Source: Polyangiaceae bacterium
Lineage (GTDB): Bacteria > Myxococcota_A > Polyangia > Polyangiales > Polyangiaceae
Assembly: GCA_019637265.1 (NCBI GenBank)
Contig: JAHBVY010000003.1
Span: 1-64,000, forward strand
Reading direction: 5' to 3'
Length of the DNA: 64,000 bases
Shown here: piece by piece, positions 1-64,000 of the stretch
How the letters are laid out: every line of letters starts with the position of its first letter
Numbering within the stretch: the first letter of the stretch is position 1
Notes under the pieces: model-generated
The model's input: only the letters and a program-made list of their open reading frames with translations
Told to the model about the DNA's origin: nothing
Database searches by the model: none
Translations under genes and position numbers: made by a program

Positions 1-1014
<1,014 letters not shown>

Positions 1015-1034
1015 GGGCGCAGCATGCTGCGCCC
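1015..1034. terminator. Perfect 20-bp palindrome downstream of the acyltransferase gene
   Basis: GGGCGCAGCA at 1015-1024 is followed directly by its exact reverse complement at 1025-1034. It sits about 30 bases past the stop of the minus-strand gene ending at 1065, and the minus strand continues into CTTGTATAG rather than a clean T run. It may be a bidirectional terminator hairpin, or the site that attracted the neighbouring IS110 element, since members of that family often insert beside palindromes. Confidence 0.45.
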
Positions 1035-1064
1035 TGCGGATGTTCGTTTGATCGGCGCGCGGCC

Positions 1065-2390
1065 CTACGTGACGCCCCGCGCGCGCAGGCGGCGTGAGGC
1101 GCTGCCTAGCGCGAGGCCGAGCAGCACCCATAGGCTGACCATCAGCCACGTCTCCACGGCGCTCCGTGGTGTGAGGCCGAACAGCTGGCAGGCGCCGAGC
1201 GCGAACAGGTGGCTCACGTAGGCGAGCAGCGCGTGGCGCCCGAGCGCTCCTAGGATTGGCACCTGGCGCGTGGCGGCTCCTGGGGCGCTGCGGCTCAGCG
1301 GGTCGATGAAGCGGCAGAGCAGCCAGCTCGCGATCATCACCGGTGTGAGCCCGAGCACGCCGGCCACGCTGTGGTTCCAGAAGTGGATTCTCGTCAGCTG
1401 GGTGGGCGGCCCCTCCAGTAGCCAGTGGAGCACCCCGAGTGAGCCGTGATCCAGGTAGCGGCCTTCGAGCGTCGTGGTGAACGGCGCGCCGCCGAGCAGG
1501 ATGCGGAGCGCGCACAGCGCGGCGCCGCCCAGCGCGAGCGCCAAGAGGTAAGCCGCGCGTCGTGACGACGTGTGCTGTGCTGAGGCGCCTTCAAGCTCAG
1601 AGTCCCGCGCTGGGGTGCCCAGCGATGGATCACTCGATGAAGTGTGCTGCGCTGAAGCGTCCTGAGCTGGGGTGCCCAGCGATGGGTCATGCGAAGCAGC
1701 GCGTTGCGATGCCGTGTGCTGCATCGAGGTGTCTTCAAGCTCAGTGTGCTGCGTTGGGGTGCCCAGCGATGGATCATGTGAAGCAGCGTGTTGCGCCGAA
1801 GCGCTCGGGCCGAGCGCGCACAGCGCGCCCAAGGTGCTCATGAACACGAGTGGGATTGCGCCGCCTGGTCCAGCGTCGAGGCCACTCACGCCGCGACCCC
1901 ACGCCTCGAGCAACACGCCACCGCCGAGCGTCAGCGCCCCGATCGCCGCGAGCCACCGCCGCGGCGCGCGGCTCCCGAGCGCCACGCTCACCACCACGAT
2001 GCTCACTGCGATCACCGACAGGATTCCAGACGAAGTGATCGCGTCCGGCCACTGCCAACCAAACTGAAGCAAGAACAGCCCCACGCTGAGGAGGTACAGC
2101 CACCCCGCGCGGCGCAGCGCTCGCCAGCGAGGGTCCGTGCCGCTGACCCTCGCCGCGCGGCGCGCCAGCACCAAGCTGAAGCCCACCAAGAAGACGAAGG
2201 ACGCAGCGATGTATGGCTCGGCGCGCATCAGCCACACGAGCGCGGTGTCCAGCGCGCGCGGGGCGCCGCTCATGTCCGCGCTGGGTGGCGCCGCGATGCG
2301 CTTCGTGTGCACCGCGAACATCAGCACCACCACCACGCCGCGGTAGAGATCGATCCCCGGTTCCGCGCGGAGACGGCCCGCCGGCTTCAC
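1065..2390 (-). CDS. DUF1624 / HGSNAT-like membrane acyltransferase with internal repeat insert
   Basis: 441-residue polytopic membrane protein. Near the N-terminus is DLYRGVVVVLMFAVH, matching the D-x-x-R-G-x-x-x-x-x-M-x-x-V-H signature of the heparan-alpha-glucosaminide N-acetyltransferase catalytic-like family, which moves acyl groups across membranes. About eight hydrophobic segments follow, ending in a short Arg-rich tail. Between roughly residues 197 and 277 a hydrophilic, Ser/Thr/His-rich insert separates two groups of membrane segments and carries the heptad DPSLGTP three times; this is not part of the family and reflects tandem DNA repeats. Substrate unknown. It is divergent from the peptidase gene at 2735. 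Family assignment fairly sure, function inferred. Confidence 0.7.
   Translation of the reverse strand: MKPAGRLRAEPGIDLYRGVVVVLMFAVHTKRIAAPPSADMSGAPRALDTALVWLMRAEPYIAASFVFLVGFSLVLARRAARVSGTDPRWRALRRAGWLYLLSVGLFLLQFGWQWPDAITSSGILSVIAVSIVVVSVALGSRAPRRWLAAIGALTLGGGVLLEAWGRGVSGLDAGPGGAIPLVFMSTLGALCALGPSASAQHAASHDPSLGTPTQHTELEDTSMQHTASQRAASHDPSLGTPAQDASAQHTSSSDPSLGTPARDSELEGASAQHTSSRRAAYLLALALGGAALCALRILLGGAPFTTTLEGRYLDHGSLGVLHWLLEGPPTQLTRIHFWNHSVAGVLGLTPVMIASWLLCRFIDPLSRSAPGAATRQVPILGALGRHALLAYVSHLFALGACQLFGLTPRSAVETWLMVSLWVLLGLALGSASRRLRARGVT
1575..1800. repeat. In-frame tandem repeats inside the acyltransferase gene
   Basis: The string TGGGGTGCCCAGCGATGG begins at 1611, 1668 and 1755, with related flanking sequence such as TTCAAGCTCAG and GAAGCAGCG. 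Spacings of 57 and 87 bases are multiples of three, so the frame is kept and the protein gains three DPSLGTP units. Confidence 0.85.
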
Positions 2391-2734
2391 GGTGTGGTCG
2401 CGCCCATTGTCTAGGCGGCAGCATGCGGCGCATGGGCGCTCACATCAATAGACGTCGCCTCTCCAGGCGCCGCAGAGCGCGCGGCCTGCGCCATCTCATC
2501 GCGGTGCGAGCTCGAGCGGTGACGGGCGCACCGTCATCCAGGGCCTGGCTGGCGCGAGCAGGTGTGCGGCGTGGGTCCCCAACCCCCCAAAAAAAACGCG
2601 GAGCACGCGCCACCGACTCGGGCGGTGTGCCCACCCCATCCCAAGTACCGGCCAAACTGGGCGCTTCGTGGACCCTGCGTACCGCGCTGCGATCCGGTTG
2701 CAGCCCGCGCCGCGCGGCGGGTAGTGTCCGCCGC
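2391..2734. other. Divergent intergenic region (344 bp)
   Basis: Lies between the minus-strand acyltransferase and the plus-strand M3 peptidase. An open frame passes through it, but its product is Arg-rich and matches nothing; the only distinctive content is the half copy of the dispersed G-rich repeat at 2577-2596. Promoters for both genes are expected here but no convincing -35/-10 pair stands out. Confidence 0.6.
2577..2596 (-). repeat. Dispersed G-rich repeat, half copy
   Basis: CCCCAACCCCCC followed by a run of eight A; the reverse complement gives T8-G6-TTGGGG, the G-tract half of the family that recurs through the window. The TTGGACGGCACCGCG core is absent here. Confidence 0.6.
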
Positions 2735-4849
2735 ATGCGTCGCCTCCGTAACCCAGCGCTTGCTCTGAGCCTCGTCGTGGCCGCTTGCGCGCCTGCTGCC
2801 GAACCACCGCCCAAGGATCCTCCGATGAACGTCACGCCCCCGCCCGAGCCCGTAGCTGAAGTCCCGACGGAGGCCATCGACCCCGTCGCGGAGGGGATGA
2901 CCACGAAGGGCGTGATGGAGCTGTGCGATCGTCACCTGGGGCGCGCGCGGCTCTTGCTCGCGGAGGTGAAGGGGCTGAGCGCCGACACCCAGCTCGCCTG
3001 GGAGAACACGCTGGCCAAGGTGGATCGCATCGCCTTCGAGCTCAGCGTGGGCGCCGGCTTCCCCGAGCTGATGAACCTGGGGCACCCCGATAAGGACGTG
3101 CGTGAGGCCGCCAAGGGCTGTCGCCCCAAGGTGGATGAGTTTTACACGGACCTGATGTTGGATGCGGAGTTCGCGCGCGTGATTCAACGCTACGCGGACA
3201 GCAAGCCGAGCCTGACGGGCACGCGCCAGCGCCTCTTGGATGAGCTGCTCCGCGACTTCAAGCGCAATGGGCTCTTCCTCTCCAAGGAGGACCAAACGCG
3301 CTTGCGGGAGCTGAATGAGCAGCTGACCCAGCTGGGGCAAGACTTCACCACCAACTTGAGCGAGGCGCGCGGCACCATCCGCGTGAAGCCAGAGCAGCTG
3401 AAGGGCTTGCCGGAGAGCTTCATCGACTCACACAAGCCGGGTGCGGACGGCCTAGTGGAGCTCACGACGGATTACCCGGACTACTTCCCAGTGGTCAGTT
3501 ACGCTGAGGATAGGAGCGTGGCGGCGGCGCTGACCCGGGAGTTCGACAGCCGAGCTGCCAAAGAGAACGTCCCGATCCTGGAGAAGGTGCTCACCCTGCG
3601 TGAGCAGAAGGCCAAGCTCCTCGGTTATGACACTTGGGCTGACTATTCGGTCGAGCCGCGCATGGCGAAGAGCGCCGCGCGGGTGCGCGCCTTCTTGAAG
3701 CAAGCGGCGGACTTGGTCGCGGTGCCTGGTAAGGCGGAGTACGCCGAGCTTCAGCAAGAGTGGCTGAAGAGCGGCGCGAACCGCTACGCGCCCCCCGGGC
3801 AGAAGGCTATTCCCAACCACGACAGGCTGTACCTCGTGGGTCGCGTCGCCAAGCGGAAGTTCGGCTTCGATAGTAAGGAGCTGAGTGAGTATTTCGAGGT
3901 GGGGGCGGTGAGTAAAGGGCTCTTCACCATCTTGGAGCAGCTCTATGGCATCCAGCTCATGGAGCGCACGCCGGAGCCAGGCTCGGTGTGGCATGAGGAC
4001 GTGCGGGTGCTGGAGGTGATGGATGGCGGCAAGAAGCTCGCGCGCATCTACCTCGACCTCTACCCCCGTGAGGGCAAGTACAAGCACGCCGCGATGTTCG
4101 AGATCCGGAGTGGGCGGCGGCTGCCCGACGGCAGCTACGTGACGCCCATCTCGGCCTTGGTGTGCAACTTCCCCAAGAGCGAGCCCGGTCAGCCGGGGCT
4201 GATGACTCACGATCACGTGGCCACCTTCTTCCACGAGTTCGGTCACGCGCTGCACCACGCCCTCACCACGCAAGAGCTCGCCACCTACGCCGGCACCAAC
4301 ACCGCGCGCGACTTCGTGGAGGCGCCCTCGCAGATGCTCGAGGAGTGGGCTTTCCGCAGGGAAACGCTCGATCTGTTCGCGCGCCACCACAAGACGGGCG
4401 AGCCGATCCCCGACGCGCTGTTCCAGGCGATGACCAAGAGCCGCACCTTCGGCCAGGCGCTGCACACGCAGCGGCAGATCTCGCTGGCGACGCTCGACTT
4501 CGAGTACCATTCGCGGAAGACGCCGGTGAACACGGACGCCGTGTTCCAAGAGGTGATGCAGAAGACGCAGAGCTTCAGCTACCTGCCGAACACCCACTTC
4601 CAAGCCACCTTCGGTCACCTGATGGGCTATGACGCGGCCTATTACGGCTACCAATGGGCGCTCGCCATCGCGCGCGACGTCCTCACCCGCTTCCAAAAAG
4701 AGGGCTTCATGAACCAGAGCACGGCGCGCGACTGGCGCCGCCTGGTGCTGAGCCAAGGCGCGGGCGCGGACGAGAACCAACTGGTGAAGGACTTCCTCGG
4801 TCGCGAGCCCAACCTCGACGCCTACGCCGCGTTCCTGGCTGGAAAGTAA
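2735..4849 (+). CDS. M3-family metallopeptidase lipoprotein (oligopeptidase)
   Basis: 704 residues from the ATG at 2735, chosen because it gives MRRLRNPALALSLVVAACA, a lipoprotein signal peptide; the open frame extends further upstream only through non-coding-looking sequence. The zinc site is HEFGH at residues 500-504 with the third ligand in FVEAPSQ (Glu529), the arrangement of thimet oligopeptidase, OpdA and Dcp. These enzymes hydrolyse short peptides inside a closed channel. The length fits the family (about 680-720). A signal peptide is less usual, since many bacterial members are cytosolic, and suggests peptide turnover in the periplasm. A Pro-rich linker follows the lipid-modified Cys. 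No operon partner: the next gene is convergent. Confidence 0.92.
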   Translation: MRRLRNPALALSLVVAACAPAAEPPPKDPPMNVTPPPEPVAEVPTEAIDPVAEGMTTKGVMELCDRHLGRARLLLAEVKGLSADTQLAWENTLAKVDRIAFELSVGAGFPELMNLGHPDKDVREAAKGCRPKVDEFYTDLMLDAEFARVIQRYADSKPSLTGTRQRLLDELLRDFKRNGLFLSKEDQTRLRELNEQLTQLGQDFTTNLSEARGTIRVKPEQLKGLPESFIDSHKPGADGLVELTTDYPDYFPVVSYAEDRSVAAALTREFDSRAAKENVPILEKVLTLREQKAKLLGYDTWADYSVEPRMAKSAARVRAFLKQAADLVAVPGKAEYAELQQEWLKSGANRYAPPGQKAIPNHDRLYLVGRVAKRKFGFDSKELSEYFEVGAVSKGLFTILEQLYGIQLMERTPEPGSVWHEDVRVLEVMDGGKKLARIYLDLYPREGKYKHAAMFEIRSGRRLPDGSYVTPISALVCNFPKSEPGQPGLMTHDHVATFFHEFGHALHHALTTQELATYAGTNTARDFVEAPSQMLEEWAFRRETLDLFARHHKTGEPIPDALFQAMTKSRTFGQALHTQRQISLATLDFEYHSRKTPVNTDAVFQEVMQKTQSFSYLPNTHFQATFGHLMGYDAAYYGYQWALAIARDVLTRFQKEGFMNQSTARDWRRLVLSQGAGADENQLVKDFLGREPNLDAYAAFLAGK

Positions 4850-5129
4850 ATCCCATCAAGGGGGGCAGGGGGTTCGACTCCCTCCTGGTGCACGAAGTCG
4901 GCTTCTGAAGACGCGGTTCAGGTGCCGAGCGTCGCGGTGGTCACGGTCCTCGTCCTAGTGAGCGTTCCATGCGGCTCCGAACAGCGTCGAGTGGTGTCCG
5001 GAGGCATCGAAGAGCCGGTGCGCCCCCACTCGGCGTATCCCGAGCCGCCGCGAGCCCACCGTGGCGGTGGCGGGTGCGCGTGCTGAGGGTGCTACGCGTC
5101 GGCAAAAAGTCAGTTATTCAGACTGAACG

Positions 5130-5927
5130 CTAGAGCTGCCTGAGCTGGTGCGCGGCGGTGAGGTGCCGCGCTGCCAGCGCGCGCAGGAACAGGAGTGAGC
5201 TCACGGTGACGCTGAGGACCAGCGCGGCGAGGATGACGAGCTGATACTTCACGGCGATCAGCGGTGACACGCCGCTCAAGATCTGCCCGGTCATCATCCC
5301 GGGTAGCTGCACCACGCCCGCCACCGTCAGGCTGTTCAGCGTGGGGATCATCGCGGCGCGGAGGCTGCGCGCGACGAGCGGGTGCAGCGCCTCGTGCCCG
5401 CTGTAGCCGAGGCAGAGCCGCGCCTCGATCTCCCCGCGCTTGGCCTCGATTTCCTCTGTCAGCCGCTCGGAGGCGAGGGACACGCCGCTCATCGCGTTGC
5501 CGAGCAGCATGCCGCCGATCGGGATCCAATGCTGCGGGGAGTACCACGGGGTGACGCCGAGCACGGCTTGGGTGGTGAGGAGCAGGCTGAGCCCGGTGCC
5601 GACGCCCATCGTCAGGGTGGCTACCATGGAGACGCCTGGCAGCTGGCGCCCCGCGCGTGAGGTCGCGGTGCGGCCGGCCACGGCGAGCATCACCAGTAAG
5701 GTGGTGAACACGAGCTCCGGCCGGGTCAGCGCGAACAGCGCCGTGAGCACGTAGCCCACGGCGGTGAGCTGGAGCGCGCCGCGCAGGCTGGCGATGAGCA
5801 GCGGCCGCTCGAAGCCGAGCCGGAGCCAGCGCGAGAGCACGAGCATCAGCAAGATGAGCAGGGCGAGCAGCGAGAGCCGCGACCAGGGGATGTCGAGGCT
5901 CGCCGCCACTTGGGCGCTCTCGGTCAC
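5130..5927 (-). CDS. fetB: FetB-family ABC transporter permease (UPF0014)
   Basis: 265-residue integral membrane protein with about seven hydrophobic segments. Recognisable family stretches are ASLRGALQLTAVGYVLTALF near the N-terminus, WIPIGGMLLGNAMSG in the middle and LPGMMTGQILSGVSPLIAVKYQ toward the end. Together with the ATPase encoded just upstream it should form an exporter; the characterised E. coli pair FetAB exports iron and protects against peroxide stress. Its ATG at 5927 overlaps the stop of the ATPase gene, so the two are translationally coupled. The substrate here is inferred from the family only. Confidence 0.88.
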   Translation of the reverse strand: MTESAQVAASLDIPWSRLSLLALLILLMLVLSRWLRLGFERPLLIASLRGALQLTAVGYVLTALFALTRPELVFTTLLVMLAVAGRTATSRAGRQLPGVSMVATLTMGVGTGLSLLLTTQAVLGVTPWYSPQHWIPIGGMLLGNAMSGVSLASERLTEEIEAKRGEIEARLCLGYSGHEALHPLVARSLRAAMIPTLNSLTVAGVVQLPGMMTGQILSGVSPLIAVKYQLVILAALVLSVTVSSLLFLRALAARHLTAAHQLRQL

Positions 5928-6649
5928 GGCGCCTCCTCGTGGAAAAAGGCGCGCTGCGCTTCGGCGTCGAGCGGCGTCAGGCGCCCGTCCGCCAAGAGCG
6001 CCACGCGGCCCGCGAGCAGTCGCGCCACGCGCTCGGAGTGCGTGATGACGAGCGCGGCGCCTCCGCGCGCCACGCGCTCGCGGATCAGCGCGGTCAGCTG
6101 CTGTTCGTGCGCGGGATCGAGGGCGCTGGTCGGCTCATCGAGCAGGAGCACGCGCGGCTCCATCAGCAGCGCGCGCACCAGGCACAGGCGTTGACGCTCA
6201 CCACCCGAGAGGCGGCTCGCGTCTCGATCGAGTCGCTCGGGCGCGAGCCCCACCGCCTCGAGCTGCGCCACCAGCTGGGCCTCGCTGGGCGCGATGATTC
6301 CGCGCGGAACCATCGTCAGGTTGTCCCGCAGCGTGCCGGGGAACACGACGGGCGCTTGCGCCACGTACGCCACCTGGCGCCGCAGCGCGCGTGGGTCGTG
6401 GCTCGTGAGCGGCGCTCCATCGAAGAACAGCGCGCCCTCGTCCGGCTCCTCGAGGCGCGCGAACAGCCGGAGCAGGCTCGTCTTCCCGGCGCCCGAGCGG
6501 CCCAAGAGCACCACCAGCTCTCCCTCGGCGAGCTCCAAGTCGACGCCCGCGAGCACCACGCGATCGCCGTAGCGACGCGTGACCTGAGCGGCGCGGAGGA
6601 GCACGGGCGGCACCCCCGCTCTGGTGCGCGCCGCGCGCCTCGGCGTCAA
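5924..6649 (-). CDS. fetA: FetA-family ABC transporter ATP-binding protein
   Basis: 241 residues with a complete ABC set: Walker A GRSGAGKT (50-57), Q-loop AQAPVVFPG (about 98-105), signature LSGGERQ (147-153), Walker B VLLLDEP (167-173) and the switch His in VITHSER. The N-terminal dozen residues are Arg-rich and may not be native. Cytoplasmic motor for the FetB-like permease encoded immediately downstream with a 4-base overlap. The pair is the whole transporter; no periplasmic binding protein is expected for an exporter and none is present. Confidence 0.9.
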   Translation of the reverse strand: MTPRRAARTRAGVPPVLLRAAQVTRRYGDRVVLAGVDLELAEGELVVLLGRSGAGKTSLLRLFARLEEPDEGALFFDGAPLTSHDPRALRRQVAYVAQAPVVFPGTLRDNLTMVPRGIIAPSEAQLVAQLEAVGLAPERLDRDASRLSGGERQRLCLVRALLMEPRVLLLDEPTSALDPAHEQQLTALIRERVARGGAALVITHSERVARLLAGRVALLADGRLTPLDAEAQRAFFHEEAP

Positions 6650-6740
6650 GCGGCGCAGCGCCGACGAGCGGGGGGCGCATCGGCTCGAGGCCGCGCTGCT
6701 CTGTTTGGAGGCTTCGCTGGGCGTGTGCTACGCGGCGGCG

Positions 6741-7934
6741 ATGGAGGGCCGGCGGATCGCGGTTGGAGCCTTGGTGCTCGCGCTGGGTGTCGCGGCGCCG
6801 TTCGCGGTGGGGGCGCTGCTGCGAGAGACGCCGCAGGGTGAAGAGGCAGTTAAACTGCCCTCTGAGGTGCCCAGCGCCGCGCCGGCGAACGACGCAGGGG
6901 CGGATGGCTCTGCGAGTCCAAATGGCAGCTCAGATGATGGTCAGCTAAACGAAGTAGGCGACCCACTGGATGACACCGTCCATGGCACCCTCGAGGCGCA
7001 GCGCGAGCAGCTGTTCACGCGCATGGCGCGCTATTACAGCCAGGAGCAGATGCAGGCGGTGCGCGCGGTGTTCGACGCCTCCAAGATGATGGGGCAGGGC
7101 AACCCGGAGCCGACCGAGCACCCGATGACTCGCTCGGAGTGCGCCGAGCGCCGCGCGAAGCACCCGGAGGTGCGCGCGCCGGACCCACGCTGCGGGGCGC
7201 CGTTCATGGTGCCGGTGTACGCGCGGGAGCCGCTCACCGTCGATCGCTACGCGGACGGTGGCGCGCTGCCGGAGGCGGGCCTCGCGCCGCTGCCGACCGA
7301 CGCAGAGTCAGCCAAGCTGTGCATCGATCAGTACGAGTTCCCCGGGCTGCCCTGCGAGTACCCCGTTGTCTACGTGCGAGCCAATGAGGCGGCGGCGCTG
7401 TGTGGAGCCGTGGGGAAACGCCTGTGCGACGCCCATGAGTGGGAGGGCGCCTGCGCTGGCAGCTTGCGGCCCATCGAGGTGGAGTACGCGTTCGGTGACC
7501 GGCGCATGCTGATGCAGTGGTTCGCGAATCGTCAGGTGCCTAAACTTTGGGCTTACGGAGCGGAGAAAGATCACGCGCGCTGCGCGACGCACAGCGCCAA
7601 GAACAAGCGCTGCGTCTCGGGGAGCTGGCGCGAGTGTGGCAGCAACACCTACCCAGCGGGCGCCTTCCCGGAGTGCGTGAGCGCGTTCGGCGTGTACGAC
7701 CAACACGGCAACGCCGCGGAGCACATGAACCTGCCGCTCACCCCCGATCAGCTGATGAGCCGCGGCGGCTCGGGCGAGACCGAGATGAAGGGCAGCTGGT
7801 TCATCTTCAACAGCTACGAGGCGCACCCGGATGATTGCCGCTACCGCGCCCCCGCCTGGCACGTAACAAACGTCACCGCGGAGGACAGCCATCGCAATTT
7901 CCACCTCGGTTTCCGTTGCTGCAAGAGTTTATAG
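6741..7934 (+). CDS. SUMF1 / formylglycine-generating-enzyme-like domain protein, membrane-anchored
   Basis: 397 residues from the ATG at 6741, chosen because it starts a signal or anchor segment (residues 6-26, IAVGALVLALGVAAPFAVGAL); the longer frame upstream adds an Arg-rich stretch. A low-complexity linker follows, then a Cys-rich domain with features of the FGE-sulfatase/SUMF1 fold: CIDQYEFP, AAALCGAVGKRLCDAHEWEGAC, VYDQHGNAAEHMN and the terminal NFHLGFRCC. Many bacterial SUMF1-like proteins are not formylglycine synthases, and catalytic competence cannot be judged by eye. Twelve or more cysteines suggest disulfides in the periplasm. It stands between the divergent FetAB genes and the ATP-grasp gene. 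Confidence 0.75.
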   Translation: MEGRRIAVGALVLALGVAAPFAVGALLRETPQGEEAVKLPSEVPSAAPANDAGADGSASPNGSSDDGQLNEVGDPLDDTVHGTLEAQREQLFTRMARYYSQEQMQAVRAVFDASKMMGQGNPEPTEHPMTRSECAERRAKHPEVRAPDPRCGAPFMVPVYAREPLTVDRYADGGALPEAGLAPLPTDAESAKLCIDQYEFPGLPCEYPVVYVRANEAAALCGAVGKRLCDAHEWEGACAGSLRPIEVEYAFGDRRMLMQWFANRQVPKLWAYGAEKDHARCATHSAKNKRCVSGSWRECGSNTYPAGAFPECVSAFGVYDQHGNAAEHMNLPLTPDQLMSRGGSGETEMKGSWFIFNSYEAHPDDCRYRAPAWHVTNVTAEDSHRNFHLGFRCCKSL

Positions 7935-7991
7935 GGTGATGGCGCGCATTTGCTGCGTGGCGAGGGGAGAGCCTTGCTATTGTCAGCGGTC

Positions 7992-9554
7992 ATGGCTCAA
8001 GGCGGCGAAGGCCGGCGACGCGCGGTGAGCGCTCGCCAAGGGAAGCGTCCGGTGGGGTTCAAGGCGCTTCAAGCGGAGCTCGTGACGCGCTGGCGCGGCG
8101 ATGACGCGTTTCGCCCCGGCACGCGCGACATCGTGGTGGTGCCTTCGCTCAGCCTGAACAGCTTCCACCTGCAGTCGGTGAAGGGGGTGATCCACTACGA
8201 GGAGCGGATGCTCTTCACCTTGGGGCTGCTTCGTCACCCTGACGTACGGCTGGTGTACGTGACCTCGCAACCGCTGCACCCCGCGGTGGTGGATTACCAC
8301 CTGGCGCTGGTGGGCGGCGTGGCGTCCGCTCACGCGCGCTCGCGCCTCACCCTGCTCTCCACCTACGATAGCGCGCCGGAGTCGCTGTCACGCAAGGTGC
8401 TCGCGCGGCCGCGCCTCATCGAGCGCATCCGTCAGGTGATCCACCCAGAGCGCGCCCACCTCACCTCGTTCGCGGTGTCCGAAGCGGAGCGCGCGCTCGC
8501 CGAGGCGCTGCAGATCCCGCTCTACGGTGTGGATCCGGATCTGCTTTGGCTCGGCACCAAGAGCGGCTCTCGGGAGATATTCCGCGCCGCTGGGATCTCA
8601 CTGCCGCCCGGCAGTGAGCGCCTCCGTTCGCAGACCGAGGTGGCAGAGGCCGTGGCGGCGCTGTGGGAGGAGCACCCGCGGACACGCAAGGTAATGGTCA
8701 AATTGGATGACGGCTTCAGCGGTGACGGGAACGCGACGCTGTGCCTCCAGGAGCTGCGCCACGTGCGGCCGCGGCGTGGCGGCGCGACGCACCGCGAGCG
8801 CGCGCAGGCCATCAGTGAGGCGCTGGAGCGGCTCACCTTCGTCTCCGCCAACGAGACCTGGCCGCGCTTCCTCGCGACGCTCGAGCGCACGGGCGGCGTG
8901 GTGGAGTCCTACGTGGAAGGTGAGCGTAAAGAGAGCCCCAGCGTTCAGCTTCGGATCGATCCGCTCGGTCGCCTCGCGGTGATGAGCACCCATGACCAGC
9001 AGCTCGCGGTGGACGGTCAGACTTACCTCGGGTGTCGCTTCCCCGCGAACGAGGCTTACCGCGCGTCCATCCAGCGGGACGCGCTCAAGGTGGGCGCGGT
9101 GCTGCGAGAGCACGGGGTGGTGGGGCGCGTGGCGGTGGATTTCGTGACGGTGGAGCAGCGGCCCGGCAAGTGGCGCCACTACGCCATCGAGATCAACCTG
9201 CGCATGACGGGCACCACCCACCCGTTCATGCTCTTGAAGCTCGCGGGGGGTGGGCGCTACGACGCACGGAGCGGCCTCTTCATCGCGCGCGATGGCGCCC
9301 CCCGCTACTACGTTTCCACGGACAATCTCATGGCGCCGAGCTACCAGGGCCTGCTCCCGCCGGACCTGCTCGACATCGCCGCGCGGCACCGGCTGCACTT
9401 CGACCCGGCGCTGACCACTGGGAGCCTCTTCCACCTGCTCGGGGCGACGTCCCAGTTTGGGAAGTTGGGGATGACCTCGGTCGGGCGGACGGCGGAGGAG
9501 GCGCTCAGCGGCGCCGAGGCAGTGCGCGCCGCGCTCGACGCCGAGCAACGTTGA
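7992..9554 (+). CDS. PGM1-type ATP-grasp peptide ligase
   Basis: 520 residues from the ATG at 7992; an upstream in-frame ATG at 7950 is less likely. The N-terminal part has VVVPSLSLNSFHLQ followed by YEERMLFTLGLLRHPDVRLVYVTS and a VVDYHLALV stretch, the pre-ATP-grasp domain of the family named after PGM1, the peptide ligase of pheganomycin biosynthesis. The ATP-grasp core follows, with KVMVKLDDGFSGDGNA as the ATP-binding strand and EINLRMTGTTHPFMLLKLA as the metal-binding element. Such enzymes join a carboxylate to an amine through an acyl phosphate. The stop overlaps possible starts of the hydrolase gene downstream, suggesting a two-enzyme unit. Substrates are unknown. Confidence 0.82.
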   Translation: MAQGGEGRRRAVSARQGKRPVGFKALQAELVTRWRGDDAFRPGTRDIVVVPSLSLNSFHLQSVKGVIHYEERMLFTLGLLRHPDVRLVYVTSQPLHPAVVDYHLALVGGVASAHARSRLTLLSTYDSAPESLSRKVLARPRLIERIRQVIHPERAHLTSFAVSEAERALAEALQIPLYGVDPDLLWLGTKSGSREIFRAAGISLPPGSERLRSQTEVAEAVAALWEEHPRTRKVMVKLDDGFSGDGNATLCLQELRHVRPRRGGATHRERAQAISEALERLTFVSANETWPRFLATLERTGGVVESYVEGERKESPSVQLRIDPLGRLAVMSTHDQQLAVDGQTYLGCRFPANEAYRASIQRDALKVGAVLREHGVVGRVAVDFVTVEQRPGKWRHYAIEINLRMTGTTHPFMLLKLAGGGRYDARSGLFIARDGAPRYYVSTDNLMAPSYQGLLPPDLLDIAARHRLHFDPALTTGSLFHLLGATSQFGKLGMTSVGRTAEEALSGAEAVRAALDAEQR

Positions 9555-9556
9555 CG

Positions 9557-10480
9557 GTGGCGCGCGGCTGTCACGAGCGTGCTACACAGCACGCCACCTT
9601 GACTCGCGCTTTCGTCCCCCACCCCCACATCCCCGAGGCGTGGGTCCTCTCGGCGAGCGGTGAGCTGGAGCCTCCCGTCACCGTCGTGCTCACGGCGCTC
9701 CACGGAAACGAGCGCTGCGGCCTCCACGCGATCCGTCGCTCGATGGAGCGGCCAGAGCAGCTCGCGGCGCGTCAGCTGAGCGGCAGCGTGGTCTTGGTGC
9801 ATGGCAACCCGCGCGCGACCGAGCAGGGCCGTCGCTACACGGAGGGCGGCACCGACATCAACCGGCTTTTTTCATATGAGTACGTGGAGCGCCTCACGCC
9901 CGAGGCGTGGGTGTACGAGCACCACCGCGCGCTCGCGCTGCGCCCGCTCATCACCGGCGCGGACGCCTTGCTCGACATCCACTCCGCCAGCCAGCCCACG
10001 CCGCCCTTCGCCATCTGCGATGGTAGTCCTCAGGCGGTCGAGCTCGCCGCGCAGACGGGCTTCAAGGTGACGCACGGCTGGGATGGCCCCGGCATGCTGA
10101 TGGATCAGGTGAGCATCGGTTCCCTGGTAGCGCAGGGGAAGCCGGCGCTCTCCGTGGAGTGCGGCCAGCACGAGGCGGCGTCCACGCTCGAGGCGGCGGA
10201 GCAGGTGCTCGAGCGCTTCTTGGTGGCGGTCGGCGCCATCTCGGGCGCGCCGCTTCAGCCGAGCGCCGAGGTGTTTCGGCTGTTCGCGCGAGTAGTCAAG
10301 CCAACTCACGATTTCGAGTTGGCGCGCGACTTCGAGAGCTTCGCGCGGCTCGGCCCCGGGGAGGTCTTGGGCTCGTCACCGGGGCTCAGCTTGAGTGTCG
10401 CGCGTGAGGCCTTCTTGGTGCTCCCCACGCCGAGCGCCGAGCGCGGCGAGGACATCGTGTACCTCGCCGAGCGTGGCTGA
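9557..10480 (+). CDS. Aspartoacylase / succinylglutamate desuccinylase (AstE-AspA) family zinc hydrolase
   Basis: About 307 residues. The frame shows TALHGNERCG (H-x-x-E zinc ligands), VLVHGNPRA, then LDIHSASQPTPPF supplying the third ligand, and SVECGQHE later, the M14-like core of the AstE/AspA family that removes an acyl group from amino acids. There is no ATG; GTG at 9557 is taken, with TTG at 9551 (overlapping the upstream stop) and TTG at 9599 as alternatives, and none has a strong ribosome site. Tight spacing with the ATP-grasp ligase implies co-translation and a related substrate, for example making then trimming a small amide. The function of the pair is inference. Confidence 0.78.
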   Translation: MARGCHERATQHATLTRAFVPHPHIPEAWVLSASGELEPPVTVVLTALHGNERCGLHAIRRSMERPEQLAARQLSGSVVLVHGNPRATEQGRRYTEGGTDINRLFSYEYVERLTPEAWVYEHHRALALRPLITGADALLDIHSASQPTPPFAICDGSPQAVELAAQTGFKVTHGWDGPGMLMDQVSIGSLVAQGKPALSVECGQHEAASTLEAAEQVLERFLVAVGAISGAPLQPSAEVFRLFARVVKPTHDFELARDFESFARLGPGEVLGSSPGLSLSVAREAFLVLPTPSAERGEDIVYLAERG

Positions 10481-10535
10481 GGCGCTCGGCGCTGCCTTGG
10501 TCGTCCGCGGCGGAGAGCATCATCATCCCTCGCCT

Positions 10536-10551
10536 GGGTTTGGGGGTTTGG
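10536..10551 (+). repeat. Dispersed G-rich repeat, half copy
   Basis: GGGTTTGGGGGTTTGG between the hydrolase gene and upp, without the ACGGCACCGCG core. Confidence 0.6.
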
Positions 10552-10644
10552 CGTGTCCTCGAGCGATGGGCGCGCCGCGCGGCGCTCGAGAGCGGCTAAC
10601 ACCAACGGCTTCCCGCAGCTACTCAGCGCGGCTATGACGGGGGC

Positions 10645-11289
10645 ATGGCAGCCGCGGCACCGAGCAACGTCCACCTCATCGATCACCCGCTGATCCTGCA
10701 CAAGCTCACCGTCATGCGGCGGCGCGAGACGACCACTCGCGAGTTCCGTCAGCTGCTGCGCGAGCTCAGCATGCTGATGGCCTACGAGGTGACGCGCGAC
10801 ATGGCGATCACCCTCGAGACCATCGAGACGCCGATCGCGGCGATGCAGGCGCCGGTGATCGACGGTAAGAAGCTGGTGTTCATCTCGGTGCTCAGGGCAG
10901 GCACCGGCATGCTCGACGGCATGCTGGAGACGGTGCCCGCGGCGCGGGTGGGGCACATCGGGCTCTATCGTGACCCGGAGACGCTGCAGCCCGTCGAATA
11001 CTACTTCAAAATCCCCAAGGAAATGGCCGACCGCGACGTGGTGGTGGTGGACCCGATGCTCGCCACCGGTAACTCCGCCGCTGCGGCCGTGCAGCGCATC
11101 AAGGAGGCGGGGCCGCGCTCGATCAAGTTCGTGTGCCTGCTGGCGGCGCCGGAGGGCATCGCCACCTTCGGCGCGGCGCACCCAGATGTCCCCATCTACA
11201 CGCCGGCGATCGACGAGCGCCTCAACGACCACGGCTACATCGTCCCCGGGCTTGGGGACGCGGGTGACCGCATGTACGGCACGCGCTGA
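10645..11289 (+). CDS. upp: Uracil phosphoribosyltransferase
   Basis: 214 residues, normal for the family. It converts uracil and PRPP to UMP in pyrimidine salvage in the cytosol. Diagnostic stretches are [12 protein letters not shown] around residue 85-95, [15 protein letters not shown] around 110-125, the PRPP-binding loop [13 protein letters not shown] (about 134-146) and the C-terminal uracil-binding [21 protein letters not shown]. It begins at ATG 10645 after 164 bases that contain a copy of the G-rich repeat. It is single in this neighbourhood, with no uracil permease beside it. Assignment is secure. Confidence 0.97.
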
Positions 11290-11382
11290 GCGCTGCGCGC
11301 GCGCAATGCCATGCGGAAATGCGCTGCATCGCAGCGCGAGCACCCGTAGGCGCCGCTCGCTGCGTCCCCTCACATCGCCGCT

Positions 11383-12438
11383 CTAAAAGGCGCCGCTCCA
11401 GCCCAGGCTGACGCTGCTCGTCAGCGGGTCGGCGTGGAACAGGGGGCGCCCGGCGCCTGCTGTCTCCGCAGGCTCCGAGGTGCTCTCCGGCCAGAGGAGG
11501 TACGTCAGCACCGTCGCCACGCCAAACCCAATCCCCACCCCGAACAAGATCTTGGCGGTGCGGTCCTTCACGACCCAGTCGTCTTGCAGGACGCGCAGCT
11601 CGCGGCAGGCGCCGGTTTGGCTGTTGCTGCAGCCGCTCTCGGGTAGGCGCGGCCCGAGGGCCTCGATCTCGTCTCCGACGGAGCCGCGGCCGACGAGCAT
11701 CGCGACGCCGCCCGCGATGGTGCCGACCGTGATGACGGCGCCGGTCAAGATGAGGGCGTTGCGCAGCATCATGGGATCCCCATGGTCAGCTGACGTGTCT
11801 GGTGCAGGCGCCGCGGGGGGCGGGCCGTCGTTCGTCGGGAGCGCGACGAGGGTGGCGCGCAGCACTTGAGGGGTGCCCGTGGCGACGCTCACGCTGCGCC
11901 GCAGCGTGGTGAAGCCGGGCGCTGAGATCTCCACCTGGTGCTCACCGGGCGCGATGAAGAGCCGCTTCGCCGTCGCCGCGTGATGCGTCGCTTCGCCGCC
12001 TACGCGCACCTGAGCGCCCACCGGGGTGAGCTCTAGGTTCACCACCCCGACCTGCTCGAGCACCTCCTTCAGTAGCGCTTCGTAGCGCCCTCGCGCCTCG
12101 CGCTCGCGTTCGTTCGGCGTGGTGGTGAAGTGCTCGAGGCAGTAGGAGAGGTAGTGCGCCGCTTGCGGGTAGCGCTCGAGCTGCGCCTCCCCGCGCCCCG
12201 CCTTGCACGCGGCGGTGAAGCTCGGCGCCGCCTCGAACGCCTGACGGTAGCGCGCCGTGCCCTCCTCGAAGTCCGAGCTCCGCATCAGCTCGTCGCCCTC
12301 GGCGATCAGCTCGTCTGCTCGACTGCCTGTCGACTCCGCGGCGACCGCTGGCGCGAAGAGCAGCAGGGCCACCAGCAGCCCTCGTTGAATGGAAGTGCGG
12401 AGGCGAGAGGAGGAAGTGGGGTGCGCCGCTTGGAACAT
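11383..12438 (-). CDS. TPR plus PEGA-domain envelope protein
   Basis: 351 residues with a signal peptide (TSIQRGLLVALLLFAPAVAA). Residues about 40-130 resemble TPR helices (ADELIAEGDELMRSSDFEEGTARYRQAF), and residues about 140-200 form a PEGA-like beta domain (VNLELTPVGAQVRVGG, LFIAPGEHQVEISAPGFTTL). A Pro-rich linker leads to one membrane segment (ALILTGAVITVGTIAGGVAMLV) and a second hydrophobic stretch near residue 305. This layout is common in Polyangia, often near sensory kinases, with no assigned biochemical role. No partner gene is apparent; upp is convergent with it. Confidence 0.75.
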   Translation of the reverse strand: MFQAAHPTSSSRLRTSIQRGLLVALLLFAPAVAAESTGSRADELIAEGDELMRSSDFEEGTARYRQAFEAAPSFTAACKAGRGEAQLERYPQAAHYLSYCLEHFTTTPNEREREARGRYEALLKEVLEQVGVVNLELTPVGAQVRVGGEATHHAATAKRLFIAPGEHQVEISAPGFTTLRRSVSVATGTPQVLRATLVALPTNDGPPPAAPAPDTSADHGDPMMLRNALILTGAVITVGTIAGGVAMLVGRGSVGDEIEALGPRLPESGCSNSQTGACRELRVLQDDWVVKDRTAKILFGVGIGFGVATVLTYLLWPESTSEPAETAGAGRPLFHADPLTSSVSLGWSGAF

Positions 12439-12559
12439 CGCGCGCGCACGTTAACACATCCGCGTGCGTGAGCGGACAAGTGGTGCGGTGTGCTCACCGA
12501 ACAGGCGGCGTTCGAGCCCGGAAGCCGGAGCGCTTGGGCGGATCCTGCGAAGATCTTGG

Positions 12560-14107
12560 CTAGTCTCGGGTCAGGCTCTGGATCGCCTTCACGCGTTTGC
12601 CCAAGAGGCCTGCCAGTCGGAAGAGCGCGCTCAGGCGCCCTTGGCTGCGCTCCACCAGCGCCAGGCTCATGGCCTGGAGGTCGTCGTTCGCGGGGAACCA
12701 GAAAGGATCCGGCTTGCTGGAGCGATCCACCAGCACCGTCCGGGGGCGCACGAAGCCGTGATAGGCGTGGCGACTGGCGGCGACGCCGGTGCCAGTCTCC
12801 TTGGTGCCGGTCCACGGCGTTTCCGGGAGGATACCCGTGAAGGCGTGGTTGTTCACCAGCGCCACCCCGACCTCCAGCTGTCGCGCGAGGGCCTCACCGC
12901 GCGCGTAGTCCCGCGTCCACACCGAGCCGTTCAAGCCATAGCGGCAATCATTCGCTAGGCTGACGGCCTCCTTCGCGTCCTTCACGCGCACGACGGCCAC
13001 CACCGGGCCGAAGGTCTCCTCCGTCACCACCAGCATCTCGTGGTTGCAGTGGTCGAGCACCGTGGGGCGATAGCCGTAGCCACTGCCGGTGCGCTCACCG
13101 CCGGTGACGAGCTCCGCGCCGCGCTCCAGGGCGTCTTTCACGTGGCGCTCCACCAGATCGAGCTGCGCGGCGTTCTGGAGCGGCCCCAGCTCCGTCGGGC
13201 CATCCCCGGGCGCCACCCGGAGCCGGCTCACCACCTTGCCCAGGCGCTCGACGAAGGCGTCCGCGATGGCCTCCTCCACGTACACCCGCTCGATGCCGGC
13301 GCAGTTCTGCCCGGCGTTGTGCATCGACCACTGCGCGATCCCCAAGGCGGTGCGCTCGAGATCGCAGTCCGCCAGCACTAGGGCGGCATCCTTACCGCCT
13401 AGCTCCAAGCTCGCTGGGATCAAGCGCTCCGCCGCCAGCTTGGCGACGCGGCGCCCCGTGGGCACCGAGCCGGTGAACACCACGCTGTCCACGCCCTCTT
13501 CGATCAGCGCCTGACCCACCTCACCGCCGCCTTGCACCAAGGTGACGAGCCCTTCGGGGAGCGCCTGGGCGAGCTTCTCATGCAGCCAAGCGCCCGAGCG
13601 CGGCGTGTGCTCGGAGGGCTTCATCACCACCGCGTTGCCCGCGAGCAGCGCGGGCCAGAGCGATTTGTAGAAGTTCGAGACGGGATAATTCCACGGGGCA
13701 ATGATCCCGATCACGCCGCGGGGCACTTGCTCCACCACCACGCGCTTGCCGGGGAAATCCAAGGGAGAGAGCTTGATGCGCTCCGGGCGCAGCGCCGCCC
13801 GCCCCGCGCGGATCGCCCCCTTCACGTAGTCCAGCGTGCTCGCGAGCTCGCTCATGCGGCACTCGGTGGGGCCACGACCGGTCTCGTCGCTCATCACCTC
13901 GCAGCCTGCCATTTGGTCAGCTAGGATGACGCGACCCGCTTCGAGCAGCGTCTTCGCCCGGGCGTCGATGGAGAGCCGGGCCCAGTCTCGCTGCGCGTGG
14001 CGCCCTGCTTCGATGGCTTCGCGCACTGCCTCGCGGCTGGCTTGGGGGACGGGGGTTTGGCGGCTGCCGTCCGACGGTCGGATGGTACCGGGAGGGGGAT
14101 GACTCAT
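12560..14107 (-). CDS. NAD(P)-dependent aldehyde dehydrogenase
   Basis: 515 residues, the normal ALDH length. It oxidises an aldehyde to a carboxylate with NAD(P). Seen directly: GVIGIIAPWNYPVSNF at the cofactor site, FTGSVPTGRRVA, the general-base Glu235 in LELGGKD, and the catalytic Cys269 in HNAGQNCAGIERV. Later EETFGPVVAV completes the family pattern. The sequence leans toward succinate-semialdehyde or broad-specificity ALDHs, but the substrate cannot be set from motifs. The first ~20 residues are Pro-rich and variable. Monocistronic as far as can be seen. Confidence 0.93.
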   Translation of the reverse strand: MSHPPPGTIRPSDGSRQTPVPQASREAVREAIEAGRHAQRDWARLSIDARAKTLLEAGRVILADQMAGCEVMSDETGRGPTECRMSELASTLDYVKGAIRAGRAALRPERIKLSPLDFPGKRVVVEQVPRGVIGIIAPWNYPVSNFYKSLWPALLAGNAVVMKPSEHTPRSGAWLHEKLAQALPEGLVTLVQGGGEVGQALIEEGVDSVVFTGSVPTGRRVAKLAAERLIPASLELGGKDAALVLADCDLERTALGIAQWSMHNAGQNCAGIERVYVEEAIADAFVERLGKVVSRLRVAPGDGPTELGPLQNAAQLDLVERHVKDALERGAELVTGGERTGSGYGYRPTVLDHCNHEMLVVTEETFGPVVAVVRVKDAKEAVSLANDCRYGLNGSVWTRDYARGEALARQLEVGVALVNNHAFTGILPETPWTGTKETGTGVAASRHAYHGFVRPRTVLVDRSSKPDPFWFPANDDLQAMSLALVERSQGRLSALFRLAGLLGKRVKAIQSLTRD

Positions 14108-14392
14108 GAGACTGCGGGAGGCTAGACCGCGCGGCGGTGAGGGGCACCTCGGAAGCGCTGGGCGCGGTGAAGTGCACGGCTCCAGGCGCCGCTAGGAAAT
14201 GTGAGGTGCGGGCGGTGTTGAGCGCGCGACCAGGCTGCCCAGCGGGTGATGAACGCTGCGCCGGGAGGGTGGCGCTGGGGAGGCGCGGAGAGCGTGCGTG
14301 CGGGAGCGCTGGAGAGGCGTTCAGTGCCAAAGCGAGCAGTCCGACTGCGCTAGAAACGCGGCTGCGCGTGGCGGCGCTGGTATCCTGGCAGG

Positions 14393-15817
14393 ATGTCGAC
14401 GCTCCGCCGTGCTCACCGATCCCCGCTCTTGTGGTCGCTCGCCCTCGCCACCTTCTGGGCCAGCGGGTGTGGCTCGCGGACACCGCTCGGCGGCGACGTG
14501 GGCGGGGCAGCGGGCTCGGGCGGTTCCGCGGGGATACAAGGTGGCTCGGCGGGCATCGCAGGCAGTGGAGCTGACGGTGGCACCGCGGGCACCTGGGGCG
14601 GCGGCGGGTTCGGCGCTGATGGTGGCTCGAGCGGGTTTGGTGGCTTCGGCGCGGACGGTGGCACGGGCGCCTTCGGCGGCTTCGGAGCCGATGGTGGCAC
14701 AGGGGCCTTTGGCGGCTTTGGGGCGGACGGTGGTACGGGGGCCTTTGGCGGCTTCGGCGCCGATGGTGGTACGGGCGCCTTTGGTGGCTTTGGCGCTGAT
14801 GGTGGCAGCGCAGGCTTCGGCGGCAGCGCAGGCTTCGGCGGCAGCGCGGGCTTCGGCGGCAGCGCAGGCTTCGGTGGCACAGGTGGTTGGCCAGGGCGCT
14901 GCTGCGAGGAGGGGCCGGGGCCAGGCTGTGAGGATGGTCAGATCACCAGCTGCGTTTGTTGGTTCGACAGCTACTGCTGCGATGTGAGGTGGGACTCACG
15001 TTGCGCGGCCGAGGTGGAGCAGTTTGGCTGCGGCACCTGCAGCGGCACGGGCGGTGCTGGAGGTTTCGGCGGTAGCGCAGGCTTTGGTGGTAGCGCGGGC
15101 TTCGGCGGTAGCGCTGGCTTTGGTGGGAGTGCGGGCTTCGGCGGTAGCGCGGGCTTCGGGGGGAGTGCCGGGTTTGGTGGTAGCGCAGGCTTCGGTGGCA
15201 GCGGGGGTGGGACGGGCGCTTGTTGTGAGTGGGGCCCGCAGCCTGGGTGCGAGGATCCACGAGTGACGGAGTGTGTTTGCGCGTGGGATCCGTTCTGCTG
15301 CGACGTGCAGTGGGATGAGCTGTGCGCGCAGGGCGTGGAGCAGTACGGGTGCGGGAGGTGCGGTGGCACCGGAGGCGCTGGCGGTGCCGGAGGCGCTGGT
15401 GGTAGCGCGGGGTTTGGCGGTAGCGGCGGGTTTGGTGCCACGGGCGGCAGCGGCGGGTTCGGTGCGACCGGCGGCAGCGGCGGGTTCGGTGGTAGCGCGG
15501 GCTTTGGTGGTAGCGCCGGGTCCGGCGGCAGCGGTGGTACGGGTGGCGTACAAGCGTGCCTCGACATGGTCGACACGGATTGTGGTGTGTGCGCTTGCAC
15601 CAGCTGCTTCCCTCAGCTGGACAGCTGCTGGGGTGACTGGGGTTGCATCGACATCATCGAGTGCATCAACCGCACGAACTGCAGCGGCTGGGGTTGCTAC
15701 CAAGTGGCGACCTGCCGCGGCGTCATCGATACGTACGGCGGCCTGTTCGGCCCCTCGATGAACCGCCTGGTGCAGCTCCAGAACTGCCTCTCGAGCAGTA
15801 ACTGCCCCTGCCAATGA
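14393..15817 (+). CDS. Gly-rich lipoprotein with duplicated Cys-rich module
   Basis: 474 residues. The N-terminus ends in ATFWASGCGS, a lipobox. Residues 30-165 and two later stretches consist of Gly-Ala-Ser-Phe repeats with units near FGADGGTGAFGG and SAGFGG. Two copies of a module of about 45 residues, at about 169-215 and 276-321, share CC-x(5)-PGCED-x(5)-C-V-C-x(2)-D-x-(Y/F)CCD and W-D-x(2)-C-A-x(2)-VEQ-(F/Y)GCG. A third Cys-rich block of different type fills residues 388-474. Ten-plus paired cysteines suggest a disulfide-rich surface protein on a flexible stalk. The module is seen in myxobacterial secreted proteins, but I know of no function. The DNA is strongly repetitive, so assembly or length variation is possible. 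Confidence 0.7.
   Translation: MSTLRRAHRSPLLWSLALATFWASGCGSRTPLGGDVGGAAGSGGSAGIQGGSAGIAGSGADGGTAGTWGGGGFGADGGSSGFGGFGADGGTGAFGGFGADGGTGAFGGFGADGGTGAFGGFGADGGTGAFGGFGADGGSAGFGGSAGFGGSAGFGGSAGFGGTGGWPGRCCEEGPGPGCEDGQITSCVCWFDSYCCDVRWDSRCAAEVEQFGCGTCSGTGGAGGFGGSAGFGGSAGFGGSAGFGGSAGFGGSAGFGGSAGFGGSAGFGGSGGGTGACCEWGPQPGCEDPRVTECVCAWDPFCCDVQWDELCAQGVEQYGCGRCGGTGGAGGAGGAGGSAGFGGSGGFGATGGSGGFGATGGSGGFGGSAGFGGSAGSGGSGGTGGVQACLDMVDTDCGVCACTSCFPQLDSCWGDWGCIDIIECINRTNCSGWGCYQVATCRGVIDTYGGLFGPSMNRLVQLQNCLSSSNCPCQ
14570..14880. repeat. Tandem Gly-codon repeats
   Basis: A unit of about 48 bases ending in GGCTTCGG(C/A)GC(C/G)GATGG is repeated at least five times, followed by 18-base GGCAGCGCAGGCTTCGGC units. 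Similar 18-base units recur at 15060-15205 in the same gene. The repeats encode the flexible stalk. Confidence 0.85.
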
Positions 15818-15895
15818 CGTGAGTCGACGAACGCCTGACGGGCGCTGGGCGCGAGCTGGTCCAGTGCCCTGACGGGCTCTGGGTGCCGTACGAGC

Positions 15896-15919
15896 GCGGT
15901 GCCGTCTAACCCAATCCAA
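15896..15919 (-). repeat. Dispersed G-rich repeat, core copy
   Basis: CGGTGCCGTCTAACCCAATCC; the reverse complement reads GGATTGGGTTAGACGGCACCG and so carries the GACGGCACCG core with a short G tract. Located between two plus-strand genes. Confidence 0.7.
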
Positions 15920-15987
15920 GCGAGCCGCTCCGAGGGAGCCAGGCAGGCGCTTGTTAGGGCAGGCGTGATGAGGCAGGATGAGGTGGC

Positions 15988-16677
15988 GTGTCGGGCACCA
16001 CCTCCCCATCGTCGGCTAGGACGCGCAGGCGTCGGGCCGTGGCTGCGGGCAGCGCGTCGGGGATCGCGCGGCGGTGGGTCACTTGGTTCGGGTGGCTGAC
16101 GCTCTGCGTGCTCGTGCTCGCGACGCCGCACTCACAGCTCTTCGCGAGGAGCGTGGCGCTCATGGCGAGCACGCAGGAGCCCTGCGATTGCGGGGATGAC
16201 GACCGTGAGGGGAGCGCGCAGGCGGAGGACGACTGCGCGGACGGGAGCTGCGTGTACGACGCGCCCGCGGATGATTGCGCGGACGGGAGCTGCGTGTACG
16301 AGGCGCGCGCGGATGATTGCGCGGACGGGAGCTGCGTGTACGAGGCGCGCGCAGAGGGTGACTGCGCGAGCGATGACTGCGCGGACGACGCGCAGGCAGA
16401 TTGCACGGGTGATGGCTGTGAAGGCAGCGCGCTGGCGAGCTCAGCGGACGAGGGCTGCGTTGATGACTGCGGCGACGAGGGCTGTGGGGAAGAGGGTAAG
16501 GGCTGCTGTTCAGGGCCCTGCCAGAACTGCGTCTGTTGTTCCCACCCGACGGCGGTCGCCGTGACACCGTGGGTCGTTCCGATTCGGTGGACGTTGATCG
16601 AGTTGCCGGAGCTCCTCCCCGAGGATCGCGCGTCGGCGGGGTACGCGTCGCCGCCGTTCAGACCTCCGATGAGCTGA
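15988..16677 (+). CDS. Cys/Asp-rich secreted protein at the head of the metal-efflux locus (CzcI-like position)
   Basis: 229 residues from ATG 15988; an in-frame GTG at 16078 would also keep the signal segment (FGWLTLCVLVLATPHSQLFA). The mature part is acidic and Cys-rich and holds three tandem units near DDCADGSCVYEARA, then a run of Cys-containing acidic segments ending CCSGPCQNCVCCSHP. The end, SAGYASPPFRPPMS, resembles the FRPP-type tail of the small CzcI-like proteins that precede many RND metal-efflux operons. I infer periplasmic metal binding or sensing for the RND system beginning at 17318. The opposite-strand frame here gives only a Ser/Pro-rich shadow and was rejected. Function unproven. 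Confidence 0.6.
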   Translation: MSGTTSPSSARTRRRRAVAAGSASGIARRWVTWFGWLTLCVLVLATPHSQLFARSVALMASTQEPCDCGDDDREGSAQAEDDCADGSCVYDAPADDCADGSCVYEARADDCADGSCVYEARAEGDCASDDCADDAQADCTGDGCEGSALASSADEGCVDDCGDEGCGEEGKGCCSGPCQNCVCCSHPTAVAVTPWVVPIRWTLIELPELLPEDRASAGYASPPFRPPMS

Positions 16678-16983
16678 AGGCGCGCGCTCGCGCGGCCTCG
16701 GGCGGGTGCTCCACGCGCGGATCGGCGCGCGTGGGCGCTCGGCTTGGCGGTGGTGCGGCCGGTGGGTCGCCCTGCGCGCGCGCCTTCGATTTGGAGTGAT
16801 GACGTGGCTCGGGCGCGGTGCGCCCAGTCGCTGAGAGCCACGCGCTCGTCTGTATAACTGACGGATGCGCGATGAAGCGCGACCTCAACCCAGGAGCCGC
16901 CAGGCCACCGCGCCAGGTGAGCTCATCTGGAGGCGCCTGGTCGCCCCCACCTCGACGGGCCACGTGCCCAGAAAGACTACCTC
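16678..16983. other. Intergenic region upstream of the efflux genes (306 bp)
   Basis: No convincing coding content. A TATAAC at 16853-16858 could serve as a -10 element for the plus-strand efflux genes, but no good -35 is seen at the right distance. No clear inverted repeat for a MerR- or ArsR-type operator was found. Confidence 0.4.
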
Positions 16984-17316
16984 ATGCGAAACCTCATGAC
17001 CTACCTCGTGCTGTCGTCCACCATCCTGTTCGTTTCGGCGTGCCAGAAGGAGGCGCCAGAGCAGGCGGCGCCGAGCAGCACGAGCGCCCAGGCGGCGCAG
17101 CACGCTCCGGCTGACGCCGTGCCTGGCTCCCACGAAGACTGGTGTGGTGAGCACCAGGTGCCGGAGTCCATGTGCACGCGCTGCAATCCATCGCTCGTCG
17201 CTGCGTTCAAGGCGACCGGTGATTGGTGCGAAGCGCACGGCTTGCCGAAGTCACAGTGCCTGACTTGTGATCCGACGCTGAAGATCGAGCGGCCACCGCA
17301 GAAGAAGGGGCACTGA
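16984..17316 (+). CDS. Small lipoprotein with two C-x-E-H / C-x-x-C metal-binding modules
   Basis: 110 residues. Lipobox LFVSACQKE near residue 17. Two copies of a module follow: DWCGEHQVPESMCTRCNP and DWCEAHGLPKSQCLTCDP, pattern W-C-x(2)-H-x(2)-P-x-S-x-C-x-x-C-(N/D)-P, joined by about 15 residues. The same module occurs twice in the N-terminus of the membrane-fusion protein encoded one base downstream of the stop. Cys and His spacing suggests soft-metal binding at the periplasmic side. I infer a metal chaperone or scavenger feeding the RND pump. The free-standing form is unusual compared with operons where the module is only fused to the adaptor. Confidence 0.7.
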   Translation: MRNLMTYLVLSSTILFVSACQKEAPEQAAPSSTSAQAAQHAPADAVPGSHEDWCGEHQVPESMCTRCNPSLVAAFKATGDWCEAHGLPKSQCLTCDPTLKIERPPQKKGH

Positions 17317-17317
17317 G

Positions 17318-18670
17318 GTGGTCAGGCTCCTGATCTTGGTGGCGCTGCTGCTGGCCGCGCTGCCTGGCTGTCGTGACCTCGAGGAGCCTGAGCCCCCCGC
17401 CCGGGCGCCGACGGCGGCCGCTGCGGATGGCGAGATGTGCGAAGAGCACGGCGTGCTGGAGGCTGTTTGCACGAAGTGCAAGCCGGCGCTGGCTGCGGTC
17501 TTCAAGGCCAAGGGCGATTGGTGTGAAGAGCACGGGTTCCCGGAGTCCTTCTGCCCCAGCTGTCATCCGGAGCGCGGGGGGCGCCCGGCGGTCGATGTCT
17601 CGTCTGCGGGCGATGGGCCAGCGGACGGGACGAAGGTGCGCTTCCAGACTCAGGAGACGGCGCGCTTGGCGGGGCTTCGCTTCGCCAAGGCCGTCGAGCG
17701 CCCCACGAGTCGTGAGGTGGTGGCGACGGCGCGCGTCGTCTACGACGGGACGCGCGTCGCCCAGATCAACCCGCGCATGCCGGGCGTGGTGCGCGCGATT
17801 CGAGTGGACGTGGGCGCCGAGGTGCGCGCTGGCGCGCCGCTGGCGGTCATCGAGAGCGCGGGCGTCGGCGCCGATCAGGCGCGGCTCCAGTCGGCGCGAA
17901 CTCGCCTGGACGTCGCGGAGGCTGACTACAAGCGGACCGAAGCGCTCAGGAAGGACGGCGTGTCGTCGGAGCGCGATCTCCTCGCCGCTCGCCGTGAGCG
18001 CGAGGACGCGCGCGCGGAGGTGCGGTCAGCGCGCGCCGCTTTGGGGATGGTGGGCGCCGCCCCCCAAGGCAGCGCGCGTTACACCCTGACGTCCCCGATC
18101 GCAGGCGTGGTCACCCAGAGGAACACGAGCATCGGCCGGCTCGTCGACGCTGAGGATCTCGTCTTCGAGGTCGTGGATCCGTCGACCATGTGGGTCGACA
18201 TCGACGTCCCTGAGGCAGACCTCTCGCTCGTTTCCGTGGGGCAACAGGTGTCCCTGACGCTCGATGGCCTGAAGGGGCGCGAGTTCACGAGCACGATCTC
18301 TTATGTCGCGCTCGCGGTGGACCTCCGCACGCGGACCGCGGTCGCTCGCGCTCCGCTCGCGAACGACGACGGCGCGCTGCGCGCGAACCTCTTCGGGCGC
18401 GGCCGCATCACGGTGACGGATCCGAGCGTCGCGGTGCTGGTCCCGCGCGCGGCGGTGCAGCGCGCCCGCGGCGTGCACCTCGTCTTCGTGCGCATGTCCG
18501 AGGACAGCTTCGAGGCGCGCCGCGTCTCGCTGGGGCCCGCGGAGGGTGAGCTCGTGAGCGTCTCGGGCAGGGTGAAGGCGGGCGACGACGTGGTGACCGA
18601 GGGGAGCTTCTTGCTCAAGACCGAGACGCTCCGCGAGAGCATCGGCGCTGGCTGCTGCGAGGTCGACTGA
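17318..18670 (+). CDS. RND efflux periplasmic adaptor (membrane fusion protein, CzcB/CusB type)
   Basis: 450 residues from GTG 17318, which gives a lipoprotein signal (LILVALLLAALPGC). Residues about 38-85 hold two metal-binding modules (CEEHGVLEAVCTKCKP and DWCEEHGFPESFCPSCHP). The rest is a standard adaptor: biotinyl-lipoyl half motifs (INPRMPGVVRAIRVDVGAEVRAG), a coiled-coil hairpin (residues about 180-245) and beta-barrel plus membrane-proximal domains ending near ESIGAGCCEVD, a Cys pair at the C-terminus. It links the inner-membrane pump to an outer-membrane channel. Directly follows the small module lipoprotein and precedes the pump gene by one base. Confidence 0.88.
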   Translation: MVRLLILVALLLAALPGCRDLEEPEPPARAPTAAAADGEMCEEHGVLEAVCTKCKPALAAVFKAKGDWCEEHGFPESFCPSCHPERGGRPAVDVSSAGDGPADGTKVRFQTQETARLAGLRFAKAVERPTSREVVATARVVYDGTRVAQINPRMPGVVRAIRVDVGAEVRAGAPLAVIESAGVGADQARLQSARTRLDVAEADYKRTEALRKDGVSSERDLLAARREREDARAEVRSARAALGMVGAAPQGSARYTLTSPIAGVVTQRNTSIGRLVDAEDLVFEVVDPSTMWVDIDVPEADLSLVSVGQQVSLTLDGLKGREFTSTISYVALAVDLRTRTAVARAPLANDDGALRANLFGRGRITVTDPSVAVLVPRAAVQRARGVHLVFVRMSEDSFEARRVSLGPAEGELVSVSGRVKAGDDVVTEGSFLLKTETLRESIGAGCCEVD

Positions 18671-18671
18671 G

Positions 18672-21600
18672 ATGCTGACGAGGATCTTGGAGTGGTCGCT
18701 GCATCACCGCGCGGTGGTGCTGGTCGCGTGGCTCGGCGTCATCGTCGCGGGTGTTTTGTCAGCGGTGCGGATCCCGCTGGACGCCTACCCGGACACGACC
18801 CCTGTCCAAGTGCAGGTCAACACCGTCGCGCCATCGCTCGGGCCGCTCGAGATCGAGCGGCAGATCACGACGCCGATCGAGTGGTCGATCTCAGGGTTGC
18901 CGTCGCTGGGTGAGGTCCGCTCGGTCTCGAAGTTCGGCTTCTCGCAGGTCGTCGTCACCTTCAAAGAGGGCACGGACATCTACCTCGCGCGGCAGGTCGT
19001 CGCCGAGCGCCTGAATGGCGTCGAGCTCCCGCCGGGCATCGAGAGGCCGACGCTGGGCCCCGTCGCGACCGGGCTCGGTGAGGTGTTCCATTACCTGGTG
19101 ACCGGCTCGGGGCCGTCGCTCGCGAAGGTGCGCGAGGCGCAGGACTGGATCATCAAGCCGCAGCTCCGCTCGGTCTCGGGTGTCGCCGAGGTCAACTCCT
19201 GGGGTGGCGACGAGCGCCAGCTTCAGGTGGTGGTCGATCCGACGCAGCTCCAGCGATTCGATCTCTCGCTCAGTGAGCTGGCGGAGGCGGTCGAGCAGAA
19301 CAACGCGAACGTTGGCGGCGGCACGCTGGATCTCGCGGGGGAGTCGAGCTTGATTCAAGGCGTTGGTCTCGCGACGTCCGCTGACGACGTCGCCGAGATG
19401 GTGGTCGCGGCGCGCGATGGTGTGCCGGTGCGCGTCCGTGACGTGGCGCGGGTGGTCGAGGGCCGCGAGATCCGCCGCGGCGCGGTGACGGCGGATGGAC
19501 GGGGTGAGGCGGTGCTCGGTCTCGGCTTCATGCTGATGGGCGAGAACAGCCGTGACGTGACCCGCGATCTGCGGCTCCAGCTCGGCGAGATCGAGAAGAC
19601 CCTGCCTGAAGGCGTCCACGTCGAGCCCGTCTACGAGCGCACCACGCTCGTCGATCGCGTGCTCCGGACCGCGCAGATCAACCTGTTCGAGGGCGCCCTG
19701 CTCGTCATCGCCGTGCTCCTCGCGTTCTTGGGCAACTTGCGCGCGGGGCTCATCGTCGCCTCGGCGATCCCGCTCTCGATGCTCTTCGCATCGAACCTCA
19801 TGCTACGCGCTGGGGTAGCCGGGAGCTTGATGAGCCTGGGCGCCATCGACTTCGGGCTCGTCGTCGACAGCTCGGTCGTTCAAGCGGAGAACGTCATCCG
19901 TCGCTCTCCTGAGGCGCGAGCTGGCAAGCCTTGGCTCGATGTGGTCAGAGATGCTGTCGTCGAGGTGCGCAAGCCGACTTTATTCGGGGAGCTCATCATC
20001 GCGATCGTGTACCTCCCGATCCTGACGCTCGAGGGAGTCGAGGGGAAGCTGTTCCGCCCCATGGCGCTGACGGTCATCTTCGCCCTCGCAGGCTCCATGC
20101 TGCTCTCGCTGACGCTCCTCCCGGTTTTGCTCAGCTTCGGCTTGGGGCGCCACGCTGCTCACCGCGAGAACGCCCTGGTGCGTTGGCTCAAGCGACGCTA
20201 CCGGGCGACGTTGAGCGGCGCGCTCGCGCGCCCGGCGGTGGTGATCGGCACGTCACTGCTCTTGCTCGCCGGCGCGGGTGTACTCGGCAGCCGCTTGGGC
20301 TCTGAGTTCGTCCCGCGTCTGTGGGAGGGGTCGGTCGTCATCAACAAGGTGCAGCTCGCGGGCGTCTCGGTCGAAGAGTCTGTCCGCACCAGCACGCAGC
20401 TCGAGCGCATGTTGCTCGAGAAGTACCCTGATGAGGTCGAGCGCGTCTGGACGCGCATCGGCACGGCGGAGATCGCCACGGACCCCATGGGGCTCGAGCT
20501 CGCCGATCTCTTCATCACGTTGAAGCCGGAGGCGCGCTGGACGCGCGCCCGCACACAGCAAGCTCTGGTGAGGCGGATGTCTGACGAATTCTCGTCTTTC
20601 CCGGGGATGCGGCTCATCTACACCCAGCCGATCGAGATGCGCGTAAGCGAGATGATCGCTGGCATCCGCGCTGATGTGGGCGTGCGCCTCTTTGGGGACG
20701 ATTTAGAGCTGTTGAAGTCCAAGGCGCGCGAGATAGAGACGGTGCTCAAGGGTATCGACGGCGCCGCGGACGTCTTCACCGAGCAGATCACGGGTCAGCC
20801 GGTGATCGAGATCGTGGTGGACCGTGCGGCGGTCGCGCGGCACGGGATCCCAGCGCGTGAGGTGCTGGCCAGCGTGCAGTCGCTCGGCACGCGCCAGGTG
20901 GGGCTGATGTACGAGGGGGAGCGGCGCTTCCCCATCGCGCTCCGCATCGATGATGCTTATCGCACCAACGAAGAGGCGCTCGGCAAGATGCTGGTCGCAG
21001 CGGCGAACGGCGATCGCGTCCCGCTCGGGCAGCTCGCTCATATCCGCACCATCGATGGCCCGTCCACGATTCAACGCGAGTGGGGCAAGCGGCGCATCGT
21101 CATACAAGCGAACGTGCGGGGACGTGATCTCGGGAGCTTCGTCGCTGAAGCGCGGACCAAGATCGATCGTGAGGTGGAGCGGCCGTCGGGGTACTTCGTG
21201 CGCTACGGCGGACAGTTCGAGCACCTCGAGCGCGCTCGAGCTCGCTTGCTCATCGTCGTGCCCATCGCGCTCGGGCTCATCCTCACGCTGCTGCTCTTCA
21301 CCTACCGGCGCTGGCAGGACACCGCGCGGGTGTTCGTGGGGATCCCGTTCGCCGCGGTTGGGGGCGTCCTCGCGCTGTGGGCGCGTGGGATGCCATTCAC
21401 GATCTCCGCCGGCGTGGGGTTCATCGTGCTGAGCGGCGTCTCGGTCCTCGGAGACATGATCCTCGTCTCGACCATTCGCCAACGGCTCGCCGCGGGCGCG
21501 CCGCTTCGAGCCGCCATCGAGGACGCCGCGGAGACGCGGCTGCGCCCCGTCCTGATGACGTCGCTCGTCGCCGCCCTCGGCTTCTTGCCGATGGCGCTCA

Positions 21601-21785
21601 ACACCAGCTTCGGCGCAGAGGTGCAGCGGCCGCTCGCCACCGTCGTCGTCGGTGGTCTGTTGTCCTCCACCTTGCTCACGCTGTTCGTCCTCCCGGTGCT
21701 CTACGACATCACAGGGCCTCGCGCGGCGTCGGTGGAGGGCACCGCCAAACCCCCCAATCCATCCGGCGAGGCGTTGGCTGAGTGA
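18672..21785 (+). CDS. CzcA-class heavy-metal RND efflux pump
   Basis: 1037 residues, the usual HME-RND length, with twelve expected membrane helices and two large periplasmic loops. TM4 carries Asp393, Asp399 and Glu406 in AIDFGLVVDSSVVQAEN; the spacing equals the proton-relay residues D402, D408 and E415 of CzcA. This places it in the divalent-cation class (Co, Zn, Cd, Ni) rather than the Cu/Ag class. Starts one base after the adaptor stop. The C-terminus VEGTAKPPNPSGEALAE is encoded by DNA belonging to the dispersed G-rich repeat, so the native end may have been altered. No outer-membrane factor gene follows, which is unusual. Confidence 0.9.
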   Translation: MLTRILEWSLHHRAVVLVAWLGVIVAGVLSAVRIPLDAYPDTTPVQVQVNTVAPSLGPLEIERQITTPIEWSISGLPSLGEVRSVSKFGFSQVVVTFKEGTDIYLARQVVAERLNGVELPPGIERPTLGPVATGLGEVFHYLVTGSGPSLAKVREAQDWIIKPQLRSVSGVAEVNSWGGDERQLQVVVDPTQLQRFDLSLSELAEAVEQNNANVGGGTLDLAGESSLIQGVGLATSADDVAEMVVAARDGVPVRVRDVARVVEGREIRRGAVTADGRGEAVLGLGFMLMGENSRDVTRDLRLQLGEIEKTLPEGVHVEPVYERTTLVDRVLRTAQINLFEGALLVIAVLLAFLGNLRAGLIVASAIPLSMLFASNLMLRAGVAGSLMSLGAIDFGLVVDSSVVQAENVIRRSPEARAGKPWLDVVRDAVVEVRKPTLFGELIIAIVYLPILTLEGVEGKLFRPMALTVIFALAGSMLLSLTLLPVLLSFGLGRHAAHRENALVRWLKRRYRATLSGALARPAVVIGTSLLLLAGAGVLGSRLGSEFVPRLWEGSVVINKVQLAGVSVEESVRTSTQLERMLLEKYPDEVERVWTRIGTAEIATDPMGLELADLFITLKPEARWTRARTQQALVRRMSDEFSSFPGMRLIYTQPIEMRVSEMIAGIRADVGVRLFGDDLELLKSKAREIETVLKGIDGAADVFTEQITGQPVIEIVVDRAAVARHGIPAREVLASVQSLGTRQVGLMYEGERRFPIALRIDDAYRTNEEALGKMLVAAANGDRVPLGQLAHIRTIDGPSTIQREWGKRRIVIQANVRGRDLGSFVAEARTKIDREVERPSGYFVRYGGQFEHLERARARLLIVVPIALGLILTLLLFTYRRWQDTARVFVGIPFAAVGGVLALWARGMPFTISAGVGFIVLSGVSVLGDMILVSTIRQRLAAGAPLRAAIEDAAETRLRPVLMTSLVAALGFLPMALNTSFGAEVQRPLATVVVGGLLSSTLLTLFVLPVLYDITGPRAASVEGTAKPPNPSGEALAE
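21739..21763 (-). repeat. Dispersed G-rich repeat overlapping a coding 3' end
   Basis: GGCACCGCCAAACCCCCCAATCC; the reverse complement GGATTGGGGGGTTTGGCGG carries the G tract. It encodes part of the last fifteen residues of the RND pump. Confidence 0.6.
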
Positions 21786-21854
21786 GGTGAACGGAGCACC
21801 CACCGCGGCGAGTCCGAGATGGATCTGTCCTGGGGCCCAGGGCAGAATGCCGCG

Positions 21855-22115
21855 ATGCACGAGCAGCCTTACCGACCCTGTCCCGCTTGCAATGGCCTCG
21901 TATTCGACAGCTTACCTGAGGTTGGCTTCGAGACCTACGCGAAGGCCAGTGGCAACCTGTTCGGGGTGGCCATCGAAGGTCGGACTCAGGCGGCGACCAC
22001 CTGGTGCACCATGATCATCTGCGTGGGCTGCGGGCACACGGATATGTTCATTAGGAATCATGACCAACTGCGCAAGTCGATCCCGAACGCCTTCCGCTTC
22101 CGCGCGCGCCCCTGA
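21855..22115 (+). CDS. Small zinc-ribbon-like protein
   Basis: 86 residues from ATG 21855; an in-frame ATG at 21819 adds 12 residues. Two Cys pairs, CPACNG near residue 8 and CVGCGH near residue 61, are spaced as in a zinc ribbon. The segment between is mixed and has no membrane helix. It follows the RND gene by 70 bases on the same strand and may be cotranscribed, but no functional link is evident. Not recognised as a named family. Confidence 0.55.
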   Translation: MHEQPYRPCPACNGLVFDSLPEVGFETYAKASGNLFGVAIEGRTQAATTWCTMIICVGCGHTDMFIRNHDQLRKSIPNAFRFRARP

Positions 22116-22142
22116 GGTGCGTGAGCTCGGAGCACTAGGCGT

Positions 22143-22166
22143 GTATTTATCCGTACGGATAAATAC
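22143..22166. promoter_or_regulatory. Perfect 24-bp AT-rich palindrome (operator-like)
   Basis: The half-site GTATTTATCCGT is followed at once by its exact reverse complement. It is AT-rich in a very GC-rich setting. Sixteen bases further lies a small plus-strand frame with an AGGGTGAG ribosome site. The form is that of a TetR- or MarR-type operator. It is not followed by a T run, so a terminator is less likely. Confidence 0.6.
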
Positions 22167-22181
22167 TCTCAGGGTGAGCGC

Positions 22182-22274
22182 ATGAGCTCGGAGCATGAGG
22201 GCACCAGGCGCGAGGTTCGCGCAGCGCGACTTCGAGCGCGCCGCGACCGGCTCCTCGCGTCGCCTTCGGCGTAG
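22182..22274 (+). CDS. Possible 30-residue Arg-rich peptide or truncated regulator remnant
   Basis: ATG at 22182 behind AGGGTGAG at 22171-22178. The 30-residue frame is Arg-rich (TRREVRAARLRARRDRLLAS) and stops at TAG 22272-22274, four bases before the end of the convergent gene. It might be the N-terminal stub of a helix-turn-helix regulator whose operator is the palindrome at 22143-22166, or chance. Weak. Confidence 0.25.
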   Translation: MSSEHEGTRREVRAARLRARRDRLLASPSA

Positions 22275-22277
22275 CGG

Positions 22278-23315
22278 TCACTCGCTCGTGTCCGCGGAGC
22301 CGATGAGCCTGACCAGGTAGCGGTTCAGCAGCTCGAGCTCTCGAGCGAACGCCGCGAGCTTGGACTCGAGCGCGTCGTACATGGCCTCACGCAGGTTGAT
22401 GAGGCGCTGATCATAGACAGCGCCGCTACCGTACAGGAGCTCGCGTACCCGCACGCGCTCAGAGGGAGGATACGCGTCGGCGATTTGCCGCTCGAAGGTG
22501 GCGAGCAGCTCGTCGCGTGGCGAAGGTTTGCCTGGAGCGATGGGCGTGTCGAGCAGCCTGCGCACGAAGGTTGGGTAGAGGCGCGCCTCGTCCTCACCGC
22601 TCGCGATGGGCGCGAGCAGGTTGTGTGGGTGGTGATAGGCGATGGTGTGCTGCGTGGGGATCAGCGCGGCGACGCCCAACCCAGCGCTCCCCACGCCGCC
22701 CACGGTCGCCACGATGGGTGGCCCGAGTGAGTTGCTATCGGCGATCTCCCAGACACCTCCCACGATGGTGGCGGCCGCCGCGACTCCAATCGACGCGAGG
22801 GTGAGCTTGAGCTCGCGGTCGTCCTCCTGGCTTCGAAGGCGCGCGCTCAGGTCCTCGATGACATCGTCAGTGCAATCGACCTCCGTCAACAAGGACTGGA
22901 GCTGCGTCTCGAAGGACATGAGCTGCACGAACAGCTTCTGTTGTAGGTCGATACGCCGGGTGTCCGAAGTCTCGCGTCCGTGCTTGATCTCGAGCAGCGC
23001 CAAGATGAGCGACTCCAGGCCGGCCGCGCGCGCGGAGCGGCGGGCTTCGGGCGGCATCTCGTCGAGCCGGGGATCGTCGACGGGATCACCCAACTCTTGG
23101 TGATAGGGGCTCGCGACCTGCACCGTGTAGCGCAGGCAGTCGCGCCCCCGTTCGCGCAGCCCGCCCGTGGGCAGCGGCGTGTTGGGCGGTGAGGGCGCGC
23201 CACAGGCGACGGTGAGCAGGGCCGCGAGTAACGAGCCACCTAGTGCGCTCCAAGGACTACCCGTCCAACCCCCCGATCGAGCAGAGGAGGGGGAGGGGGT
23301 TAGACGGCACCGCAC
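22278..23315 (-). CDS. Lipoprotein of unknown function with coiled-coil and hydrophobic segments
   Basis: Start uncertain. GTG at 23315 gives about 345 residues; ATG 23369 and longer frames pass through intergenic-looking DNA. The signal core is LGGSLLAALLTVACG. Upstream of it the frame runs through an inverted pair of the dispersed G-rich repeat, giving a Ser/Gly/Trp-rich stretch unlike a normal signal N-terminus. The mature protein has helical, charged segments (residues about 130-200), then two hydrophobic stretches (LASIGVAAAATIVGGVW and VGSAGLGVAALI), and a helical C-terminal third (LINLREAMYDALESKLAAFARELELLN). No family recognised. Convergent with the small zinc-ribbon gene. Confidence 0.55.
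   Translation of the reverse strand: MRCRLTPSPSSARSGGWTGSPWSALGGSLLAALLTVACGAPSPPNTPLPTGGLRERGRDCLRYTVQVASPYHQELGDPVDDPRLDEMPPEARRSARAAGLESLILALLEIKHGRETSDTRRIDLQQKLFVQLMSFETQLQSLLTEVDCTDDVIEDLSARLRSQEDDRELKLTLASIGVAAAATIVGGVWEIADSNSLGPPIVATVGGVGSAGLGVAALIPTQHTIAYHHPHNLLAPIASGEDEARLYPTFVRRLLDTPIAPGKPSPRDELLATFERQIADAYPPSERVRVRELLYGSGAVYDQRLINLREAMYDALESKLAAFARELELLNRYLVRLIGSADTSE
23261..23313. repeat. Inverted pair of dispersed G-rich repeats
   Basis: CCGTCCAACCCCCCGATCG at 23261-23279 faces GGGAGGGGGTTAGACGGCAC ending near 23310. The two are head-to-head copies of the same family and could fold into a hairpin. They overlap the 5' end of the lipoprotein gene above. Confidence 0.7.
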
Positions 23316-23459
23316 CAGGAGCCGCTGTTCGTTCGAGTCCACCTTCAACGCCTCACCACGCCCACGCATGGCGGCCCTCAACGGATCGCGCGCCGAGGTT
23401 GTTCCCGCGACCATCGCGTGAGTTGGCGGCATCGCGGTGATCGGGTAGCTTCGTTCGCG

Positions 23460-24263
23460 ATGGCGCGCCGCGTGGCTGAGGTGGTGGACGTGCCCGTGCC
23501 GCGGGTGGAGCTGCCATCTGAAGCGGCGTTCGAGCGCGTCTGGCGCGCGCCGGCTCGCCCGGTGATCATCCAGGGCGCGCTCGAGTCGTGGCCCGCCAGG
23601 CGAAGCTGGACCCTCGACGCTTTGCGCCGGATGATTGGCGATCTCGAGCTCGACGTCGTGCCGATCGATCCGCGCGGTTACGCGGGCTACTCCGCCGAGG
23701 CCGGCGTGCACTACCGGAAGCGGCGCGTGAGCGACGTCATCGATGAGCTCGCAGCCGGTAACTGCTCAGATTACCTGATTTTCCGAGTTCAGCAGGAGGC
23801 GCCGCACCTCTTCGAAGACGTTCGCCCGTTGCCCTACGCCGCGAAGGCGAGCTGGCACCAGTCGCGGTTTTGGTTGGCGCCGCCGGGCGCGAACGGCGCG
23901 CTCCACTTCGACCTGCCAGACAACCTCTACGCGCAGTTCTTGGGTAAGAAGGAGTGGGTGCTCTTCGAGCCCAAAGACGCCCTGCGCGTGTACCCACACC
24001 CGCCGTGGTCCGGAGTGCCCAACTACGCCCGGGTCGATGCCATACAACCTGACCTTCAGCGCTTCCCTCGCCTGAGCGGGCTCACGCGCTACAGAGCGGT
24101 GATCGAGCCAGGTGAGCTGCTCTACGTGCCGCGCCTGTGGTGGCACCAGGTGAGGTCGATCGACGTGAGCCTCGCGATGAACTTCTGGTGGGCACAAGGC
24201 CCAACCCTCGCCATGGTGCGCGCCGCCGAGGTGCTCGCCAAACTGCGCGGCTTGCGGCTGTGA
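23460..24263 (+). CDS. JmjC/cupin-like Fe(II)/2-oxoglutarate oxygenase
   Basis: 267 residues from ATG 23460. The beginning (RPVIIQGALESWPA) and the metal site His149-x-Asp151 (LHFDLPDNLY) with distal His229 (LWWHQVRSID) match the cupin_8/JmjC family, members of which hydroxylate protein or peptide side chains using Fe(II) and 2-oxoglutarate. YRAVIEPGELLYVP before the distal His is also typical. An upstream ATG at 23418 is possible. Likely cytosolic; substrate unknown. A second oxygenase of a different fold lies convergently at 24396-25169. Confidence 0.8.
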   Translation: MARRVAEVVDVPVPRVELPSEAAFERVWRAPARPVIIQGALESWPARRSWTLDALRRMIGDLELDVVPIDPRGYAGYSAEAGVHYRKRRVSDVIDELAAGNCSDYLIFRVQQEAPHLFEDVRPLPYAAKASWHQSRFWLAPPGANGALHFDLPDNLYAQFLGKKEWVLFEPKDALRVYPHPPWSGVPNYARVDAIQPDLQRFPRLSGLTRYRAVIEPGELLYVPRLWWHQVRSIDVSLAMNFWWAQGPTLAMVRAAEVLAKLRGLRL

Positions 24264-24291
24264 CGGTGCCGCCTGCACGGTTCGACTCCGT

Positions 24292-24327
24292 CACAGCGCG
24301 CTACCGCTCAGGCACAGCGCGCTACCG
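24292..24327. repeat. Short direct repeats
   Basis: CACAGCGCGCTACCG occurs at 24292-24306 and again at 24313-24327, 21 bases apart, in the convergent space between two oxygenase genes. A third degenerate unit (CGCAGCGCGTTGC) follows near 24346. Confidence 0.55.
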
Positions 24328-24395
24328 GGAGCTGCTCGACCCAGTCGCAGCGCGTTGCTGATCGAGTGCGGCGTGTTACCGCTCGGCCGCAGCAG

Positions 24396-25169
24396 CTACT
24401 GCATCAAGCTTCGAAGTGAAGGCTCCGTTGGCTCGACGTGGGATGCGTCATTCGAAGCGAAGTAGCAAGCGATGAAGCTGCGGCGCCCGGCGGTTTGCCT
24501 GGGGCGCGCCGCGTGCCAGGTGCACTGCTCGAGGATGACGGCGTCCCCCGCGCGCAGCGAGAGCGCTACTTCCCCAGGCCAGCTCTCCGCCTCGATGCGG
24601 TAGGGCGGCGCCGTCGGCTCACCGGCGGCTCGCGGGTACACCAAGAGCTGACCCGAGTCGTCATCGAGATGGTCCAAATACACGAGCATGAGCACGCGCT
24701 CCACGCGGGGCTTGTCGGGCCACTTCCCCGCGCGGATCCGCGCCCCTTCATGCTCCCGGTCGATGTGGGTGTGCCAGGTGAAGAAGGGCCGGACCTCGTC
24801 GCTGACCACCGCGCCGAGCACCTCGAGCTGCATGGCGTCGCCGAGCGCCGTTCGGATGGGCTCGAGTGACCGCGGCTGCAGCACGAGGGGCGCGAGCTCC
24901 GGGGCAGCGGCGTGCACGCGCTGCATAGTGAGCCCAACTGACGTCACCTCGATTGGCCCTGGCACCTCGGGGTGCTCGATGGGGAGCGGTGAGGCGGAGT
25001 AGAAGCTAGGGGGCGCGAGCTGGGTCACGACGCGCTCGACGGCAGCGCGCGCGGTGGCGAGGTCACGCTCGCCGAGCAGCGCCGGCACGACGCCATACCC
25101 GCGCGCCGCGATGTCGTCGGCGAGGGCTTGGCTGGCCGCTCCAGAGGGTGCTTCGCGCGAGCCGTGCAT
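24396..25169 (-). CDS. Phytanoyl-CoA dioxygenase (PhyH) family protein
   Basis: 257 residues. The Fe(II) site is His135-x-Asp137 (TWHTHID) with distal His219 (CTWHAARPRQTAGRRSF), the latter followed by an Arg able to hold 2-oxoglutarate. LVYLDHLDDDSGQLLVYPR is characteristic of PhyH-type jelly rolls that hydroxylate small molecules or lipids. GYGVVPALLGERDL at the start is the usual entry strand. No signal peptide. Separate transcription unit, convergent with the JmjC-like gene. Substrate unknown. Confidence 0.8.
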   Translation of the reverse strand: MHGSREAPSGAASQALADDIAARGYGVVPALLGERDLATARAAVERVVTQLAPPSFYSASPLPIEHPEVPGPIEVTSVGLTMQRVHAAAPELAPLVLQPRSLEPIRTALGDAMQLEVLGAVVSDEVRPFFTWHTHIDREHEGARIRAGKWPDKPRVERVLMLVYLDHLDDDSGQLLVYPRAAGEPTAPPYRIEAESWPGEVALSLRAGDAVILEQCTWHAARPRQTAGRRSFIACYFASNDASHVEPTEPSLRSLMQ

Positions 25170-25248
25170 GGGGCGTCATCATAGCCCGCGGCGCCATTCG
25201 AGGCATGATGCGGTCAGTTGGCGCAGACGTGCCATGCGATACTGGAGG

Positions 25249-25382
25249 CGAAGGCGCCTCACGGCTCGATTGGGCGCGCTTTGGACGCGATCATCACTTG
25301 GGGTGCCCGGCGAGGCCTGGCCGGTCAGCGCGGGTGCATCACTCGGTCGAGGGAGGCGCTTCAGGGCTCGATCGGGCTCGCT
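25249..25382. repeat. Imperfect direct repeat in an intergenic region
   Basis: A stretch reading GGCGCCTCACGGCTCGATTG near 25249 recurs as GGCGCTTCAGGGCTCGATCG near 25351, each followed by GGGC-CGCT. The space 25170-25415 has no supported gene. Confidence 0.5.
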
Positions 25383-25415
25383 CCGCCACGGCTTGGGAGC
25401 CGTGGGTCGACTCGC

Positions 25416-26108
25416 TCACGGCGCCTCCTGAGGTGGCGAGAGGCCGAGCGCGCTGAGCGGCGCCCTGAGATCGTCAGGTAACGGCGCCATCACGGACAGC
25501 GCTTCGCCGGTGATGGGGTGCGTGAAGGCGATGGAGGCGGCGTGGAGCGCGAGCCGATGGAGACCATACTCCGCGCGGTAGCGCCGATTGATAGCGCCCG
25601 AGCCGTGACGCACGTCGCCGATGAGCGGGTGATGGATGTGCTTCAGGTGACGACGCACCTGGTGGAGCCGCCCTGTCTTCGGCCTCGCCTCCACGAGGGA
25701 GCAGCGATCGACAGGAGAGCGCCCCATCACACGAAACGCCGTCACCGCCGGGACGCGCGACGCGCCCTCCGCGCGCGGGACGGCGTAGTCGATGAGGCCT
25801 TCGTCAGGCGGCCTGCCGCGCACCAGCGCCCAATAGACCTTCTCCACGTGGCCTGCTTCAAAGAGCCGGCTGAGCTGAGAAGCCGCCTCCCGATCCCGAG
25901 CGAAGACAAGCGCCCCGCTGGTGCCCCGGTCGAGCCGATGCACGGGGAACACATGGCGCCCCCCGAGCGCATCGCGCACCCGGAACAGCGCCACATCATC
26001 GTCATTGTCCCAGCCCCGATGCACGAGCAAACCCGAAGGCTTGTTCATGATCACGAGGTGCTCATCGACGAAGAGGAGCTCTCTAGGGTGCACGCGTGAA
26101 GGATACAC
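25416..26108 (-). CDS. truC: RluA-family pseudouridine synthase, TruC-like
   Basis: 230 residues. The catalytic Asp60 lies in HRLDRGTSGAL. LLFVDEHLVIMNKPSGLLVHRG at the start, GHVEKVYWALVRG and TGRLHQVRRHLKHIHHPLIGD complete the RluA pattern. There is no S4 domain. The short length and start are closest to TruC, which makes pseudouridine 65 in tRNA; another RluA subfamily cannot be excluded. Cytosolic. It lies next to the accessory island that begins with the XRE gene. Confidence 0.82.
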   Translation of the reverse strand: MYPSRVHPRELLFVDEHLVIMNKPSGLLVHRGWDNDDDVALFRVRDALGGRHVFPVHRLDRGTSGALVFARDREAASQLSRLFEAGHVEKVYWALVRGRPPDEGLIDYAVPRAEGASRVPAVTAFRVMGRSPVDRCSLVEARPKTGRLHQVRRHLKHIHHPLIGDVRHGSGAINRRYRAEYGLHRLALHAASIAFTHPITGEALSVMAPLPDDLRAPLSALGLSPPQEAP

Positions 26109-26167
26109 GCGCGGGTCAAGCGTGGCGCTCCGGCCGACAGCTGCCCCAAGGGCCTGTTCAGGCTACC

Positions 26168-26437
26168 TCAATCCTCCGTCACCTTCCGCGGACGCCCTGG
26201 GCGCCGCGCGTCGCGCACCTTGGGTGCGACGAACAGGTCCCCGATCGGGACCACCAGCGCCTTGGCGAGCCGCACCAGCATCCGCACGGTCACGTTATCT
26301 CCCGACTCGACGCGCCGTAGGTCTCGCGGGTCGATCCCCAGCCGCTCCGCCAGCTGCTGCTGGGTGAGCCCGCGCTTCTTCCGAAGCTCGATCACGCGCT
26401 GCCCCAAGTCCTGGCAGACACGCTCCGCGTCATCCAC
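26168..26437 (-). CDS. XRE-family helix-turn-helix regulator
   Basis: 89 residues. Residues about 10-66 form a Cro/CI-type helix-turn-helix: LGQRVIELRKKRGLTQQQLAERLG, then LRRVESGDNVTVRMLVRLAKAL. A basic tail (RRPGRPRKVTED) resembles an AT-hook. It is transcribed away from the small-protein gene at 26671. A perfect inverted repeat at 26465-26494, about 30 bases upstream of its start, is the likely autoregulatory operator. Probably controls the island to its right; that is inference. Confidence 0.88.
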   Translation of the reverse strand: MDDAERVCQDLGQRVIELRKKRGLTQQQLAERLGIDPRDLRRVESGDNVTVRMLVRLAKALVVPIGDLFVAPKVRDARRPGRPRKVTED

Positions 26438-26455
26438 CGGCGCACGATGAAACCG

Positions 26456-26494
26456 TTGACAATCCTAAAACAGGTGTACCGCCTCCTGTTTTAG
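26456..26494. promoter_or_regulatory. XRE operator: 10-bp inverted repeat with 10-bp spacer
   Basis: CTAAAACAGG (26465-26474) and its exact complement CCTGTTTTAG (26485-26494) are separated by 10 bases. A TTGACA at 26456-26461 adjoins it. The dyad centre-to-centre distance of 20 bases, about two helical turns, fits binding by a dimer or dimer pair of the neighbouring XRE protein, controlling divergent transcription. Confidence 0.75.
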
Positions 26495-26670
26495 CGCTGT
26501 CCGCCGAGGCATACTCGATGGTCGCGGTTCAAAACTAGGAGTCTCTGATGACACGTTGCTCCGGTGGAGGATGAAGACTTGGGCACACTGGGACAGACGC
26601 AAGTGATCCATCCGAACATTGCTATGACAGTAGTGCCTTGATCTACATTGCTACAGTACAAGGAGGAAAG

Positions 26671-26928
26671 ATGGCCGAATTGAAAATCACAATTTCATGC
26701 GAGCAACTCTGCGATGATACTTGCGGCGACTCATCGATTTGGAGGTTTGAGTGTGACGATGGCTTCGCCATCGAGGGGCGTGTAACGCAGTGGCCGGCCC
26801 CTCCAGCGTCAGATTGGGGTCCTCGGGACACGATCTACGTTGGTCCGGGTGATATCGGGAAACCCCTGCTGATCGGCCACGTGCGACGATGGAGTCGGGT
26901 GCACCGACCAGGCGATCGGTGCGCGTAG
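26671..26928 (+). CDS. Small protein of unknown function
   Basis: 85 residues from ATG 26671, chosen for the very strong ribosome site AAGGAGGAAAG directly before it. The protein starts MAELKITISCEQLCDDTCGD and has alternating hydrophobic and polar residues that suggest a small beta fold; four cysteines in the first half could bind metal. Codon use is less GC-biased at the start than in neighbours, a sign of recent transfer. The membrane protein gene begins 7 bases after its stop, so the two are probably cotranscribed. No family recognised. Confidence 0.6.
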   Translation: MAELKITISCEQLCDDTCGDSSIWRFECDDGFAIEGRVTQWPAPPASDWGPRDTIYVGPGDIGKPLLIGHVRRWSRVHRPGDRCA

Positions 26929-26935
26929 GTGCATC

Positions 26936-28111
26936 ATGAGCAACCCGCTGCTCGATCCGCTTCACGAAGCTGTCGCGATATTCGGTGTTGAGGATGCTGA
27001 GTCGCGGCAAGTGCTCGATCTCGTTACGCCTGAGCACTTGGTAGCGGCGGTTCAACGTGGTCAACGCCGAGCGCTTACTGAGTACGAGCTTGGGCCACGG
27101 GCGCGAGCTGCGCTCACGGCCTGGACGAGTGAGATGTCGGCCAGGGCCCGGGGGCTCCGTCCTCTGTGGAATGAGGCGGATGCGCGCGAGCGTGGGTCGT
27201 TAGGGGCGCATTTTGCGGCGGGGGTAAAATCAGATAAGGTTGGGCTAGCGATTGGGCAGTTGTTTGGTCCTGTAGGGATGTTGGTGGGAGGAGCCGTTGA
27301 TGTTCTGGTGGCAAGCGACAAGGTGGAAAAAGAGATCACCCAGAGTTTTGTGAACTACATACAGGCTGTTGCAAACTGGTGTGACTATTGTGAAAATTGT
27401 GCCCACAGTATCGCTCACGCAGACGAGCAAGACGCCGCAGACGCACGAGCACGCGCATTGGCGGGTCAAGAGCCTGCTGGGCTACTGGGTCCCGTGGGCG
27501 CCGAGTTGGACACTGTTGGTGGTGGACGCAGACGCCTCATGGTCGTCCTGATCGCGATCGTTGGGCTGGTTGTAGTCGGAGGCAGCATCGGGGGGCTGGC
27601 AGCGTACTTCTCGTCGAGCGCTCCGAAGCCAGTTGCCTCGACCGCTCCGATGACCACTGCGCTCCCAGCCTTACCATCGTCCTGGGTTGCGAAGGATGGG
27701 GCGCAGTATCGGCTCGAACAGGATGGCTCCCGCATCGAGCTCGTCATCGCAGATATGGGCAAAGGCCACCTTGGTCCCGGCGAGGTGGAGTTCGTGCTCA
27801 TCAAGCCTGAGCGGGGCGCTGAGACCTACCGAGTTTCCCACACGCTTCGTCCGCTGCTGCCGACCAAGAGCATGTACGATGAGGCGGGTTACACGAGCTG
27901 TTTGCGAACCATCACATCAGTGGAAGGTAGCGCGCTCGTGGCGCGGGTGTCGCCGCAGAAGATCGAGATCGAGATGGCGGTGCTGGAGCTGCCTGCCCGG
28001 GCGTTCAAGCGCTCCCCGCGCACCGGGAAGATCGTGGCCTGTGATGGCTTGGGTACCGCCGAGGCCTTCCGCCGGACGATGCAGCTAGTACCCAATCGCT
28101 CCGGAGACTGA
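26936..28111 (+). CDS. Membrane protein of unknown function with Gly-zipper segment
   Basis: 391 residues. The helical N-terminal region (1-95) precedes a Gly-rich hydrophobic stretch at about 100-118 (VGLAIGQLFGPVGMLVGGAV), which resembles the glycine zippers of membrane-inserting proteins. A true transmembrane helix lies at about 200-222 (VVLIAIVGLVVVGGSIGGLAAYF). The C-terminal ~165 residues after a Thr/Pro linker look like a folded beta-rich domain (VEFVLIKPERGAETYRVSH). Follows the small gene at 26671 by 7 bases. The combination of a regulator, a small protein and a Gly-zipper membrane protein in a low-GC patch could be a defence or toxin module, but this is only suggestion. Confidence 0.6.
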   Translation: MSNPLLDPLHEAVAIFGVEDAESRQVLDLVTPEHLVAAVQRGQRRALTEYELGPRARAALTAWTSEMSARARGLRPLWNEADARERGSLGAHFAAGVKSDKVGLAIGQLFGPVGMLVGGAVDVLVASDKVEKEITQSFVNYIQAVANWCDYCENCAHSIAHADEQDAADARARALAGQEPAGLLGPVGAELDTVGGGRRRLMVVLIAIVGLVVVGGSIGGLAAYFSSSAPKPVASTAPMTTALPALPSSWVAKDGAQYRLEQDGSRIELVIADMGKGHLGPGEVEFVLIKPERGAETYRVSHTLRPLLPTKSMYDEAGYTSCLRTITSVEGSALVARVSPQKIEIEMAVLELPARAFKRSPRTGKIVACDGLGTAEAFRRTMQLVPNRSGD

Positions 28112-28468
28112 TGGCGGACGGGGCGTGTCCCAAGTGTGTCCCATGCATGTCTCAAGTTCAAGTGGTTGAAATAATTGAAGAAATCTCGGTTGGCCGCCGA
28201 ATGGAGGGACCAAGCTGGGACCAGTTCAGGTGCCGGAAATGGCCCAGGAATCCCCGAGCTACGGCGCCCGGAGCGCTCCAGCTGGACCAAGCCTAGCGAA
28301 CTGCTGGTGGCGTGGCGGGAGCCGCTCGCGGAGACCGGGTCGCGACGGTTGTGCGGACGCTTGCTCCGCTCGTCGCCGTGTACACGACCCGAGCCGTCAT
28401 CGGCCCACGGCGGCTGCGCGGGGGCGCTTGGCTTGCTCCGGGCCCGGCCGGGGAGTAGCCTGGGTCTG
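28112..28468. other. Intergenic region between two island cassettes (357 bp)
   Basis: No supported gene. Begins with a triplet of near repeats of GTGTCCCA/GTGTCTCA, then an unusually AT-rich patch around 28158-28192 (TTCAAGTGG, TTGAAATAATTGAAG) that may hold the promoter of the downstream cassette or an old recombination junction. The long frame reading through the rest gives Arg/Pro/Ser-rich sequence and is taken as non-coding up to 28469. Confidence 0.45.
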
Positions 28469-28864
28469 GTGGACGGCGAGGATTCGATGGTGCTGGCGGA
28501 GTGGCCCGACCACTTCCCGGCGTGCTGTCCACCTGCCGATGCGGACGACCTGAGTGGTGACGTCCTGGTGTTGGTTGCGGCAGACCCGCCCGGCCGTGGG
28601 GACTTCGCGTCTGCCGCGGAGCGAGGGGTGTTCAAGGATGCTGACCCGTGCCTCCGCGCGGGCATGTCGTGTGCTAGGGAGCAGGGCCACCTGGTGGACC
28701 TGCGGCGGAACACCAGGCGGCTTCGTAACCACAAGATCGCGTGCGCCGCGCTCACTGGCGAGCACGGGAAGATCAAGAAGACGCTTGGTGCGGGGCACTA
28801 CACGATGTGGCTGCGACGTCATGCGCTAGACGCCGCGCCGTCGCTTTTTCGGGTGTCGGCATGA
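28469..28864 (+). CDS. Small protein of an uncharacterised bacterial family, cassette gene 1
   Basis: About 131 residues from GTG 28469; ATG 28487 gives 125. The protein reads like an uncharacterised family I associate with bacterial accessory regions: CCPPADADDLSG, then VLVAADPPGRGDFASAAERG, CLRAGMSCAREQGHLVDL, a basic stretch RRNTRRLRNHKIACAALTGE and HGKIKKT with a late HYTMWL. The spacing of DPP, Cys/Ala-rich and basic segments is the visible signature. Its stop overlaps the next start as ATGA at 28861-28864, so the two proteins are made together. A two-gene toxin-antitoxin or defence-like unit is possible but not shown. Confidence 0.65.
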   Translation: MDGEDSMVLAEWPDHFPACCPPADADDLSGDVLVLVAADPPGRGDFASAAERGVFKDADPCLRAGMSCAREQGHLVDLRRNTRRLRNHKIACAALTGEHGKIKKTLGAGHYTMWLRRHALDAAPSLFRVSA

Positions 28865-30033
28865 TCGGCGATTGGTCCCAGCTCCCGGCGCAGTCTTGCC
28901 TTCCTTCCCAAGACCTTGTCATCACGGAGGTCCTGGCGGAGTACGATGGGCCGCAGATTGTCCTCGGTAAGTGGAGAGAGGCTCCTGTTTTTGGGGTAGC
29001 CGCTGACGCTGAGGCGGATGTCGTGCGTTGGGTACTCGCTGCGATCACGTCCGTTGAGCTCCGAGCGATGGCGTTGGGTGTACTGCCCACTCGGGAGCTC
29101 TACCTGAAGGGCGAGACGGTTACAGTCGTAGATGCTGACGATAGCTTCCGCGTCGTCGGCGTGTGGGAGGGGATCGAGGGCGAACGGCTCGGCGATAACC
29201 TGCCTGAGGCAGGGGCGTTGTTGCCACTTGCGGTTCGCAGCAAGCTTCAGAAGGACCTGGGTGAGGCTGTGGCGCCCGAGGTTGCCCTCGGCGCGAGTCC
29301 AGAACTCGATGGGCATGCAGTGGGCTTCCGCGCGCTGTCAGATGTTCTGAGTGCCCTGCAGCGGTTCGTTAATGCGGTCGCCCAGGCGACGGTGACCGAC
29401 GCTGCAAGCCGCGGGCGGTACTCGGCCGAAGTGGTGCGTCAGGCAGCGCTTGGGGTCCTCGGGGCCGCGCCCGGCTCCCTGCGTATTCGTGTTTTACCGT
29501 CGGATGAGCGCCTACTCGATACGGCGCTCGAGGTCCTCGCTGGCGCGGTTGCGTGCGGTGACGATGTTGGGCGACTGAGGGAGGTGCTCGCGCCGTTCGG
29601 TCAACGTGTCCGAGCGCGCTATACCGAGATCCTAGAGGTCGTGCGGAAGCATCGCCTAGAGATGCTGAGCCACGCTGGCCCGGTCGCGGTGTATCTTAGC
29701 GCAGCAACCTCTGAACGCATCATTCGCGCGATGGCGCCGAGGGTGGAGGAGACTCGCTACACGCGGCCGGCGACTGGCAGCTTCGTTGCTTACGACTCCG
29801 CCGCGCTGACGTTCGAGTTCGTAGCGGATGATGATGTGGTGTACGATGGGAGCGTACCTCGTGAAGTGGCCGAGAAGCACGAGGTCATCGCAGTCGGTGT
29901 TGGGGCGGCGTACATCGTGCTGATAACCACGATCGTTTGGGCAGGGCCAGATGGTCGTCGTGAGAGCTTCGAGCTTTCGGATGTGGTTCGTCGGGTTGAT
30001 CCGTTGGCGGTGGCGCTGCGTGAGGCGCTGTAG
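28861..30033 (+). CDS. Protein of unknown function (DUF6575-like N-terminus), cassette gene 2
   Basis: 390 residues from ATG 28861, which overlaps the upstream stop. The N-terminal ~60 residues (LVITEVLAEYDGPQIVLGKW) resemble the start of DUF6575-type proteins. The middle is helical and Ala/Val-rich with no membrane segment. No nuclease, kinase, ATPase or protease motif was found. Its C-terminal part has acidic loops (EFVADDDVVYDG) and then a hydrophobic strand-like run (AYIVLITTIVWAGPDG). Tight coupling with the small basic protein upstream suggests a complex. Ends 32 bases before a convergent gene. Family assignment tentative. Confidence 0.6.
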   Translation: MIGDWSQLPAQSCLPSQDLVITEVLAEYDGPQIVLGKWREAPVFGVAADAEADVVRWVLAAITSVELRAMALGVLPTRELYLKGETVTVVDADDSFRVVGVWEGIEGERLGDNLPEAGALLPLAVRSKLQKDLGEAVAPEVALGASPELDGHAVGFRALSDVLSALQRFVNAVAQATVTDAASRGRYSAEVVRQAALGVLGAAPGSLRIRVLPSDERLLDTALEVLAGAVACGDDVGRLREVLAPFGQRVRARYTEILEVVRKHRLEMLSHAGPVAVYLSAATSERIIRAMAPRVEETRYTRPATGSFVAYDSAALTFEFVADDDVVYDGSVPREVAEKHEVIAVGVGAAYIVLITTIVWAGPDGRRESFELSDVVRRVDPLAVALREAL

Positions 30034-30064
30034 TGGCTTGTCTCATTAAGGGAGACCGCGCCGC

Positions 30065-30829
30065 TCACCCCAGGTCGACCCACGTGTCTTGATTGGGGTG
30101 CTTGCCTACGATGGTTTGGCGTTGGAGCGGGGCGGCTCGGTCGATGAGGCCGGCGTAGGTTTGGGTGGGGGGGCTCTCGCTGGTTTCGTAGTGGCTGCCT
30201 TCGGCGTGTTGGAAGTAGAGCTGGTGGTCGAACTGGGCGCGGTCGTGCCAGCGGCCGTCGTGGACGTGCACCGTGGGGAAGAAGAGGCGCTCGGGGGTCC
30301 GGGTGGGGAAGGTGAACGCCATGGGGTGGATCGTCTGGTCGCCTGGCTTCAGCTGGAACACCGCGAAGCCGTAGTCGGAGTAGTGAGCCACCTTGTCGAA
30401 GAGCACGCTCGGTAGGCGGAAGCGCGGGTCGAGGCGCGTGAAGTCGGCGCGGGTGGGGACGTAGGAGGCGATGAAGGAGCCGACCTCGTGCACCACCAAG
30501 AGCGGCGCGGGGGCGAGCTGACGACTCTGGGGGAACGGGCCTTTGCGGGGGATGGGCTGGGGGAACAGCGCCGCGAGCTCGAGGAACATCTTCGGGTGCT
30601 CGTGCAGGTCGATGAAGCGGACCGCGCCCTCGCCCGCTCCAGCCGTCACGGGCAGCGGGAGGATCATCGCGACCTCGCGCGCGGCGCGAAGGTGCATGCT
30701 GTACGCCAGCGCCTGCACCCCTCGCTCGATGCGTCGCGCGAAGAGGTTCGTCGCCGAGACGTGGACCTTGGGTGGTGGTGACAGTCGCCCGAGCCACGAC
30801 GTGGGCGCCGCCACGGAGAAACAGCACAT
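30065..30829 (-). CDS. Conserved-looking protein of unknown function
   Basis: 254 residues from ATG 30829; the longer start at 30847 adds six. It begins MCCFSVAAPTSWLGRLSPP with no clear signal peptide. The body alternates beta-like strands and loops (AMILPLPVTAGAGEGAVRFIDL, LLVVHEVGSFIASYVPTRADF, FAVFQLKPGDQTIHPMAFTFPTR, LFFPTVHVHDGRWHDRAQFDHQLYF). Several His residues cluster at the C-terminal side. The pattern looks like a real, folded cytosolic protein and I recall similar hypothetical proteins, but no biochemical role. Confidence 0.65.
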   Translation of the reverse strand: MCCFSVAAPTSWLGRLSPPPKVHVSATNLFARRIERGVQALAYSMHLRAAREVAMILPLPVTAGAGEGAVRFIDLHEHPKMFLELAALFPQPIPRKGPFPQSRQLAPAPLLVVHEVGSFIASYVPTRADFTRLDPRFRLPSVLFDKVAHYSDYGFAVFQLKPGDQTIHPMAFTFPTRTPERLFFPTVHVHDGRWHDRAQFDHQLYFQHAEGSHYETSESPPTQTYAGLIDRAAPLQRQTIVGKHPNQDTWVDLG

Positions 30830-30936
30830 GGCTGCGGAGCCTATCACGCAGTGATGACTGCGGACTGGGCGTGCCCGCGCGGAGCACCTCGCGCCCTCCA
30901 GCGCCGCGTTGCTGCTTCGACATGCGCGTCACACAG

Positions 30937-30966
30937 TGCGGTGCCGTCTAACCCCCCGATCCTCCC
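30937..30966 (-). repeat. Dispersed G-rich repeat, core copy
   Basis: GTGCGGTGCCGTCTAACCCC continuing into CCGATCCTCC; the reverse complement carries G tract plus TTAGACGGCACCGC. Lies in a short gap between two minus-strand genes. Confidence 0.75.
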
Positions 30967-30995
30967 TGAATGGTGGTGCTCCTGCGCAGGCAGGC

Positions 30996-31436
30996 TCAGT
31001 GTACCGTGACGCTCTCGCGCGGTTGCAGCTCGGTGACGTACACTGGCCAGGCTGCTGGGTCGCGACGCCAAGCGTCCGTGTCGCCCGGGCGCACGTCCAC
31101 CCGGAGCGCGTACTCACCGACCACCGGCGGGTGAGGCAAGCCGAGCATTCGCGTGCGGAAACGCGGGGTGCGGTAGGTGTGGCGGCTCACCTCCGTGGGT
31201 AGCTCGAGGCCGGAGTCCAACGCGACGAGCACGAAGCGCGTCTCGAAGACGAGGCCACGCTCCTCAGGGGTGAGCGCCCAGTAGGCGTGGAGCTCCACCG
31301 GGATCAGCCCGCCGGGCGGTGGGGTGGCGCCGGGTGGCAGGTTCAGCTGCTCGATCAGGTTGAACAGCGACACGTTGTTCGACCCCTGGTCCAGCGAGGA
31401 GCCACTGCAAACCCCAAGGAAATAGCAGCGAGGCAC
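30996..31436 (-). CDS. Protein of unknown function (DUF6941-like)
   Basis: 146 residues. No signal peptide. CYFLGVCSGSSLDQGSNNVSLFNLIEQLNLPP at the start and a beta-rich C-terminal part (YALRVDVRPGDTDAW, WPVYVTELQPRESVTVH) recall the small DUF6941 family, which opens with a similar statement of a cellular reporter-type protein and a beta sandwich. A match search would be needed to confirm. On the same strand as the gene at 30065-30829, but separated by a repeat copy, so cotranscription is uncertain. Confidence 0.5.
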   Translation of the reverse strand: MPRCYFLGVCSGSSLDQGSNNVSLFNLIEQLNLPPGATPPPGGLIPVELHAYWALTPEERGLVFETRFVLVALDSGLELPTEVSRHTYRTPRFRTRMLGLPHPPVVGEYALRVDVRPGDTDAWRRDPAAWPVYVTELQPRESVTVH

Positions 31437-31615
31437 CCGGGCTCATTACTCCGCTTCGCCCACGCGTGCCAGCGCTTGCGGCTTCGTCGCTGGTGCTCGG
31501 TATGGCACCGCGCGGCGATCGGCTCGGGAGGGCCGTGCGGTGCGAGCGGTCCGCGTCGGCGCTTGGCGGGGGTGAGGCGGTTCGCTATCGTCGCGGCTCA
31601 TCCAACGAGGCACCC

Positions 31616-32551
31616 ATGGCATCCAGCCTGTTCACGCTGCTCGACGACATCGCCACCCTGCTCGACGACGTCGCCGCGATGACGAAGGTCGCCACCAAGC
31701 GGACGGCCGGGGTGCTCGGTGACGACCTCGCGGTCAACGCCGAGCAGGTGACGGGTGTGCGGCCCGATCGGGAGCTCCCGGTGGTGTGGGCGGTGGCCAA
31801 GGGCTCGGCGCTGAACAAGGCCATCTTGGTGCCGGCGGCGCTGCTCATCAGCGCGGTGGCGCCGTGGCTCATCGTGCCGCTCTTGCTCTTGGGCGGCGCC
31901 TTCCTCTGCTTCGAGGGGTGCGAGAAGATCGCGCATCGCTACCTCCACCCCAAGGAATCGGAGGCGGCGCGTCACGCGGAGCTGGCCTCGGCGGTGGCCG
32001 ACCCCAGCGTGGATCTGGTGGCGCTCGAGAAGGGCAAGATCCGCGGCGCCGTGCGGACGGACTTCATCCTCTCCGCGGAGATCGTGGTGATCGCGCTCGG
32101 CAGCGCGGCTGACGCACCGCTCTTGAACAAGGCGCTGCTGCTCGTCGCCATTTCAGTGATCTGCACGGTGGGTGTTTACGGTTTGGTCGCGGGGATCGTG
32201 AAGCTGGACGACGCGGGCGTCTTGCTCTCACGGCGCGAGTCGCCCATCGCGAGGGGGGTTGGCCAAGTGCTCCTCAAGGTGGCGCCCAAGCTCATGAAGC
32301 TGTTGTCGGTGGTCGGCACCGTTGCGATGTTCCTCGTCGGCGGGGGGATCGTCAGCCACAACGTGCCCGCGGTGCACAAGATGTCCGTTAGCCTGACGAA
32401 CAAAGCCGCGGCCTCTTTGGGCACGGTGGGTGAAGCGCTCACGCCGCTCCTCTTCGACGCGGTGCTGGGCATCCTCCTCGGCTCGATTGGGCTGCTCGGC
32501 GTCACCGTGGTCACCCGAGCGCTCAAGAAGCGCGCCCCAGCCGAGGCTTGA
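31616..32551 (+). CDS. DUF808 (YedI-like) inner-membrane protein
   Basis: 311 residues from ATG 31616. MASSLFTLLDDIATLLDDVAAMTKVATKRTAGVLGDDLAVNA is the conserved opening of the DUF808 family (YedI in E. coli). Several membrane helices follow (ALLISAVAPWLIVPLLLLGGAFL; ALLLVAISVICTVGVYGLVAG; LLSVVGTVAMFLVGGGIV; AVLGILLGSIGLLGVTVV). FEGCEKIAHRYLHP is also conserved. Function is unknown for the family. A single-gene unit, convergent with the O-antigen-ligase-like gene, with a full G-rich repeat copy between the two stops. Confidence 0.9.
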   Translation: MASSLFTLLDDIATLLDDVAAMTKVATKRTAGVLGDDLAVNAEQVTGVRPDRELPVVWAVAKGSALNKAILVPAALLISAVAPWLIVPLLLLGGAFLCFEGCEKIAHRYLHPKESEAARHAELASAVADPSVDLVALEKGKIRGAVRTDFILSAEIVVIALGSAADAPLLNKALLLVAISVICTVGVYGLVAGIVKLDDAGVLLSRRESPIARGVGQVLLKVAPKLMKLLSVVGTVAMFLVGGGIVSHNVPAVHKMSVSLTNKAAASLGTVGEALTPLLFDAVLGILLGSIGLLGVTVVTRALKKRAPAEA

Positions 32552-32563
32552 GATCTCGTCTGT

Positions 32564-32596
32564 TTGGAGGGGGTTTGGGGGTTGGACGGCACCGCG
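32564..32596 (+). repeat. Dispersed G-rich repeat, full copy
   Basis: TTGGAGGGGGTTTGGGGG directly followed by TTGGACGGCACCGCG. This is the clearest complete example, placed between two convergent stop codons where only terminators would be expected. Confidence 0.85.
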
Positions 32597-32625
32597 TCAG
32601 CTTCAGCCGCGAGCAGCACAATACG

Positions 32626-34545
32626 TCAGTGTAGCTCACTGTCTGCGCGGGCTTGGCGCAGGCGCTGGGTGAGCGGCTCCACTTCGGGGGCGAAGGGCTG
32701 CACCGCGCGCGCGCGATCGAGGGCGCGCTGACAGGCCTCGAGGTCACCCAGCTCCAGCGTCACCGCCGCGAGGCCCAGGTGCACGCGGAACGAGCCAGGG
32801 GACAGCGCCGCGGCCGACTCCAAGGCGCGGCGCGCCTCCGGGAGGCGCCCAAGCTCCGTCTGCGCCTTCGCGCGGAGCAGCTCCGAGGCGACGCTCACCG
32901 AGGTGCGCGAGCTCTCCTCCGCGGCTTCGAGCGCGCCCAGGGCGTCGCCAGCCGAGAGTTGCGCCACGCCCAGCTCGAGCTGCAGCGCCGCCGAGCTGGG
33001 GTAGAGCTGTGCTGCGCGGCGCTGCGCCTCGAGTCGCGCTTCAGGGTGCGTTCGTCCGTAGCTGGCGCTCCGCTCGGCGCGCCACGCCAGCGTGGCTTCA
33101 CGCAAGGTGAGCGCGGCGAGCGCCAGGAGCAGCCAGGGCGCTCCGCGGCGTAGCCAGCCGTGCGCGCCGCTGGGTGCCGCTATAGATTCCCGTGAGGAAA
33201 TTTTAGAGCCGCTCGCGCCGCCTGGCGCTTCATCCTCTGAAGTGCCCCGCGCGGCCGTGCCCAGCGCTGCCGTGGTGAGCCAGGCCAGCGCCGCCACCGC
33301 CGGTAGCTCGAGCGCGCTGTCTGCGATGGCGCAGGTGCCCACCGCGACCAGCGCCGTCACGCCGCGAGCCCAGGCGGCGCGCCGGAGCGCGAGCCAAAGC
33401 CAAAGGACGAGCAGCGCGCCGCCCACCGGGCCCTGCTCCACCCAGGCCATCAGCCAGCTCGAGTGCGCCGTCTCGGCGTGCTGGAAGGCGCGCGCGGCGA
33501 TCTGCGCGTCGTACCCCGCGAGCCACTTCCCCTGCGCCCACAGGAAGGCGGCGCTGAAGTCACCCGAGCCCACGCCGAGCGGCGCCTCCGCCCAAGCGAG
33601 CGTCGCCGCGTGCCAAATCGCGCGCCGTCCCGCGAGCGCTCCGAGGAGCCCCTCGCCCGCCACGGGCGTTGCGCCGAAGCCTGCCATCACCGGCGCCAAG
33701 GCGAGCACGGGCGCCAGCCACGCGAGGCGCGCTCGCGCAGCTGCGGAGCGCCACCGGCGGCGCATGACGGCGTAGGCCGCCGCCACCAAGCAGGCGATCC
33801 AAGCCACCCGCGACTCTGCCAACACCAGGCCCGTGAGCTGCAAGGCGCTAGCGAAATAGATCGATATACTGACTAACTGGCCGCTCGGCGCCTCATCCGT
33901 GTCCTGGAGCGCCTCACGGGGCACGCTCAGCGACTTTTCAGTGGTTCCCAGCGCCTCGCGCGTTCTCGGCGCCTTGCTCGCCTGTCGCAGCGCCTTGCCA
34001 AACCCCCAAAACCCCTTACTGATGAGCCTAACTGACTTGACGCGCGCGACAGCGCTCCAAGGAGGCCAGCTCAGGGTGAGCGTCAGCGCGAGGCACAGCC
34101 CGAGCCAGTTCGGGTTCCCCATCCCCGCGTGCAGCCAAGCGCCGCTCTGCCCCGCGGCGTAGCTCAGGAGCGCCCAGGCGCCGAGCGCGGCGCCGAGCCA
34201 GCGCGCGAGGGACACCAGCGCGCCGCGTAAGTCCTCCGTCGTGAACAGCCCGCGCGCCGCCCAGGCGAGGCACAGCGTGGCGACGCTGGTCGCCTGGCTC
34301 AGCCGCCCCGCGGGGCTCCCCCAGCCGAGCGAGACACAGCCGAGCAGCACCGCCAGGCTCGCGACCAGGAGCGGCTTGTCTAGTAAGTTATACTTACTGA
34401 TGAAGCCTCCCCGATAGCCAAGCCAAGCCGCGCCCACCAGCGCGAGCAGGCTCACCGCGGCGAGCTTCGGGAGCAGCGCTGGCGCGGCCGGATCCCAGGC
34501 GATCAGCGCGAACAGGACGAGCGGCCACAGCTGCCGCGCGGCCAT
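32626..34545 (-). CDS. O-antigen ligase / Wzy-like membrane protein with C-terminal TPR
   Basis: 639 residues. About ten membrane helices, with the periplasmic O-antigen-ligase signature near the middle (LGVGSGDFSAAFLWAQGKW, then [26 protein letters not shown]). The last ~130 residues are soluble TPR helices (ALQLELGVAQLSAGDALGALEAAEES; RLPEARRALESAAALSPGSF). Such proteins join or polymerise glycans at the outer face of the inner membrane. Residues about 167-230 are a hydrophilic insert between membrane helices that includes GFWGFGKALRQASKAP, encoded by the dispersed repeat. The start ATG 34545 is three bases after the stop of the HEAT-repeat gene, so the genes form an operon. Confidence 0.8.
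   Translation of the reverse strand: MAARQLWPLVLFALIAWDPAAPALLPKLAAVSLLALVGAAWLGYRGGFISKYNLLDKPLLVASLAVLLGCVSLGWGSPAGRLSQATSVATLCLAWAARGLFTTEDLRGALVSLARWLGAALGAWALLSYAAGQSGAWLHAGMGNPNWLGLCLALTLTLSWPPWSAVARVKSVRLISKGFWGFGKALRQASKAPRTREALGTTEKSLSVPREALQDTDEAPSGQLVSISIYFASALQLTGLVLAESRVAWIACLVAAAYAVMRRRWRSAAARARLAWLAPVLALAPVMAGFGATPVAGEGLLGALAGRRAIWHAATLAWAEAPLGVGSGDFSAAFLWAQGKWLAGYDAQIAARAFQHAETAHSSWLMAWVEQGPVGGALLVLWLWLALRRAAWARGVTALVAVGTCAIADSALELPAVAALAWLTTAALGTAARGTSEDEAPGGASGSKISSRESIAAPSGAHGWLRRGAPWLLLALAALTLREATLAWRAERSASYGRTHPEARLEAQRRAAQLYPSSAALQLELGVAQLSAGDALGALEAAEESSRTSVSVASELLRAKAQTELGRLPEARRALESAAALSPGSFRVHLGLAAVTLELGDLEACQRALDRARAVQPFAPEVEPLTQRLRQARADSELH
33998..34015 (-). repeat. 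Dispersed G-rich repeat inside a coding sequence
   Basis: CCAAACCCCCAAAACCCC lies in frame in the O-antigen-ligase-like gene and encodes GFWGFG on the minus strand. It is a half copy without the ACGGCACCGCG core. Confidence 0.65.
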
Positions 34546-34548
34546 GGC

Positions 34549-36642
34549 TCAGCTGCGGGTGTCGAGCAGCACGCGCAGCTGATCGCGCGTGTACGGCCGC
34601 TGTTCGCGGCTCAGAGCGCGCCGCATGGCCCAGGTGAGCTCCGTGCTGGTGTTGCGGCGCAGGTAGCTCACCGCGAGCTCACGCACCTCGGTGGAGGGCG
34701 CCGAGAGCGCGTCGAGCATGCCGAAGAACTGCTTGTCAGGGTCCCAAGCCGCCAGCACGGCGCGCGCCGCGACGGCGAGCTGCGGGTCCGCGTGCTGGGT
34801 GCGCGTGACGAGCTCGCTCTCCAGCGCCTTGCGCGCCGGCGCCTCCGAGACGCGGCTCAAGAGCCGCACCGCGCTCGGCAGCGAGCTGCTCGGCAGGTTG
34901 TCGAGATCCTGCATCAGGGGCGCGACCAGCTGGGTGTCGCCGAGGCGCAGCCGCGCCACCCCCGCGCTCAGCCGGAGCCAGGTGTTCTGATGCTTTTCCA
35001 CGCTGGAAAGCCGTGGGCGCACCGCCTGATCGCCGAGATCGCCGAGCAGCGTGGCGCTCCGGCTGGCGCCGCCGATCCGCGAGTGTGCCAGCGACTCGTC
35101 GAAGCTCGCCTGCGCGATGGCGACGCTGCCCGGCGGCTTCAAGCTCCCGATCAGCTGCGTGAGCTCGGTGCGCCCGCGGGTCCAGTCGAGGAGCAGCCGC
35201 CCGTGGGTGCGCGTGTCTTTGTCCTGGCGCACGAACGCGTCGATGTCGCGCGCGCTGCACTGATAGCGCTCGAAGCAGCTCAAGAGGTATTGCCGCACGC
35301 GGGTGTCCCCCTGCTTACCCAGGGTGATGGCGGCGCGCCGCCGGCTGGTCTCCCGCTCCGGGCGCTTGGCGTCCTCCGAGTTGAACAGCTGATCGTAGAT
35401 GAGCCCCTCGTGCTTGCCGCCGCTCAGCCGGTGGGTCGCGTAGATGGCCTCTTCACGGATGTTGAAATCCGGGTCGGCCTGGAACGGCTCGAGCGCCGCG
35501 ATGCCCTTCGGTTCGGCGAGCTTACCAATGGCCACCACCGCGTTCACGCGCACGAAGTCGCTCGGATCCTTCAGCGCCTTGGACAAGGCCGGCAGGCTCT
35601 CCGGGCGGCGCACATCGCCGAGCACGAAGGCGGCGTTCAGGCGGATGACCGCCTGCTTGCTCGCGGCCAGCTCCTCGATGGCGGGGAAGAACGCGTCCGG
35701 GTTCAGGCGCTCGAGGGCGAAGGCGATGTTGTTGAGCATGCGCGCCTCGCGCACCTTCGGCAGGTGATCGAGCAGGGCGCGCGTCGCCGTGGGATCGCCG
35801 ATTTTACCGAGCGCATAGACCGCTTTGTTGCGCACCTCCGCGCTGCGGTGGCTCATCAGCGGCACCAGGCTGCGCACCAGCGCGCCCGAGCCGAGCTCCG
35901 CCGCGGCGCTGGTGCCTTGGAGCAGCGCCCACTCGTTGTCCTTCAGGCCGAGCACGTAGGCGACGTCGCCCACCAGCGTCTGCCGCGCCACCAAGTGACG
36001 GCTGCGGAGCAGCGCCATGAAGATCTGCGCGCGGCGGTCCCCCTCGCCCTTCCTGGGCGCCTTGCGCAGCTCCGCGCGCAGCACGCGCACCGCGCGGTGA
36101 CTGCCGAGCGCGCCGAGGGTGTCGATGATGGCCAGGCGGTTGCTGAGCGACTCATCCTCACGCTGATACAGCTTGTGCAGCGGCTCGAACGAGGCTTCAT
36201 CAGGCATCCTGCCGAGCGCCTGGATCACCGCGTAGCGCACCATGGGCTCCCAGTCGGCCAGCGACGCGCGCAGGGTGGGCAGCGCGGAGCGGTCCCCCAG
36301 CGCACGCAGGTAGCGCGCGCACTCGGCGCGCACCGCGGTGTGGGCGTTGTCTTGTAGGCAGCGCTCGAGCGCCCGCGTGCCGCGCTTACCCAGGTTCAGC
36401 ACGTCCGGGCTGCTCGGCAGCTCCGAGTAGCTCACGTTGATGAGGGCGCCCGGGTTCGTCGCCATCTGCGCGAGCGCGCGCTGGCGCGGTGACTGCACGC
36501 GCCCCTCTCGAGCGTCCGCTTCGGTGACGCCGACGCCCAAGCTGGGAGCCAGCGCGGCGGCCAAGGCGCCCAGGGTGACGCCGAGGGTGGCCGCGAGGCG
36601 GCGCCGTGAGGTGCGTGGCTTGGAAGCGGGCTTCGAGGTCAT
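34549..36642 (-). CDS. HEAT-repeat secreted protein
   Basis: 697 residues from ATG 36642, which overlaps the stop of the upstream lipoprotein gene as ATGA. An Arg-rich start and hydrophobic core (LAATLGVTLGALAAALAPSLGVGV) form a signal peptide. The remainder is a long alpha solenoid of HEAT/PBS-lyase-type repeats, for example VRNKAVYALGKIGDPTATRALLDHL and VRVNAVVAIGKLAEPKGIAAL. Such solenoids act as binding scaffolds, here in the periplasm. It sits between a small lipoprotein and the O-antigen-ligase-like gene in one operon, hinting at envelope glycan assembly. Specific role unknown. Confidence 0.85.
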   Translation of the reverse strand: MTSKPASKPRTSRRRLAATLGVTLGALAAALAPSLGVGVTEADAREGRVQSPRQRALAQMATNPGALINVSYSELPSSPDVLNLGKRGTRALERCLQDNAHTAVRAECARYLRALGDRSALPTLRASLADWEPMVRYAVIQALGRMPDEASFEPLHKLYQREDESLSNRLAIIDTLGALGSHRAVRVLRAELRKAPRKGEGDRRAQIFMALLRSRHLVARQTLVGDVAYVLGLKDNEWALLQGTSAAAELGSGALVRSLVPLMSHRSAEVRNKAVYALGKIGDPTATRALLDHLPKVREARMLNNIAFALERLNPDAFFPAIEELAASKQAVIRLNAAFVLGDVRRPESLPALSKALKDPSDFVRVNAVVAIGKLAEPKGIAALEPFQADPDFNIREEAIYATHRLSGGKHEGLIYDQLFNSEDAKRPERETSRRRAAITLGKQGDTRVRQYLLSCFERYQCSARDIDAFVRQDKDTRTHGRLLLDWTRGRTELTQLIGSLKPPGSVAIAQASFDESLAHSRIGGASRSATLLGDLGDQAVRPRLSSVEKHQNTWLRLSAGVARLRLGDTQLVAPLMQDLDNLPSSSLPSAVRLLSRVSEAPARKALESELVTRTQHADPQLAVAARAVLAAWDPDKQFFGMLDALSAPSTEVRELAVSYLRRNTSTELTWAMRRALSREQRPYTRDQLRVLLDTRS

Positions 36643-37034
36643 TTTAGCTCTTCTACCTTCACGGCGAGGCGCCGTATGTGATCCATGAGCGGGCCCCGCT
36701 CGATGCGGCTCGTCAAATACCGTACGGTAACGACGCGGTCTTGACACACGCCGTGCGGCTCCTGCCAGGCGATCTGCTCGACCCCGCGCTCACGGTACAG
36801 CTCCAGATCGAACGTCTCTTCACAGCGCTCGCGCTGCGCCAGGCTGAGCCTCAGCTCGATCTCCGCGCGCGGCTCACCGGCGGGCGCCGGGGTGTCATGA
36901 GCGGGCGCGGTGGGCGCCGGGGTGGCCGTGGCACACCCAGCTCCAGCGAGGGTGAGGCCGAGCGCCACGAGGAGCACCTGAGCGCGCGCTCGCGGGGCGG
37001 TCAGCGTGGGCAAAGAGGGCGTCGGGTGCGGCAC
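36639..37034 (-). CDS. Small lipoprotein, first gene of the HEAT / O-antigen-ligase-like operon
   Basis: About 131 residues from GTG 37034 (TTG 37013 is an alternative). The signal core is VLLVALGLTLAGAGCAT. After a Pro/Thr linker the mature domain is about 75 residues (IELRLSLAQRERCEETFDLELYRERG, then VVTVRYLTSRIERGPLMDHIRRL). A longer frame to 37166 passes through a copy of the G-rich repeat and is taken as non-coding. ATGA overlap with the HEAT-repeat gene implies translational coupling. No family recognised. Confidence 0.65.
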   Translation of the reverse strand: MPHPTPSLPTLTAPRARAQVLLVALGLTLAGAGCATATPAPTAPAHDTPAPAGEPRAEIELRLSLAQRERCEETFDLELYRERGVEQIAWQEPHGVCQDRVVTVRYLTSRIERGPLMDHIRRLAVKVEELK

Positions 37035-37083
37035 GGTCGGCGGTTTGTCACGGGGCCCGGTGCGGTTCAAGGCGGCTGCTCGA

Positions 37084-37113
37084 GGGGGGATGGGGGGGTT
37101 GGACGGCACCTCG
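37084..37113 (+). repeat. Dispersed G-rich repeat, full copy
   Basis: GGGGGGATGGGGGGG then TTGGACGGCACCTCG. Located upstream of the small lipoprotein gene on the opposite strand. Confidence 0.8.
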
Positions 37114-37327
37114 CTGGTCGGCGCAGCGCGCTGCACCTGGAGGACGCTGGAGCCTCGTCCCCACATTCCCGCCGGCGCTCATTTCGATCACCGATTGAAG
37201 CAGCCGCACAGCCATTGCAGGGTGAGCAGCGCCATCAAGGCAAACCCACGAAAAACCAGGCAACCGAGGTCGCGGCCCTCGCCTGGGCGCCGCCCCCCGC
37301 GACCATCCGCGCGGCGCTCGACGCGCC

Positions 37328-38017
<690 letters not shown>

Positions 38018-38045
38018 GCGCGCACCTCGGAGGGTGCTCCGCGCC

Positions 38046-38720
38046 TCACGGCCCGCCTCCGAGCGGCGTCACCACGTCCTGACGCCTCAGCAAGTCGTCA
38101 CCCGTCGCGTAGTAGACCAGCGGGCGCGTGACCACCAAGAGCGTCAGGAGCCCGACACCCCAGCTGAGGCCTCGCGTGAGCTCCGGGCTCAGGTCCCGGC
38201 GCGCCGCGGCGCTAAAAGTCAGTGTAGCAGACCATAGCGCGAGCCCGGCGGCGCTCACCAGGTACCCGAGCGCCAGCCAGGGGATGCCGAAGTGGGTCGC
38301 GGAGAGCTCCGCTGCCAGCTCCGTCGCAGGATTTCCATCGAGGAAATAGCCCTCGCCCGCGCGCCGCGCGAGCGCCCGCCCGGCGTGGAGCAGCGGGCCC
38401 AGCAGGCTGCAGGTCACGCCGACGCGCGTCAGGCGCCCGAGCTCACCGGGCTCGCGCCAGGCGGCGCGGAGCGCTCGCGACAGGAGCCACGCGAGCCCCA
38501 GGCCTAGAACCACCCGCAGCGCGCTTCGGACCGCGCTGGGCGCGAGCTCGATTGGATCGGCCCACCAGGGGAGCGCGCCCGCTCGCCCCGGCGCGAGCGC
38601 CAAGCCGAGCAAGTAGAGCCCCACCCACAGGCCCACCGCCCACGTGATGAGGCGCCGCGCGATGAGCCACGCAGGCGCGCCGCGAGGCGCGGCTGGGCTG
38701 AGCGGCTCGTCGGAGGGCAC
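38046..38720 (-). CDS. Integral membrane protein of unknown function
   Basis: 224 residues with about five hydrophobic segments ([73 protein letters not shown]). No catalytic motif seen. It lies upstream of the NrtR-like gene on the same strand with a 28-base gap, so both may be in one transcript. No family recognised. Confidence 0.6.
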
Positions 38721-38812
38721 GGCCGGGGATCACAGCACAAACTGGGCTTGAACGGGGACCCTTGGCGCTGCCTCGCGGTGAAGCGCCGTGCTAGAGCGCC
38801 GAACGGGTCACG

Positions 38813-40597
38813 TTGTCGCGCTCGAACCAACCACCACCCGCTGTGCGGCGGCGCTCGCGAGCGCTTTGGGGAGCGCTGGGGTTGTGGGCGCTCGGCTGCG
38901 GTGGGGCGGCGGGCCCGGAGGACCGTCCGGTGGCGGTGGTCGCCGAGACCAGCCCGGCTCAAGCCGCGTTCCGCGCCATCCAGGCGCGCTGGTACGACAC
39001 GCCCGAGCGGCGCGCGGAGCTGATGGAGCCGCTGATCGCCTTCATCGATCGGTACCCGGCGGACGATCAGGTGCGGCTGGCGATGGTGTACCTCGCTTGG
39101 ATCCACGTGGATGCAGGTGATCTGACGACTGCGCGGCGCCTGGCGGCGCGCACGCGGCGTGGGCCTTCAGGCAGCGCCCATGACTTGGCGGATGTGGTGG
39201 AGGCCGCGGTGCGGATCCGGCTGAAGCAGCCGCGCGCGGCGCTCGAGCTGTTGCTGCCGCTCGAGGGTCGCCTGATCGATCCGCGGGAGCGCGCCGCCTA
39301 CCGTGAGCACCTGGCGCTCGCGTGGATCGCGAGCGGGCGTTGGCGTGAGGCGACCGCCGCGCTGATCGGCTGGGCGACGGAGACGCCGGCTGACGAGCTC
39401 TCGGCGGTTCATCGCCGCATCGAGCAGCTCTTGGCCGACGCGCCCGAGGAGGAGCTCTCGCGGCTGCTCGCGGAGCTGCGTGAGGCGGACGCGAGCGCCG
39501 TCAGTGAGGAGCTGGCGCGCGAGCGCGAGTGGCTCCGCGGGGTGGTGGTGGCGCGGCTCACGGAGGGCGCGCTCGCGCGCGGTGACGCGGAGCTCGCCGG
39601 GCGCCTGCTGGGTGAGCGAACGCCGAACGAGTCGCGGGAGCGGCGCGCGGAGCTGGCGCGCCTGGCCGCGGCGAGCGCCAGCGCACCCAGCGTGCAGGGC
39701 CGGCTCGTCGGGCTCGCGCTCAGCACCGGCACGGCGCTTCGGCGGCGGCGCTCGGCGGAGGTGGCGCGCGGACTCACGCGCGCCCTGGGGCTGCCCAAGG
39801 TGGCGCGCGACGAGGCGGAGGTGCGGCTCATCTCCGCGGCGGACACCGGCGGCGCCGGCGCCATGCGGCGCGCGCTGATGGAGCTGTTGGGCTCCGGCGC
39901 GAGCCTGCTCGTGGCGGGGGTGGACGAGGTGGGGGCGGCGGAGGTGCTGGCGTTCGCGCAGAGCAGCAGCGTGCCCATCGTGCTGGTGGAGCCAGGCGGG
40001 GTGAGCGCCACCCCGGACACGGTGTTCGTCGTGGGGGAGGGGCCGCGGAGCCGTGAGCTGCTCGAGCGCGAGATCGCGCGGCGCGGCCTCCAGAGCGCGC
40101 GGGTGGACGCCGAGCTGTGCGACGCCGCCCCAGCGCGCGCCGGCGCGTCCAGATTTCCCATGGGGAAATGGCAGGGCGGCGGGGTGACGGCGCTCTTGAT
40201 CACCGGCCCGGTCGCCTGCGCCGGGCAGCTCGCGCTGGACCTCTCGGCGGCGCGCTACCAGCCGCTGCTGGCGTCCGACCTGGAGGCCACGCGCATCGGC
40301 TTCGAGGCCACGTGGCGCGGTGGGCGCTTGTCGCTGCGCGCGCACCGTTTCCCCGGGGAAGGCGCCGCTGACACCTGGTTCGCGGCGCTGGGACACGACG
40401 TCGGCGCGCTCGCCCGCCGCGCGCTGCGCGAGCTCCCGCTCTCCACCACCAAGGAGGCGGAGGCGGTGCTCGCGCTGCACCGCCAAGCGCTGGCCGCCTT
40501 CGCTCGCGCCGAGGCCACCCTCCAGACCACCACCGCGCGCGGCTTCCAGCAGGGTCGGCGACTCCCGCGCGAGCTCTCGTTGGTGAGCGAGCCATGA
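38813..40597 (+). CDS. LpoA-like lipoprotein: TPR plus periplasmic-binding-protein fold
   Basis: 594 residues; the lipobox is LGLWALGCGG near residue 29. The N-terminal half is TPR-like helices (VRLAMVYLAWIHVDAGDLTTARRLAART). From about residue 290 it follows the type-1 periplasmic-binding fold: VGLALSTGTALRRR, LLVAGVDEVGAAEVLAFAQSS-type strands and VPIVLVEPGG. The same order occurs in LpoA, the outer-membrane lipoprotein activator of penicillin-binding proteins, and its relatives. I infer a cell-wall or envelope role. First gene of a four-gene plus-strand operon; its stop overlaps the tsaE start by ATGA. Confidence 0.72.
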   Translation: MSRSNQPPPAVRRRSRALWGALGLWALGCGGAAGPEDRPVAVVAETSPAQAAFRAIQARWYDTPERRAELMEPLIAFIDRYPADDQVRLAMVYLAWIHVDAGDLTTARRLAARTRRGPSGSAHDLADVVEAAVRIRLKQPRAALELLLPLEGRLIDPRERAAYREHLALAWIASGRWREATAALIGWATETPADELSAVHRRIEQLLADAPEEELSRLLAELREADASAVSEELAREREWLRGVVVARLTEGALARGDAELAGRLLGERTPNESRERRAELARLAAASASAPSVQGRLVGLALSTGTALRRRRSAEVARGLTRALGLPKVARDEAEVRLISAADTGGAGAMRRALMELLGSGASLLVAGVDEVGAAEVLAFAQSSSVPIVLVEPGGVSATPDTVFVVGEGPRSRELLEREIARRGLQSARVDAELCDAAPARAGASRFPMGKWQGGGVTALLITGPVACAGQLALDLSAARYQPLLASDLEATRIGFEATWRGGRLSLRAHRFPGEGAADTWFAALGHDVGALARRALRELPLSTTKEAEAVLALHRQALAAFARAEATLQTTTARGFQQGRRLPRELSLVSEP

Positions 40598-41223
40598 GCG
40601 AGCTCCGCGCCGCGTTGACGTCTCGCCGCGCCACCGTCCAGCTGGGGCGCGCGCTCGCGCGCGTGTCACGCGCTGGGGGGCTCATCGTGCTCGATGGCCC
40701 GCTCGGCGCCGGGAAGACCTTCCTCACGCGGGCGCTGTGTCGCGAGCTTGGGGTACCAGGGGAGCTGCCCGTTACCAGCCCCACCTTCGCCTTGGTTCAG
40801 GAGCACGCCGCGCGGCTCCGCGTGCTGCACGCGGACTTGTACCGGCTCGGCTCGGCGGACGAGGTCTTCGAGCTGGGCCTCGAGGCGGCGCGGCGCGAAG
40901 GCGCGCTGCTCGTGGTGGAGTGGGGGCGCCCTTACCTTGGTGAGCTTGGTGGTGACGCGCTGATCGTCTCATGGGAGTCACCGCTCACCACGCGCCGGGT
41001 GCTGCTCCAAGCGACGGGCGAGGGCGCTCGTACGGTGCTCGATGCGTTGCCCGAGGCGCTCCGTGGCTTGCGCTGGCGCGCGCCGCTCAGTTTGTCTGGA
41101 TCTCTGACGACTGACGCGCACACGACGGGCGCGCCGACCCAGGGCGGCGCTCCGGCGGACGCGTGGACGCAGGGCGCGCCCCGGGCCCTCCACTGCGAGC
41201 CTGGCACGGAGGGCTCGGCGTGA
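40594..41223 (+). CDS. tsaE: tRNA threonylcarbamoyladenosine biosynthesis protein TsaE
   Basis: 209 residues. Walker A GPLGAGKT (35-42), then SPTFALVQEH and LHADLYRLGSADEVFELGL, with LLVVEWGRP as the late motif: the standard TsaE ATPase, which helps TsaB-TsaD make t6A on tRNA. Family members are usually about 150-160 residues; here the last ~50 are low-complexity (DAHTTGAPTQGGAPADAWTQ) and not part of the fold. Overlaps the upstream gene (ATGA) and the downstream MlaE gene (GTGA). Confidence 0.93.
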   Translation: MSELRAALTSRRATVQLGRALARVSRAGGLIVLDGPLGAGKTFLTRALCRELGVPGELPVTSPTFALVQEHAARLRVLHADLYRLGSADEVFELGLEAARREGALLVVEWGRPYLGELGGDALIVSWESPLTTRRVLLQATGEGARTVLDALPEALRGLRWRAPLSLSGSLTTDAHTTGAPTQGGAPADAWTQGAPRALHCEPGTEGSA

Positions 41224-42008
41224 GCGACGCGCCGAAGCACGGCCTCTCGGGGGCGTTCGACGCGGTGCTGGCGTTCTTCGACTCCGTGGGCACCCAGGTG
41301 CTGCTCACGGCGCGCACCTTGATGTGGATGGTGCGCCCACCTTACCGGCCGGGGCAGCTGCTGATCGCGATGGACTTCATCGGGGTGCAGTCGATCTTCA
41401 TCGTCGCGCTGACGGGGGTGTTCAGCGGGATGGTGCTCGCGCTGCAGACCACCCACAGCCTGAGGCAGTTCGGCGCGGAGGGCACCGTGGGCTACATCGT
41501 CGCGGTGAGCATGACGCGCGAGCTGAGCCCGGTGTTCGCCTCGCTGATGGTGACGGCGCGCGCCGGCAGCGGCATGGCGGCGACGCTCGGGAACATGCGG
41601 GTCACCGAGCAGATTGACGCCATCACCACCATGGCCGTCAGCCCCATCCAGTACCTCTTGGCGCCGCGCCTGCTCGCGGCGACCCTGATGGTGCCGCTCT
41701 TGGTGGTGCTCTACACCTGCGTGGGGATGGTGGGAGCGTACTTGGTCGCGGTCTCCAGCTTGGGGGTGGACCCCGGTGTGTTCTTGAGCAACATCGAGAA
41801 CCGCCTCGCCCCGGCGGACTTCTGGATGGGGATCATCAAGGGCGCGGTGTTCGGCTTCTTGATCGCGGCCATCGCCTGCCGGCAGGGTTACTTCGCCTCG
41901 GGTGGCGCGCGCGGCGTGGGTGAGGCGACCACGCGCGCGGTGGTGCAGAGCGCGGTGGCGATTTTGATCGCCAACTACCTCATCACCAGCTGGCTGACGG
42001 ACACCTGA
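41220..42008 (+). CDS. mlaE: MlaE/YrbE-family ABC permease (lipid transport)
   Basis: 262 residues from GTG 41220, which overlaps the tsaE stop. The core SIFIVALTGVFSGMVLALQT, MTRELSPVFASLMVTARAGSGMAATLGNMRVTEQIDA and the later LLVVLYTCVGMVGAYLV are signature MlaE/YrbE sequences of the inner-membrane permease that moves phospholipid between membranes with MlaF and an MCE protein. No MlaF or MlaD gene is adjacent, which is unusual; partners must be elsewhere. The frame extends upstream into tsaE but the GTG is preferred. Confidence 0.9.
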   Translation: MSDAPKHGLSGAFDAVLAFFDSVGTQVLLTARTLMWMVRPPYRPGQLLIAMDFIGVQSIFIVALTGVFSGMVLALQTTHSLRQFGAEGTVGYIVAVSMTRELSPVFASLMVTARAGSGMAATLGNMRVTEQIDAITTMAVSPIQYLLAPRLLAATLMVPLLVVLYTCVGMVGAYLVAVSSLGVDPGVFLSNIENRLAPADFWMGIIKGAVFGFLIAAIACRQGYFASGGARGVGEATTRAVVQSAVAILIANYLITSWLTDT

Positions 42009-42023
42009 GCCTCGAGTGAGATC

Positions 42024-44069
42024 GTGCGAGTGAAGAGCGAGTCGAGTCAGGCGCCGGCGGACGGCCAGGCGGATGTCAGCCAGGAGCCTCAGGCCGTAGC
42101 GGACCACCAAGCGGATGTCAGTCAGGATGACGAGCTTCGGGCGGTGGCGCCGAGCGCGGTCGACGTCAGCCAGGCTAACGCTTCACCCGTCAAGCGCCTC
42201 CGCGCGCTGATGCGGCGCCGCAAGCTCCTCGCGTGGCTGCTGCTCGCCTCGCCGATGCTGCTCGCCGTGGGGCTGGATCTCAGCCGTCGTGGGCCGCGGC
42301 TGATGGACCTCAGCGGACCTTACCGCCTGATGTACTTGGGGGCCGCGCTGGAGAGCCTGGTGGTGTGGTCGCTGCTCCTCTACGCCGCCTCGCGGCGTCG
42401 CGGCGTGCTGCGGCACCTGGCGGCGGCGCTCTTCGTGGGGATGCTCACCTTCGCCTTCGGGGGTCAGGCGTATTTCTTCCAGCAATACAACGCGTACATG
42501 AACGAGGACGTCTCGCGCTTCGCCTCGAACTTCATGGACAGCGTGGTGAACCAGCTGCTGGCGGACATCGGCAACTACCTCACCGTCAAGCTCCCGATGC
42601 TCGTGCTCGCGGTGCTGATGGTGCTCATCGCCCGGCGCCTGGTGCGGCCGCGGCGTCGCCCCTCGCGCGTCGCGGGGGTGCTCGCGCCGCTCTTGTTGGC
42701 TTGCGCCTTCTTCGTGCCGGTGCAGCACCGGCACCTGCAGGCGGCCACGCCCGACACGCTGTACTTCAACGCCATCGGCGGGATGCTGCTGACCCAGCTC
42801 GGCCTGACGGATCAGTCGAACCAGCTGAGGCCGCGGGTGCGTGAGTCGCTGCCGGTGCCGCCGCTCACCAGTCGGGTGGAGGCGCCGCGCAACGTGCTGT
42901 TCATCCTGCTCGAGAGCGTGCGCGCCGACGCCACCTGCAACGCGCCGGACCCGAGCTGTCAGAAGACGCCGTACACCGGTGAGCTCACCCCGAACCGCTT
43001 CCACTTCAGCCAGATGCGCTCCATGGCGTCGTGCACCGCGATCAGCCTCGCGGTGACGTGGGCAGGTCTGCTGCCGACGGAAGATCGCGACACGCTCCAC
43101 ACCTGGCCGCTCATCTTCGACTACGCGCGCGCGGCCGGCTGGGACACGGCGTTCTACACCAGCCAGAACATGATGTTCGGCAACTCACGCCTGTGGGTGA
43201 AGAACCTCGGCGTGTCGCAGTTCGTGAGCGCGACCGAGCTGGACCCGACCGCCGATCTCGACCTGGGCGCGCCGGAGACGCTGCTCGCCGACCACGTGAT
43301 AGCGCACATCGATCGGCTGAAGGAGCCCTACCTCGCCGTGGTGCAGCTCTCCAACGTGCACTACCCCTACCTGGTCGATCCGAAGCTCCCGCAGCCGTTT
43401 CAGCCTGCCACCACCAGCAAGGCGCCGGAGCGCAACGCGCACTTCTTCAACCAGTATTTGAACTCGGTGCACCAGCAGGATCTGCACCTGTCGCGCATCG
43501 TGCGGCACATCCGTGAGGGCGCCGCGGGTGCGCGCACCGTGATCGTCACCACCAGCGATCATGGTGAGGCGTTCCGTGAGCACAACCAGATGGGCCACAC
43601 CTTCAGTATTTTCGATGAGGAAATCCACGTGCCGATGTGGATCGACGCTCCCGAAGGCGTGCTCACCGAAGCCCAGAAGCAGAGCCTGCGCGCCAAACAA
43701 GACGCCTTCGTGTTCCACGTCGACATCGCGCCCACCTTGCTCGACCTGATGGGCGTGTGGGACGAGGAGGAGATAGACCAGTTCAAGACCAAGATTGTCG
43801 GCAACAGCCTCTTGCGTCCGGAGCTGACGACCCAGCCGCTGCCGATGACCAACTGCGCCGGCGTGTGGAGCTGCGCCTTCGAGAACTGGGGCTACATGCA
43901 GGGCCACATGAAGCTCGAGGCCCGCGCCTGGGACAGAGGCTGGCGCTGCTATGACCTCACGACCGATCCGAAGGAGCAGTTCGACTTGGGCGTGGAGGCC
44001 TGCGGCGAGTTGAAGGAGCGCACCCTCGAGACCTTCCGTCGCCTCCCGGGTAAGCGCCCCGACAAGTGA
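42024..44069 (+). CDS. Membrane-anchored sulfatase-fold transferase (LtaS/EptA-like)
   Basis: 681 residues from GTG 42024. The first ~55 are hydrophilic with three ADVSQ-type repeats and precede about four membrane helices (LLAWLLLASPMLLAVGLDL; LYLGAALESLVVWSLLLYA region; LVLAVLMVLIARRL). From ~290 the alkaline-phosphatase fold begins: NVLFILLESVRADA with Glu297, Thr338 in MASCTAIS at the place of the catalytic Thr, and TSDHGEAF with Asp512-His513. These enzymes transfer phosphoethanolamine or phosphoglycerol groups to envelope glycolipids. Starts 15 bases after the MlaE gene, so an envelope operon is likely. Donor and acceptor unknown. Confidence 0.82.
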   Translation: MRVKSESSQAPADGQADVSQEPQAVADHQADVSQDDELRAVAPSAVDVSQANASPVKRLRALMRRRKLLAWLLLASPMLLAVGLDLSRRGPRLMDLSGPYRLMYLGAALESLVVWSLLLYAASRRRGVLRHLAAALFVGMLTFAFGGQAYFFQQYNAYMNEDVSRFASNFMDSVVNQLLADIGNYLTVKLPMLVLAVLMVLIARRLVRPRRRPSRVAGVLAPLLLACAFFVPVQHRHLQAATPDTLYFNAIGGMLLTQLGLTDQSNQLRPRVRESLPVPPLTSRVEAPRNVLFILLESVRADATCNAPDPSCQKTPYTGELTPNRFHFSQMRSMASCTAISLAVTWAGLLPTEDRDTLHTWPLIFDYARAAGWDTAFYTSQNMMFGNSRLWVKNLGVSQFVSATELDPTADLDLGAPETLLADHVIAHIDRLKEPYLAVVQLSNVHYPYLVDPKLPQPFQPATTSKAPERNAHFFNQYLNSVHQQDLHLSRIVRHIREGAAGARTVIVTTSDHGEAFREHNQMGHTFSIFDEEIHVPMWIDAPEGVLTEAQKQSLRAKQDAFVFHVDIAPTLLDLMGVWDEEEIDQFKTKIVGNSLLRPELTTQPLPMTNCAGVWSCAFENWGYMQGHMKLEARAWDRGWRCYDLTTDPKEQFDLGVEACGELKERTLETFRRLPGKRPDK

Positions 44070-44225
44070 GCGGTCAGCGAGCGCGCGGCCACTTCCGCGC
44101 GGGTCTCGCGGGGTCTTGATGCGGGGATCGGGGGCTTGGTGAGGCGCTGCACGGTCGGGCGCCGCGCGCGGCGCACCTACAGGAGGCGCTTGGTTGGGCT
44201 TCGGCTCGTTGATATCCTCACGGTT

Positions 44226-44534
44226 GTGGATCACCGCGTGGCGAGCTGCTTACTTGTTTCCAAGGTGCTGGTGGCGGACGGCATCGTGACGGATCGTGAG
44301 CGGGAGTTCTTGAACCGCTACATGGATCGGCTCGGGCTCAGCCCCGAGGAGCGGGCGCAGGTGACCGAGCTCGAGGGCTGGGATGAGGCCGACGTGGTGG
44401 CACAGGGGATGACGCCCGAGCAGAAGCAGGCGGTGCTGGATGAGGCCTCGGAGGCGGCGCTGGTGGACGGCACGCTGTCGCCGCTGGAGCTGAACGCCGT
44501 GAAGCAGCTCGCGTCGGCGCTGGGGCTCGGGTAG
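44226..44534 (+). CDS. TerB-like small protein
   Basis: About 102 residues from GTG 44226; the longer frame from 44136 adds an Arg-rich start. VDHRVASCLLVSKVLVADGIVTDREREFLNRYMDRLGLS and then LDEASEAALVDGTLSPLELNAVKQLASALG form the two acidic helical repeats of the TerB/DjlA-like fold: D-G-x-x-(T/S)-x-x-E twice, which can bind metal or membrane. Role unclear; such proteins appear in tellurite-resistance and stress gene sets but also alone, as here. Confidence 0.75.
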   Translation: MDHRVASCLLVSKVLVADGIVTDREREFLNRYMDRLGLSPEERAQVTELEGWDEADVVAQGMTPEQKQAVLDEASEAALVDGTLSPLELNAVKQLASALGLG

Positions 44535-44624
44535 GCGCTCTTCGCTGCTGACGGCAGGGCTGGGCGCGGCGAGCAGCGCGCCCCACCTCGGCACCGGCTC
44601 CTCACCGCCGGGGGATTAGTCAGC

Positions 44625-45572
44625 TCAGCTGAGCTCCAGCATGCGATCGATGGAGCGCCGGGCTTGCACCCGGAGGCCCTCGTCCATCTCGAGCGTCGGC
44701 TTCATGTCGCGCAGCGCCAGGTACACCTTCTCCGGTGTGTTGAGGCGCATGAAGGGGCACTCATTGCACGCGCAGTTCTCCTCCGAGGGCGCGGCGATCA
44801 GCTCCTTGTGCGGCGCGCGCTTGCGCATCTGGTGCAAGATGCCGCTCTCCGTCACCACGATGAAGGCGCTGGCGTTGTCGTTCTCCACGTAGCGGAGCAG
44901 CGCCGCCGTGGAGCCGATGAAGTCCGCCAGGTCGAGCATTTGCTCTTCGCACTCGGGGTGCGCGATGACCTTCGCCTGGGGGTGCTTCACCTTGAGCTCG
45001 ATCAGCCGCCGCTGGCTGAACGTCTCGTGCACGATGCAGCTGCCTTGCCACAGGACCATGTCGCGGCCCGTCTCGCGGATCAGGTAGCGGCCGAGGTTCT
45101 TGTCCGGCGCGAAGAGGATGGTCTGATCTTTCGGGATCGACTCGACGATCTTCTTGGCGTTGCTGCTGGTGCAGATGATGTCGCTCGCCGCCTTCACCTC
45201 GGCCGAGCAGTTGATGTAGCTGATGCTCACGGCGCCGGGGTGGCGCGCGCGCCAGGCGCGGAACGCCTCGGGCGGACAGCCATCGGCGAGGGAGCAGCCA
45301 GCGGCCATGTCCGGCACCAGCACGGTGCGGTCGGGGTTCAAGATCTTCGCGGTCTCCGCCATGAAGTGCACCCCGGCGAACAGGATGACGTCCGCCTGAG
45401 TCTTCTTCGCCTCTTGAGCGAGCTGCAGCGAGTCACCGATGAAGTCGGCGAAGTCCTGGATCTCACCCTCTTGATAATAGTGAGCCAGGATGACGGCGTT
45501 GCGCTCGCGCTTGAGGCGGGCGATCTCCACGTCCAGGTCGATGTGGCCAAGGGCTTCGGTTGCGAGCGCCAT
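44625..45572 (-). CDS. nadA: Quinolinate synthase A
   Basis: 315 residues, normal length. It condenses iminoaspartate with dihydroxyacetone phosphate to quinolinate in NAD synthesis and holds a [4Fe-4S] cluster. Signature stretches: [79 protein letters not shown] and CNECPFM. Three cluster cysteines of the NadA type are present (Cys in [17 protein letters not shown] and CNECPFM regions). No nadB or nadC beside it. The NrtR-like regulator 7 kb away may govern it. Confidence 0.97.
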
Positions 45573-45921
45573 GACCGGAGCTTAGTGCTCGGGGGGCTTC
45601 GTGTCGATTATACACGGTAAGATTTCGCGTCGCAGCCGCCCGCCGCTCGGGGGCAGAGCTGGCGTGGGTACGGTGGATGAAATCTCAATGATTTCAGGAT
45701 GTTACCCGCACGGTGGGCCGCAGGGCCGGCGCCGCTCAGCGAGATGCCAAACCCCCAAAAAATTCGGCGCCTGCCGCTGACACCCAGAGGCTGATCCAAG
45801 GATCCCATCAGCAAGGCCGGTCGCCCCCACGGTTCGGTTCGGGGGTTCAGGGTTTCGGGGGTTGGACGGCACCGCGCTGTGCCCAGCGCTGTACGCTCGC
45901 GCCAAGCGGCGCTTCGTCGTC
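45573..45921. other. Intergenic region between nadA and thyX (349 bp)
   Basis: No supported gene. Dominated by an inverted pair of the dispersed G-rich repeat (45747-45765 and 45841-45876). An AT-rich patch with AATCTCAATGATTTCAGGAT near 45678-45697 is upstream of nadA on its coding strand, a possible promoter area. Confidence 0.5.
45747..45876. repeat. Inverted pair of dispersed G-rich repeats
   Basis: Left arm CCAAACCCCCAAAAAATTC (45747-45765); right arm GGGGGTTCAGGGTTTCGGGGG (45841-45861) then TTGGACGGCACCGCG to 45876. Opposite orientation, about 75 bases apart. Confidence 0.8.
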
Positions 45922-46914
45922 TTAGGAAGGCGCGGACACGGCCTCGCTGAACAGCTGCTGGTAGTGCTCCGCGCTCTTGGCCTGGCTCAGGTCCAGCTCG
46001 AAGTCCGGCGCGGCCTGAGGCTCGAGCTTCGCGAGCAGCTCGCTCACCTCCCGCGCGCTGAGGCCAGCACCCGTCAGCTCCTCCGCGCTCACCTGACCCG
46101 CCGTGGACTGCACCCCGCCTGATTCCGCGCGGATCAAACGACGCACCACGTCGAGCTCCATGCGGCTCAGGGAGCGCCCGCACACGTCGTAGTCGATCCA
46201 CGCCTCGAAGCTGAGCGGCGCCACGCGCTTCAGCATCCCCGCCATCACGCGGCCATACTCCTGGATCTCCCACTGGGCGTGGCCGTCCACCCGCAGCGTG
46301 AGGAAGTGCAGCAGGTTGTGGAGATCGATCTTCCAGTACCACTGGGTGTAGGTGGAGAGCGGCAAGTCGATGCGCGCGAGCTCGCGCGCGAGCTCATGCT
46401 GCGTGAGGAATTCGTAGGTGCTGGCGCTCGCCGCGCGGCCTTGGTTCCAGCGCTGGACGGCCTCGCGATACAGCGCGGGGTCCGCGGCCTCACCGCTCCG
46501 GCCCTGGTTGTTCACCGCGCTCTGAGTCTGCAGCTGCTCGGCGCTCGGCGTGTAGAACAGCATCGGCATCAGCGAGTAGCGGCCGGAGTATTCGTTCACG
46601 TTGGCGGTGCGGTGACGAATCCACTGGCGCGCGATGAACATCGGCATGCAGCAGTGGAACTTGAGCTCCACCATCTCGCTCGGGGTGGTGTGCTTGTGGC
46701 GGCGCAGGTAGCGGAGCAGCCCGCGCGTCTGGCTCTGACGCCGCGTGCCGTAGCCGTAGCTCACGCGCGCGGCGCGCTCGATGCACTCATCGGTGCCCAT
46801 GTAGTCCACCAACGCGACGAAGCCGTGGTCGAGCACGGGGAAGTATTTGCCGAGGATCGCCTCCGCCGCGGGGGCGGTGGGCCGGTGAGTGGGGGTTTGA
46901 CCAGGCTCCGTCAT
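45922..46914 (-). CDS. thyX: FAD-dependent thymidylate synthase
   Basis: 330 residues from ATG 46914. The ThyX motif is RHRTANVNEYS at residues 100-110 (R-H-R-x7-S). It methylates dUMP to dTMP with methylene-tetrahydrofolate and FAD. WYWKIDLHNLLHFLTLR later is also typical of ThyX. Length exceeds the compact 220-250-residue ThyX but matches the longer bacterial forms, with a C-terminal acidic tail of about 70 residues of unknown role. Divergent from the large lipoprotein gene at 47066. Confidence 0.94.
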   Translation of the reverse strand: MTEPGQTPTHRPTAPAAEAILGKYFPVLDHGFVALVDYMGTDECIERAARVSYGYGTRRQSQTRGLLRYLRRHKHTTPSEMVELKFHCCMPMFIARQWIRHRTANVNEYSGRYSLMPMLFYTPSAEQLQTQSAVNNQGRSGEAADPALYREAVQRWNQGRAASASTYEFLTQHELARELARIDLPLSTYTQWYWKIDLHNLLHFLTLRVDGHAQWEIQEYGRVMAGMLKRVAPLSFEAWIDYDVCGRSLSRMELDVVRRLIRAESGGVQSTAGQVSAEELTGAGLSAREVSELLAKLEPQAAPDFELDLSQAKSAEHYQQLFSEAVSAPS

Positions 46915-47065
46915 CGCCCGCCACCTTCCCAAGGTTGCTCAGCGCGCGCAACGCTCGTTCGTCGCGAGGCCAGGCTTCGTGACGGCGCGTCGGTCGACCC
47001 GCGTTTCCATCCGCGGCGCGGCTCTGCTGGCGGCGAGTAAACCGGTGCTCTACCCTCACTCCGGC

Positions 47066-50000
47066 ATGAGAGCTGCTCGCCACCTGCGCTCGGGTCGCTC
47101 GCGCCGTGCACCAGCCTACCTGACGAGCTCGGGGCGCGTCCTCGCGTGTGCGGTGGGTCTCGTCTTGCTCGGTGGGTGCCAGGCGAGCGCGGGGTGGGCG
47201 GGCCCAGCGCCGACCGGCAGCGAGCAGCCGCGCAAGGCCAGCGCCAAGATGCGCGGCGGCGCGCGCATGATCCCGCTCGCGGAGCCGGGGGTGGCGAGCT
47301 ACCACGAGCCCTTGCCGGAGGGGGGCGCACGGCAGGTCGCCTACGGCATGCGCGTGCTCAGGTACCCTGACGGTCGCGTGCAAGCGGCCGAGCGGCTGTT
47401 CCCCGATCGTGAGCAGATCTCGGCGGCGGAGCTGCCGGCGCGGCTCGGCGGCGGGTGGCTGTTCTTCTCCACCTCCTCCAGCACGCTGTGGCACGCCGGC
47501 GACTGGCTGGGCGAGGTCACGGCGGTGGGCGAGCTCCCCTCGGACGTGGCGCAGATCATCCCGGGGTTCGATCGGGTCTACGTGCGCACCCGTCAGGGAG
47601 ATTTACTGGCCCTGACACCGGGCAGCTGGGCGCTCACGGATCTGGGCTCGCTGCCGCCCGCGCCGGGCTACAGCGAGCTCGCGTTCTTGGGGGAGTGGGT
47701 GGGCGCCGTCGCCACCGACCTGCGGGGCGTCATGGTCACGTTCGATGCCGGCGCGAGCTGGCGCTCCGTGCCAACCGCGCGGGTGCAGGGCGTGATCCAG
47801 GCGGATTCGCGCCAGATCGAGATCCACGGGAACCCTCGGGTGTACCTGACCACCGAGGGCGTGCAGGAGATCGATGCGACGGGGGGCGACGAGGGCTTCG
47901 CCGCGCTCGGCAGCTCGCCGATCGCGGTGCTCGCCGCTCAGGAGGCGCCGCCCCGCAGCGCGCCGCGGCCCGCGCCGCAGCCGCTCGGCGACACGCCGCT
48001 CCGCCTCGCCGCCCTGTACGGGATCTTGGATGAGCCGGGCGTCGCGCTGGTGCTCGCGGCGGGACACCTCGCGCGGGTGCGCTTGAAGGACGGCGCGCTG
48101 CTCGGCCTCACGCGGGACGTGCACCCTGGGGTGGCGCCGTGTCAGGGGGCGCGGGTGGGGCGCGGCGTGGGGTTCATCTGCGGTGACGCGGGCGGGCCGA
48201 GCGTGGTGTACCAGGTGAGCCAGGGGCTCACGCTGACCTCGGTGCTCCGCTTCGATGAGCCGCGCGCCATCTTGGCGTCGGGCACCGGGGGCCTGGTGAC
48301 GCGCGGCGAGTGCCCCGAGGGAGCCGCTGTTCAGGCGACGGATGACGCGCGCGGCTCCCAGTCCCCAATGGTCAGTCACTGCGTCCGTTCCGTGTCAGGT
48401 AAGCTGACGACGATCCGGGTGCGCGGCGACTACGGGGTGGAGCGGGTGGCGGCGCTCGAGGACGGGCGCGCGGCGGTGGTGGTGCCGCCGCGGCTTGGCG
48501 CCCTGGGCGCGCTGGTGTTGATCTCGCCGGATGGGCGCACCAGCTCGCGCCAGCTGCGCTTCGTCAAGGGGACTGACGCCTACCTGAGCACCTTCGGGAG
48601 GCGCGGGCTGTGGCTCGATGGCTTGGTGGAGCGCGCCGTGAAGCGGGACGGGAAGGAGCACCGCGTGCTCTCGACCTGGGTGAACGGTGGGGGCCCCTTC
48701 GTCGGCGTGGAGATCGAGCTCGACGGCAGCGTGCGCTTCGGGGAGATGGTGTCGGACGACACCGACCGGAGCCTCATCTCGGGTCCCGTGGCGCTCACCT
48801 TGGGGCAGGGAGGGCTGATGCGTGAGTCGACGGACGGCGGCATGACGTGGTTCGAAGCGGAGACGCCGGACGGGGTGGGGGAGCGGAGCCCCCTGGTGCC
48901 GGCCATCGGTAGCCCAGGGGGTTATGCAGCGCGCGGTTGCAGCGCGGTGGGCTGCGCGTTCGGCGCCTGGGTGCGGGTGGGTTGGCAGGGTGAGGCGCCG
49001 CGTGATCGCGAGGCGCGTTTCATCACGGAGCGCCCCAAGCCGCTGCTGAAGTCGCCCAGCTACTCGCGCTGGGCGTTCCAGTGCGAGCCGACGGGTGAGG
49101 TGGGCGGTGGCAGCTCACGACCGCTGGTCCTCTCCTCTCGGCGCATGGCCAGTCCGCCCGCCGCGCCCATTCCGCACGGATATTACGGTGCGCTGCCGCC
49201 CGTCGCTCAGCTGCCCTCCACCGCCTTCGCGCCGTTCCTCGGCGTCCCGCCGCCGACCGCGCCCAAGACCGCGCTCCGGCTCGACCTCGGTATCGAGCAC
49301 CCGAGCACCTCGGCGCGCGCCTACGCTTGGGGGTCGCGGAGCGACGAGTGGGCGCGCGACGGGCGCTGGATGGTGCGCGTGGAGTCGCAGTTCGACCTCG
49401 CGCAGCCCACCTGGGCCACGGCGGTCAGCCCCGCGGACTGGCCAGACCCCACGTCCGCAGCCCTGACCTTCGGTCAGCTGGCTCGCTACGGCGGCTACAC
49501 CAACTGGCGCTTCACCCCGGCGACCAGCGACGCGGCGGGGCTGCTCAACGTCACCGTGCGCGGCGGGCAGACGCTGTACTTACTCGAGGAGGGCAAGCCG
49601 CCCACGCGCCTCCGCGGCGATCTCTGGCCGCTCACCAACTTGGCCGGGTTGGTGCGGGTGGGCGGCGCTTGGTACGGCGGCTCGCTGGTGCAGAGCGAGG
49701 CGTTCACCGTGTACCGGATCGAAGGGGGTGAGTCGCGCGCGGTCGCGAGCTTCCCCATCCGGCGCGATCGCACCCACACGAACATCAGCCTGGTGCGGAG
49801 CGCGCAGGCGGACGCGTTCGGGGTGCTGGTGCAGGTGCGGGCGCCGCGAGTCGAGCCCTCGGCGGGGCAGTGGTACCTGTATCCGTTCGATTTGGAGCAG
49901 CGGCAGGTGGGCGAGCCGCTCGTCATCTCCGCGGAGCAGCTGAGCAACACCCCGCGGCTGTGCGGGGCAGAGGACGATGGCTGGTGGATCGAGGGCCCGC

Positions 50001-50221
50001 TGCCAGGGGCGCCGTATTTGAACCTGGGTGCTCAGCGCGGGAGCTTGATGAGCGCGCGGTTGATCGCGGACGCGGGCGGGGTGTGCGTGGCGGCGCTCGC
50101 GGCGCGCAGCTCGGACTCGCTCGGGGTGAGGCCGCAAGCAGCGGGGAGCACGCGTGGCGCTCACCTGACCCTCACCTCTCGCGACGGTCAGACCCGCTGG
50201 GGCTACCGCTGTCGACCCTGA
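47066..50221 (+). CDS. Large lipoprotein with predicted beta-propeller-type repeats
   Basis: 1051 residues from ATG 47066, chosen for its lipoprotein signal (GRVLACAVGLVLLGGCQAS); the frame opens further upstream without one. The body is beta-rich with BNR-like elements (VTFDAGASWRSVPTARVQG, and STDGGMTWFEAETPDG later), which are S-x-D-x-G-x-x-W Asp-box repeats of sialidase/sortilin-type propellers. It has no recognised catalytic residues. The codon use is typical of the genome. Probably outer-membrane associated; function unknown. It stands alone between divergent thyX and a 470-base gap. Confidence 0.72.
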   Translation: MRAARHLRSGRSRRAPAYLTSSGRVLACAVGLVLLGGCQASAGWAGPAPTGSEQPRKASAKMRGGARMIPLAEPGVASYHEPLPEGGARQVAYGMRVLRYPDGRVQAAERLFPDREQISAAELPARLGGGWLFFSTSSSTLWHAGDWLGEVTAVGELPSDVAQIIPGFDRVYVRTRQGDLLALTPGSWALTDLGSLPPAPGYSELAFLGEWVGAVATDLRGVMVTFDAGASWRSVPTARVQGVIQADSRQIEIHGNPRVYLTTEGVQEIDATGGDEGFAALGSSPIAVLAAQEAPPRSAPRPAPQPLGDTPLRLAALYGILDEPGVALVLAAGHLARVRLKDGALLGLTRDVHPGVAPCQGARVGRGVGFICGDAGGPSVVYQVSQGLTLTSVLRFDEPRAILASGTGGLVTRGECPEGAAVQATDDARGSQSPMVSHCVRSVSGKLTTIRVRGDYGVERVAALEDGRAAVVVPPRLGALGALVLISPDGRTSSRQLRFVKGTDAYLSTFGRRGLWLDGLVERAVKRDGKEHRVLSTWVNGGGPFVGVEIELDGSVRFGEMVSDDTDRSLISGPVALTLGQGGLMRESTDGGMTWFEAETPDGVGERSPLVPAIGSPGGYAARGCSAVGCAFGAWVRVGWQGEAPRDREARFITERPKPLLKSPSYSRWAFQCEPTGEVGGGSSRPLVLSSRRMASPPAAPIPHGYYGALPPVAQLPSTAFAPFLGVPPPTAPKTALRLDLGIEHPSTSARAYAWGSRSDEWARDGRWMVRVESQFDLAQPTWATAVSPADWPDPTSAALTFGQLARYGGYTNWRFTPATSDAAGLLNVTVRGGQTLYLLEEGKPPTRLRGDLWPLTNLAGLVRVGGAWYGGSLVQSEAFTVYRIEGGESRAVASFPIRRDRTHTNISLVRSAQADAFGVLVQVRAPRVEPSAGQWYLYPFDLEQRQVGEPLVISAEQLSNTPRLCGAEDDGWWIEGPLPGAPYLNLGAQRGSLMSARLIADAGGVCVAALAARSSDSLGVRPQAAGSTRGAHLTLTSRDGQTRWGYRCRP

Positions 50222-50690
50222 GGGCGGCTGGGTCACGCGGTGGGCTTCGTTGCGGTCCACGTGTGCGCGGAAGCACTCATCGCCCTCCTCCGCGTCGCCC
50301 CTGGCCTGAGTTTCAAACTTGAAAGGCCTATGCGGCGTGGCCATCGCGCAACTATGGGTAAGGTCGAGTCACCCTCACACCGAAGCGCCACGGAAGCACA
50401 GGTACGGAGCCGCGTGCTAGGGTCACCTCGGAAGAAGTGATGTCGAGCGACGAGAGTTGTTTGCAAATCCCCACGGGGCTTGCTACTTCCCCCTCGTCCG
50501 CGCGGAGAGAGGCTGTCCCCCCCGGCCCCTCTGCGCGGACTCTTAATTTCACCGTCTGCCGTTGGCTCGCTGGAGCCCGGCGCTGCGCGGTGGGGGATCT
50601 GAGTGGCGAGGTTGCCTGACGGCGCCCACCGACGTTGGATCCGGCCCCCTAGCCAGCTACGCTCCACCTCCCTGCTGCTTGGAGGTCTCT
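50222..50690. other. Intergenic region with hairpins (469 bp)
   Basis: No supported gene. A short AT-rich dyad TTTCAA-AC-TTGAAA near 50309-50322 flanked by GGCC on both sides may end transcription from the preceding gene. A stronger hairpin lies at 50496-50540. GGAGG at 50681-50685 is the ribosome site of the gene starting at 50691. Confidence 0.55.
50496..50540 (+). terminator. Strong hairpin followed by T-rich tract
   Basis: GTCCGCGCGGAG (50496-50507) pairs with CTCTGCGCGGAC (50529-50540) over 12 bp with one G-U, closed by a loop holding a run of seven C. TCTTAATTTC follows the 3' arm. It lies about 150 bases before the next gene. Could be a terminator for an unseen transcript or an attenuator in the leader of the gene at 50691. 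Confidence 0.45.
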
Positions 50691-53618
50691 GTGAAGCTTC
50701 GTCCCCACTACTGGCGGCTGACCGCCGCCGTGTCCGTTGGCTTGCTCTGTGCGCTGGCGGTGAGTTGCTCTGACGATGACGGTGATGGGGATCCAGGCTC
50801 GGGTGGCGCGGGTGGCGTGGCGGGCACTGCGGGCACCGCGGGCACGAGTGGCACCGGTGGGGTGCCGGTGCCGCAGCCTGGTGAGCAGTGCTTCGATCCC
50901 GATCCATCGCAGATCCGGCTCCGCGCGAATCCGCCGAGCCTCGTGCTCGCGCCGGGGCAGGTGCGCGATCTCGAGGTGGTGGTCGATCCGGATGTCTGCG
51001 ACGTCCGCGCCGTTCGCTTCGAGACCGGGGACGCCGAGGTCGCGGCGGCGCCCAGCGATCAGCGCATCGACTTGGTCACCCCCTCCGCCAAGGTGCGGGT
51101 GACCGGCGGCGCGCTGGGTACCACCGAGCTGAAGGCGCTTTTCCCGCGTGGAGATGACACCTACGCGGAGCTCGCGATCCCGGTGCACGTGTTGGACTCG
51201 GCGGTCCCCGGCTGCGCGGGGAGCGGCGCGGGGCGAGTCGACGACGGCGTCGTGATCTCGGGCACGGGCGGCCTCGAGCGGGCGTCGGTCGGTTACCAGC
51301 AGGGCGCCACCACCCCGAACCACAACAGCTACATCTGGTCGGTGTCGCCCTTCGACGCCACGCTCTCCTGCGCGTCGGACCAGGTGCCGAGCGGCTTCAC
51401 CAAGCTGGGCCCCGCGGTCAGCTTCGGCCCGGCGGATCTCAAGCTCCCTCGTGAGATCCCGTTTACCGTGCCGGCCAACCCCGCCGCCGTGCCGGAGGGC
51501 GCGCGCATGCGCCACGTCACGGTCTCCTACACCGGGCCCAACGCGCGAACGCCGCGCGTAGTGCCGGTGGGCGACCTCCGGTTCGTCAGGGACGGTGATG
51601 GTTACAAGCTCAGCTTCATCGCGCCCTGGCTGGGGACGTATCAAGCCGTGGTTCGCTCTGGCGACTTCACGCCCAAGAAGCGCCGCATCACTCACCGCGC
51701 CATCGTCGGGGTGAGCATGGGTGGCGGCGGCACCTCGATGGTGGGCCTGCGTAACCACCAGTTGTTCGACGTGCTGGCGCCGCTCGGCGGCCCGGTGGAG
51801 TGGACCTGGCTGCTCGGCCACATCCGGCGCAACCACGTCGGCGGCTTCGCTCCGAACGATGGGACGACGGCGCCGCCGTGGGATCCGACGCTCCCCACGC
51901 CTCAGCTCCCTTACGAGCACAGCTCTTCGTTCAACCGCTGGTGGTACGAGTACCCGCGCGCTGGCAACGGCGGTCGTTTCCCCAGGGAAGAGTACGTGCA
52001 GATCTTCCGCGACCTGGCGCTGATGTTCGGCAACCCCGGCGGCTACAACCCCACCCCCGGCGCTGAGAACCTGCCGGCGGGCGTGCCGCTCGATCACCCG
52101 AGCGTGGTGGGCGACCGCGCCAATCGCGAGTGCGCCGTGTGGGTCGACCCCATCTCGCAGCACCCGGACGAGGCGCGCCAGCGAGATCTCGCGCGGAGCT
52201 GCCCCTCGGAGCGCTGCGCGAATACGCTCAGGCTGACGAACTACTACGACGCGGACTTCAACCCGCTCGGCACCTTCCCCGTCATCAGCTTCTGTGACGG
52301 TTCGGAGCAAGATCCCGCGCTCTCGCCCTACGCGAACACCTGGAGCCCCATCGGGAACGATCGGCCGATGGAGCTCGCCTTGGCGGTCGACTACAACGAC
52401 AACGGGGTGCGCGACGAGAACGAGCCCGTCATCTTCCAGGGCTACGAGCGCTTCCGTGACGTGGGGGCGGATGGCCTCGCGAGCGTGGACGAGCCTGGCT
52501 ACGAGCCCGGGGTGAACGAGGACCCCGCTGGGGACGACTGGCACCCGCAGTTCAACCCCGGCGGCACGGAGGGCAACTTCCGCTACGACGAGGGGGAGCC
52601 CTTCGACGACTTCGGCCTCGACGGCGTGCAAGGCACCGCCAGCAGCCCTTACGACTTCGGCGAGGGCAACGGGCGCTTCGACTACGCCCCGGGGTACCGC
52701 ACCTTCCTCGAGCGCGACTCGCGCACCGTGATCGCCCAGCACCCCATGGCGACCCAGGCCCAGCCGCTCGACGCCGCGGCGCTCGCGCGCCTCGATCTAT
52801 GGACCGACGGCGGCACCCGGGACCTCTTCAACTTCGCGGTCTCCGCTCAGGCGCTGATGGGCGAGTGGCAGCAGCGCGGCCGCATCGTCCAGTACTTCAC
52901 GAGCTACGATAAGCTCCCAGGGCAGGTTCTCGGTAACGAGTCGGAGTTCGTCGCGGGGCGCCTCGCTTGGGAGGACATCCCGGGCGGCGTGATGATGCGC
53001 TACGGCGCCATCGACCCGACCCCGCAGGACATGGAGACGGGCTCCGGGCAGCACGTGGGCCCGGCGGATCAGGTGGTGCGGCGACTCCAGTCCGCCCTCT
53101 ACTACATCGGCTCACGTTGGCCCGACGCCCCGCGCGGCCTCAGCGAGGCGAGCCAGGTGGATCCGGTGCCAGGCGCGGAGCTGTGTGAGGTCCGCGGCGG
53201 CTGCGACTTCAACTTCACCGACTCACGCGGCCGCACCGGCCCCGTGAGCGTGAATTTTCCACCGGGATATTCCAACGCCAAGGCGCAGTACAAGCGCTAC
53301 CCCGTCATCTACATGCTGCACGGCTACGGCCAGACGCCTGAGGACCTCAAGGCCGCCATCGTGTTCCTCAGCAACTGGATGAACAGCCCCATCGACTCCA
53401 CCGGCACCCGCCTGCCTCAGGCGCTGCTGGTCTACGTCGACGGTCGCTGTCGCCCGGGTGAGGCCGGCGACGAGACGGAGTGCATCCGCGGCACCTTCTT
53501 CACCGACAGCGTGCGCGAGAAGGGCCCCAAGATGGAGAGCTGGTGGATGGAGCTGGTGGAGGAGATCGATCGCCGCTACCGCACCATGCCCCCCACCGAG
53601 ATCGACTGGGTGGAGTGA
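50691..53618 (+). CDS. Esterase-D-like lipoprotein with permuted-looking hydrolase halves
   Basis: 975 residues from GTG 50691, with GGAGG six bases before it and a lipobox VGLLCALAVSCSD. After a Gly/Thr linker comes a beta-rich region (to about 300). Then AIVGVSMGGGGTSM with the nucleophile-elbow Ser342, and WTDGGTRDLF with Asp705, elements of the second half of esterase-D/FrmB-type alpha/beta hydrolases. Between them are Asp-rich loops like calcium sites (DYNDNGVRDENEP). The first-half elements, YPVIYMLHGYGQ with His877 and LLVYVDGRC, appear only at the C-terminus, and the protein ends at IDRRYRTMPPTEIDWVE where the nucleophile strand would normally follow. Either a circular permutation or two incomplete copies. 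Confidence 0.6.
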   Translation: MKLRPHYWRLTAAVSVGLLCALAVSCSDDDGDGDPGSGGAGGVAGTAGTAGTSGTGGVPVPQPGEQCFDPDPSQIRLRANPPSLVLAPGQVRDLEVVVDPDVCDVRAVRFETGDAEVAAAPSDQRIDLVTPSAKVRVTGGALGTTELKALFPRGDDTYAELAIPVHVLDSAVPGCAGSGAGRVDDGVVISGTGGLERASVGYQQGATTPNHNSYIWSVSPFDATLSCASDQVPSGFTKLGPAVSFGPADLKLPREIPFTVPANPAAVPEGARMRHVTVSYTGPNARTPRVVPVGDLRFVRDGDGYKLSFIAPWLGTYQAVVRSGDFTPKKRRITHRAIVGVSMGGGGTSMVGLRNHQLFDVLAPLGGPVEWTWLLGHIRRNHVGGFAPNDGTTAPPWDPTLPTPQLPYEHSSSFNRWWYEYPRAGNGGRFPREEYVQIFRDLALMFGNPGGYNPTPGAENLPAGVPLDHPSVVGDRANRECAVWVDPISQHPDEARQRDLARSCPSERCANTLRLTNYYDADFNPLGTFPVISFCDGSEQDPALSPYANTWSPIGNDRPMELALAVDYNDNGVRDENEPVIFQGYERFRDVGADGLASVDEPGYEPGVNEDPAGDDWHPQFNPGGTEGNFRYDEGEPFDDFGLDGVQGTASSPYDFGEGNGRFDYAPGYRTFLERDSRTVIAQHPMATQAQPLDAAALARLDLWTDGGTRDLFNFAVSAQALMGEWQQRGRIVQYFTSYDKLPGQVLGNESEFVAGRLAWEDIPGGVMMRYGAIDPTPQDMETGSGQHVGPADQVVRRLQSALYYIGSRWPDAPRGLSEASQVDPVPGAELCEVRGGCDFNFTDSRGRTGPVSVNFPPGYSNAKAQYKRYPVIYMLHGYGQTPEDLKAAIVFLSNWMNSPIDSTGTRLPQALLVYVDGRCRPGEAGDETECIRGTFFTDSVREKGPKMESWWMELVEEIDRRYRTMPPTEIDWVE

Positions 53619-53630
53619 GCCGACCGCATG

Positions 53631-53691
53631 AGGGCACCCCGCTCCCGAAGCGCCGCCCCGCGCGGTCCTTCGGGCGTACCAGGGGTGCCCT
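53631..53691. terminator. Long hairpin after the esterase-like gene
   Basis: AGGGCACCCC (53631-53640) pairs exactly with GGGGTGCCCT (53682-53691), and inside it CCCGAAG (53644-53650) pairs with CTTCGGG (53668-53674). It starts 12 bases after the stop codon. No T run on the plus strand; perhaps a factor-dependent terminator or RNA stabiliser. Confidence 0.6.
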
Positions 53692-53814
53692 GACGGTGAG
53701 CTAGGCTGACTGCAGCGCGGTCAGCTAGACCAACCGCAGTGGCGAGTGTACGGCGAGCCAGGCTGACCGCCTCTCGTTCGGCGCCGGGTCAGCGAAGTAG
53801 TCAGCTACTTAGAT

Positions 53815-53842
53815 TGGATCGGGGGGTTTGCCTGCACCGCGC
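53815..53842 (+). repeat. Dispersed G-rich repeat, variant copy
   Basis: GGATCGGGGGGTTTGCCTGC followed by ACCGCG; the core is changed to TTTGCCTGCACCGCG. Between two convergent genes. Confidence 0.65.
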
Positions 53843-53855
53843 CGTCAGGCGAAGC

Positions 53856-54689
53856 TCAAGTCGCTAGCTTCCGCCGCAGCTCGGCGCCGAGCTCTTCAGC
53901 GCGCCCGGTCGCGGCCTCCACCGCGTCGATCAGGGTGCGCCGCAGGCCGCCGCTCTCCAGCGTGTGGAGCCCGGCGATGGCGGTGCCCCCGGGGCTCGTC
54001 ACCATGTCCTTGAGCCGCCCCGGGTGCTCCCCGGTGTCGAGCAAGAGCTTGGCCGAGCCGTACACCGTCTGCGCGGCGAGCAAGAGCGCCGTCTCGCGGT
54101 GGAGCCCCACCTTCACGCCGCCGTCGGCGAGCGCCTCGATCATCAGCATGACGTAGGCAGGGCCGCTGCCGGAGAGCCCCGTCACCGCGTCGATCAAGGA
54201 CTCATCGAGCACCACGGTGCGCCCGACGGCGTCGAAGAGCCGCGTGGTCGCGGCGATGTCCTCCTCCGTGGCGTGGCTACCGGGCGCGATGGCCGTCGCC
54301 CCCGCGAGGGCGATGGCGGCGGTGTTCGGCATCGTGCGCACCACGCGGGCCCCCTCCGGCAGGCGGTGCTCGAAGGCGCTCACCGGCACCCCGGCCGCGA
54401 TGCTCACCGCGAGCGTTTCCTTTTGGAAATGAGGCGCCGTCTCCAGCAGCACGCGGTCGATCACCTGCGGCTTCACCGAGTAGACGAGGATGGTGGCCCA
54501 GCTCACGAGCGCTGGGTTGTCCTTGGTGGTGACGATGCCGTGCTGCGCGTGGATGCGATCCAAGCGCTCTTGGCTCACGTCGCTCACCCGCACCTGCTCG
54601 GGGGTGACGGTGCTCGAAGCCAAGATGCCGCGCACCAGCGCGCTCGCCATGTTGCCCGCCCCCAAGAAACCGATTCGATGCTCGTTCAC
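53856..54689 (-). CDS. proC: Pyrroline-5-carboxylate reductase
   Basis: 277 residues, usual length. The N-terminal Rossmann motif is IGFLGAGNMASAL (residues 6-18), followed by VKPQVIDRVL and the C-terminal dimer domain with the P5CR signature DAVTGLSGSGPAYVMLMIEALADGGVK and VTSPGGTAIAGLHTLE. It makes proline from P5C with NAD(P)H in the cytosol. The start lies 12 bases downstream of the dnaJ stop on the same strand, so both are probably cotranscribed. Confidence 0.97.
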   Translation of the reverse strand: MNEHRIGFLGAGNMASALVRGILASSTVTPEQVRVSDVSQERLDRIHAQHGIVTTKDNPALVSWATILVYSVKPQVIDRVLLETAPHFQKETLAVSIAAGVPVSAFEHRLPEGARVVRTMPNTAAIALAGATAIAPGSHATEEDIAATTRLFDAVGRTVVLDESLIDAVTGLSGSGPAYVMLMIEALADGGVKVGLHRETALLLAAQTVYGSAKLLLDTGEHPGRLKDMVTSPGGTAIAGLHTLESGGLRRTLIDAVEAATGRAEELGAELRRKLAT

Positions 54690-54701
54690 GTCAGGTTACC
54701 T

Positions 54702-55790
54702 TTAGAATAAGCCGCGCAGCTTCTCCATGAAGCTCTTCTGCTGCGGCATCGCGGACTCCCCCAGCTCCTCCGAGAGCTCGAGCAACAGCGCCTTCGCGCG
54801 CGGGGTGAGGAGCTTGGGGATCTCCACGTACACCTCCACCAGCTGATCGCCGCGACCCAGCGCGCGCCGCGGCACCCCTTGGCCGCGGAGCCGCAGCACC
54901 GTGCCCGAGGCGGTCTCGGGCGGCACTCGGACGCGCGCCTTGCCCGCCAAGGTGGGCACCTCCACCTCTCCACCGAGCGTCGCCTGAACGAAGCTGATGG
55001 GCACGCGGCAGCGGATGTCGCCGCCCTCACGCTCGAACAGCGGGTGCTTGGTGACCTGGATCGCGATCTCGAGGTCGCCGTAGTCGGCGCCGGGGCGCGG
55101 CCGGTTGCCGCCGCCGCGCTCCACCTGGCTGCCGCCGTCTTCCACACCGGGTGGGAAGCTGACGGTCAGGGTGCGTGTCTGCTGCGTGAGGCCGCGGCCC
55201 TGGCAGCTCGCGCAGGGGCGCTCCGGCACCTGACCGCTGCCGTGGCAGCTGGGGCAGGGTTTGTCGATGGGCAGCGGCAGCACGCCCTGCGCCATGCGGA
55301 TTTTCCCGCGCCCACCGCAGTTCTTGCAGTCCGTCTTGGAGGTGCCGACCTCGGCGCCGCTACCGTGGCAGGTCTTGCAGTGGTCGAGGCGCGCGTAGCA
55401 GAACTCCCGGGTGGCGCCGAGGGCCGCCTCCTCGAAGCTCAGCGAGGCCCGCTGCATCAGGCGCTGCTTGCCCGTTTGCTTCAGCCCGAACGCGCCCAGG
55501 ATCTCCCCGAGCATGCCGTCGATTTGGCTGAGGTCGATGTACTCCGAGAAGCCGCGCTCACCGCCGCCGCGCTCGAAGGCGGCCGCCCCGAAGCGATCGT
55601 AGGTCTTGCGGTGCTTGGGATCCGCGAGGATTTGGTAGGCGCGGTTCAGCTCCGCGAAGCGCGCTTGAGCCGTGGGGTCGTTCGGGTTGCGATCTGGGTG
55701 GTGCTTGACCGCCGCGCGGCGGAAGGCCGCCTTGATCTGCTCGGGGGTGGCGTCGCGTCGCACGCCAAGCAAATCGTAGGGGTCCCGCAC
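54702..55790 (-). CDS. dnaJ: Chaperone protein DnaJ
   Basis: 362 residues from GTG 55790, which gives MRDPYDLLGVRRDATPEQIK; a longer frame to 55883 passes through the G-rich repeat and is rejected. The J domain has HPD at 31-33. Four C-x-x-C-x-G-x-G motifs at 138-145, 155-162, 179-186 and 193-200 form the zinc-finger domain. The usual Gly/Phe linker is short (AFERGGGERGFSEY) and followed by an unusual helical stretch. C-terminal substrate-binding domains are present. Co-chaperone of DnaK, which is not adjacent. Followed by proC on the same strand. Confidence 0.95.
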   Translation of the reverse strand: MRDPYDLLGVRRDATPEQIKAAFRRAAVKHHPDRNPNDPTAQARFAELNRAYQILADPKHRKTYDRFGAAAFERGGGERGFSEYIDLSQIDGMLGEILGAFGLKQTGKQRLMQRASLSFEEAALGATREFCYARLDHCKTCHGSGAEVGTSKTDCKNCGGRGKIRMAQGVLPLPIDKPCPSCHGSGQVPERPCASCQGRGLTQQTRTLTVSFPPGVEDGGSQVERGGGNRPRPGADYGDLEIAIQVTKHPLFEREGGDIRCRVPISFVQATLGGEVEVPTLAGKARVRVPPETASGTVLRLRGQGVPRRALGRGDQLVEVYVEIPKLLTPRAKALLLELSEELGESAMPQQKSFMEKLRGLF

Positions 55791-55853
55791 GCGGCATCCA
55801 TACCTCGGTGGGCGATGGGGTGCGAGCCTGGCGCGAAGACGCCCAACGTGCGG

Positions 55854-55918
55854 CCAAACCCCCAAAAAACCAGGAGGCAACATCGGATTGGGGTTTGGGG
55901 GATTGGGTTGGACGGGCA
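55854..55918. repeat. Inverted pair of dispersed G-rich repeats
   Basis: Left arm CCAAACCCCCAAAAAACC (55854-55871); right arm GGATTGGGGTTTGGGGG then ATTGGGTTGGACGGGCAG (55885-55918). Only 13 bases separate the arms. The right arm has four G runs within 22 bases, a possible quadruplex. Confidence 0.8.
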
Positions 55919-55940
55919 GTCACCCCAGCGCGCCGCACGT

Positions 55941-56063
55941 CTGCGCCCCCCCAAGCTGAGGCGCGCGGTCGCTGTGTGGGACGCCCTCACGGGTCACCGC
56001 GCCCGCTGCACCTGCGCCCCCCCAGCTGAGGCGCGCGGTCGCTGTGTGGGGCGCCCTCACGGG
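55941..56063. repeat. Tandem duplication, about 52 bp twice
   Basis: CTGCGCCCCCCCAAGCTGAG onward (55941-55993) is repeated with few changes at 56012-56063; shared tail GCGCGCGGTCGCTGTGTGGG and CGCCCTCACGGG. An 18-base spacer separates the copies. Confidence 0.85.
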
Positions 56064-56103
56064 CGTTGCCTTGTCCCAGTTCGAGAACTAGCCTCGCTAG
56101 TGA

Positions 56104-56520
56104 ATGTCGAGCCCCGAGGAGGAGGATGACGCCGATGAGCGGCGCCTGGCGCGGCGTGCTCCCATCGAGCTGAAGGTGGAGTACAAGCGGCTCAACACCT
56201 TCTTCGCGGACTACACCAAGAACATCTCGCGCGGCGGCACCTTCATCGCGACCGAGCGGCCGCTCCAGGTGGGGACCGAGTTCGTGTTCGCGTTGGGGGT
56301 GCCGAAGTTGCCGGAGCCACTCCGGCTGACGGGGCGCGTGATCTGGGTGGTGCTGCCTGAGGAAGCCACCCAGGCCAGCCCCGCGGGGATGGGGATCGAG
56401 TTTCAGTACAGCGGGGAAGAGGAGCGACGGACGAAGGAGGCCGTCGTCGAGAAGCTGCTGAAGGATCAGCTCGGTGAGCACCTCGCCGCGAGGCTCCTCG
56501 GGCGCCGCCCCAAGGCGTGA
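56104..56520 (+). CDS. PilZ-domain protein (myxobacterial TIGR02266-like)
   Basis: 138 residues. RRLARRAPIELKVEY supplies the R-x3-R part and NISRGGTFIAT the (D/N)-x-S-x-x-G part of the c-di-GMP-binding PilZ domain, followed by the beta barrel (FVFALGVPKLPEPLRLTGRVIWV, AGMGIEFQY). A basic helical tail of about 35 residues ends the protein. This length and layout match single-domain PilZ proteins expanded in myxobacteria, linked to motility control. ATG 56104 directly follows a stop codon. Nucleotide binding is inferred. Confidence 0.88.
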   Translation: MSSPEEEDDADERRLARRAPIELKVEYKRLNTFFADYTKNISRGGTFIATERPLQVGTEFVFALGVPKLPEPLRLTGRVIWVVLPEEATQASPAGMGIEFQYSGEEERRTKEAVVEKLLKDQLGEHLAARLLGRRPKA

Positions 56521-56621
56521 AGGCGAAGCCGCCGGCGCGCGAAGGAGCCGCGGCGAGGAGTGAGGGCGCGGGCTGTCCTGGGTGGCTGGTGACCGACTCT
56601 TCTGCGGCCTAGGATAGCGGG

Positions 56622-58667
56622 GTGAAGAAGACCACGAGGGCGGCGCTCGTGCGCGTGCGCGCGCTGCTGGAGCCGAGGAGGCTGGACGGAGAAGCCATCG
56701 CTCAGGCGCTAGAGGGCCAGGGCGCGCCGCTCACCCTGTTGGTCGCGATCGCCTACGCGCGGCGCGGTGAGCTACAAGCCGCGAAGCGCTACGTTCGGGC
56801 GGCGCTCGAGTCCCCGGTCGCCACCACGGCCGAGGACTCCCTAGTGCGCTTGGTCGCCGGGTTAGTTAGCTTCGTTACCGAAGAGCATCGGCTCAGCCTG
56901 GAGCTGCTGCGGAGCGCCGCCGAGCTCGCGCCGAGCTCGCGAGGCAGGCTCCTCTACCTGGCGCAGGAGCGCGCGAGCTTCCTAGGGTGGGATGACGACC
57001 AGCTGGAGATCCTCCAGCTGGCCACGGAGCATGGGGTAGCGACCCCGCGCGCGCACCTGTTGGCGGCCCAGGTCCACGCGCGGCGGCGGCAGTGGGCAGC
57101 GGCGCTCGAGCGGGTCGATCAGGCGCTCGTCAGTTATCCTAACTTCGCCTCACCCTTGATGGAGCGCGCGCGGCTCTGCCTCGAGCTGGGGGATGGAGAC
57201 GCTTGCCTCGCGAGCCTCGACCAGGCGCTGACCACGGAGGGGCGCGCCTACGCGTTCCAGATGGAGGCCGCGGGGCTCACGCGCCGGCTGGGGCGCCTCG
57301 ACCGCGCTCAGCATCACCTGCTTCGCGCCCAGGAGGTAGAGGGGACGAGCCTCGCGCCGCGAGTCGCGCTGGCTGAGCTCAGCGCGCTCCGCGGCGAGTT
57401 GGAGCAAGCCGCGGCGCAGGCTCGCGAGTGCCTCGCCTCGGACCCGAGCTGCGCTGACGCTCAGCGCGTGCTGGACGCCCTCAATGATTCTCGTGGAGAC
57501 ATTGAGCGGCTGCGCGCGCGCCTCATCGGGGCGGCGCCGCGCGAACCGAGCGGCGCGCTCGCTCCGCGCGGCTCGGGTGGGCAGCGCGCGAAGAGCGCCC
57601 TGAGCGGCGCGCCGGCTGCCCCCTGGGACGCCGCCCAGGAGCTCGAACGGGCGCACAGCCTACTCGGCGTGGGGATGGGTTGGGACGTGCTCCGGACGTC
57701 TCGTGGGGAGGGCTCGTGGGGCGTCAGCGCGCCGCGCGAGGCGCCACGCAGGTCGCTGAGCGAGGCGGAGATCGCGGCGTTCGTTCGTGATGGGTACGTG
57801 CGGGTGAGCGGCTGCTTCGATGAGGCGTTCGCCCGCGTCGTGCGGGCCGAGGTGGAGGCCCGCGTGCAGCAGAGCCCCGCGCGTTGGGTGAAGCACGCCG
57901 AGCGCGGTGCCCCGGCCCGCTTCACCAGCGAGGACCCGAGCACCTGGACGATGCCCATCATGATCATCGACGGGGCGCGGACATTCAGCTTACCTGATCG
58001 ATTCCCGAGGGCGTGGGGAGCCATCTGTGAGCTCTTGGGTGGGCCGGAGCGCGTGGCGTCACGGCAGATCACCGACTACATGAACCTCAACCTCTGCGCC
58101 GGGCGCGAGGACGGCTTCAAGCCGCCCACGCTCGCCTCGTCCGCGTGGCACGTGGACGACCCGAGCAGCCTGAGCGACCTTCGGGGGATCGTGAACGGGC
58201 TGGTCTTGATCGTGCTGTTCGATCGGGTCGCGGCTGGCGCAGGCGGCACGCTGGTGCTCCCCGGATCCGTGGCGGACGTCGTTCATTTCCTTGTGGAATC
58301 AGAGCCAGGCCGGGACCTGACCCAGCCCGAGGTGCGCCAGGAGCTGGCCGCGCGGTCGAGTCAGGTGGTGGAGCTCACGGGGGAGGTGGGCGACTTCTTC
58401 CTGCTCCACCCGCTGCTCTTGCACTCCGCTGCGCCGAACCCCTCGGGGCGCATTCGCTGGATGGCTAACCCCACGCTCTACCTGAAACAGCCGCTCAGAG
58501 CTCGACCGGCGACGGGGTACGAGCCGTCGCCAGTCGAGCTGGCGGTGTGGCGCGCGTTGGAGCCCCCAGGCGGCGCGCTCTCGCGCGCCGATCAGGTCCA
58601 CTCGAACGGGAGGAGCCAGCCCCTGTCCTTCATCGAGGCGGCGGCGGTGACCCGTTCGTCGTGCTAG
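56622..58667 (+). CDS. TPR protein fused to a PhyH-type Fe(II)/2-oxoglutarate dioxygenase
   Basis: 681 residues. Residues 1-300 are TPR helices (IAYARRGELQAAKRYVRAALES; VHARRRQWAAALERVDQAL). A linker of about 70 residues follows. From ~375 the jelly roll begins (LSEAEIAAFVRDGYVRVSGCF), with His510-x-Asp512 in AWHVDDPSS and distal His601 in LLLHSAAPNPSGRIRW, whose Arg can bind 2-oxoglutarate. All three metal ligands are present, so it should be active. The TPR half suggests docking to a protein substrate. Its TPR region is clearly paralogous to the partial protein at 62847. Substrate unknown. Confidence 0.85.
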   Translation: MKKTTRAALVRVRALLEPRRLDGEAIAQALEGQGAPLTLLVAIAYARRGELQAAKRYVRAALESPVATTAEDSLVRLVAGLVSFVTEEHRLSLELLRSAAELAPSSRGRLLYLAQERASFLGWDDDQLEILQLATEHGVATPRAHLLAAQVHARRRQWAAALERVDQALVSYPNFASPLMERARLCLELGDGDACLASLDQALTTEGRAYAFQMEAAGLTRRLGRLDRAQHHLLRAQEVEGTSLAPRVALAELSALRGELEQAAAQARECLASDPSCADAQRVLDALNDSRGDIERLRARLIGAAPREPSGALAPRGSGGQRAKSALSGAPAAPWDAAQELERAHSLLGVGMGWDVLRTSRGEGSWGVSAPREAPRRSLSEAEIAAFVRDGYVRVSGCFDEAFARVVRAEVEARVQQSPARWVKHAERGAPARFTSEDPSTWTMPIMIIDGARTFSLPDRFPRAWGAICELLGGPERVASRQITDYMNLNLCAGREDGFKPPTLASSAWHVDDPSSLSDLRGIVNGLVLIVLFDRVAAGAGGTLVLPGSVADVVHFLVESEPGRDLTQPEVRQELAARSSQVVELTGEVGDFFLLHPLLLHSAAPNPSGRIRWMANPTLYLKQPLRARPATGYEPSPVELAVWRALEPPGGALSRADQVHSNGRSQPLSFIEAAAVTRSSC

Positions 58668-58680
58668 CTGACGTCTCGGC

Positions 58681-60537
58681 TCAGCGGAGGAAGTACGGCA
58701 AGTCAGCCGTGGTGCCGAACCACCAGTTGAACTTCCTGGGGGGTGACAGGCGCCACTCCGCGAGCCCGCTCGCGGGGCCCGCCGGGCGGTGCCAGTAGTC
58801 GAGCACCGCGGTGCAGCCAGCGAGCAGCCCGGAGAGGCCGCCCTCGAGCGCCGCGGTGTCGTCACCCAGCGCGCGGCTCGCCCAGATCCCCTTCGCCACC
58901 AGCCCAGCGACGTCGCAGGTGTGCTCCCAATCCGCCCAGGCGCCGCCATCCGTGAACTGATACACGCTGGAGGACAGGTAGTAAGGCACCGGGTGCGCCA
59001 CCCCTTCGCCGCTGCCGTCGTAGAGGCCATGGCGCACGACGAAGCGACTGAGCGCGGCCAGCACCTCGAGCGAGGCCTCGTCCCGCGCGTGGATGTAGTA
59101 GCGCCACACGGCGTCGGTCAGGAGCGCGCTCATCCACGGCGAGCACACCGGCTCGTGGGTGGAGACGCCCTCATGGTCCGAGTTCTGGTGCAGGATGCAG
59201 TCGTCGTTCGCCCAGCCCTCCACCGGTGACTGGATGCGCGTGAGTGAGGCCTCCACGATCTCGCGGGCGCGGCTCGCGTGGCTCGCGGCGCCGGTGGCCT
59301 CCCAGGCGGAGAGCGCGCCCAGCAGCGCGTAGGCTTGGTGGCGCTCGGTCCAGAAGTTCATTTCCGCTCGGTAAAGTGGGTCCCAGCTGGTCTGCGCCGT
59401 GGCCACCGCCTCGATCTTGGGGAGCAGCCGGGTGTCCCCGGTGAGCATCAAGGCGACGAACATCGACTGGCCGTAGGCGTACTTGAGGTCGCCCGCGCGC
59501 AGATCGAAGGTGCCGTCGCCGCCCACGTGCGCGGCGTAGAACTGCGTCGCGCGGTGGGCGTGGCGTAGCCACTTCACGTCGCCGGTGCGCGCGTAGACGG
59601 ACCACAGCGTCATCGCGCGATCGAACAGCCACGGCTCGTACTCGGTGACGTCGATGCGCGCGGTGACCCGCGGGTCCAGGTCGTTCACCGCCGTGCGGGC
59701 CGAGCCGACGAAGGAGGTGTCATAGCCGCTTAAGCTGGCGACCTGACCAACGGGCGCCGTGAAGCTCCGGAGCCCGGCGTCCGAGAGCCAGGCGGCGGGG
59801 AACACCGCGTACACGGGGGGCTCGTGGATGGCCGCGGCGGCGGGGTACTCCGTTGGGTCCTCACCGGCTGAGATCGGCAGCCAAGCGTCGAAGGCGCTCG
59901 CGCTGGTGTCGAGCGTCTCCGTGCTGCGCGTGCCCCACTCCAGGGTGAGCCGAGTGATCTCGCTCACGTCGACCTCCACCTGCACCAGCGCCGCGCGCAG
60001 CGCGCCCGGCTGGGCGCCATCGGTGAGCGAGCGCCAGCGCGCCAGCTCGGTGATCTTCGAGGGGAGCTCGCGCCCCTCGCTCATCACGCGCACCAGCGCC
60101 GCCTCGGCGACGGCACCGCGCGGAAACGGCGCGCCGAAGGAGACCAGGGTGGGGCCCCGGCCGACACCCGGGTTGGGGACCAGTGTTACCTCCACGTTGC
60201 CTGCGGGCTGGGTGAGCGGTGCCGGATCGGGGCAGCGCGGGCAACCCGGTGGCGACCAGGGTCCCCCGCCGCTGCCACCCCCGCCGGTCGCTCCCGTGCC
60301 GGCGCTGCCGCTGTGGCCCGCGCTGCCTGCGCTACCCGCGTCGCCTGCGCTACCCGCGTCGCCGGCGCTACCCGCGGCACCGGCGCTGCCGCCATGACCC
60401 GCGCTGCCTGCGCTGCCTGCGCTGCCCGCGTTGCCCCCTGCCGCGCCCCCACCGCCATCGCCATCATCCGAGCACGCGAATAAAGGCAGACAAGCTGCCA
60501 AGCTGAGGGCCACCAGGGAACAGCGCTTCATCTCCAC
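58681..60537 (-). CDS. Lipoprotein with Gly/Ser linker and glycosidase-like helical domain
   Basis: 618 residues; lipobox LAACLPLFACSDD. Residues 24-95 are Gly/Ala/Ser repeats (GSAGSAGSAGHGGSAGAAG). A beta-sandwich region (about 105-250) is followed by an all-helical part from ~310 (LFDRAMTLWSVYARTGDVKWLRHAHRATQFYAAHV; MNFWTERHQAYALLGALSAWEATG) with Trp/His/Tyr/Asp-rich turns, resembling the (alpha/alpha) toroids of glycoside hydrolases and lyases. No catalytic pair can be named by eye. Probably surface polysaccharide processing, as inference. Convergent with the TPR-dioxygenase gene. Confidence 0.65.
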   Translation of the reverse strand: MEMKRCSLVALSLAACLPLFACSDDGDGGGGAAGGNAGSAGSAGSAGHGGSAGAAGSAGDAGSAGDAGSAGSAGHSGSAGTGATGGGGSGGGPWSPPGCPRCPDPAPLTQPAGNVEVTLVPNPGVGRGPTLVSFGAPFPRGAVAEAALVRVMSEGRELPSKITELARWRSLTDGAQPGALRAALVQVEVDVSEITRLTLEWGTRSTETLDTSASAFDAWLPISAGEDPTEYPAAAAIHEPPVYAVFPAAWLSDAGLRSFTAPVGQVASLSGYDTSFVGSARTAVNDLDPRVTARIDVTEYEPWLFDRAMTLWSVYARTGDVKWLRHAHRATQFYAAHVGGDGTFDLRAGDLKYAYGQSMFVALMLTGDTRLLPKIEAVATAQTSWDPLYRAEMNFWTERHQAYALLGALSAWEATGAASHASRAREIVEASLTRIQSPVEGWANDDCILHQNSDHEGVSTHEPVCSPWMSALLTDAVWRYYIHARDEASLEVLAALSRFVVRHGLYDGSGEGVAHPVPYYLSSSVYQFTDGGAWADWEHTCDVAGLVAKGIWASRALGDDTAALEGGLSGLLAGCTAVLDYWHRPAGPASGLAEWRLSPPRKFNWWFGTTADLPYFLR

Positions 60538-60646
60538 ACCTCCTGCGCGGAGTCTTTCACGGCGCCGGGGGTGCGGGAAGGCGCCGCGCGCTCAGGTTCG
60601 GCGCGCCTCACGATGACTGCAGCGCCGCATGGCGCCGCGTGGCGCT

Positions 60647-60665
60647 ACCAACCCCCAAAACAGGA
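60647..60665 (-). repeat. Dispersed G-rich repeat, half copy
   Basis: TACCAACCCCCAAAACAGG; reverse complement CCTGTTTTGGGGGTTGGTA. Sits in the divergent space before the S9 peptidase gene. Confidence 0.6.
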
Positions 60666-60783
60666 GCCCACCCCAAGGCCTTGGTTTACGGGCTCGCGAT
60701 GGCCTCGGCCGACCTCGCTGATAGGGATCGGCGCGTCACGGTGGCGCGCGCTTGGCTCGGCGTCGTCGTGCTATGACGCGCCG

Positions 60784-62846
<2,063 letters not shown>

Positions 62847-62850
<4 letters not shown>

Positions 62851-64000
62851 GCGCTCGAGGGACGGTGCGCGCGCGGACGCGGGCGCTCGACCAGCTGCTC
62901 GAGGCGGAGCCCCTGGCAGAGGCTCAGGTGGAGCGCCTGGCCTCGGAGCTTGGCGCGCCGGGGCGCATCATGGTGGCGGTGGCTTACGCCAAGCGTGGTC
63001 GCCTCCGCTCGGCGCGCGCCGCGGTAGAGCAGGCGCTCGGCTTGGCTCCAGAGGACGCCGTGGTGATCGCCGCGGCGGGGATGGTGAGCTTCGTCACGCG
63101 CGACTACCAGCTGAGCCTCGAGCGGCTCGAGCGCGCGGTGAGCAAGCACTCAGGGCCTGCGCTTCGCTGGCTGACGATGGCGCGCGACTTCGCGGCGCGG
63201 CTCGGCTGGGATCTAGAGGAGCTCGCCGCGCTCGAGGCGCTATGCCGGGTGGAGTCGGCGGCGCCGAAGGCGCACCTGAGCACCGCCCAGCTGCACGCGC
63301 GGCGCTTGAACTGGCCGGAGGCGCTGCGCCACGTGGACGCCGCCCTCGCCGCGTTGCCTGAGGTGGCGACGCTCCACATGGAGCGCGCGCGGCTCTTGGT
63401 CGAGCTTGGCCGTCGCGATGAAGCGCTGGCGAGCGTCGCGCGAGCGTGTGTCTTTGCAGGGGAGAGCTACGCCTTCCAGATGGAAGCCGGCCTGGTGGCG
63501 CGTCGCGCGGGCGGGTTCCCGGCGGCGGAGGCTCACTTCGAGCGCGCAGAGGCCCTCGCGCTGGAGCAGCAGGGTGCGCTGGAGCAGGGCGTCCGTTTGC
63601 AGCTCGAGCCGCGCTTCGCTCGCGCCGAGATGGCCGCTTGGCGGGGGGACCTCGACCGCGCCGCGAACGAGGCCGAGGCCTGCCTCGTCAAGGATCCGTC
63701 CTTTGCCTCTGCGCTGCGGCTGCTCGGCGCGGTCGCATATTGCCGCGGGGAAATTGATGAGGCCGAGCGGCGCTTATTGCAAGCCCTGGCGCTGGACCCC
63801 AAGGAGTCCGAGGCGCGCGCTTGGCTCGCCGAGATCTACATCGGGCGCAAGGACTACGAGGCGGCGGACAAGCAGCTCTACTCGGCGGTGGCCGACGCCA
63901 CGGGCTACTCTTTTCCAGCGGCGCTCCTGCGCCTCTGGTTCTCGTTCCAGGAGCAGGGGGACAAGGTCGCGCTCGCCGCGCTGCAGGAGGTCTTGGCGCC
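62847..64000 (+). CDS. TPR protein, paralogue of the TPR-dioxygenase (truncated by window edge)
   Basis: Open from GTG 62847 to the end of the window, 384 codons seen. The GTG overlaps the peptidase stop. The first ~230 residues align by eye with the TPR part of the 56622 protein: IMVAVAYAKRGRLRSARAAVEQAL, SFVTRDYQLSLERLERAV, LHARRLNWPEALRHVDAAL, ESYAFQMEAGLVARRAG match its VAIAYARRGELQAAKRYVRAAL, SFVTEEHRLSLELLRSAA, VHARRRQWAAALERVDQAL and RAYAFQMEAAGLTRRLG. Further TPR units follow (YCRGEIDEAERRLLQALALDP). Whether a dioxygenase domain lies beyond the edge is unknown. Confidence 0.85.

Follow-up and report, generated by a model that had tools for sequence, protein, structure and literature searches.

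A natural circular permutant of the PF00756/CE1-type esterase fold in a Polyangiaceae bacterium

Can an esterase whose two halves stand in swapped order along the chain still form one enzyme, and if so, where does such a protein come from? The question is raised by a gene in the DNA window analyzed here, a stretch of 64,000 nucleotides from Polyangiaceae bacterium (assembly GCA_019637265.1, contig JAHBVY010000003.1, positions 1–64,000, forward strand). The gene occupies positions 50691–53618 and encodes 975 residues in an unbroken frame; like every other feature located below by window position, it lies on the + strand. It begins with a GTG codon at 50691, with a TGGAGG site ahead of it at 50680. 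A first-pass annotation had proposed that the nucleophile motif GVSMGG (Ser342, codon 51714–51716) comes early in the protein, that the motifs YPVIYMLHGYG (His877, codon 53319–53321) and LLVYVDG come late, and that the domain is circularly permuted. All three motifs lie where it had placed them. Sequence, profiles, structure prediction and homologues all agree that the PF00756/CE1-type fold of the esterase has been circularly permuted in nature.

The permuted half order is embedded in a longer, multidomain chain. A signal peptide that appears to end at a probable lipobox cysteine, Cys26 (AVSC; 50691–50768), can be read off the sequence, and the N-termini of relatives have a comparable hydrophobic stretch and a cysteine. 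An Ig-like (Big_2) domain follows (residues ~66–171; 50886–51203), which Pfam recognizes as Big_2 in 5 of the 30 members of the family (best E 1.2e-6) and which also matches Big_2 chains structurally at Z ~10. Next is a ZU5-like domain (residues ~176–326; 51216–51668) that matches the ankyrin ZU5 structure 4d8o (Z 10.7, rmsd 3.4, 127 residues aligned). The canonical second half of the esterase is placed first, starting with strand β5 and the nucleophile elbow (51672–51752), which correspond to residues 145–188 of 7xrt and to PF00756 profile positions 116–159. The secondary structure of the models then shows a cap insert of ~330 residues between β6 and β7 (residues ~372–700; 51804–52790). A linker (residues ~809–845; 53115–53225), found between the C-terminal helix and β1 in the models, bridges the two ancestral chain ends, running from the C-terminal to the N-terminal one. 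The canonical first half, from β1 to helix B, is placed last (53199–53576, corresponding to 7xrt 27–144 and 8z91 28–130) and contains the HGYG oxyanion-loop motif. A short strand in the model, residues 969–974 (53595–53612), lies at the C-terminal end.

Two profiles were used to compare the esterase with known proteins: A1, a 30-row alignment of the family, and A2, a 54-row alignment of the catalytic part, from which two truncated loci (L011, cut by its contig, and L082) and two duplicates of other loci (L031 and L033) were left out. In a PDB sequence search with the A2 profile, 7xrt residues 27–144 aligned with profile positions 481–620 and residues 145–188 with positions 12–56 (E 1.5e-16), a match well beyond chance. 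With the A1 profile, 8z91 residues 28–130 aligned with positions 796–911 and residues 132–163 with positions 274–305. The seam of the swapped halves thus falls between adjacent or near-adjacent residues of CE1 esterases (144|145 in 7xrt and 130|132 in 8z91), which means that, in a normal esterase, the counterpart of the C-terminal end of the permuted protein is followed directly by the nucleophile strand. This bears out the earlier suggestion that the C-terminal half stops just where the nucleophile strand should follow.

The arrangement typical of PF00756/CE1, a contiguous domain with the oxyanion half ahead of the nucleophile elbow, is found neither in the window esterase nor in any testable family member. 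In native order, the window esterase scores 22.1 bits with PF00756, whose cut-off is 22, through the nucleophile part alone (profile 116–159), while joining the halves in canonical order raises the score to 29.9 bits. PF00756 is matched by 29 of 30 family members at E 0.1 or better, and rotation turned the split matches into one contiguous stretch in all four proteins tested (6–152, 5–145, 11–157 and 2–143). Moreover, when the native order was compared by hhalign with two canonical esterases of the phylum (L084 and L035), the alignment fell into two swapped pieces (E 3.3e-11 and 2.1e-8), while the joined order gave a single alignment with the same myxobacterial esterases at E 7.8e-19. In the profile comparisons, rotations with the break placed at residue 450, 560 or 680 gave the same gain; breaks inside the insert also rejoin the old ends, so these are not negative controls. 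Head to tail, then, the two ends do make up one complete hydrolase, as the first reading had supposed. Its attribution to the FrmB/esterase D type did not hold, since among canonical proteins it is closest to the CE1 feruloyl/acetylxylan-type esterases (PF00756), namely XynZ (1jjf), BT_4077 (7xrt) and 8z91. These are the nearest sequences for both halves and share the GxSMGG and HGxG motifs, but they have the normal half order, have no comparably large insert and align to only half of the model at a time.

Structure prediction addresses whether the two halves belong to one fold. AlphaFold2 modeled the exported chain (residues 62–975) with a pLDDT of 90.7 and a pTM of 0.92. A fold search with the whole protein was swamped by matches to the Ig and ZU5 domains. 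Modeled and searched by itself for this reason, the catalytic part was predicted as one closed domain (pLDDT 92.8, pTM 0.93). Its elements, assigned by hand, run in the order β5, helix C, β6, insert, β7, β8, helix F, linker, β1–β4 and helix B. The top VIA-align match was the Penicillium PHB depolymerase 2d80 (Z 16.6, rmsd 3.6, 241 residues, model 10..641 on chain 30..338), and its S39A mutant 2d81 scored Z 16.4. XynZ (1jt2) was next best with Z 8.5, its match being confined to chain residues 162..284; the remaining half was matched by 8bbp (Z 7.5, model 470..645). Canonical esterases match halves: of the 1000 chains compared, only the 2d80 type, which has the same order, can be aligned sequentially over the full domain. 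Foldseek returned nothing below E 0.001 for the catalytic model, with best values of 8.9e-3 for 1jjf and 2d80. The AlphaFold2 run was made on a monomer and could itself have put swapped halves together, which leaves some room for halves that are distinct domains, or that pair between partners in a swapped dimer, in place of a true permutation of one fold; with one confident domain that overlays over its full length on a solved permutant, this reading is very improbable. Within the single permuted domain, residues 969–974 may pair with residues 328–333 to close the seam, as both segments are strands in the model.

The catalytic residues occur in the chain order Ser342, Asp711, His788 and HGYG (877). 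Ser342 is present in 53 of 53 A2 rows with a residue at that position, and both Asp711 and His788 are present in 54 of 54. The probable catalytic acid, Asp711 (DGGTRDLFN; 52821–52823), follows β7 in the model and the probable catalytic His788 (GSGQHVG; 53052–53054) follows β8, so that conservation and model strand order place the triad after β5, β7 and β8, as in other α/β-hydrolases. An acid loop had previously been assigned to the early part of the protein, but the acid actually comes after the insert. His877 is conserved in 49 of 54 A2 rows, and the other five have proline. The oxyanion hole is presumably formed by the residue after Ser342 together with the HGYG loop, as is usual for the family.

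The cap insert contains the Asp/Asn-rich, calcium-site-like loops of the protein. An Asp-rich region of about 500 residues had been described; it shrinks to ~100 residues (567–664; 52389–52682) within the ~330-residue insert. Nine acidic residues of these loops, D567, D590, D594, E601, D615, D640, D644, D655 and E658, are each present in 54 of 54 A2 rows, and the motif suggests that the loops probably bind calcium. According to the available text of a survey of the fold, α/β hydrolases often carry caps at the site of this β6–β7 insert (PMC11878206).

Taken together, the protein is very probably an exported serine esterase, probably anchored in the outer membrane, in which the two ends of a permuted PF00756/CE1 fold meet in one molecule. 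In this scheme, the catalytic chain would start at β5 with Ser342, continue through the large cap rich in calcium-type loops and then supply Asp711 and His788. After His788, the linker would lead to β1–β4 and the HGYG oxyanion loop, and the chain would end where β5 would otherwise come. With both chain ends meeting in one molecule, the usual Ser-His-Asp ester hydrolysis is predicted to work, presumably by the usual acyl-enzyme route, since the triad appears intact. Calcium would probably hold the cap in shape and the cap would restrict the substrate, while the Ig and ZU5 domains could serve as spacer or docking parts. Both the activity and the cell location are predictions, and the likeliest substrate classes, by analogy with distant relatives, would be esters attached to polysaccharides, or polyesters outside the cell.

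The swapped order is shared by homologues and looks inherited across the phylum. It is seen in all 28 of the 30 A1 rows that hold both halves; the other two, L011 and L032, are too truncated by contig ends to show it. It also occurs in 26 of 27 distant loci, in the sequence nucleophile, insert, acid/His and oxyanion half, and the cap insert is likewise present in 26 of 27. The sole locus with canonical order, L084, is an ordinary esterase without the insert. No canonical-order relative with the same insert was found among these 27 loci, which were picked from family profile matches and lean toward members, so that they offer no unpermuted ancestor with the insert from which the path could be read. 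The window genome and many of its relatives are draft assemblies of many contigs, a circumstance in which an assembly error, a frameshift or a gene fusion artefact might be suspected. The uninterrupted swapped order recurs, however, in dozens of separate assemblies at 28–73% identity with no internal stop, the frame being intact both in this gene and in its homologues of other assemblies, and this recurrence already refutes an artefact, for which there is next to no chance. Within the phylum, matches to the family profile occur in 134 of 377 genomes at E 0.001 and in 99 of 377 at E <1e-20. In the search for the family beyond its phylum, a scan of genome contigs returned three Polyangia loci, viral contigs gave no match to the family, and tblastn against plasmids gave just a 48-residue loop match in Nitrospirota.

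Some members depart from the common layout. L092 (593 amino acids), a weaker match, is a compact permuted relative in which a lipoprotein-like signal leads straight to the nucleophile strand, with no room for Ig or ZU5 domains, and it is useful for tracing the history of the family. Distant members including L067, L076 and L085 have an extra insertion in the C-terminal oxyanion half, which splits their profile match in two.

The same half order has a precedent. In PHA depolymerases whose catalytic domain is of type 2, the oxyanion hole lies on the C-terminal side of the triad (PMC2666664). The type 2 short-chain PHA depolymerases (NF050059; 2d80/2d81) resemble the esterase family in this placement of the oxyanion part and in the whole-domain match noted above. 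The authors of 2d80 are said to have described their structure as a circularly permuted variant. Natural permutations of this fold had been called unusual in the first reading; one with the same order was already known.

This precedent raises the possibility that the esterase family is a divergent branch of the type 2 depolymerases, with a single permutation event and the cap and ZU5 domain as later additions. The shared sequential order and the standing of 2d80 as best structural match by far (Z 16.6) speak for such a branch, but the sequences do not, and we consider it unlikely. Profile comparison of the esterase family with type 2 proteins gave nothing (probability 0.2 of 100; E 0.15–0.19), and each group aligns, once rotated, with a different canonical family. 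Two type 2 proteins showed swapped halves natively against type 1 depolymerases of the phylum and aligned in one piece when rotated (E 1.3e-23), while the esterase family aligns better with CE1-like esterases (E 7.8e-19) than with type 1 depolymerases (E 2.1e-8). In Pfam, type 2 proteins match only PF10503, the other canonical parent, and do so below its cut-off, while the esterase family matches PF00756. The two groups also differ in layout: the esterase-like calcium-loop cap and the N-terminal ZU5 domain are absent from the two type 2 members examined. NF050059 had no match in the window's own genome at E 0.001 and none among the NCBIfam matches of the 30 family members at E 0.1, and a search of the phylum at E 1e-40 found strict type 2 depolymerases in 0 of 140.

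A tree of joined halves gives a comparable picture. It comprises 58 rows and 224 columns from genomes of one phylum, with 20 of 54 permuted esterases, 12 of 17 type 1 depolymerases, 24 of 32 CE sequences (including L034, L035 and L084) and both of the type 2 sequences, which number just two. Five type 1 rows were left out when the motif finder failed, and the other omissions reflect thinning. The permuted esterase family forms one side of a branch with support of 100/99, and type 1 and type 2 depolymerases lie together on one side of another (100/98). Constraining the two permuted groups to form one clade costs 27.5 log units, with an AU p-value of 0.02, not far below 0.05. Profile comparisons, tree and AU test together suggest that permutation at this joint happened twice, independently. 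In the esterase family it most likely happened once, separately from the type 2 PHA depolymerases. It presumably arose by gene duplication and trimming; a DNA-level duplication scar was looked for and none was found.

Other permutations in this fold are of a different kind. In 3fle, 2z8x and 1lgy, according to the available text of PMC11878206, elements of the same α/β-hydrolase fold are permuted, but these are edge strands β1/β2 only, moved and reversed. In the window esterase, the cut lies beside the nucleophile strand, half of the sheet is moved and its direction is kept. Edge-strand permutations are the only kind named in the available part of that 2024 survey (PMC11878206), and a literature search, with subscription papers and preprints outside its scope, gave no account of this family or of any permuted PF00756/CE1 esterase in the text available.

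The evidence suggests that the family is a separate case from a CE1 parent. We consider it probable that the α/β-hydrolase fold has been cut and rejoined at least two times at one joint, where helix B meets the nucleophile strand, from different parents and each time yielding an extracellular esterase; that this joint is a permutation hot spot; and that the myxobacterial version, found throughout the phylum with its calcium-dependent cap and ZU5 domain, forms a new class of ester hydrolases at the cell surface, whose substrates may be polymers. For one of the largest enzyme folds, natural permutation right beside the catalytic nucleophile is rare. If there are two independent cases, it becomes testable why this joint tolerates new ends, and also whether being permuted makes it easier to accommodate large caps or to bring N-terminal domains close to the active site. 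Since searches in native order nearly miss the family, permuted esterases may also be under-annotated.

Upstream of the esterase gene lies a gene for an exported protein of 1080 amino acids (46979–50221, +), whose homologue is kept upstream of the esterase in relatives. Among 52 loci, such a homologue is found upstream, in the same orientation, in 14 other distinct genomes. The two genes are a conserved pair, and their products may work together. The only Pfam match of the neighbor is BNR, below the cut-off at E 0.01, and a sequence search against solved structures gave no meaningful match; the protein is perhaps a β-propeller.

Loops like those of the cap also occur outside the family. In L093, a frame at 744 (876 amino acids) contains a cap-like Asp-rich loop motif at residues 504–546, NPDPHGDDF...GTEGNGRFDEGEP, in what is, by our reading of its sequence, an LptD-like outer membrane protein. 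Compared with the esterase cap, the Asp-rich loop looks as if it were a mobile module. The plasmid match noted above belongs to L091, in which a hypothetical protein (WDT77981.1) encoded near pilM on a Candidatus Manganitrophus plasmid (CP114559.1; Nitrospirota) carries the cap loop motif with 56% identity over 48 residues.
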